A model generated the notes under the pieces. The model made no database searches, was not told the origin of the DNA, and saw only the letters and a list, made by a program, of their open reading frames with translations. Shown here one piece after another: positions 1 through 34,526 of a stretch of 34,526 nucleotides of DNA. How positions within the stretch are numbered: position 1 is the stretch's first letter; each line of letters opens with the position of its first letter. The DNA lies in contig JAUSPC010000082.1 of NCBI GenBank assembly GCA_030655835.1, positions 1 through 34,526 of the forward strand, given 5' to 3'. Both the position numbers and the translations under genes were made by a program. The stretch is from Pelolinea sp. GTDB lineage: Bacteria; Chloroflexota; Anaerolineae; Anaerolineales; Anaerolineaceae.

Positions 1-1
1 T

Positions 2-142
2 GTGGATGATTCTATCCGCTATATAATTCCTGTTATGCTTGATAAAGCTTCTGTCGAAATCGGCCCATGGAGTGGATACAATCTCTTGGCACAGTACCCC
101 AAATACGGTTTTTATGCAATTCAAGGGATTTTTAACAAGTAA
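2..142 (+). CDS. C-terminal end of an unidentified protein (truncated by window edge)
   Basis: Open frame from the window edge: VDDSIRYIIPVMLDKASVEIGPWSGYNLLAQYPKYGFYAIQGIFNK followed by TAA; no family recognised. Confidence 0.5.
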   Translation: MDDSIRYIIPVMLDKASVEIGPWSGYNLLAQYPKYGFYAIQGIFNK

Positions 143-223
143 TCAATGATGTTCAATAAGGATTAAATGATTTGATTTAAACTGGGTATGCACGGTACAA
201 TGAATTAAGGAATTGGAGGTAAG

Positions 224-982
224 ATGGAACTCTTATATTGTTTGTTGCCCATAGTAGTTGTTGTTGGATTTTTACTCTTCTCAGGTTTGAGGATGCTGTA
301 TCAATATGAACGCGGAGTGGTATTTACATTGGGTAAATTCAGCGGTATCCGTTCCCCAGGTCTAACCGTTGTGCTGCCGATCATACAGAGCATGCGCAAG
401 GTCGACATGCGCATCAAAACCGCTGAAGTTCCCCGGCAGGAAGTGATCACCAAAGATAACATCCCCATGCTGGTAAACGCGGTGGTGTATTTTAAAGTGA
501 TAAATCCTGAAAGCGCGATCATCAAGATCGAAGATTACATGTTCGCGATCAGGCAGTACACTCAGGCCGCCCTGCGTGATGTGATCGGTAATAACGATAT
601 GGATTTCTTTCTTCAGGAAAGAGAGAAGATCGCAGGAAGCATCAAGGAAATTGTGGATTCAGAAACCTCTGAGTGGGGTTTGGATGTGGAATCCATCAAG
701 ATCCAGGAAGTGGAATTGCCTGCTGAAATGAAACGTGCTATGGCGAAACAGGCTGAGGCAGAACGCAACCGCCGGGCTGTGATCATCGCTTCACAGGGTG
801 AATTATCCGCCTCGGAGAACTTGCAGAAAGCGGCTGAAAACCTGGCCAAAAGCAGCGGCGCGCTTCACCTGAGAACGTTGCAGACCATCAGAGATATTGC
901 GGCAGATCCTTCGGAAAAGATCGTTCTTTTCCTTCCAAGCGATCTTGGCGAAGTGGCTTCCAAACTGTCTGGTAAAAAATAA
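224..982 (+). CDS. Slipin / stomatin-like SPFH (band 7) membrane protein
   Basis: N-terminal TM segment, then YERGVVFTLGKFSGIRSPGLTVVLPIIQSMRKVDMRI..EVPRQEVITKDNIPMLVNAVVYFKV, typical of slipins; GGAGG upstream of ATG. Confidence 0.93.
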   Translation: MELLYCLLPIVVVVGFLLFSGLRMLYQYERGVVFTLGKFSGIRSPGLTVVLPIIQSMRKVDMRIKTAEVPRQEVITKDNIPMLVNAVVYFKVINPESAIIKIEDYMFAIRQYTQAALRDVIGNNDMDFFLQEREKIAGSIKEIVDSETSEWGLDVESIKIQEVELPAEMKRAMAKQAEAERNRRAVIIASQGELSASENLQKAAENLAKSSGALHLRTLQTIRDIAADPSEKIVLFLPSDLGEVASKLSGKK

Positions 983-990
983 AGCTGCCC

Positions 991-1656
991 ATGCTGGACA
1001 ATAAAACACGCTATCTTCAGATCGCATTCAATTTCGACGCCAATATGGTCAGATGGCTGCTGCCGCGCATTCCGCACAGCAACCGCATCATGATCGAGGC
1101 GGGAACACCCTATCTTAAACGGGAAGGAATGGCGGGAATCCGCTATATCCGCAGATTTTGGAGTGGCCTGATCGTTGCTGATTTAAAGATTGCGGATGGC
1201 GCTCTGGATGAGGTGCAGATGGCGCATTTTTCTGGCGCGAACGCTGTCACGGTGCTGGGCAATGCCCCCCGAGAGACGATCAATTTGTGCATTGAAGCAT
1301 GCAAGAACTACGGAATGATCTCAATGATCGATATGATTAGTGTGACTGATCCTTTGACCGTGATACGCGGGCTGCGAAAACCACCTGATGTGGTAGTTCT
1401 GCATCTTGGGCGGGATGAGGAAACCACGCGCGGCAAACTTATTCAATACCGACACGTCAACCGCATCAGAAGCAAATACTCTGTTCTCATTTCCGCGGCG
1501 GGTGGAGTGGGTGTCAAACAGGCCCGCAGCGCTATTTTCAATGGCGCTAATATTGTGGTGGCAAACATCATCCGACCGGGAGGTATCTGGAAGGGTATTT
1601 CTGCGGAAGAAGATGTTGGTGAGATGGCTAAAAAGTTCCTTAATGAAATTGAATAG
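991..1656 (+). CDS. Orotidine 5'-phosphate decarboxylase / 3-hexulose-6-phosphate synthase superfamily (KGPDC-like) TIM barrel
   Basis: DLKIAD (D-x-K-x-x-D) motif in GLIVADLKIADGALDEVQMAHFSGANAVTVLG and C-terminal SAAGGVGVKQARSAIFNGANIVVANIIR phosphate-binding region. Confidence 0.75.
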   Translation: MLDNKTRYLQIAFNFDANMVRWLLPRIPHSNRIMIEAGTPYLKREGMAGIRYIRRFWSGLIVADLKIADGALDEVQMAHFSGANAVTVLGNAPRETINLCIEACKNYGMISMIDMISVTDPLTVIRGLRKPPDVVVLHLGRDEETTRGKLIQYRHVNRIRSKYSVLISAAGGVGVKQARSAIFNGANIVVANIIRPGGIWKGISAEEDVGEMAKKFLNEIE

Positions 1657-1674
1657 ACCGTAAAATAGGTACTG

Positions 1675-1701
1675 AGAACCTTCGTCTTGAAGGTTCTTTT
1701 T
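1675..1701 (+). terminator. Rho-independent terminator
   Basis: AGAACCTTC-gtctt-GAAGGTTCT perfect 9-bp stem followed by a T run, just after the 991-1656 ORF. Confidence 0.85.
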
Positions 1702-1732
1702 GTAAATATCACAATCGGGTTGGAGGTTGGTA

Positions 1733-3331
1733 TTGAAGAATGATTTTGTATGGTGGCGCGATGGGGTTATTTATCAGATCTATCCGCGCTCGTTTAAAGA
1801 TTCCACCGGCAGCGGTATTGGCGACTTGAAAGGTATTACCGAGAAATTAGATTATCTTTCCGATCTGGGAATTGATGCGATCTGGCTCTCCCCCATCAAC
1901 CCATCCCCGGATGTTGATTTTGGATATGATGTCAGTGATTACTGTGCAATTGATCCTAAATTCGGCACCATGCAAGATTTTGAGCATTTGATCGCTGAGG
2001 CGGATAAGTTGGGAATTCGCATTGTGATGGACCTTGTCCTCAATCACACCTCAGATCAGCATCCCTGGTTCAAATCTGCCCGAAGATCCAGGGATGACTC
2101 ATGCCGGGATTGGTACATCTGGCAGGATGCGGATCCATCTGGAAAACCACCCAATAATTGGCATGCAGTCTTTGGGGGATCAGGTTGGGAATGGGATTCG
2201 GAAACGGAACAATATTATTATCACATGTTCTATAAACAACAGCCGGATCTTAATTGGCGCAATCCGCAAGTACGCAATGCGCTCCTGGAAGTTTTTCGCT
2301 TTTGGCTGGACAAAGGGGTCAAAGGATTTCGGCTGGACGTATTTAATATGTATATTAAGGATGATCTTTTCCGGAATAACCCAACAAAGCTGATCGGGCG
2401 GCGTCCATTTGAACGCCAGATCCATCTATATGATTTTGACCGACCAGAATTGATGGGCGTCCTTTCTGATATTCGTCAGGTGGTGGATGCGTATGCTGAT
2501 ACCTATGTGGTTGGGGAGACCTTCCTGGGTACGCCTGAAAAGGCGGCAGGCTACTGCGGAGAAGAGTATTTACACGCTTGTTTTGATTTTAATTTTTTGG
2601 AATCGAAATACAAACCCCAGCCGTTATTGAAAGCGATCACAGAGTGGGAAAATGCTCTTGGCGGCTCTATTTGGCCGAATTATGTGTGCAATAACCATGA
2701 CAATCCCCGCACCGCCACACGTTTTGGGGTGGGAGAGGATGACGAGCGACTCAAAGTTGCCGCGGCTCTGATCCTTACTCTGCGTGGAACGCCTTTCCTT
2801 TATTATGGGGAGGAGATCGGGATGCGTGATATTCGTTTGAAGCGCAGCGATATCCTCGACCCAATCGGGAAAAGATATTGGCCTATATATAAAGGAAGAG
2901 ATGGATGCCGGGCGCCGATGCAGTGGAATGCGGAAAAAAACGCGGGCTTTTCATCAGCGACCCCATGGCTGCCTGTACACCCGGATTATCTAAAACGAAA
3001 TGCAGAAAACCAAACTGAAGAAAGATATTCCCTCTTGAATTTTTATAAACAGCTGCTTGTGTTTCGGAAAACCCATTCAGCGCTAATCTATGGAGATTTT
3101 CAGGTCGTTAGCGGGAACTCTCCGCATGTGCTCGCATTCAAGCGGTCCTATGCGGGCAGCACCATTATGGTTATTTTGAATTTCTCTGATAAGCCGCACG
3201 AAATCATTCTCCCGGAACAGATTGCCGATTACAGTATCGCTTTTTCCAGTATTGAAAGAACCCCGAAACTATTAAAAGAAAATTCAATTGGTTTGAGCGG
3301 TAGTGAAGTGTTAGTTTTAGTAAAGCATTAG
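1733..3331 (+). CDS. GH13 alpha-glucosidase / oligo-1,6-glucosidase family
   Basis: WWRDGVIYQIYPRSFKDSTGSGIGDLKGI; GH13 motifs DLVLNHTS, GFRLDVFNM, VGETF, NNHDNPR. Likely TTG start at 1733, 6 nt after GGAGG; the ORF track starts at 1727. Confidence 0.93.
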   Translation: MKNDFVWWRDGVIYQIYPRSFKDSTGSGIGDLKGITEKLDYLSDLGIDAIWLSPINPSPDVDFGYDVSDYCAIDPKFGTMQDFEHLIAEADKLGIRIVMDLVLNHTSDQHPWFKSARRSRDDSCRDWYIWQDADPSGKPPNNWHAVFGGSGWEWDSETEQYYYHMFYKQQPDLNWRNPQVRNALLEVFRFWLDKGVKGFRLDVFNMYIKDDLFRNNPTKLIGRRPFERQIHLYDFDRPELMGVLSDIRQVVDAYADTYVVGETFLGTPEKAAGYCGEEYLHACFDFNFLESKYKPQPLLKAITEWENALGGSIWPNYVCNNHDNPRTATRFGVGEDDERLKVAAALILTLRGTPFLYYGEEIGMRDIRLKRSDILDPIGKRYWPIYKGRDGCRAPMQWNAEKNAGFSSATPWLPVHPDYLKRNAENQTEERYSLLNFYKQLLVFRKTHSALIYGDFQVVSGNSPHVLAFKRSYAGSTIMVILNFSDKPHEIILPEQIADYSIAFSSIERTPKLLKENSIGLSGSEVLVLVKH

Positions 3332-3391
3332 GATGGCATGCGTGGTGTGGGCTGCCTAAGGTATACTTTCCATTATTTTCACACAGGTAAA

Positions 3392-5056
3392 ATGAAAATG
3401 GCGAAAAATACAAAAGATCTGAAACAGAAGTGGGAAAAAGATACGCTTGACCCAGTGATTAATAAATATCCAGAACGAAAAGAAAAATTCATCTCTACAT
3501 CTGGTATTGAAATACCGCGGGTCGCGTTTCCGCGTGAAGATCAAGATTATCCTGACGATATCGGCTTTCCCGGTCAGTTCCCGTTCACACGCGGCGTTCA
3601 GCCTACCATGTACCGCGGCCGATTCTGGACCATGCGCCAGTACGCTGGGTACGCCACAGCGGAAGAATCCAACCAGCGCTATCGTTTTCTTCTTGATCAA
3701 GGGCAAACCGGTCTATCCGTTGCTTTTGATCTGCCAACGCAGATCGGGTACGATAGCGATGACCCCTTTGCTGAAGGCGAGGTGGGTAAGGTCGGAGTGG
3801 CCATCTCTTCCCTTCACGATATGGAAAAGTTATTTGAGGGTATTCCTCTCGACAAAGTTTCGACGAGTATGACCATAAACTCACCGGCGGCGGTTTTGCT
3901 TGCAATGTACATTGCTGTTGCCGACAAACAGGGCGTCCGTCAGGAAAAACTGCGCGGGACCATCCAAAACGATATCTTGAAAGAGTATATCGCGCGGGGG
4001 ACGTATATCTTCCCTCCCAAACCGTCTATGCGTTTGATCACCGATGTGTTCCAATACTGTCAGACAAGTATTCCGAATTGGAACACGATCAGCATTTCCG
4101 GCTATCATATTCGTGAAGCGGGCTCTACTGCAGTGCAGGAACTCGCGTTTACATTCATTGATGCCATCGCGTATGTGGATGCGGCCATAAAAACAGGCCT
4201 AAAAGTGGATGATGTTGCGGCTCAGCTTTCGTTTTTCTTTGCCTGTCATAATAATTTCTTGGAGGAGATTGCTAAATTCAGGGCGGCTCGTCGTATTTGG
4301 GCACGCATCATGCGCGATCGTTTTGGTGCTGACCAACTCCGCTCCCAGATGATGCGTTTTCACACCCAGACCGGCGGCTCAACCCTCACCGCCCAGCAGC
4401 CGGAGAATAACATCGTTCGCACAACCATCCAGGCGTTGGCCGCGGTGATGGGCGGCACCCAATCACTGCATACAAACAGCATGGATGAGGCGCTTTCCCT
4501 CCCCACCGAAAAAGCAGTCCAGATCGCTCTGCGCACGCAGCAGATCATCGCGCTCGAATCGGGCGCGGCTGATACGGTTGATCCTCTGGCAGGCTCTTAT
4601 TTTATCGAACAGTTGACGGATGCGATCGAAGATGGTGTCAACACCTATATTAGCAGGGTGGATGAAATGGGAGGCGCGCTGGAGGCGATCGAAAACGGCT
4701 ATATTCAGCGCGAAATACAGGATTCCGCTTACCGCTACCAAAAAGCAATTGAAGCGAAAGAGGAAATTGTAGTGGGTGTCAATGCATTCGAGAATGATGA
4801 GAAAGTGGACCTTGAAATGTTAAAGGTTGACCCTGCTCTTGAGATGAACCGCCGAGTTGAATTGGCGCGCCTGCGTCAGACGCGCGATCAGGATACTGTG
4901 GAAGGTTTGCTAACCCGGCTCGAGAACGCTGCCCAAACTGAAGAGAATCTGATGCCGCTTTTCATTGAATGTGTCAGGCAGGATGTGACATTGGGAGAGA
5001 TCTGCGGGACCCTGCGGCGGGTTTGGGGAGAATATCAACCGCCGGTCTGGGCTTGA
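3392..5056 (+). CDS. Methylmalonyl-CoA mutase large (catalytic) subunit, without the B12-binding domain
   Basis: [63 protein letters not shown] and [64 protein letters not shown]; ends ~570 aa with no B12-binding DxHxxG domain. Start placed at ATG 3392. Confidence 0.95.
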
Positions 5057-5072
5057 AAAATAAAAAGGTGAA

Positions 5073-5501
5073 ATGGCAAAGATAATAAAACTAAACCACA
5101 TTGCGGTTGCGGTAACGGATATCGCAGAAGCGCTTGAATTCTGGGAAAATGCGCTGGGGATCAAACTGGATCATGTGGAAGATGTCCCCTCCCAAAAAGC
5201 GAAAGTCGCCTTCCTGCCGATTGGGGAGAGTGAGATCGAACTTGTCCAGCCCACTTCACAGGATACGGGCACCGCGAGATTCCTCGAAACGCGCGGTCCC
5301 GGCATGCACCATCTCTGTTTCGAAGTGGATGATATCGATGGGATGCTCGCGGACTTGAAAACCAAAGGAATTCGCTTAATAAATGAAGAACCTCTGGAAT
5401 TGGATGGCCGCAAATTGGCATTCATCCACCCCAAATGCGCGAATGGTGTCCTGATTGAATTGTATGAGATTACCAATAAAAAAATTCCTACTGACTCTTA
5501 A
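5073..5501 (+). CDS. mce: Methylmalonyl-CoA epimerase (VOC/glyoxalase superfamily)
   Basis: KLNHIAVAVTDIAEALEFWENALGIKLDHVEDVPSQKAKVAFLPIGESEIELVQPT...GPGMHHLCFEVDDIDGMLADLK; directly downstream of the mutase subunit. Confidence 0.95.
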   Translation: MAKIIKLNHIAVAVTDIAEALEFWENALGIKLDHVEDVPSQKAKVAFLPIGESEIELVQPTSQDTGTARFLETRGPGMHHLCFEVDDIDGMLADLKTKGIRLINEEPLELDGRKLAFIHPKCANGVLIELYEITNKKIPTDS

Positions 5502-5518
5502 TCAGAAAGTTGTGTTTT

Positions 5519-5760
5519 TTATCCCTCAGGCAACTTATATCCCTCTTTAAATATCTTCAAACATGTATCCACCACATCAGGGTCAAGCAATGTTTCTCTA
5601 TCTAGCCTGATTTGCTCTAATGCTTTTTCAACGCCCAAAGCCGGGCGATATGGGCAGTGGGAGGATATGGCTTCGACTACATCCACTACAGCCAAAATCC
5701 TGGCTTCGAGCAGTATTTCCTCACCTTTAAGACCATACGGGAAACCGGAGCGGGAAATTT
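5519..5760 (-). pseudogene. C-terminal fragment of an HD-GYP domain protein
   Basis: Minus-strand translation RSGFPYGLKGEEILLEARILAVVDVVEAISSHCPYRPALGVEKALEQIRLDRETLLDPDVVDTCLKIFKEGYKLPEG* matches the HD-GYP C-terminal pattern (GSGYPxGLxGEEIxxxARILAVADVxEAxxxxRPYRPA); no intact 5' part. Not in the supplied ORF track; 5' boundary approximate. Confidence 0.8.
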
Positions 5761-5785
5761 CCGATTTTTATCTCCGGAATATCAC

Positions 5786-5813
5786 TTGACAGAATTAATA
5801 AAACCTATAAAAT
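5786..5813 (+). promoter_or_regulatory. Candidate sigma70-type promoter of the feo locus
   Basis: TTGACA at 5786-5791, 16-bp spacer, TAAAAT at 5808-5813. Confidence 0.6.
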
Positions 5814-5859
5814 AAGGTATACCTAAAAAATAAGATTATAATATTTAAGGCTAACCTAA
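5813..5859 (+). promoter_or_regulatory. Two DtxR/IdeR-like operator candidates upstream of the DtxR-FeoA gene
   Basis: TAAGGTATACCTAA at 5813-5826 contains the perfect palindrome AGGTATACCT and abuts the -10. ATATTTAAGGCTAACCTAA at 5841-5859 matches the DtxR/IdeR consensus TTAGGTTAGGCTAACCTAA at 15 of 19 positions. Confidence 0.65.
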
Positions 5860-5863
5860 TATT

Positions 5864-6847
5864 ATGAATTCTCACGAATCAGCTCTTTCAAGCAGCATGC
5901 AGATGTACCTGGTAAAGATTAAACGTATGGAAAGTGAGGTTAATCCAGTACCTCTTTCCCTTCTTGCAGAATCTCTGCAGATCTCCTCAGTATCCGTCAA
6001 CGAGATGTGCCGGAAACTGGATGAGATGGAACTGATTCGGTACCAACCTTACAAAGGAGCCAGTTTATCGGATGAAGGGAATCTGCATGCTGAAAAAATC
6101 CTGAGAAGGCACCGGCTCTGGGAGGTTTTTCTGGTTGAAAAGCTGCATTTTGATTATCCAACAGCTCATCAAATGGCGGATGATTTGGAGCACGCAACCT
6201 CTAAAGAATTGTCTGATCAACTGGATGAATTTCTCGGCTGCCCAAAATTCAACCCGGAGGGAAAAGAGATACCTGTGGGAGATGGAACCAGTCGAAAAAT
6301 ACAAACGATGAAACTGTCGGAAATGGGCGTTGGATTTGAAGGCTATTATTTCAGTGATGAGCTAGATGTAAATATCGCTGAGTTTTTATCGGACATAAAT
6401 CTCAAAAAAGGAGAGCACCTTAAGGTGCTTGGAAAAACCTCCAGCCAAATGATCATTCTGGCCGGAGATAAGCCCATTCATATCAGCAAAGAGATCGCGA
6501 AAGAGATCGCGGTAGCCAAACTGGAGGCAAATCAGTTCAGCGAGGAGAGGACTCCTGGAGGAAAAATCAAAAATAAGGAGAAAGACGTGCAAGAGAAAAC
6601 AATTGAAATGAAAACATTGAAGGATTTAAAAATCGGTCAAACAGGTGTGGTTGTCCGTGTCAAAGGAAAGGGGTCCATCAAACAACGAATGATGGATATG
6701 GGGCTAGTGTCCGGAAGCGAAGTCAAAGTGATCCGCGTTGCTCCGTTGGGAGACCCGATTGAAATCAGCCTGAAGGGATATAACCTCTCGCTGCGTAAAA
6801 GTGAAGCCCAGGATATTGTGGTTGAAATTAACGGAGAGGGTGAATGA
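5864..6847 (+). CDS. DtxR-family metal-dependent regulator with fused C-terminal FeoA domain
   Basis: N-terminal wHTH plus metal-binding/dimerisation region (LLAESLQISSVSVNEMCRKLDEMELIRYQPYKGASLSDEGNLHAEKILRRHRLWEVFLVEKL.. SDQLDEFLGCPKFNPEGKEIP), then an SH3-like region, then canonical FeoA (KDLKIGQTGVVVRVKGKGSIKQRMMDMGLVSGSEVKVIRVAPLGDPIEISLKGYNLSLRKSEAQDIVV). Confidence 0.9.
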   Translation: MNSHESALSSSMQMYLVKIKRMESEVNPVPLSLLAESLQISSVSVNEMCRKLDEMELIRYQPYKGASLSDEGNLHAEKILRRHRLWEVFLVEKLHFDYPTAHQMADDLEHATSKELSDQLDEFLGCPKFNPEGKEIPVGDGTSRKIQTMKLSEMGVGFEGYYFSDELDVNIAEFLSDINLKKGEHLKVLGKTSSQMIILAGDKPIHISKEIAKEIAVAKLEANQFSEERTPGGKIKNKEKDVQEKTIEMKTLKDLKIGQTGVVVRVKGKGSIKQRMMDMGLVSGSEVKVIRVAPLGDPIEISLKGYNLSLRKSEAQDIVVEINGEGE

Positions 6848-7068
6848 TGCCGCTTAGTATGGCATCAGTAGGCACTAAGCTTGAGATTGTAGGATTCAGG
6901 GGAGGCTTTGGAATGCGGAGGCGCTTAGCTGATCTAGGTATGAATATCGGCATGGAAATATCCGTTGTGTCAACCCACCGACGGGGACCAATGGTGGTCT
7001 TGATGAAAGGATCGCGGTTCGCAATCGGGCGTGGAATTGCCCATCATGTTTTTGTCAAACCAAAATAA
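6844..7068 (+). CDS. feoA: FeoA family ferrous iron transport protein
   Basis: KLEIVGFRGGFGMRRRLADLGMNIGMEISVVSTHRRGPMVVLMKGSRFAIGRGIAHHVFV; overlaps the preceding stop (ATGATG). Confidence 0.9.
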   Translation: MMPLSMASVGTKLEIVGFRGGFGMRRRLADLGMNIGMEISVVSTHRRGPMVVLMKGSRFAIGRGIAHHVFVKPK

Positions 7069-7092
7069 ATCATCAATAAGGAGTAGTTTGCG

Positions 7093-7587
7093 ATGAAAGA
7101 ATTCACAGTCGCGCTTGCGGGAAACCCCAATTGCGGTAAAAGTACGATTTTTAATGCTCTAACTGGATCCCGCCAGCACGTTGGAAACTGGCCGGGAAAA
7201 ACCGTGGAAAAAAAAGAAGGGTATTTCACTCATAACGGTAAAAAGGTTAAGGTCGTGGACCTTCCGGGAACCTATAGTCTCTCAGCTTTTTCTAAGGAAG
7301 AAATGATCGCAAGAGATTTTATCCTAGATGAACAGCCGGATATGGTCGTCGCGGTTGTCGATTCAACCAATCTCGAACGCAACTTATACCTGGTTGTACA
7401 ACTGCTTGAACTTGGCATCCGAGTGATTGTCGATCTGAATATGAGTGATCTGGCGAGAGCAAACCGCATCATAATTGACACCGATAAACTGGCTTTTGCG
7501 CTGCAATCTGAAGTGATTAAAACGATTGGAAGCAAAGGAGATGGTGTTGAGCAATTGAAAGAATTAATCTCAATATATTATCAATAA
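7093..7587 (+). CDS. feoB: FeoB N-terminal G-protein domain as a separate ORF
   Basis: VALAGNPNCGKSTIFNALTGSRQHVGNWPGKTVEKKEG (G1), VDLPGTYSL (G3), NMSD (G4); stops at 164 aa, at the end of the G domain. Confidence 0.93.
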   Translation: MKEFTVALAGNPNCGKSTIFNALTGSRQHVGNWPGKTVEKKEGYFTHNGKKVKVVDLPGTYSLSAFSKEEMIARDFILDEQPDMVVAVVDSTNLERNLYLVVQLLELGIRVIVDLNMSDLARANRIIIDTDKLAFALQSEVIKTIGSKGDGVEQLKELISIYYQ

Positions 7588-7597
7588 ATGGAGAAGG

Positions 7598-9328
7598 ATG
7601 ATGAATAAACAAACAATCGAGAAACGCAGCTTCTCAATTCATTACGGCAAAGCAGTAGAGGAAGAAATTAGCAAACTAGTAAGCGAAATTGAAAAAAATG
7701 AGCATTTAACCTCGCGTTTTGAAAGCCGTTGGCTGGCGATCAAATTGATTGAAGGTGATCCCAATATCTTAGAAAAAACAATAGCAATAGAAAACACCAG
7801 CGAGGTGGTTGAATCATCAATAAAATCTGTTGAGAAGCTTAAGAAAAGATTCTCCGATGATCTGGATTCAATTTTTGCAGATAAACGATATGGATGGATC
7901 AACGGACTAGTACGAGAGATTGTTGACAAATCCCAAGCTGCCCGTATCTCGGTGAGCGACCGGATCGATAAAGTTGTTACAAACCGCATCCTTGGAATCC
8001 CAATTTTTCTGGCGATGATGTGGGTTGTCTTTAAATTTACAACCGATGGTTCTGGACCTTTTCTGGATTGGGTAGATGGGGTCATTGGTGGACCGATCAC
8101 CAATTGGGTGGGGAGTTTAATCAATCTCGTCGGTTTAGGCGGAACCTGGGTGGAAAGCCTTTTTATGAACGGTGTGATCGCGGGTGTGGGCGGTGTGCTG
8201 GTTTTTGTTCCCGTCATGCTTTCACTCTATTTTGCGCTGGCGATACTGGAGGATTCGGGCTATATGGCAAGAGCAGCATTTGTCATGGATCGCTTAATGC
8301 ACAGTCTCGGACTGCATGGAAAAAGTTTTATGTGCATGATCGTTGGCTTTGGCTGTACGGTGCCGGCCTGTTATGCAACTCGCACACTTGAAAATGAAAA
8401 AGACAGGATATTAACCGGTCTTCTGGTTCCTTTTATGAGCTGCGGTGCGCGCTTGCCTGTTTATGTGCTATTCGCATCCATCTTTTTCCCGCAAAACAGC
8501 GATACCGTCATTTTTTTACTGTATTTAACAGGCATTGTAGTAGCCATGTTGCTGGGTGTAATACTGAACGGAACACTTTTCAAAAAACGTGAACGGTCAC
8601 CTTTTGTATTAGAACTTCCCCCTTACCGCATGCCAACCCTGCGAAATATCTGGTTTTTGATGTGGGAGAGAACTTCCGCGTTCGTACGTAAAGCATTCTC
8701 ATTCATAATGATTACCAGCATTATCATATGGCTCCTAATGGCCATTCCGGTGAATGGGGGCTCATTTGCTGAGACTGAAGTGGAACACAGCAGTTTCGCC
8801 TACATAAATAGAGGAATATCACCGATTTTCCAACCCACAGGTTTCGCCAGCTGGCAGAATGCGGGAGCCATTGTTACTGGTTTTGTGGCTAAAGAAGTGG
8901 TTGTAGGCACGATGGGACAAATTTTCAAGGTGGAAGAAGCAGAAGAAGAATTGGCCGCAACATCATTTTTTGAAGACCTTGGCGAAGTGGTTTCCAGCTT
9001 TTTCACCGCAGTGGTGGATACCATAAAGTCGATTCCGCTGATTGTCGGTATAGATCTTTTTGAAGGTGAAGATGAAGATACGAATACTGAACTGATGGCT
9101 ATCGTTCAAATACATTTCGAAGAAGTCAGCGGCGGCCACGGCGCACTAGCCAGCCTTGCATTTATGGTGTTTGTACTGCTCTACACCCCCTGCATGGTTG
9201 CTGTTGCAGCCCAGATTCAGGAATTTGGCGCTAAATGGGCTATTTTCGGAGCTGTTTTACAGTTAGTCGTTGCATATATCTCTTCAGTCTTGGTTTTCCA
9301 GGGAGGTTTGTTACTGGGGTTAGGTTGA
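7598..9328 (+). CDS. feoB: FeoB helical plus transmembrane domain as a separate ORF
   Basis: Helical domain RYGWINGLVREIVDKS.. then FeoB core/gate motifs FVPVMLSLYFALAILEDSGYMARAAFVMDRLMHSLGLHGKSFMCMIVGFGCTVPACYATRTLENEKDRILTGLLVPFMSCGARLPVYVLF; own SD (GGAGAAGG). Confidence 0.94.
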   Translation: MMNKQTIEKRSFSIHYGKAVEEEISKLVSEIEKNEHLTSRFESRWLAIKLIEGDPNILEKTIAIENTSEVVESSIKSVEKLKKRFSDDLDSIFADKRYGWINGLVREIVDKSQAARISVSDRIDKVVTNRILGIPIFLAMMWVVFKFTTDGSGPFLDWVDGVIGGPITNWVGSLINLVGLGGTWVESLFMNGVIAGVGGVLVFVPVMLSLYFALAILEDSGYMARAAFVMDRLMHSLGLHGKSFMCMIVGFGCTVPACYATRTLENEKDRILTGLLVPFMSCGARLPVYVLFASIFFPQNSDTVIFLLYLTGIVVAMLLGVILNGTLFKKRERSPFVLELPPYRMPTLRNIWFLMWERTSAFVRKAFSFIMITSIIIWLLMAIPVNGGSFAETEVEHSSFAYINRGISPIFQPTGFASWQNAGAIVTGFVAKEVVVGTMGQIFKVEEAEEELAATSFFEDLGEVVSSFFTAVVDTIKSIPLIVGIDLFEGEDEDTNTELMAIVQIHFEEVSGGHGALASLAFMVFVLLYTPCMVAVAAQIQEFGAKWAIFGAVLQLVVAYISSVLVFQGGLLLGLG

Positions 9329-9568
9329 ACCCAGACTATAGATATTTTTACTGCCAATTAAACCAGCCGCAAGGAAGATAATGTGAGCATCTTTTGGTGT
9401 ATCAATATAGGATGATCATTTGAAAAAGAATGCTTTAGAGTTACTTGCATGGAAAGCCGAAAGGATAACATATTTACGAGGCTTGCAAGGCACTTTAGCA
9501 TAATATCCCAAAAGAATTAGAAAGTTAGTGCTTCTTTAACTTAGTTAAGTGGCTTGCAGGAGGAAAAA

Positions 9569-10144
9569 ATGAGTATAAAGAAAAGAGCAGAGCGAAGAGA
9601 ATCGGAAAAGATGTCCAGCTTCTCTTTTCATCTGATGGATCTCACCTTTCGTGTTGTAGATTTCTTCTTCCGTCCTTACATCGACAAGCGCGTCAAGAAA
9701 TTCGACATCAGGGAAGGTATGACTGTTGTAGACTATGGATGCGGTCCAGGGAGGTACACCATCCGGTTCTCACGAATTATGGGTGAAATGGGGAAGGTCT
9801 ATGCGGTGGATATTCACGATCTCGCAATCACGGCAGTGAAGAGAAAGATCACCAAGGAGGGCCTGGGGAACGTGAAGCCGGTATTGGCAAGTGGGTATGA
9901 TAGCGGACTTCCCGACTGTTGCGCGGACGTTGTATGTGCAATAGATATGTTTTTTGTCATCAAAAAGCCCAGCGAGTTCCTAGGCGAACTCAAGAGAATC
10001 GTAAAATCGGATGGAATGCTGGTTATTGATGATGGACATCAATCACGAGAAGAGACAAAACGGAAAATTTTGAATTCGGACCACTGGGAGATAAAAGAAG
10101 AGAGTAAGGATCATCTGAAGTGTATACTAGTATCCAGAGTTTGA
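9569..10144 (+). CDS. Class I SAM-dependent methyltransferase
   Basis: VVDYGCGPGRYTIRFSRIMGEMGKVYAVDIHDLAI (motif I) and post-motifs; AGGAGG SD before ATG 9569. Confidence 0.88.
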   Translation: MSIKKRAERRESEKMSSFSFHLMDLTFRVVDFFFRPYIDKRVKKFDIREGMTVVDYGCGPGRYTIRFSRIMGEMGKVYAVDIHDLAITAVKRKITKEGLGNVKPVLASGYDSGLPDCCADVVCAIDMFFVIKKPSEFLGELKRIVKSDGMLVIDDGHQSREETKRKILNSDHWEIKEESKDHLKCILVSRV

Positions 10145-10250
10145 GGGTGTTGTATAGGGCGGCTAACCCCGCATACACTTGACCGGGCTTTTCCCGGAGG
10201 ATACGCGGTGATTTTCTCCCTCTCGAAAAAGATAAACTTAAGTTATTATT

Positions 10251-10299
10251 CTTCCGGCAAAACACCGATAAATGCTCGATAAGTAATGTGTCAAGTTGC
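10251..10299 (+). repeat. Direct repeat A, copy 1
   Basis: Contains 24-bp TCGATAAGTAATGTGTCAAGTTGC (10276-10299), identical to 29306-29329; the aligned 49 bp match at about 41 positions. Confidence 0.8.
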
Positions 10300-10482
10300 C
10301 CTTCCTTCTTATGCAAATGGTGCAACCGTGATGCGACCTGAGTAGAAACTATAGAAACCACCTAAAGGTGGCGCCCAAAGGGTGCAGGCAGGCAATCAAC
10401 ACAATAGAGAGTTTTACCCCTGCTTTTGTCACTCTGTAGACACAATAGACGCTATATACAGGATAGAGTGAATCACGGATAA

Positions 10483-10550
10483 CTCTTAATCAGCAGATTT
10501 CATCAAGTGGAATTCCTGTGATCGTAAAGTTCGATTTCCTGGGGCATCAT
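10483..10550 (+). repeat. Direct repeat B, copy 1 (tRNA 3'-half-like)
   Basis: 68-bp match (about 60/68) to 18871-18938; contains CTCTTAATCAG (Lys CTT anticodon-loop-like) and TTCGATT (T-loop-like). Confidence 0.8.
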
Positions 10551-10664
10551 GTTCCTATTTAATCAGCAAATTCATTGTTCCTTCAACTTGCCACTGGCAA
10601 GTTTTCAGTCTAACAATCCACAGTCCTGGCCTCAAATGTCTCATATGTATTGAACTTATACAAC

Positions 10665-10784
10665 GGAGGGTGTTGAAAAAGTCGCATTAATGAGCAAACG
10701 CAACATATTTCTAGGTAAAAACCACTATATACGGCAGCAAAATGAGGTTTTTCTCTTCATGAAACTTGTTTTTCAACACCCTCC
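10665..10784. mobile_element. MITE-like element, 120 bp, with 16-bp perfect terminal inverted repeats
   Basis: GGAGGGTGTTGAAAAA (10665-10680) and TTTTTCAACACCCTCC (10769-10784); interior non-coding. Confidence 0.8.
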
Positions 10785-10878
10785 AACGACGGTTTGACAA
10801 TCCGACAAACATTGCCTATAATAATGTAATAATGCAACATATTTATCCACTAGGAAGTAATATTACGACCAACTAATA

Positions 10879-11754
10879 ATGAATATGCCAAATACCTCAT
10901 CCAATAGTGATGTACTTTCTAAAGCAAGGGGTTTTTATGCATCACTCTCATCTTCCGAAAAAAAAGTTGCTGATTTTATTTTAAAGCAATATCAAGAAAC
11001 CATCCGTATGACTCTGGCTGATGTCGCCCAAGAAAGTGGCGTAAGTGATGCAACAGTTCTCCGTTTTTGCCGTTCGATTGGTTACAGAGGTTGGCTCGAA
11101 TTTAAAATTGACCTCACCCAATCACTTCCCAACCTACCCGAACAAATTTTAGATGAAGTTGTCGAGGGGGATTCACCGGGTACAATCGCTAAAAAAGTAT
11201 TCAACTGCTCAATCCAGGCCCTGACTGATACTATAGCGGTTTTGGATGAAACAAATTTCAAGCAAGCACTCGATTTAATCAACAATGCTAAGAAGATTTT
11301 GCTGATTGGTGTGGGCACCTCTGGTCCTATGGCCAATGAAATGCACAATCGCTTCCTGCGTCTCGGTCTGAATTGCCATGTTCAAACCGATTCTTATATT
11401 CAGGTGATGGAAAGTGCCCTACTCACTTCAAAGGATCTGGTTATCACAATTTCCCAAACCGGAGAATCAGAAGACCCACTGCGTACGACCGCTTTGGCAA
11501 AATCGAATGGCTGCGCCGTTATTGTCATCACCGGTAACACGGCTTCGAAATTGACTGATTACGCTGATATTGTGCTGCTGTCAGTATCTCGCGAAACCCG
11601 CATGGAAACTATCGCATCACGCATCGCGCAATATGCCATTATCCATGCCTTATATGTTGGGTTGGCCATGCAAGATATCCCCCGCACGTTAAATAAAGAG
11701 AAAAAGATTTGGGAAGCGATGATGAATATGCCGTCCTTTCAAAACTCAAAATAA
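10879..11754 (+). CDS. MurR/RpiR family transcriptional regulator (HTH-SIS)
   Basis: SLSSSEKKVADFILKQYQETIRMTLADVAQESGVSDATVLRFCRSIGYRGWLEFKIDL and SIS domain KKILLIGVGTSGPMANEMHNRFLRLGLNC..VITISQTGESEDPL. Confidence 0.93.
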   Translation: MNMPNTSSNSDVLSKARGFYASLSSSEKKVADFILKQYQETIRMTLADVAQESGVSDATVLRFCRSIGYRGWLEFKIDLTQSLPNLPEQILDEVVEGDSPGTIAKKVFNCSIQALTDTIAVLDETNFKQALDLINNAKKILLIGVGTSGPMANEMHNRFLRLGLNCHVQTDSYIQVMESALLTSKDLVITISQTGESEDPLRTTALAKSNGCAVIVITGNTASKLTDYADIVLLSVSRETRMETIASRIAQYAIIHALYVGLAMQDIPRTLNKEKKIWEAMMNMPSFQNSK

Positions 11755-11772
11755 TAAAATTTGGGAGTTTCA

Positions 11773-13467
11773 ATGTTAGATTCTATTGTGACAATCAAAG
11801 ATCTAAAATTCCGATATCGAGGGGAAAAGGAATTAGCTCTAGACGGTATAGTGCTGGATATTTCAAAAGGGGAGTTCTTGGTTGTTATGGGCGCCAGCGA
11901 GGCTGGGAAAAGTACGCTGATGGCCTGTTTTAACGGTCTAATTCCCCACTATACAAAGGGGACTATCAAGGGTGAGGTTATTGTTCTGGGTATAAACACA
12001 GCCAATTCTAGCGTGCCCCAATTGGCGGAAAATGTTGGCATCGTCTTCCAAGATTTTGAAGCTCAGCTATTCTCCACCAACGTAGAATTGGAGATCGCCT
12101 TCGGGCCGGAGAATTTCGCTGTACCGCGCGAAGAAATAAGGCGCCGGATCGAAGAAAACCTTGAATATGTTGGTCTGGAAGAATTTCGTCATCGGCCTCC
12201 TTTTACGCTTTCAGGTGGTCAGAAACAGAAACTAGCTATTGCCTCAGTGCTCGCTATGCAGCCAACTATATTGGTCATGGATGAGCCAACCACAGACCTG
12301 GATCCTATCAGCAAACAAGGTATCTTTGATATCACTAACAAATTGCGCCAGCGTGATGGTATGACCCTGATTGTGGTCGAACATGAAACCGAAGAAGCGC
12401 TGCATGCCGACCGGATTGCATTGATCAAAGATGGAAAATTAGTTCAGGTTGGCTCGGCTCAAGAAATTCTCAAACAGGTTGATCTGCTTGAAGAATTGGG
12501 TGTCATGCCCTTGGGTATTCCTAAATTCTTCAAAAATATAGGGGAGACTGATTTGCCACTCACTCCCGCTGAAGGCATTCAAACTTTCAGCAAGATCGGA
12601 TGGAAAATTTCAGATGACAAATATTCCCAACTACTTGAGAAAGAAAAACTTACTACTCAACACAACGAGCAACCCATCATCCAGTGCCGCGATCTGGAAT
12701 TCACTTACCCGAATGGAGTTAAAGCCCTCAATGGTATTGACCTTGATATTTACGAAGGTGAAATCGTAGCTATCGTCGGGCAAAATGGTAGCGGCAAAAC
12801 TACTCTTGCTAAAAGTTTCAACGGATTATTGATACCCACTAACGGCGATGTGATGGTAAACGGTTTACACACGAAAGAACAGGGTGTCTTCAAAATCGGC
12901 CAAAAAGTTGGTTATGTTTTCCAAAACCCCGACCATCAGATCTTTTCAGAACTCGTTTATAATGAAATCGCTTTTGGTCCGCGTCTGCGCAATGTCCCCG
13001 AAGAAGAAGTTGACAAAATTGTAAAGGAAGCATTGGAAGCAGTCGGGTTGACTGGCTTTGAAGAAGAAGATCCATTCAGCCTGACCAAGAGTGGCCGCCA
13101 GCGAGTTGCTGTGGCTTCAGTCTTGGCTGTCCAGCCTGACGTGCTCATCTTGGATGAACCTACAACCGGGCTGGATTATAAAGAACAGCGCAGTATGATG
13201 GACATGGTGCGACGCTTGAATGAACAGGGCAGTACGATAATATTTGTAACTCATCACATGTGGGTTGTGGCTGAGTATGCACAAAAAGTGTTCGTAATCA
13301 AAGATGGGCGCATCCTCCTAGATGGCACAACTCGAGAAATCTTTGCCAAGGAAGAAATCCTCAAAGCGTCTTATCTACGACCTCCACACTTCGTTCAATT
13401 CAGCAACCAGCTGGGAAAAACCTTCCTCAGCCCAAAAGAAATGATCTCTTGCATAGAGAGGAAATAA
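11773..13467 (+). CDS. ECF transporter energy-coupling ATPase, fused A-A' (two NBDs)
   Basis: Two Walker A (GASEAGKST, GQNGSGKTT), LSGGQKQKLAIASVLAMQPTILVMDEPTTDLDP and LTKSGRQRVAVASVLAVQPDVLILDEPTTGLD; Q-loop FQDFEAQLFS / FQNPDHQIFS typical of CbiO/EcfA. Confidence 0.93.
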   Translation: MLDSIVTIKDLKFRYRGEKELALDGIVLDISKGEFLVVMGASEAGKSTLMACFNGLIPHYTKGTIKGEVIVLGINTANSSVPQLAENVGIVFQDFEAQLFSTNVELEIAFGPENFAVPREEIRRRIEENLEYVGLEEFRHRPPFTLSGGQKQKLAIASVLAMQPTILVMDEPTTDLDPISKQGIFDITNKLRQRDGMTLIVVEHETEEALHADRIALIKDGKLVQVGSAQEILKQVDLLEELGVMPLGIPKFFKNIGETDLPLTPAEGIQTFSKIGWKISDDKYSQLLEKEKLTTQHNEQPIIQCRDLEFTYPNGVKALNGIDLDIYEGEIVAIVGQNGSGKTTLAKSFNGLLIPTNGDVMVNGLHTKEQGVFKIGQKVGYVFQNPDHQIFSELVYNEIAFGPRLRNVPEEEVDKIVKEALEAVGLTGFEEEDPFSLTKSGRQRVAVASVLAVQPDVLILDEPTTGLDYKEQRSMMDMVRRLNEQGSTIIFVTHHMWVVAEYAQKVFVIKDGRILLDGTTREIFAKEEILKASYLRPPHFVQFSNQLGKTFLSPKEMISCIERK

Positions 13468-13470
13468 GCT

Positions 13471-14253
13471 ATGAATATTGATTTTTATATTGAAGCTGAC
13501 ACCGTGATCCATCGCCTAGATGGCCGCACGAAAATCTTGCTTTTCCTCTTCTCATTTATTGTACTTGTGCTTTTCGAAGACCCTTTATTTATCTTACCCC
13601 TTGCGCTTCTAATCTTGCTGCAAAGTTCGCTGGCCCGGGCATGGGTAAATATCTGGCGCATCCGTTTCCTGCTGATTATTCTAACTATCTCCAGCGTGAT
13701 CATGTGGAACGTGTTTGCCAGTGGTGAGACACACTTATTCTGGTTCGTAGACCTTGAATCACTAGAATATAGCCTTGCCCGTACTATGGTGATGTTGTGG
13801 ATGATCATCAGCGGTATGAACTTGCTCAGTACTACTCTTAATGAGGAATTGGTGCTCGGCATGATCAAGCTTGGGTTACCCTACCGCGTCGGCTTTGCGA
13901 TTTCAACATCATTGCGCATGGTGCCTACGATTTCTTCCAACATCTACACCATCTCACAAGCCCAACGCAGCCGTGGCTTAGACCTGGAGACCGGAAGCAT
14001 CATCGAGCGCATCAAAAAATACATTCCATTGCTAATTCCGGTATTCATCTCAACAATTCGGGGCACGAACGTGTTTGGCATGGCCCTGGAGTCAAAAGGC
14101 TTTGGCGCAAGAGATGATCGTACTTTTTATCTTAAAATGGAAATGGAAAAAAGGGATTTTATCACCCTGGCCTTTAGCATTGCCTTAATGGTGTTTTGCT
14201 TATACATCAATTTTCTTGACTTCGGCAATATCGATGGGCTGACCAAGTTCTAA
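13471..14253 (+). CDS. ECF transporter transmembrane T component (CbiQ/EcfT family)
   Basis: DTVIHRLDGRTKILLFLFSFIVLVLFEDPLF.. and AQRSRGLDLE / MALESKGFGARDDRT coupling helices. Confidence 0.92.
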   Translation: MNIDFYIEADTVIHRLDGRTKILLFLFSFIVLVLFEDPLFILPLALLILLQSSLARAWVNIWRIRFLLIILTISSVIMWNVFASGETHLFWFVDLESLEYSLARTMVMLWMIISGMNLLSTTLNEELVLGMIKLGLPYRVGFAISTSLRMVPTISSNIYTISQAQRSRGLDLETGSIIERIKKYIPLLIPVFISTIRGTNVFGMALESKGFGARDDRTFYLKMEMEKRDFITLAFSIALMVFCLYINFLDFGNIDGLTKF

Positions 14254-14337
14254 ATATACGCCCCCATTCGTGATAAATAGTGAGTAAAATGATTAAAAAC
14301 TTATTTGAAAAGTTACTATCAAAAAAAAGGAACCCAA

Positions 14338-15381
14338 ATGGACCGGAAAGCGCTGGATAAACTATTACCATTTGTTCTAAAACGTAACAATGTAGCCTAC
14401 TACGAAGATGGCATTGTCTATATTGGTGATAGGCGCAAATATCCTTTTGAAAAAGTGTTTTTGCGCTGCAATGATGTCGAAGATGTTGCCCGTGCCATTG
14501 AAGATATGGTCACCCAGGGAGGCGGCCCCTATGTGGCGGCGGCTTTCGCTATGGTGATGGCAGCCAAAAAAGTTGAGGGAAAACCGGTCAATGAGATTTT
14601 TGATTATCTCCGCAAGGCCAAAATACGTTTGACCAACACCCGACCCACAAACACAGCCATGGCCCAACGCCTCGATGACATGCTGAAAATCGCCGAAACA
14701 GCTGGTAAAGAAGGGCAATCCATCGAAGAAAAACTCTTAGATTGGATTAGAGAGACTGACGACAAAATATATACAGACTATGAATATCGCGCTCGCCTGG
14801 GAGCCAGTTTAGTAAACGATGGCGACGGCATTCTGACGATGTGCTTTGCTGAGACTGCCTTCATCTTGGCCATGGCTTTTGCCATGCAAGATGGCAAAAA
14901 GATTCAAGTTTTCACGCCAGAGACACGCCCCTACCTCCAAGGGGCACGCCTCACCGCCCCCAGTCTGCACGAATTAGACATCCCGGTGCAAATTATCACA
15001 GACAATATGCCAGCGTATGTCATGTCACAGGGCAAGATCCAGAAATATTTCACTGCTGCAGACCTAATCACACTCGATGGGCACGTCTGTAATAAAATTG
15101 GCACTTTCCAAAACGCTATCGCAGCTCACCACCACGGCATCCCCTATTTCGTGTTTATGTGGGGTGCAGACCACAAAAGCCCCGACCGTGCTTCCATCGA
15201 AATCGAGAACCGCGATCCGGCAGAAATTAGAGCTTGTAGAGGCATTCCTACGACCATTGATGAAATAGATGCTTATTATCCCGCCTTCGATATAACACCT
15301 CCTTATATGGTTTCTGGTGTTATAACAGTGCACGGTATTTTAAGCCCATATGACTTGAAACGTCATTTCACCAAAGCCTAA
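14338..15381 (+). CDS. MtnA / eIF2B-alpha-family sugar-1-phosphate isomerase (S-methyl-5-thioribose-1-phosphate isomerase-like)
   Basis: ILTMCFAETAFILAMAFAMQDGKKIQVFTPETRPYLQGARLTA and AADLITLDGHVCNKIGTFQNAIAAHHHGIPYFVF retain the conserved Cys, ETRPxxQGARLTA and Asp regions; start at ATG 14338. Confidence 0.85.
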   Translation: MDRKALDKLLPFVLKRNNVAYYEDGIVYIGDRRKYPFEKVFLRCNDVEDVARAIEDMVTQGGGPYVAAAFAMVMAAKKVEGKPVNEIFDYLRKAKIRLTNTRPTNTAMAQRLDDMLKIAETAGKEGQSIEEKLLDWIRETDDKIYTDYEYRARLGASLVNDGDGILTMCFAETAFILAMAFAMQDGKKIQVFTPETRPYLQGARLTAPSLHELDIPVQIITDNMPAYVMSQGKIQKYFTAADLITLDGHVCNKIGTFQNAIAAHHHGIPYFVFMWGADHKSPDRASIEIENRDPAEIRACRGIPTTIDEIDAYYPAFDITPPYMVSGVITVHGILSPYDLKRHFTKA

Positions 15382-15400
15382 AATGATAAAGGAGTTATAA

Positions 15401-16150
15401 ATGTCTGTAGCAATCATTGCTGGTACCGCAATCTATGATATACCAGGTACCAGCCTCAAAGAAGAGATCATTGAGACACCCTATGGCAGGGCGCTTGTTT
15501 ATCGAGTACAGGGAGATTTTGAAGATTTTATATTTCTGGCCCGTCATGGCATCAAACACAATACCCCACCCCACAAAGTCAACTACCGTGCTAATATTAA
15601 AGCACTGGAGATACTGGGCGTGAAACGAGTTTTAGCCGCCAATGCGGTTGGATCAATCAACAAAGATATACCCCCTCTTGGATTGGCACTGGTGACTGAC
15701 TTTTTGGATTTTACATCCAATCGCGAAAACACATTCTTTGATGGAGGGGAAAGTGGCGTTAAACATGTCGATATGAGCATCACTTACTGCCCAATGCTAC
15801 GCAAACGACTTTTGGCATTGGCACCCAATTTTGACATTGCCCTTTATCCCAAGGCGATCTATGTTAGCGCCAACGGACCGCGTTTAGAATCACCTGCCGA
15901 AATTCGAATGTACGCCCAATTGGGCGGTGACGTGGTTGGTATGACAGGCATCCCCGAAGCCACCCTGGCCCGGGAGCTTGGTTTGTGTTACGCGGCGGTT
16001 GCATTCTCTGTCAATTGGGCCGCCGGCATCAAAGAGACGATCCGATTTGTAGCCGATTCAGCCAGATTTGACCAGATCAAAGCTAATATTCTGGCACTCT
16101 TTATCGAAACGTTAAAAACAACATCCGATGCGGATTGTTACGACTCATAA
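15401..16150 (+). CDS. MTA/methylthioinosine/purine nucleoside phosphorylase family (MtnP-like)
   Basis: IIAGTAIYDIPG; FLARHGIKHNTPPHKVNYRANIKALEILGVKRVLAANAVGSIN; GPRLESPAEIRMYAQLGGDVVGMTGIPEATLARELGLCYAAVAFSVNWAAG. Confidence 0.9.
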   Translation: MSVAIIAGTAIYDIPGTSLKEEIIETPYGRALVYRVQGDFEDFIFLARHGIKHNTPPHKVNYRANIKALEILGVKRVLAANAVGSINKDIPPLGLALVTDFLDFTSNRENTFFDGGESGVKHVDMSITYCPMLRKRLLALAPNFDIALYPKAIYVSANGPRLESPAEIRMYAQLGGDVVGMTGIPEATLARELGLCYAAVAFSVNWAAGIKETIRFVADSARFDQIKANILALFIETLKTTSDADCYDS

Positions 16151-16175
16151 TCACGATATATAAATCAAACAAAGG

Positions 16176-16184
16176 AAAGGAGGT
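16176..16184 (+). promoter_or_regulatory. Orphan extended Shine-Dalgarno in the leader of the S component
   Basis: AAAGGAGGT at 16176-16184, 77 nt before ATG 16261, which has its own proximal AAGGAG. Confidence 0.5.
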
Positions 16185-16260
16185 TTTATCGAAAGAAAAC
16201 AAGATATTTAATAAGCAGTCAATAACTATTCAACTATTAACTTATAAAGGAGATTATATA

Positions 16261-17097
16261 ATGAAAGAAGTAATTAGTATGTGGAAAAAAACCAGAATGA
16301 TTATTCTGGTATCATTATCAGCTGCCATTTATGCTGCCTTCTTGATCGCTTTCAAAGGCGGCATTGTTATTGTTCCTGGCATAACTGAGGTGCGTCCTGC
16401 CAATGTGTTCCCGCCAGTGTTCGGCCTGCTCTTCGGCCCTGCTGGCGCTTGGGGCGCCGCCATCGGTAACCTGATCGGCGATATATTTGGCGGCTCACTG
16501 GGCATCGGCTCCATATTTGGTTTCTTTGGCAACTTCTTCCTGGGTTTTGTACCCTACAAGATGTGGGGCGCAACCTTTGGTCTGGTTAAAAAAGATGATA
16601 TGTCCATGAAGATGAACAGCTGGCAGAAGATCCTGGCTTTCGAAATCGTCGCTCTGGTTGCTTCAGCAGCCTGTGCCATCATCATATCCTGGTACCTTGA
16701 TCTGGCTGGTATTGTACCTTTTGCTTTCCTGGGCGTTACCATCACTGTTAACAACTTTGCCGCTGCTGTTGTCTTGGGGCCTATCCTGCTGGGTTTGTTC
16801 TACCCGCGTGTGAAGCGCTGGGGTTTGCTTTGGACTGACATTATGGACAAAGAAGAAGTTGCTAAAGGGTTTGCCATCAATGTGGGCTCTGTCCTGATGA
16901 CTGTCGGTTCACTGGGCGGTCTGATCATTGGTATTTTGGTGGCTGTCGGCGCCGCTGGCCAGCAGCTTTATGGCTTTGCCGGAAGCTCCGGGCAGATGTC
17001 CGTCTGGTTGGCTGTTCTGCCCTTCTTGATTATGATTCTTGTTTCCAGCTTTATGCTTTCCGGGCGCGAACAGTTCACCACCGAAAAAGAACTATAA
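16261..17097 (+). CDS. ECF transporter substrate-binding S component (QueT-like class, substrate not assigned)
   Basis: IILVSLSAAIYAAFLIAFKGGIVIVPGITEVRPANVFPPVFGLLFGPAGAWGAAIGNLIGDIFGGSLGIGSIFGFFGNFFLGFVPYKMW; ATG 16261 preceded by AAAGGAG. Confidence 0.85.
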   Translation: MKEVISMWKKTRMIILVSLSAAIYAAFLIAFKGGIVIVPGITEVRPANVFPPVFGLLFGPAGAWGAAIGNLIGDIFGGSLGIGSIFGFFGNFFLGFVPYKMWGATFGLVKKDDMSMKMNSWQKILAFEIVALVASAACAIIISWYLDLAGIVPFAFLGVTITVNNFAAAVVLGPILLGLFYPRVKRWGLLWTDIMDKEEVAKGFAINVGSVLMTVGSLGGLIIGILVAVGAAGQQLYGFAGSSGQMSVWLAVLPFLIMILVSSFMLSGREQFTTEKEL

Positions 17098-17119
17098 TAA
17101 CCGAAGTTCTTTCGAATTT

Positions 17120-17148
17120 CTTCAGGGCGGGTATATACCGCCCTGAAG
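17120..17148 (+). terminator. Strong hairpin after the S-component gene (terminator or attenuator; weak T tract)
   Basis: CTTCAGGGCGG-gtatata-CCGCCCTGAAG, 11-bp perfect stem. Confidence 0.6.
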
Positions 17149-17185
17149 TTTATATAAACACTAAGTGTCTTATGAAAGCACAAAC

Positions 17186-18493
17186 ATGGCCTCAGCACAA
17201 CAATATGATTTGCTAATTACCGGGGGAAAAATCGTTACTATGGACGCCAAGCGCCGCGTCATTGATAACGGCGCTATAGCAATCTCTAGCAATAGGATCC
17301 AAGAAATATTCTCAGCAGGGGAACTGCCCAGCAATTATAAGGCGCGTAAAACAATCAATGCGGATGGCAAAGTTATCATCCCTGGCTTGATCAACGCCCA
17401 CAGCCACATTGCTATGACATTATTCCGCGGCTTTGTGGAAGATTTAGTTCTGTACAAATGGCTGAAAAGAGTCTGGCAATATGAGCTATCGGCGCTCAAT
17501 GAAAACAACGTGCGCGCCGGTTCCAAACTGGCCTTCGCTGAAATGATCCGCAGCGGTGTGACCTGTGTCCACGACATGTATTGGCACTGTATGGCTACTA
17601 TCGATCTTGCTGAAGAAATCGGTTTCCGTCTGATTTCCGGCCCATCGATTACAGGAATTGGTGAGCCAGATTTTGACGAGATGATAAACACAGCGCGCTG
17701 CGTACTAGAAAAAATAAAAAATTATCGCTATGTTCACCCTGTTATTCAAGCTCACAGCACCTACACTACCACACCAGAGATGATGCATAAGGTATTTGAA
17801 TTCAAACAAGAATATAATATTCCCTTCACTACCCATGCATCTGAGAACCAAGCTGAAGTTGACGATGTGTGTGAGCGATACGGCAAAACGCCGATTGAAT
17901 TATTGCAATCATATAATCTGTTGGATAGCGGTACAATCTTGGCGCATTGTGTCAAACTACAAAATGATGAAATTACTCTTCTTAGCGAGAGTAGTACAAA
18001 CGTAGTCCACTGCCCTGAAAGCAACCTCAAACTGGGGTCCGGCATAGCTCGAATCGCCGAACTATTCGAGGCAGGTGTAAATATTTGTATTGGCACTGAC
18101 GGCCCAGCATCAAACAACAATTTGGATTTATTGGGCGAAATCAGAACGGCCGCATTATTACAAAAGGGTTTTTACGAAAATCCTGAAGTGCTCACTACTA
18201 TGCAGGCTATGGAAATGGCCACCATCAATGGGGCCAAAGCTTATGGGCTAGATAAGAAACTCGGGTCGCTGGAACCAGGCAAGCGTGCAGATATTGTAAT
18301 CATCGATTTCGATAAAAGCCATCTGACACCATGCCACGATGTATACGCACACCTGATCTATTCAGTCAACCAAGCTGATGTGGATACAGTGCTCATCGAT
18401 GGCAAAATCCTCATGGATGATGGAGAGCTGACTACCCTGGATGAAGAAACCATAAAAGCAGAAGTACGCGTTATAGGAGAACAATTCAAATGA
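17186..18493 (+). CDS. Amidohydrolase, 5-methylthioadenosine/S-adenosylhomocysteine deaminase (MtaD)-like
   Basis: NAHSHIAMTLFRGFVEDL (HxH), FTTHASENQAEVDD, GTILAHCVKL, VVHCPESNLKLGSGIARIAELFEAGVNICIGTDGPASNNNLDLLGE. Confidence 0.9.
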   Translation: MASAQQYDLLITGGKIVTMDAKRRVIDNGAIAISSNRIQEIFSAGELPSNYKARKTINADGKVIIPGLINAHSHIAMTLFRGFVEDLVLYKWLKRVWQYELSALNENNVRAGSKLAFAEMIRSGVTCVHDMYWHCMATIDLAEEIGFRLISGPSITGIGEPDFDEMINTARCVLEKIKNYRYVHPVIQAHSTYTTTPEMMHKVFEFKQEYNIPFTTHASENQAEVDDVCERYGKTPIELLQSYNLLDSGTILAHCVKLQNDEITLLSESSTNVVHCPESNLKLGSGIARIAELFEAGVNICIGTDGPASNNNLDLLGEIRTAALLQKGFYENPEVLTTMQAMEMATINGAKAYGLDKKLGSLEPGKRADIVIIDFDKSHLTPCHDVYAHLIYSVNQADVDTVLIDGKILMDDGELTTLDEETIKAEVRVIGEQFK

Positions 18494-18627
18494 AAAATAA
18501 CCCCCACAAACTTGGACTTGGCACACTAGTCACCCAATTCACCGAAAAGGAGAATCCCCATCACGCTCATGTTGCCCCTATTTACCAAACATCCACCTTT
18601 TCGTTCCCAGCGATAAAAATAAAGTAA
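18490..18627 (+). pseudogene. N-terminal fragment of a Cys/Met-metabolism PLP-dependent enzyme (methionine gamma-lyase / cystathionine synthase/lyase family)
   Basis: MKNNPHKLGLGTLVTQFTEKENPHHAHVAPIYQTSTFSFPAIKIK*; PIYQTSTFSF is typical of the family N-terminus; stops after 45 aa. ATG overlaps the previous stop (ATGA). Not in the supplied ORF track. Confidence 0.75.
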
Positions 18628-18650
18628 AAGCGATTTCTAAAGGAGTTTAG

Positions 18651-18845
18651 ATGAAACAGAATTCGGAAAAGAGAGAAAACCCTCTTAAGGCAACGAATTT
18701 CACAGGGTCAGGGATGGCTATTTGGGCAGCCATAGGCATGGTATTTGGTTTGATGCTGTTCGAGAGCCAGGCGATTGGTTGTGCTTTCGGTGCTGCATTG
18801 GGTTTGGTTATTGGCGCAGCGATTGATGTGCAAGGGAGTCAATAG
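18651..18845 (+). CDS. Small membrane protein with glycine-rich hydrophobic segment
   Basis: 64 aa, GMAIWAAIGMVFGLMLFESQAIGCAFGAALGLVIGAAIDV; SD AGGAG upstream of ATG. Confidence 0.6.
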   Translation: MKQNSEKRENPLKATNFTGSGMAIWAAIGMVFGLMLFESQAIGCAFGAALGLVIGAAIDVQGSQ

Positions 18846-18870
18846 ACCCAGTGGGCCATCCAGAAACCGG

Positions 18871-18938
18871 CTCTTAATCAGTAGATTTCCACAAGTGGGC
18901 TTCCTGTGATCGTAAAGTTCGATTCCCTGGTGCGTCAT
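18871..18938 (+). repeat. Direct repeat B, copy 2 (tRNA 3'-half-like)
   Basis: CTCTTAATCAGTAGATTTCCACAAGTGGGCTTCCTGTGATCGTAAAGTTCGATTCCCTGGTGCGTCAT, about 60/68 identical to 10483-10550. Confidence 0.8.
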
Positions 18939-19121
18939 ATATATGGGGTTTTTTTGCTTTAATTTTATAATTATCATGTTCGTCTTCAATCCTGGCAATA
19001 TCGTCGACATTCTTAAGTATCTGTCATCCCCCTGAGTTCACCGATATGACATTTATCACCCGTATTACATGACATTCGTCACTAATATTTTATTTTCGGT
19101 ATAGTAATATATCTACAATGC

Positions 19122-19150
19122 TATAACGTTATAACGTTATAACGTTATAA
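19122..19150 (+). promoter_or_regulatory. Tandem palindromic operator for the adjacent GntR regulator (candidate)
   Basis: TATAACGT x3 + TATAA; each junction forms TTATAACGTTATAA; 13 bp upstream of ATG 19164. Confidence 0.7.
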
Positions 19151-19163
19151 TAAATAAATTACA

Positions 19164-19922
19164 ATGGAACAGGAAATGTTTGATCGAGCAAAGGGCATCC
19201 CCGTTTACCGACAGCTGGCGGACTACATAAAAAAGCAGATTGCTTCCGATGTTTACAATCCCGGAGACATTTTACCGAGTGAGGCGGATTATATCCGCGA
19301 GTTCAACATTAGCCGAACAACGGTACGGTTGGCATTCGGGGTGATCACCAATGCCGGTTTGGTCCGTCGTGAACAAGGCAGGGGCACTATCGTGGTTTCT
19401 CAAGTACGCAGTAGTCTCCCCTACCTCTCTAGCTTCACAGAAGAGGTACTGCGGGTTGGACGCGAACCCGGCGTGGTATTGCTCAGCGGTGCGCAAGAGG
19501 AGACCAATCTTGAAGCCGCCAAAGCCCTTGCACTACCCGCAGAGGCCAAAATCTTGTATGTTGCCCGCCTGCGCTTGATCGACAACGAACCCTTTGGACT
19601 ATCGATATGCTGGCTGAACAACATCCAATTTCCAAAGTTAAAGCTCATGGATTATTCGGCATTGTCGCTTTACAAGATCATTGAGGATGGATTGGGCTTA
19701 TCCATCTTTCACGCAATCGAGAACATATATGCAGATCTGGCGAATGAAAATGAGGCGCAACAGTTGAAGATCAAAAGAAACACTCCAGTGCTTCGAATTA
19801 AGCGTATGACATCTATCAAAGACGAAAAAGGGATTACTTACCCGATAGATTATACCAAAGCAGTCTTCAATAGCAACATGTACAGTGTGGATGTTGAATT
19901 ATATCGTCAAAACAATAAATAG
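19164..19922 (+). CDS. GntR family transcriptional regulator, HutC/UTRA type
   Basis: GIPVYRQLADYIKKQIASDVYNPGDILPSEADYIREFNISRTTVRLAFGVITNAGLVRREQGRGTIVV plus UTRA-type effector domain. Confidence 0.94.
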   Translation: MEQEMFDRAKGIPVYRQLADYIKKQIASDVYNPGDILPSEADYIREFNISRTTVRLAFGVITNAGLVRREQGRGTIVVSQVRSSLPYLSSFTEEVLRVGREPGVVLLSGAQEETNLEAAKALALPAEAKILYVARLRLIDNEPFGLSICWLNNIQFPKLKLMDYSALSLYKIIEDGLGLSIFHAIENIYADLANENEAQQLKIKRNTPVLRIKRMTSIKDEKGITYPIDYTKAVFNSNMYSVDVELYRQNNK

Positions 19923-19973
19923 AACCATGACCTTATTTCATTGAACAATCAATTTATTCAAAGGAGTTCCAGT

Positions 19974-20804
19974 ATGAAAAATCTTGATAAATTTGCAGAA
20001 TTAGAACGAATCTTTGGTACACGTAAACCAATCATCGGTATGGTACACCTGGCACCTCTCCCTGGCTCCCCCCGCCATGACGATATGAGCATGAAAGAAA
20101 TCACTGACTTGGCGCTTGAGGATGCCCATCTTTTATACAAGGCTGGTGTGGAAGGTGCCATCGTGGAGAACTTTGGAGATGTGATGTTTCATAAACACGT
20201 TCCCGATGAAACCATAGCCGCGATGACATACATTTCCACGATCATTGCCCAAGAAGTGCCCCGGCTCGTCCTGGGTATGTGCGTCCTCCAGTCAGATGCG
20301 ATTGCCGGCATGGCAATTGCCAACACGGTCGGGGCGAAATTCATCCGTGTTCCTTATTACACCGAGACATATGTGGTGGACGCCGGACTGATGGACAGCA
20401 TTGCCGCAGAAACTCTACGCTACCGCAAGTTCCTCAACGCCGATGTTAAAATCTTTGCCGATGTTCATATCAAGCATGGTTACCCCATTTCTCAGCGCCC
20501 GATCGGTCAGGCGGCTTATGATACCGTCCACCGCGGGCTGGCAGATTCCATTCTTGTGACCGGCATTGCCACCGGTGCTGAGACAAAATTTGACGATGTC
20601 AAAGAGGTGAAGGAAGCTGTCAGCCATACCCCGGTATTCGTTGCCAGCGGTGTGGACGAGAAGAACCTGCCTCAATTCAAAGAATACGCTGACGGGGTCA
20701 TCATTGGTACTCGCATCAAGATCAATAATGAATCCGAGGCGCCTATTGACCCTGTAAAGTTAAATTCATTTATGAAAGTGGCTCGAACCATCTGGCCGAA
20801 ATAG
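19974..20804 (+). CDS. BtpA/SgcQ family TIM-barrel protein (paralog 1)
   Basis: FGTRKPIIGMVHLAPLPGSPRHDDMSMKEITDLALEDAHLLYKAGVEGAIVENFGDVMFHKHV.. FADVHIKHGYPISQRPI.. VFVASGVDEKNLPQF; start at ATG 19974 with AAAGGAG. Confidence 0.92.
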   Translation: MKNLDKFAELERIFGTRKPIIGMVHLAPLPGSPRHDDMSMKEITDLALEDAHLLYKAGVEGAIVENFGDVMFHKHVPDETIAAMTYISTIIAQEVPRLVLGMCVLQSDAIAGMAIANTVGAKFIRVPYYTETYVVDAGLMDSIAAETLRYRKFLNADVKIFADVHIKHGYPISQRPIGQAAYDTVHRGLADSILVTGIATGAETKFDDVKEVKEAVSHTPVFVASGVDEKNLPQFKEYADGVIIGTRIKINNESEAPIDPVKLNSFMKVARTIWPK

Positions 20805-20816
20805 GAGACCATCATT

Positions 20817-21653
20817 ATGAGTATGTATCCTGACGATAATCGATATCAAAATTATTTAGACTTGTTCGGTGTAAAAAAACCGATCATCGGTATGCTTCAC
20901 CTGCTCCCGCTCCCCGGCTCGCCGGTTTACAATGGGAAAGGGTTGAAGGATGTAATCGAGCGTGCCCTTTACGATGCTAATGAACTCCAAGAGGGCGGTG
21001 TGGACGCCCTTGAAGTGGAAAACTTCTCCGATCCCACGTATTACCCCCATGAAGTTGGTCCGGAATTAACCGCCGCCATGGCAATCATCAGCGATCATAT
21101 CCGGCGGGCTGTCTCTAAACCGCTTGGTATTTGCATTCTGTCGGACCCCAAAGCTTCCCTTAGTGTTGCCCATGCTATGGGTGCGCAATTTATTCGCGCT
21201 ACCTTTTTCACCGAAGCCTCGGTAGATGTTTCGGGACTAGTATTGCCAAAGCCGCACGAATTGCTGCGATTCCGCAAATTTCTTGATCCATCGATCAAGA
21301 TCTTCACCGACGTGCACATCAAGCATTCTGCACCGCTGGTTAATCGCCCGATTGGTGATTCTGCACTCGACGCAAAATACTTCCTCTCGGATGCAATTAT
21401 CATCAGCGGCACCCATACCGGCAAGGAAACAAAACTAGATGACATCAAAGAAGCCAAGGCCTCTGTAGAGGAATTTCCTGTGCTTGTGGGCAGCGGTTTT
21501 AATAAAGAAGCGGCTGCGCGTATCTTCCAATATGCCGATGGCGCAATTGTCGGCACATCTCTCAAAAAAGACGGGGTGAGTTCTAATGTAGTTGATCGAA
21601 AGCGGGTGAAAGAATTAATGGATGTGGTCAAAGAGATCAGAGCCAGCGCTTAG
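20817..21653 (+). CDS. BtpA/SgcQ family TIM-barrel protein (paralog 2)
   Basis: FGVKKPIIGMLHLLPLPGSPVYNGKGLKDVIERALYDANELQEGGVDALEVENFSDPTYYPHEV.. FTDVHIKHSAPLVNRPIGDSALDAKYFLSDAIIISG; clearly paralogous to the preceding gene. Confidence 0.92.
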   Translation: MSMYPDDNRYQNYLDLFGVKKPIIGMLHLLPLPGSPVYNGKGLKDVIERALYDANELQEGGVDALEVENFSDPTYYPHEVGPELTAAMAIISDHIRRAVSKPLGICILSDPKASLSVAHAMGAQFIRATFFTEASVDVSGLVLPKPHELLRFRKFLDPSIKIFTDVHIKHSAPLVNRPIGDSALDAKYFLSDAIIISGTHTGKETKLDDIKEAKASVEEFPVLVGSGFNKEAAARIFQYADGAIVGTSLKKDGVSSNVVDRKRVKELMDVVKEIRASA

Positions 21654-21683
21654 TATGATCATTACAGAACAAATTCATCTTAG

Positions 21684-21696
21684 AAAAAGGAGGTGA
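21684..21696 (+). promoter_or_regulatory. Orphan extended Shine-Dalgarno in BMP-1 leader
   Basis: AAAAAGGAGGTGA, 87 nt upstream of ATG 21781, which has its own proximal AAAGGAG. Confidence 0.5.
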
Positions 21697-21780
21697 AAGC
21701 ACAAGAATTTATGCTCACATGATTGCATTCCAACCAATCGTTATATCCAATTTTATTTATGTATATAAAGGAGTAGACCA

Positions 21781-22854
21781 ATGATTAGAAATAAGTATAT
21801 GATTGTTGTTTTTTTCTTAGTGATCATGTCCATGATCGCCGCATGTGCTCCCAAACCTGCTGCTCCGGCAGACACGTCGGTTGTTGCCGAAGTTCCTGTG
21901 GAAGAAGCTGAAGAAGAAGCAACGCTGAAAGTTGCAGTTGTTGCTGGTGGTGAAGTTGGTGATTTGGGTTTCATTGATTCTGCAAATGAAGGACTCGAAA
22001 GGATGACAGCCGAACTGGGTTTGGAAACTAGTATCATATCAAATCGTAATGATATGAACGTCAATTTAGATGTTTTAATCTCGGCAGCCGAACAAGCTGA
22101 TCTGATCTTCGTTGTGCCTGGTTACTTCTTTGACGAACAACTCAAACAGGTAATCCCAGAATTCCCGGATAAAACCTTCGTCTATGTCGACGGTGCCACG
22201 GGTATTGAGGGGATGACTTCCGTTGTCTTCATGCAGAACGAGGGTGCCTTCCTTGCTGGTGCTTTGGCTGCTCTGCTGACCACAGAAACTACGGATTTAC
22301 CAAGCATGGATGATGCCAAGAAGATTGCTTTCATGGGCGGTGCTGATATGCCCGTGATCCACGATTACCAGGTTGGTTTTAATCAGGGAGCCAAATATGC
22401 CGTAGAAGATATTGAGATCATTAATCAGTATGCTGGAACACACTTTGACCCAGCAAAAGGTAAGGAAACCGCACTGGCAATTTACGGCGCCGGAGCCGAC
22501 ATTATCTTCCAGGCAGCTGGCCCTACCGGTTTAGGTTTGTTTGAAGCTGCCAAAGATGTCAAGAAATATGCGATTGGTGTAGATACCAATCAGAAGGGTC
22601 TTGCCCCAGAATGGGTAGTCGCTTCGATGCGCAAGAACGTTGGCGATGCCATCTTCCAGTTTGCTGAATCCTTCATTGCAGGCGAGATCGAGACCGGTGA
22701 TGTAATGGCTTACGGTCTTTCAAAGAACGGTGTCGGTATCGATTACGGCGATATGGATCCGGATCTTGTTCCACAAAGAATTAAAGACATGATTGCGGAA
22801 TTCGCCCAGGAAATTATGGACGGAAAGATCGTCGTAGAGCAATATAACCAGTAA
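21781..22854 (+). CDS. BMP family ABC transporter substrate-binding lipoprotein (basic membrane protein / nucleoside-type), 1
   Basis: Lipobox MSMIAAC; LGFIDSANEGLERM.., FPDKTFVYVDGATGIEGMTSVVFMQNEGAFLAGALAALLT, GADIIFQAAGPTGLGLFEAAK. Confidence 0.92.
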   Translation: MIRNKYMIVVFFLVIMSMIAACAPKPAAPADTSVVAEVPVEEAEEEATLKVAVVAGGEVGDLGFIDSANEGLERMTAELGLETSIISNRNDMNVNLDVLISAAEQADLIFVVPGYFFDEQLKQVIPEFPDKTFVYVDGATGIEGMTSVVFMQNEGAFLAGALAALLTTETTDLPSMDDAKKIAFMGGADMPVIHDYQVGFNQGAKYAVEDIEIINQYAGTHFDPAKGKETALAIYGAGADIIFQAAGPTGLGLFEAAKDVKKYAIGVDTNQKGLAPEWVVASMRKNVGDAIFQFAESFIAGEIETGDVMAYGLSKNGVGIDYGDMDPDLVPQRIKDMIAEFAQEIMDGKIVVEQYNQ

Positions 22855-22865
22855 TATAATATTAC

Positions 22866-22897
22866 GACAGGGTGGAGATATTATCTTCCACCCTGTC
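22866..22897 (+). terminator. Hairpin between BMP-1 and its ATPase (attenuator / 3'-end stabiliser)
   Basis: GACAGGGTGGA-(10 nt)-TCCACCCTGTC, 11-bp perfect stem. Confidence 0.7.
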
Positions 22898-22935
22898 TAA
22901 ATTTCTTTACAACCCGAAATCGAGAAGAAAAATTA

Positions 22936-24450
22936 ATGACCCTCGCCATCGAAACCCATCAGATCACCAAATTGTATGGTGACACCGTTGCCAATGATCA
23001 TATCGACTTTTCAGTGATTGAGGGTCATATCCATGCCGTGCTGGGAGAAAACGGGGCGGGAAAAACTACCCTGGTGAAAATTCTCTTCGGTGAAGAAATG
23101 CCCACCGAAGGTGAGATCAAGATTTTTGGCAAAACGGTGACCATTCACAACCCTGCGGAAGCGCTGGATCTTTCCATCGGATTCATTCACCAGCACTTTA
23201 CCCTTGTAAATGAATTTACAATCGCCCAGAATTTCGCTCTGGGTATAGAACCCTGTAATAATCTGTTCTTCTGCGACTATGATACCGTCAATAAAAAAGT
23301 TAAGAATATCCTTGATATGCTGGAAATGCCGCTGAAACTGGATGTTCCGGTGGGTTCGTTCTCGGTGGAAGAGCGCCAGATCATGGAGATCGGCAAAGCG
23401 CTTTACCGCGGCGCGCAAATCCTCATCCTTGACGAACCAACTTCAGTGTTGACACCACAAAAAATTGAAAAACTGCTTGATATTCTGCGCAAGCTTCGCC
23501 AGGAAGGTAAGACCATCATCATGATCACGCATAAACTGGAAGAGGCTTTCTCCATTGCAGATGAGATCAGTGTGCTGCGCAAGGGAGTTTTGGTGGCAAC
23601 GCTACCCCATGATCGGGTGAATAGGGAACAATTGATCCGAATGATGGTCGGAGAAGAACCTCTTATTACCCTGAAAAAGGAAGATCATCCTTTCGGGGAT
23701 GCATTGGTGCAGGTGAGAAATCTTTGTGTAAATAATTACGACAATCGAATAGTGAAAAACGTGAGTTTCGAAATTCACCGCGGTGAGATATTCGGTCTGA
23801 CCGGCGTGGGAGGTAACGGACAGGCTGAACTTGTGGAAGCGCTCATCGGTATGCGTCCGGCCAGCGAAGGAGATATCCGTTTTGATGGTAAAAGTGTGGT
23901 GCATTGGGACATTCAGAAACGACGCCTATCTGGTATGGCATATGTACCTGAGAACCGCATCGAACGTGGTGCGGCGGTATCCCTATCGATCTTAGACAAT
24001 CTGGTAATGGGACACCATTATCTCCCTGAATTCCATCAGGGATTATTACTGAAATACAAAAATTTGCAATCCTTCGCCCGTGACATCATAAAAGATTTTG
24101 AAGTGGTAGCCAGTTCGCTTGAGATCAATGCCGGTAGTCTTTCCGGTGGAAACTTGCAGAAACTGATCATCGGCCGCGAATTCTCGCTCAACACGCCATT
24201 TCTAATCGTGGCTTATCCCAGCCAGGGGATTGATATCCGCACCACAAAATATGTTCATTCAGAATTGATAAGGCGCCGTGACACCGGTTATGCCATTCTG
24301 CTTGTTTCCGGCGACATGGATGAGATTTTCAACTTAAGTGACCGTATCGGAGTGATGTATTCCGGTGAACTGGTTGCCATCACCAAACCTGAAGAGATCA
24401 ACCGCTTTGAACTGGGTCAATATATGGTCGGTTCTCGGAGAAATTGCTGA
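22936..24450 (+). CDS. ABC transporter ATPase, duplicated NBD (nucleoside/sugar type), 1
   Basis: GENGAGKTTLVKILFGEEMPTEGEIKI; ILILDEPTSVLTPQ; second NBD LSGGNLQKLIIGREFSLNTPFLIVAYPSQGIDIRTTKYV. Confidence 0.95.
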   Translation: MTLAIETHQITKLYGDTVANDHIDFSVIEGHIHAVLGENGAGKTTLVKILFGEEMPTEGEIKIFGKTVTIHNPAEALDLSIGFIHQHFTLVNEFTIAQNFALGIEPCNNLFFCDYDTVNKKVKNILDMLEMPLKLDVPVGSFSVEERQIMEIGKALYRGAQILILDEPTSVLTPQKIEKLLDILRKLRQEGKTIIMITHKLEEAFSIADEISVLRKGVLVATLPHDRVNREQLIRMMVGEEPLITLKKEDHPFGDALVQVRNLCVNNYDNRIVKNVSFEIHRGEIFGLTGVGGNGQAELVEALIGMRPASEGDIRFDGKSVVHWDIQKRRLSGMAYVPENRIERGAAVSLSILDNLVMGHHYLPEFHQGLLLKYKNLQSFARDIIKDFEVVASSLEINAGSLSGGNLQKLIIGREFSLNTPFLIVAYPSQGIDIRTTKYVHSELIRRRDTGYAILLVSGDMDEIFNLSDRIGVMYSGELVAITKPEEINRFELGQYMVGSRRNC

Positions 24451-25526
24451 TGAAGGCACCGCATATAGTTCGCAGAAAGATTGTTCAACATGCGTTGAGT
24501 TTTGTCAGCGCCATTATACTGGCGCTTGTTATCGGTCTGGCAATGCTTGCTCTGGATGGTTTCGCGCTTAAAGATGTGATCAACAGCGCCTTCTCCAGCA
24601 CATTTGCCTCCTCGTTCCGCTTTGCCAACATGGTTTCCCGCATGATCATCATCATTCTTGTTGCTCTGGCTGCGGCAATCCCCTTTAAAGCTGGTATCTG
24701 GAATATTGGCGGTGATGGGCAGTTGGCTGTGGGCGGCTTTTTGACGGCGCTGGCAGGTTTTTACATCATCGGGTTACCACCGGTGTTTCATGTGAGTTTG
24801 GCGATTCTGGCGGGAATGTTTGGAGGCGCATTGTGGGCTTCAATCTCCGCTTATATCCGGTTGAAATTCAACGCCAATGAGATCGTCACGACCATTATGA
24901 TGAACTACCTGGCTGTACTACTGACCGGTTATCTGGTCAATTATCCATTCCGCGCCCCGGGATCATCTAACGCAGAAACCTCGTTGATACGAGAATCTGC
25001 TATGCTTACCCGTATGCTGCCCTTATCAAATCTAAGCTCAGGCATGTATGTAGTGCTGGCTGCTTTTCTGATCATCTGCTTCATTGATTGGAAAACCAGC
25101 TGGGGGTACGAATGGCGGGTGCTGGGAGCCAACGATGAGTTTGCCCGTTATGGCGGAGTGAAGGATAAGAGAATGCGTTTTCTTTCCATGATCATCGGCG
25201 GCGCGCTGGCGGGGCTGGCTGGTGCCATCCTTGTTCTGGGTGTCAATCACAAATATATGCTTGGCATGGGCGGGGGTGTCGGATTTACCGGTGTGCTGAT
25301 TGCATTGATCGCGGCGAACAGTCCGATCCTGATCCTGATCGTTTCCATGATCTTTGCCATCCTTCAGAGTGGTATGATCGGTTTGGAATCGAAATTAGGC
25401 GTAGCAACCGAGTACAGCAGCATCTTGCAAAGCGTGATCATTTTACTCGTGATCACTCGCTCACAAGCATGGTCAAGCATCTCGAATTTATTAACCCGTA
25501 GGAGTTTGCATGGAAAACACGATTGA
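24450..25526 (+). CDS. ABC transporter permease (BMP/nucleoside type), permease 1
   Basis: IPFKAGIWNIGGDGQLAVGGFLTALAGFYI; NANEIVTTIMMNYLAVLLTGYLVNYPFR; GANDEFARYGGVKDKRMRFLSMIIGGALAGLAGA; ATG overlaps the ATPase stop. Confidence 0.95.
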   Translation: MKAPHIVRRKIVQHALSFVSAIILALVIGLAMLALDGFALKDVINSAFSSTFASSFRFANMVSRMIIIILVALAAAIPFKAGIWNIGGDGQLAVGGFLTALAGFYIIGLPPVFHVSLAILAGMFGGALWASISAYIRLKFNANEIVTTIMMNYLAVLLTGYLVNYPFRAPGSSNAETSLIRESAMLTRMLPLSNLSSGMYVVLAAFLIICFIDWKTSWGYEWRVLGANDEFARYGGVKDKRMRFLSMIIGGALAGLAGAILVLGVNHKYMLGMGGGVGFTGVLIALIAANSPILILIVSMIFAILQSGMIGLESKLGVATEYSSILQSVIILLVITRSQAWSSISNLLTRRSLHGKHD

Positions 25527-26412
25527 ATTTTTGCGCGCATCCATCCGTTTGACAACCCCCCTGCTGATGGCAGCCCTGGGCGGTGCTTTTATGCAGGTCT
25601 CTGGTGTGCCCAACGTGGGCATGGAGGGTATGATGCTGATCGCCGCACTGGTGGGTTATATTTTTTGTTTCACCACCGGCAGCTGGGTGATGGGTCTGTT
25701 CTTTGGTGTTGCTGCTGCCGTGATCGTCGGGATTATCTATGCCATCTTTGTACTGCGCCTTAAAGCTGATATTTTTGCGGTAGGCATCACCCTGAACATC
25801 ATGATGGGCGGTATAGCCGCCTATATCATTCGCCGATATTATGATCAAATATCCATTCTGTTATCGCAGGATGCAAAATTACTGCCGATATTATCTTTTT
25901 CGTTTCTTGATAAGAGTCCCATACTCAATTTGCTTCTGAATAACTATTCGCTTCTGATCCCGATCTCCTTTTTGCTCGTTGCAGCCACATATATTGTCTT
26001 TTATAAGACTCCCTTTGGCTTCTGGCTGCGAGCTGCCGGATCGAATCCTTCAGCGGTCAGCGCCTCCGGAAAGAGCATTACAGGCATTCGTCTGTCTGCC
26101 TTTGTGATCAGCGCAGTGTTCTGCGGCATGGCTGGTGTCCATCTCTCGATGGGTTACCTGGGCATGTTCGCCCTTTCTCTGGTTGCAGGGCGCGGTTTTA
26201 TAGCACTGGCAATCGTCTTGTTTGGCAGCGGGAACCCTATCATAGTGTTAATCGCCAGCCTGATCTTTGGCATTGCAGATGCTGCCAGCCTTCGAATTCC
26301 GACAGAGGTCATCCCGCCGCAATTTCCGCTGATGCTTCCCTATATCATTACCATTCTGGCGATCATATTGATGAGCCGCTATGCCAGGTCATTTACCAGC
26401 AGCGAGCAATGA
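25510..26412 (+). CDS. ABC transporter permease (BMP/nucleoside type), permease 2
   Basis: LRASIRLTTPLLMAALGGAFMQVSGVPNVGMEGMMLIAALVGYIF; LRAAGSNPSAVSASGKSITGIRLSAFVISAVFCGMAGVHLSMGYLGMF. Confidence 0.95.
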   Translation: MENTIEFLRASIRLTTPLLMAALGGAFMQVSGVPNVGMEGMMLIAALVGYIFCFTTGSWVMGLFFGVAAAVIVGIIYAIFVLRLKADIFAVGITLNIMMGGIAAYIIRRYYDQISILLSQDAKLLPILSFSFLDKSPILNLLLNNYSLLIPISFLLVAATYIVFYKTPFGFWLRAAGSNPSAVSASGKSITGIRLSAFVISAVFCGMAGVHLSMGYLGMFALSLVAGRGFIALAIVLFGSGNPIIVLIASLIFGIADAASLRIPTEVIPPQFPLMLPYIITILAIILMSRYARSFTSSEQ

Positions 26413-26473
26413 TCTACCCAGGCAGGGAAATGTACATCATATACCCGTTTGATAAACTCCAGGAATTCATAGT

Positions 26474-27496
26474 ATGCCTTCTGTAATGGGTGTAAAAGGA
26501 CCAATAGCCGAAAGTGATCTCGGATTAACACTACCGCATGAGCATCTGTTTGTTGACCTGAGCTGTTACTGTCCGTCTGAACCGCAGAATGAAGTGGGAA
26601 AGGAGTTTTATCACAGGGAGGTATCGCTTTCGATCCGCGATCAGGTTGTTGATCACCCCTGGGACATTGTGGACAATACCCGCTTGAATAACCTCTCCAC
26701 AGCCATTGAGGAGGTGCTCTTGTATGCAGCGCTGGGTGGAAAAACGATCACCGATCTGTCTTGTTGCACAGCCATGGGTCGTTTACCGGAGGGGCTGCTG
26801 AAGGTGGCGGAAAACACAGGTATCAACGTGATCATGTCGTGCGGGCGGTATACTTTGCCTTCTATGACAGAGCAAGATAGGCGTATGAGCGTGGCTGATG
26901 TGGAAGCGCAGATATTTAATGAATTTATAAATGGCGCGAACGGCATCATGCCTGGTTTGCTCAAATCCGGTTTCACATCCAAAATTGACCATGATGCAGA
27001 AATCTGCACCTTGCGCGCAGTCGGACGTGTGCAATGCAGGGTGGGCTGTGCGGTCGCCATTCACCCGTATATTTGGGAATCTGAAAGCCACCTCATCCTT
27101 GACATCCTGGAAGAGGAAGGCTGCGACCTGAAGCGGGTCATCCTCTGCCATCAGGATTATCTGGGTATCAAATCCGATTACCTGAACTCGCTCTGCAAGC
27201 GCGGGGCTTATCTTGAATTTGACACTTTCGGCTGCGGTTGGATCAATGATGCGATGTGGCAGCAGACCGACGCTGTAAAAATTGGTTTCCTTAAAGAGCA
27301 GGTTAAATTAGGGAATGCGGACCATCTCCTGATCTCCGGTGATATTTGTTTGAAGATCATGCTTGCAACATGGGGCGGTACAGGATATGCACACATTCCA
27401 AAAACACTAATCCCTGCGATGCGGACAGCCGGTTTTAGCAATGATCTGATACATTTATTGACAGTTGAAAATCCTTCACGGGTTTATTGCCATTAA
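26474..27496 (+). CDS. Phosphotriesterase-related (PTE/PHP, amidohydrolase superfamily) hydrolase or lactonase
   Basis: GLTLPHEHLFVDLSCYC (HxH), GIMPGLLKSGFTS (bridging Lys region), AVAIHPYI, RVILCHQDY, HLLISGDICLKIML. Confidence 0.88.
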   Translation: MPSVMGVKGPIAESDLGLTLPHEHLFVDLSCYCPSEPQNEVGKEFYHREVSLSIRDQVVDHPWDIVDNTRLNNLSTAIEEVLLYAALGGKTITDLSCCTAMGRLPEGLLKVAENTGINVIMSCGRYTLPSMTEQDRRMSVADVEAQIFNEFINGANGIMPGLLKSGFTSKIDHDAEICTLRAVGRVQCRVGCAVAIHPYIWESESHLILDILEEEGCDLKRVILCHQDYLGIKSDYLNSLCKRGAYLEFDTFGCGWINDAMWQQTDAVKIGFLKEQVKLGNADHLLISGDICLKIMLATWGGTGYAHIPKTLIPAMRTAGFSNDLIHLLTVENPSRVYCH

Positions 27497-27541
27497 CCAT
27501 TCATTTAGAGGTGTATGTATGACTGAGATACAAAAAAGATT

Positions 27542-28513
27542 ATGAATGTGGATATTTTGGGGATCGGTGATGCGCTGGTGGATCTCTCGACGCGTGCCTC
27601 ACAACTGCCCCCGCGCGGCGGTAACATCTGGAGCACAGCGGTCAGCCTCAGCCCTGGCGGAACAACCGCCAACATTGCCGCCAACGCTACTAGGCTGGGC
27701 ATCCGTTCTGGGTTTATCGGCTGTGTGGGGGATGATCCATACGGCCAGTACATCATCAGTGAATTCAATAAGGTGGGTGTGGATACAAGTGGGATCATCG
27801 TCCGACTGGGTACCTTTACCGGCATTGTCTTAGCAATCATTGATGATACCGGAGAGCGTACCTTTATTGCCTGCGCAAAAGGAGCCGCGCACACATTGCT
27901 GCGTGTCGAGGATTTGCAGGCGCTTGATCTTCAATCCATCCCGGTTGTGTATGCCACGGGTGTATGTCTGGTGGAGGAACCTGCCCGTACTGCACTGCTG
28001 GCTGCCCTTGAGCAGGCACACACCGCCGGATGTCTGGTTTATTATGATCCCAACTTACGCCTTGAGGGAAATATCTTTTCCTTTGAACTGCGTGAAGCAC
28101 AGTGGAAAGCCATTGCCCAGGCAGATGTGGTCTTGATCGGAGACGAAGAAATGCGGCTGATGTTTGAGGGTGTATCCTCCCGGGATGGGGTGGAAAGGCT
28201 GCGAAAGGTAGGAGTTGACATCGTGGTCATCAAGCAGGGCGAGCAGGGAGCCACACTGTACAGCAACGCCGGTGAAGATCACTGCCCTGCTTTCCAGGTG
28301 CCGGTGGTCAGCACGGCCGGCGCCGGCGATTCCTTCGATGCCGGCTTTATTGTCGCCCGCCAGTGCAACGCCAACCTTCATGATTCACTCGTATATGCCT
28401 GTGCCGTTGCAGCGATCAAAGTCACCCGCCACGGCTCACGTTCGGTTCCGGATCATGGCGAAGTAATGGCATTTCTGGCAGAGCGCGGACAGCCTATAAA
28501 TATGTTAAGGTGA
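27542..28513 (+). CDS. PfkB family carbohydrate/nucleoside kinase
   Basis: ILGIGDALVDLSTRASQLPPRGGNIWSTAVSLSPGGTTANIAANATRLGIRSGFIGCVGDDPYGQYI; VVSTAGAGDSFDAGFIVAR; YDPNLR. Confidence 0.93.
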   Translation: MNVDILGIGDALVDLSTRASQLPPRGGNIWSTAVSLSPGGTTANIAANATRLGIRSGFIGCVGDDPYGQYIISEFNKVGVDTSGIIVRLGTFTGIVLAIIDDTGERTFIACAKGAAHTLLRVEDLQALDLQSIPVVYATGVCLVEEPARTALLAALEQAHTAGCLVYYDPNLRLEGNIFSFELREAQWKAIAQADVVLIGDEEMRLMFEGVSSRDGVERLRKVGVDIVVIKQGEQGATLYSNAGEDHCPAFQVPVVSTAGAGDSFDAGFIVARQCNANLHDSLVYACAVAAIKVTRHGSRSVPDHGEVMAFLAERGQPINMLR

Positions 28514-28991
28514 CGAATCCATGATACCCGGCATTATACTAACACACCACTGATCAATCACCACAAACCTACTCAACTACACCATTTCAAATTAAACACG
28601 ACCACTGCCTCGAGCATCCTTTGCAGGTCAACCAGGTCCAATGAATAACCCAGCTCATCGACTACCACCATCCATTTATGTGATTTCACCAGCACAGTCT
28701 ACAGAACATCGACAACTGATATGTCAGGCGGGGCGGCAAGCGCTCTGGGAGATATAAACTCAGAGGCGCCGTTCCTTTTCCGTGAGGTGGATTGCAGATA
28801 ATACGCAGTGCCTCCAGCATCCCACGCCGTTTGGTCGGCTGAATCCGAGCAATCGCATCTGAATCGCTAAATAGACCAATGGCATTTTTCAGGTATCAGT
28901 AATCTGTGGTTTTCTGGCATTTCTACCTCCTTTTCCTATCGTTATAAATTGGCAAACGTATTAGATTCCATGAAAATTATCACCTGTTTGG

Positions 28992-29062
28992 GGTTTTGTG
29001 GCTCAGTGGTAGGCTTAGGGAATCCATAAGCCCTTTGTCATAGATTCAAATCATCCCATCGC
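28992..29062 (+). pseudogene. Decayed tRNA-Met(CAT)-like gene
   Basis: GGTTTTGTGGCTCAGTGGTAGGCTTAGGGAATCCATAAGCCCTTTGTCATAGATTCAAATCATCCCATCGCC: D-arm GTGGCTCAGTGGTAG, anticodon-loop CATAAG, T-loop TTCAAAT and 3' CATCGCC present, but acceptor and T stems are mispaired. Confidence 0.65.
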
Positions 29063-29280
29063 CTTTTTTGTTGCATGCCAGGGGAGGAAAAAAAGGACAG
29101 TATCTGACTTTTGTCCTTTCTTCAAATATCAGTCAAACCCCCAAATTTAATACCACTCATCAATAGATTTAAATACACGAAAATTTATGTTGCCTTTCCT
29201 GTTTTCATCCGCAACCCCTGCGAAAAAAAATTTTTATCTTGGACTAAAGAAAAAATATGGGTGTATCTCAGCTCGTTAAA

Positions 29281-29329
29281 CTCTCGGTAAAACGCCAATT
29301 ATTGATCGATAAGTAATGTGTCAAGTTGC
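29281..29329 (+). repeat. Direct repeat A, copy 2
   Basis: 24-bp identity TCGATAAGTAATGTGTCAAGTTGC (29306-29329) with 10276-10299, extending to about 49 bp with mismatches. Confidence 0.8.
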
Positions 29330-29438
29330 AATCCGAATGAAATGGGCAGTGATAGCTCAGATCATACAATCTGTAAGCATTCATCAATTTAGAACCAAGA
29401 TATCATGCCAAAGTAGTCATGATCCGGTGTGGTCACTA

Positions 29439-29453
29439 TTAGGTATTACCTAA
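29439..29453 (+). promoter_or_regulatory. Palindrome TTAGGTATTACCTAA upstream of BMP-2 (operator candidate or 5' hairpin)
   Basis: Perfect 7+1+7 palindrome; AGGTA/TACCT half-sites resemble the feo upstream box. Confidence 0.5.
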
Positions 29454-29455
29454 AG

Positions 29456-29467
29456 AAAAGGAGGTAA
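29456..29467 (+). promoter_or_regulatory. Orphan extended Shine-Dalgarno in BMP-2 leader
   Basis: AAAAGGAGGTAA, 78 nt upstream of ATG 29543, which has its own proximal AGGAG. Confidence 0.5.
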
Positions 29468-29542
29468 GGATAATAAGATAAACACAACATCACAACTCTT
29501 TCAAAAAAAGTATTACAGTCGATTAAACAAATAGGAGAAAAA

Positions 29543-30598
29543 ATGAATAAGTTTTTGAAGTATTTATCTTTAGCCCTGGTGTTGGTCTTTTTGATCACCG
29601 CTTGCGGTGCACCGGCACCAGAAGCTCCCGCCGTTGTTGAGGAACTGCCTGAAATCGAAGAGGTTGAGGAAGTTGAAGAATTGGTTGCTGTAGAACCGCT
29701 TACCGTAGCAGTTGTTTCGCCCAGTGCCATCAATGACTTTGCCTTCACTCAGAGCATTTATGACGGCATGGTCGCCCTCCAGGAATCAATGGGCGGACCT
29801 GATTCTTTAGATTTCGACTACTCAGAAAATATGTTTGTGGTTGATGATGCTGCCGCAGCCATTCGAGACTATGCTTCGCAGGGGTATGGCATGGTGATCG
29901 CTCACGGTTCCCAGTGTGGGTCCTCACTGCAGGAAATCGCGCCGGACTTCCCTGAGACCAGCTTTGCCTGGGGTACAACCGTCGACACCTTCGGTATCTC
30001 CAACATTTTCGCCTATGAAGCAGCTTCCCAACAGGGTGGCTATGTCAATGGCGTCATGGCGGCCCTGCTGACCAAGAGCAAGGTGATCGGTGTGGTTGGC
30101 CCAATTGAAACCGGTGATGCCAAACTGTACGTGGATGGTTTTGTGGCCGGTGTAAAGGCAACCGATCCGGATATTGAAGTGAGAGTAACTTATATCGGCT
30201 CTTTCTCTGATGTCGCTCTGGCATCTGAAGCCGCGACGACTCATATTGCCGCAGGCGCCGATGTATTGACTGGCACGGCACAGATGGTCGTCGGAGCCAT
30301 AGGCAAAGCTGAGGAAGCCGGTGCGTTATGGTTCGGCACCCAGTCTGACCAGTCATCTTTTGCACCGAATGCTGTAGTGGCAAGCCAGGTCTATCACTGG
30401 GAAGTGATCCTCAAGGAAATCGTTGCACTGAGGGCAGATGGGATTCTTGGCGGTCAATCGTTTATTGCCAGCCTGGAAAATGGTGGTCAGGTGATGGCAT
30501 TCAATTCAGATTTTGACCTGCCCGTAGACGTTAGGGCAGCTGCTGATGCGGCCATCCAGGGGATCATTGACGGCACCATCACGATCGAACTACCCTAA
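29543..30598 (+). CDS. BMP family ABC transporter substrate-binding lipoprotein, 2
   Basis: Lipobox LITAC; VVSPSAINDFAFTQSIYDGM.., FPETSFAWGTTVDTFGISNIFAYEAASQQGGYVNGVMAALLTKSKVIGVVGPIETGD. Confidence 0.92.
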   Translation: MNKFLKYLSLALVLVFLITACGAPAPEAPAVVEELPEIEEVEEVEELVAVEPLTVAVVSPSAINDFAFTQSIYDGMVALQESMGGPDSLDFDYSENMFVVDDAAAAIRDYASQGYGMVIAHGSQCGSSLQEIAPDFPETSFAWGTTVDTFGISNIFAYEAASQQGGYVNGVMAALLTKSKVIGVVGPIETGDAKLYVDGFVAGVKATDPDIEVRVTYIGSFSDVALASEAATTHIAAGADVLTGTAQMVVGAIGKAEEAGALWFGTQSDQSSFAPNAVVASQVYHWEVILKEIVALRADGILGGQSFIASLENGGQVMAFNSDFDLPVDVRAAADAAIQGIIDGTITIELP

Positions 30599-30621
30599 GA
30601 GGTGACAAAGTAATTTAATTC

Positions 30622-30653
30622 GATTTCGGAAGTCCATCAGGACTTCCGAAATC
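30622..30653 (+). terminator. Hairpin between BMP-2 and its ATPase (attenuator / 3'-end stabiliser)
   Basis: GATTTCGGAAGTCC-ATCA-GGACTTCCGAAATC, 14-bp perfect stem with 4-nt loop. Confidence 0.75.
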
Positions 30654-30680
30654 TTAAAACACAGTATCTAGGTTGGCACA

Positions 30681-32243
30681 ATGATTTATTTAAATAAACT
30701 TCCTTCCGGTCAAACACGAATTGATTTAATGGAAATGCGCGGAATCACCAAACGTTTCCCCGGTGTTCTCGCTAACGACAATGTGGACTTTGATGTCAGG
30801 TCGTCCGAAGTTCACGCCTTGCTCGGTGAAAACGGTGCCGGGAAGAGCACATTGATGAAAATTCTCTATGGTATGTATCAACAAAATGAAGGAAATATCT
30901 TTATCAATGGAAAGCGTGTCGATATTTCTTCACCAACGGATGCGATCAAACTTGGCATTGGCATGATCCACCAACACTTCATGCTGGTGCCCACTTTGAC
31001 TGTGGCAGAAAACGTGGCATTGGGGTTACCCTCGTCACGCGGCCCCCTGACCGATCTCGACCGCGTGTCCAAACGGATTCTGGATTTAGCTGATACATAC
31101 GGATTGCGGATCGAACCGGATGCCTATATTTGGCAGCTCTCCGTAGGTCAGCAGCAACGAGTAGAGATCATCAAAGCACTCTATCGCGGTGCTGCCTTGT
31201 TGATCCTTGATGAACCCACTGCCGTCCTCACTCCCCAGGAGGTGGACGAGCTGTTTGCGATCATGCACCAGGTGGTAGAAGATGGTTATGCACTCATTTT
31301 TATTTCTCATAAATTACATGAAGTGGTTGAAATCAGCAACCGTGTGACAGTCCTGCGCAATGGTCAAAAGATCGGGACGCGGCCGACTTCCAAGATAACA
31401 AAAAAAACCCTCGCCAAGTGGATGGTGGGGCGTGATATTGAATTCATTACCAGCACCGATCATGTGGTCATGGGTGAAATCCGTTTGAAACTTGAAAATG
31501 TTTCCTGTGAAAGTGACCGCGGTACACAGGGTTTACGCGATGTCAGTCTTGAAGTTCATTCCGGTGAGACCCTGGGAATTGCTGGTGTTTCCGGTAATGG
31601 TCAGCGGGAATTAGCAGAGGTGATGGCAGGCTTGAGAAGATCGACCGCTGGGTGGGTTTATTTAGAAGGTGAGGATGTGACTGGTTTTGCGGCAGGCGAA
31701 CTGATCGAGCGGATGTTATCCTATATCCCTGAGGAAAGAATGCGCGATGGTATGATCAAGAATTTTACCATCGCGGAAAACATGATCCTGCGTGAACACC
31801 ATAAATCGCACTTCTCCCAACATGGTTTCTTAAAATTAAAGGATATCGCCGTGCATACGGATAAATTGATTGATCGATTTCAAGTCAAAACACCTTCACA
31901 AAAAACACTGGCAAAAAGTCTATCTGGAGGCAATATTCAAAAAATCGTATTGGCGCGGGAGATTTCCAGAAACCCCCGCACCATCGTCGCAGCACAGCCA
32001 ACCCGAGGACTCGACATCGGTGCAACGGAATATGTTCGCGAACAATTGATAATACAGCGAAATAACGGTGCAGCTGTTTTACTGATCTCTGAAGACCTGG
32101 ATGAAATCCTGGCGCTCTCAGATCGCATAGCCGTGATCTATGAAGGCAAGATCATGGATATTCTTTCCCGGGAAGAAGCAACAAAGCAAAAACTTGGTTT
32201 GTTGATGGCTGGCGTGATTCCTGAAGAAACAGCCGCCGATTAA
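30681..32243 (+). CDS. ABC transporter ATPase, duplicated NBD (nucleoside/sugar type), 2
   Basis: GENGAGKSTLMKILYGMYQQNEGNIFINGKRVDI; LSVGQQQRVEIIKALYRGAALLILDEPTAVLTPQE; LSGGNIQKIVLAREISRNPRTIVAAQPTRGLDIGATEYV. Confidence 0.95.
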   Translation: MIYLNKLPSGQTRIDLMEMRGITKRFPGVLANDNVDFDVRSSEVHALLGENGAGKSTLMKILYGMYQQNEGNIFINGKRVDISSPTDAIKLGIGMIHQHFMLVPTLTVAENVALGLPSSRGPLTDLDRVSKRILDLADTYGLRIEPDAYIWQLSVGQQQRVEIIKALYRGAALLILDEPTAVLTPQEVDELFAIMHQVVEDGYALIFISHKLHEVVEISNRVTVLRNGQKIGTRPTSKITKKTLAKWMVGRDIEFITSTDHVVMGEIRLKLENVSCESDRGTQGLRDVSLEVHSGETLGIAGVSGNGQRELAEVMAGLRRSTAGWVYLEGEDVTGFAAGELIERMLSYIPEERMRDGMIKNFTIAENMILREHHKSHFSQHGFLKLKDIAVHTDKLIDRFQVKTPSQKTLAKSLSGGNIQKIVLAREISRNPRTIVAAQPTRGLDIGATEYVREQLIIQRNNGAAVLLISEDLDEILALSDRIAVIYEGKIMDILSREEATKQKLGLLMAGVIPEETAAD

Positions 32244-32248
32244 ATTTT

Positions 32249-32345
32249 TGGAAAAATGCGCTTGGCATCAAACTGGATCATGTGGAAGATGTCCCCTCCC
32301 AAAAAGCGAAAGTCACCTTCCTGCCGATTGGAGAGAGTGAATCGA
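32249..32345 (+). pseudogene. Fragment of a methylmalonyl-CoA epimerase gene
   Basis: Near-identical (about 94%) to 5142-5239; in the mce frame reads WKNALGIKLDHVEDVPSQKAKVTFLPIGES before diverging. Begins 6 bp after the ATPase-2 stop. Confidence 0.92.
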
Positions 32346-32599
32346 GGGTTACTCTTTTTCAGTCGATTGACTTTTGAAAAATTTCTTCAAACTCATCATA
32401 AACGACTTCAAAAATACTCCTTTTATGCGTTTGATCAAAACCACCTTCTCAATGATCTGATGCGTCCTGGGTCGTGTATCAAACTTTCTACACCATCAAA
32501 GAGCTGCACTCAGGTGGGTAACTTATTACTCCGAAAAGAATTACATTTATAACCTGGAATTGAAATAAAATTGGGTATAAGGTTATCTTCATAAAGAAA

Positions 32600-32628
32600 A
32601 TGGAAGGTGCAGTGTATGCACCTTCCAT
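32600..32628 (-). terminator. Rho-independent terminator for the minus-strand permease
   Basis: ATGGAAGGTGCA-gtgta-TGCACCTTCCAT, 12-bp stem, followed on the minus strand by TTTTCTTTA. Confidence 0.75.
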
Positions 32629-32651
32629 AGTTAGTTCGTTGTGCTTTTAGT

Positions 32652-34013
32652 TCAATCTTCCAAATCAACCACTTTAAGTTCCGCACCTTCTGGTGTCTTG
32701 AAGACCATGAAGACTAAGTTTAATACGATTCCAGCAACTGCGGCAAAGGCGATCGCTGGTAAACCATCAGGGAAAACTCCTGGAATCGGGAGTGGTATAT
32801 TACCGCCGAGACCAATATGCCCGCCGATGCCAAGCACGAGGATCGTAGCGCCGATTGCCAGCTGGCGGGGATCATATAGGTTGACTTTTTCAGCTTGTAT
32901 GAGGGCAACACCCTGCATGCCAATTAGGCCAAAGAAGTAGATTGCTAGACCGCCTGAAACTGCAATGGGAATTACGCCAACGGCTGCAGAAAGTTTTCCA
33001 ATGAAGCCAAGCATTATAGCCATAATACCGGCTGTTATTAGAGTCGGACCTGAGTAGTTGCGGGTAATCACCATCAGAGAATTGTTCTCACCATAGTTAG
33101 TTCCTGCAACACCACCGAACATACCATTGATCATATCTCCGAGGCCATCCAGAATCAGGTTCAGTCCGATCAATTCGCGCAAGTTATATTTCTTTTTTCC
33201 CATATTTGTGGCCAGGTTATCAACATACAAACTGATCTGATATAGGTGCGCTGTTGATTCAGGAATGGTAGCGATAGCGATGATCGCAATTGCGGCAACG
33301 GATTCCCATGCTTTTGGTGAAGTAAATGCCGGGAAAGTTATTTTCGGAAGCGCAAACCATGCGGCAGCGCCCACAGGGCTAAGATCAACCAGCCCAAACA
33401 ATGCACTGGCAAGGATCCCTACGAGTGCACCCAGCAGCACAGGGATTAGCCCGAGAAATCCTTTTCCCTGCAAATACACAGAGAAGATTATGGTTGCTAG
33501 TAATGTGATAAATGCAACCAGCCAGTTTGCTGCAGCCATATTCAAAGCAGCTGCTGATAGAGCAATGCCAATAACCGCAGCTACGGAACCTGTAATAATG
33601 GGCGGCAAGAATTTGTCAATAAATTTACGGCCCCCTGCACGACGTACAATGAGACCTACCAGGATGTTGACCACACCCGTGGCAACGATTCCGACTTGCG
33701 CAAGTGCGACCTTATCCTGTGCATACACGCCGAATTCAGCATTGGTAATTGCCAATGTGGCAGCAATGTAGCTGAAACTTGAGCCATAATACAAAGGAAT
33801 AAATTTGCCGGCAATCTGCTTGGAAAGGATAAGCGCAGTGATCGTTGCAAGACCGGAAACTGCCAATACGGTGCCAACGTCAAAGCCTACTAATAACGCG
33901 ACCAAGATCGTGGCCGGGAACATTGCCAGGACATGCTGGAAGCCAAGTACCAACATTCGCCCTAGTGGAGGTGTATCATTTGGTAGATACCCTACTATTT
34001 TCTTTTGTGCCAT
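32652..34013 (-). CDS. NCS2 family nucleobase (uracil/xanthine) permease
   Basis: GRMLVLGFQHVLAMFPATILVALLVGFDVGTVLAVSGLATI; VGIVATGVVNILVGLIVRRAG; PESTAHLYQISLYV; NGMFGGVAGTNYGENNSLMVITRNYSGP. Confidence 0.93.
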   Translation of the reverse strand: MAQKKIVGYLPNDTPPLGRMLVLGFQHVLAMFPATILVALLVGFDVGTVLAVSGLATITALILSKQIAGKFIPLYYGSSFSYIAATLAITNAEFGVYAQDKVALAQVGIVATGVVNILVGLIVRRAGGRKFIDKFLPPIITGSVAAVIGIALSAAALNMAAANWLVAFITLLATIIFSVYLQGKGFLGLIPVLLGALVGILASALFGLVDLSPVGAAAWFALPKITFPAFTSPKAWESVAAIAIIAIATIPESTAHLYQISLYVDNLATNMGKKKYNLRELIGLNLILDGLGDMINGMFGGVAGTNYGENNSLMVITRNYSGPTLITAGIMAIMLGFIGKLSAAVGVIPIAVSGGLAIYFFGLIGMQGVALIQAEKVNLYDPRQLAIGATILVLGIGGHIGLGGNIPLPIPGVFPDGLPAIAFAAVAGIVLNLVFMVFKTPEGAELKVVDLED

Positions 34014-34120
34014 TTTTAATTCTCCTATTTTTTTATATTTTTATTTTTTCAATTATTAAACGTTGATATTTTGTATTGCAATTGAAATAATGCGTGAAGC
34101 ATATCTAATAATAAGAAATC

Positions 34121-34129
34121 ACCTCCCTT
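34121..34129 (-). promoter_or_regulatory. Orphan extended Shine-Dalgarno in NCS2 permease leader
   Basis: Minus strand AAAGGGAGGTGAT about 107 nt upstream of the ATG at 34013, which has its own proximal TAGGAG. Confidence 0.45.
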
Positions 34130-34350
34130 TGTAGTTGAATACACATTCTATTTACCCCCGTTAATAACATTTCATTGAAATGTTCTAATTTTGAAATCTC
34201 AGATGACCATATTATAAGCATATTCTATTTTTTAGAATCCCTTAATGCTGTTCATCGGGCTGCGGTTAAATAATTCGATGAAATTTAGAAAATACTTTAG
34301 ATGATTCTAAACTTGTATGTAGTATACATCTTACCTCTTGGATTCAAGTC

Positions 34351-34524
34351 TCAAGTGCAACCGTGATTATTTAAGAATACCATAGGTGATGTGAAAGACA
34401 GACACTTCTTGGGTCTTGTATTCAATCGATTTTCAGCAAATTGAATGTCCGCATTCGTTAATTTACTAAAATCAGTGTTTTTGGGAATGTATTGGCGAAT
34501 CAGCCCATTCGTATTTTCATTGGT
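34351..34524 (-). mobile_element. IS30-family transposase, C-terminal end (extends past the window edge)
   Basis: Minus-strand frame TNENTNGLIRQYIPKNTDFSKLTNADIQFAENRLNTRPKKCLSFTSPMVFLNNHGCT*; matches the IS30 C-terminal pattern NENxNGLIRQYxPKxTDFxxxxxxxxxxxxxxLNxRPRKxLxxxTP. Not in the supplied ORF track. Confidence 0.88.
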
Positions 34525-34526
34525 CC

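Follow-up and report, generated by a model that had tools for sequence, protein, structure and literature searches.

What does a short piece of the methylmalonyl-CoA epimerase gene (mce) record when it lies in intergenic DNA ~27 kb from the intact gene? The question is raised by a Pelolinea contig (JAUSPC010000082.1), the whole 34,526 nucleotides (nt) of which are hereafter referred to as the window. A sequence-only reading of the window had proposed that the piece derives from a diverged, once-functional mce copy, that it marks recombination with imported or paralogous DNA, and that it and intact mce bracket an accessory island inserted next to mce. Here we report that the piece is most probably an inert scrap of mce left by illegitimate recombination of a microhomology type, a mechanism and an order of events that we infer from the joints described below.

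The source gene occupies positions 5073–5501 on the plus strand, downstream of the methylmalonyl-CoA mutase gene, and encodes a 142-amino-acid protein that matches the NCBIfam equivalog model TIGR03081 with 137.5 bits (cut-off, 114.95); its orthologs adjoin the mutase gene in relatives. A blastn comparison aligned positions 32246–32345 with mce positions 5139–5239, with 94 of 101 columns identical (~93%), one gap and an E-value of ~3e-38 to 5e-36 within the window. The resemblance of ~94% that had been noted between 32249–32345 and 5142–5239 is therefore real, but it begins at 32246. On codon alignment, the scrap (32246–32333, plus strand, as mce) corresponds to codons 23–51 of the 142, with 81 of 87 bases identical and an unbroken identical run of ~48 bases; the blastn match covers codons 23–56 of mce on the plus strand, the last five bases being a resemblance only. 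The part of mce present in the scrap thus comprises ~88–95 bases, or ~20% of the gene, and the mce start is absent. The frame continues into repeat sequence, so that the parent protein cannot be made.

A search of the entire genome, a 2.26-Mb draft in 223 contigs that is 90.6% complete, found this sequence in two places only, the scrap and mce (E = 1.4e-36), with no third; the next mce-like proteins encoded in the genome are distant glyoxalase-fold relatives with 26–28% identity. A blastn search of the plasmid collection gave no match. With an E-value of ~1e-36 and the genome's own mce as nearest sequence, the scrap descends from a recognizable gene beyond chance. Pseudogenes and gene remnants occur in the intergenic DNA of prokaryotes (Liu et al. 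2004, PMC522871), and the scrap resembles those remnants in being a truncated, apparently unconstrained gene piece between genes. Unlike them, it has an intact parent gene in its own genome, from which only ~90 internal bases were copied.

The two edges of the scrap are of different kinds. The 5′ edge lies 2 nt past the stop codon of an ABC transporter ATPase gene, and no clear microhomology was found at this joint. The 3′ edge runs into AGAGTGA (32334–32340, plus strand), a perfect 7-bp sequence common to mce and an interspersed repeat and the probable site of a microhomology crossover, followed by a diverged 3′ end of that repeat (32341–32368, plus strand). The sequences at this joint are GGATAGAGTGAATCGAGGATAACTCTTAATCAG in the repeat end, GGAGAGAGTGAATCGAGGGTTACTCTTTTTCAG in the scrap and GGGGAGAGTGAGATCGAACTTGTCC in mce, and GAGTGAATCGAGG in the scrap is identical to the consensus for the repeat's 3′ end. 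Over the 22 bases that follow AGAGTGA, the scrap agrees with the repeat copies at 17 and with mce, aligned without gaps, at 3, whereas none of the 43 unrelated AGAGTGA sites present in a 583-kb genome sample agreed with the repeat at more than 11 of 22 positions. When the whole genome was searched with positions 32325–32650, the four best off-target matches were copies of the repeat, all at one position. Moreover, a repeat profile built without the scrap detected the joint with an E-value of 0.045 over 583 kb, and its score there was not reached by any of 2000 shuffled versions of the local sequence; this score counts the seven bases shared with mce, and the 17 of 22 matches after them are the cleaner test. 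What had been taken for a 1-nt deletion near the end of the fragment is accordingly no deletion in mce: because the bases after AGAGTGA follow the repeat and not mce, the 3′ end of the repeat starts there, from ~32334. As a caution, what looks like a frameshift with a synonymous change where a gene scrap ends can be the point at which another element begins.

The repeat is ~230 bp long, and its best full copy lies at 10255–10500 on the plus strand of the window; contigs C170, C101, C180 (three), C141, C167 and C169 carry other copies, complete or partial. The family is specific to this genome: it was absent from the three congeners examined. The pattern of its end was not found among the viral_contigs, and its copies had no match in Rfam. 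As a useful by-product, the analysis brings to light an interspersed repeat that is lineage-specific and that is involved, through its end, in a chromosomal joint. The repeat contains short hairpins (CCACCTAAAGGTGG and CGCCCAAAGGGTG), its copies on C180 lie at about 9.5, 12.3 and 15 kb, and weak pieces of it were seen in the genomes G030, G007 and G004.

Six differences separate the scrap from mce over the 87 codon-aligned nt of codons 23–51. Four are synonymous (F23, TTC to TTT; L28, CTG to CTT; G29, GGG to GGC; and G51, GGG to GGA), and two change an amino acid (E25K, GAA to AAA; and A46T, GCC to ACC). The substitutions had been called coding-like, and a synonymous majority does exist (four of six, in place of the three of five then located), but the excess is marginal: the probability of at least four synonymous changes among six under neutrality is 0.03–0.06, depending on the transition bias, and ~0.09 by the same binomial calculated by hand without the ambiguous G51. 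The difference at G51 reads two ways, as a mismatch to mce or, if the crossover lay ~3 bases earlier, as one to the repeat. Four of the six differences fall in the first 21 bases, a clustering that is not significant (P = 0.12), and the 5′ end of the scrap is possibly a mosaic.

Such a pattern could be expected if a complete and functional second mce, which arose by duplication of the whole gene or was imported as an allele of a related strain, had since been deleted except for the scrap. The synonymous majority would agree with this origin, as would the TTT, CTT and GGC states of the scrap, which also occur in orthologs, and the presence of a diverged mce tail near mce in the congener G003. 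However, the substitution count pools the branch of the scrap with that of the intact gene, and a once-functional second copy is not required to explain the synonymous excess: the branch of intact mce, which is under constraint, is expected by itself to be mostly synonymous. The nearest relative of the scrap is the genome's own mce (81 of 87 bases), whereas the best of 29 orthologs reaches 63 of 87. Site 46 is alanine in 24 of the 29 orthologs, and its change to threonine would be consistent with an unconstrained scrap. Furthermore, mce sequence does not extend beyond the scrap in either direction, its two edges are abrupt, one of them being explained by the repeat, and the mce core, searched as an exact 24-mer, was not found elsewhere in genome_contigs and viral_contigs, collections that may lack records close to the window. 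We consider a lost second mce unlikely, and the data support neither a diverged, once-functional copy nor an imported one as the source. The scrap may conceivably stem from an allele of a very close strain, but no observation requires such an import.

The recombination that had been suspected from the fragment is borne out, as a scar derived from the genome's own mce and joined to a repeat. Starting from the observed mce identity, repeat identity and shared 7-mer, we propose that a break arose between the ATPase gene and a copy of the repeat and that, as it was repaired or replicated, a short stretch was copied from mce. The joint to the repeat would have formed within the shared AGAGTGA, by short-homology illegitimate recombination or template switching, and the scrap would then have drifted as an inert genomic scar, to ~6–7% divergence from mce since copying. 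Events of this kind are known, and the scrap is an ordinary recombination scar. Small variable segments have been attributed to illegitimate recombination, with flanking repeats of 5 bp or more counted (PMC2884548); like them, the scrap is short, bordered by short homology and not a known mobile element, whereas unlike them it has a source that can be identified, a gene at a distance of 27 kb, and is joined to an interspersed repeat. In spontaneous rearrangements of Salmonella, verified junctions share about 8–12 bp or more (PMC3411829). The joint described here likewise lies within a few shared bases, but its perfect 7-bp microhomology is short compared with those junctions.

A different view of the locus takes the scrap and intact mce as the two edges of one large insertion, a 27-kb accessory region placed beside mce. 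In its favour, the region carries accessory iron-uptake genes and genes for purine metabolism and transport, and the gene order breaks directly after mce, a point on which the sequence-only reading was right: in two congeners (G001 and G002), the gene next after the mutase gene and mce is a UMF1-type MFS gene in convergent orientation, and a third (G003) has several genes between mce and the UMF1-type gene. In the present genome, this gene is found on another contig (C138) rather than beyond 32345, which speaks against an insertion. In the window, mce is followed by a relic of the 3′ part of an HD-domain (HD-GYP type) gene (5488–5740, minus strand) and then by DtxR–FeoA and FeoB genes. This relic abuts mce and overlaps its stop codon, and it is 79.8% identical over 253 bp to positions 64–316 of contig C113, in an alignment that extends into the final codons of mce; the C113 peptide scores above the cut-off of Pfam PF13487, and the window peptide below it (E = 8e-5). 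The DNA joined to mce at the synteny break, which lies at the mce stop codon, is an HD-gene relic that is also present elsewhere in the genome, and no clean island edge.

The other flank argues against an insertion as well. The right neighbour of the scrap is an NCS2/uracil-xanthine permease family gene (32652–34013, minus strand; Pfam PF00860), and the sequence-only reading had suggested comparing relatives to see whether mce sits directly beside this region. The two were never adjacent: the three congeners have no NCS2 permease, and in other genera mce and NCS2 lie on different contigs or at least 92 kb apart (92 kb in G006, about 390 kb in G013 and about 820 kb in G029), so that the flanks are unlinked in every relative examined. 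Most of the findings that the sequence-only reading had itself named as refuting it were thus obtained. In addition, the scrap consists of codons 23–51 and not of the mce 3′ end, which a target duplication would repeat, and its own 3′ end is the repeat. An insertion bracketed by mce and the scrap is therefore very unlikely, and the scrap would record a chromosome break at its present position rather than the entry of an island beside mce. Taken alone, it matters little: it is the trace of a single recombination event and serves to correct the notion that an island left a footprint here.

The left neighbour, the ABC transporter ATPase gene (30681–32243, plus strand), is complete at its natural stop codon, and its product is 77% identical to the G003 and G013 orthologs, aligned to residue 518 of 520. 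In relatives, the cluster runs permease, permease, Bmp and ATPase. Since the ATPase gene ends naturally and is the last of the cluster there, nothing has obviously been deleted at the left joint. Loss of an ABC permease at this joint was considered and rejected, because the permeases of relatives lie upstream of Bmp and the ATPase is terminal. In G003, the ATPase ortholog is followed by a xanthine-dehydrogenase-like gene, and the relatives examined, all of other species, showed no ATPase–NCS2 junction free of the scrap. The Bmp–ATPase pair of the window (29543–32243) is its second. The two permease genes found ahead of this pair in relatives are missing here, and the 1-kb gap upstream of it (28514–29542) looks like decayed DNA.

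Could the scrap act as a regulatory RNA, for example as an antisense of the mce mRNA in the event of minus-strand transcription? The ~48-base run identical to mce would suit such a role, and NCS2 is transcribed towards the scrap. However, a strong terminator-like hairpin of the NCS2 gene (32600–32628, minus strand) lies between the two and is predicted to separate the scrap from NCS2 transcription; the single promoter-like site is at chance level, a transcript of the plus strand would be sense rather than antisense, and a search of the window against Rfam gave no match. We regard this role as extremely improbable. The open frame downstream of the scrap had no Pfam match. As the scrap has no mce start, no promoter above chance level, no Rfam match, a hairpin shield and no sign of being expressed by itself, it is without detectable function.

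Another explanation, that the scrap was created by misassembly, has in its favour that the genome is a draft of 223 fragments and that both ends of the window lie in repeats. It is hardly credible, given that the scrap differs from mce at 5–6 places, that one of its flanks is repeat sequence and the other unique, and that a similar scrap is present in a single-contig congener. The repeats at the window ends (1–103 and 34339–34526) are shared with the ends of other contigs (C220, C180 and C172; C101 and C20), and the assembly thus stops in repeated elements.

The intergenic DNA of this genome is not full of gene scraps: the 583-kb sample, which makes up 26% of the genome, contained no strong intergenic match to a real gene other than the mce scrap, in a count that is restricted to pairs lying wholly within the sample and that uses a simple reading-frame caller. 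Two weaker candidates on C170 have 77–79% identity. A further candidate, on C130, was discarded because its reading frame is spurious and the sequence within it a hairpin repeat. A different mce scrap is present in G003 (L067:9360–9464), where a 91-bp piece of the 3′ tail (codons about 103–135), 81% identical to the mce of that genome, lies past a lipoprotein-like gene at ~1 kb downstream of mce. Two of four congeneric species thus carry mce scraps, each a different piece, and as G003 has one of its own, such scraps would arise repeatedly. This count, which comes from mce alone without a comparison with other genes, is suggestive of a recurrent site. That the 3′ neighbourhood of mce is a recurrent site of breakage and capture across the genus, with the copy seen here captured by the end of a lineage-specific and perhaps itself mobile repeat family, is unlikely.

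Other repeated sequences were observed in the course of this work. A split 3′ half of tRNA-Lys(CTT) occurs at several intergenic sites (window positions 10483–10550 and 18871–18938; L120 and L121), in some cases directly at the 3′ end of the ~230-bp repeat. The split half reads CTCTTAATCAGTAGATT, other DNA and GTTCGATTCCCTGGTGCGTCA, like the real gene on C94, and these sites may be integration sites that have decayed or a repeat derived from the tRNA. Both copies of the HD-gene relic (5488–5740, minus strand, and C113:64–316) are followed by a match to the tRNA-Lys anticodon arm, ACTGACTCTTAATCAG, which in the window overlaps the last codons of mce; the C terminus of the mce product is longer than in its orthologs. 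Finally, a ~119-bp MITE-like element with terminal inverted repeats (GGAGGGTGTTGAAAAAG) is present in at least four copies with 88–96% identity, at positions 10665–10783 of the window, C180:9774–9892, C63:966–1083 and C109:15638–15750.
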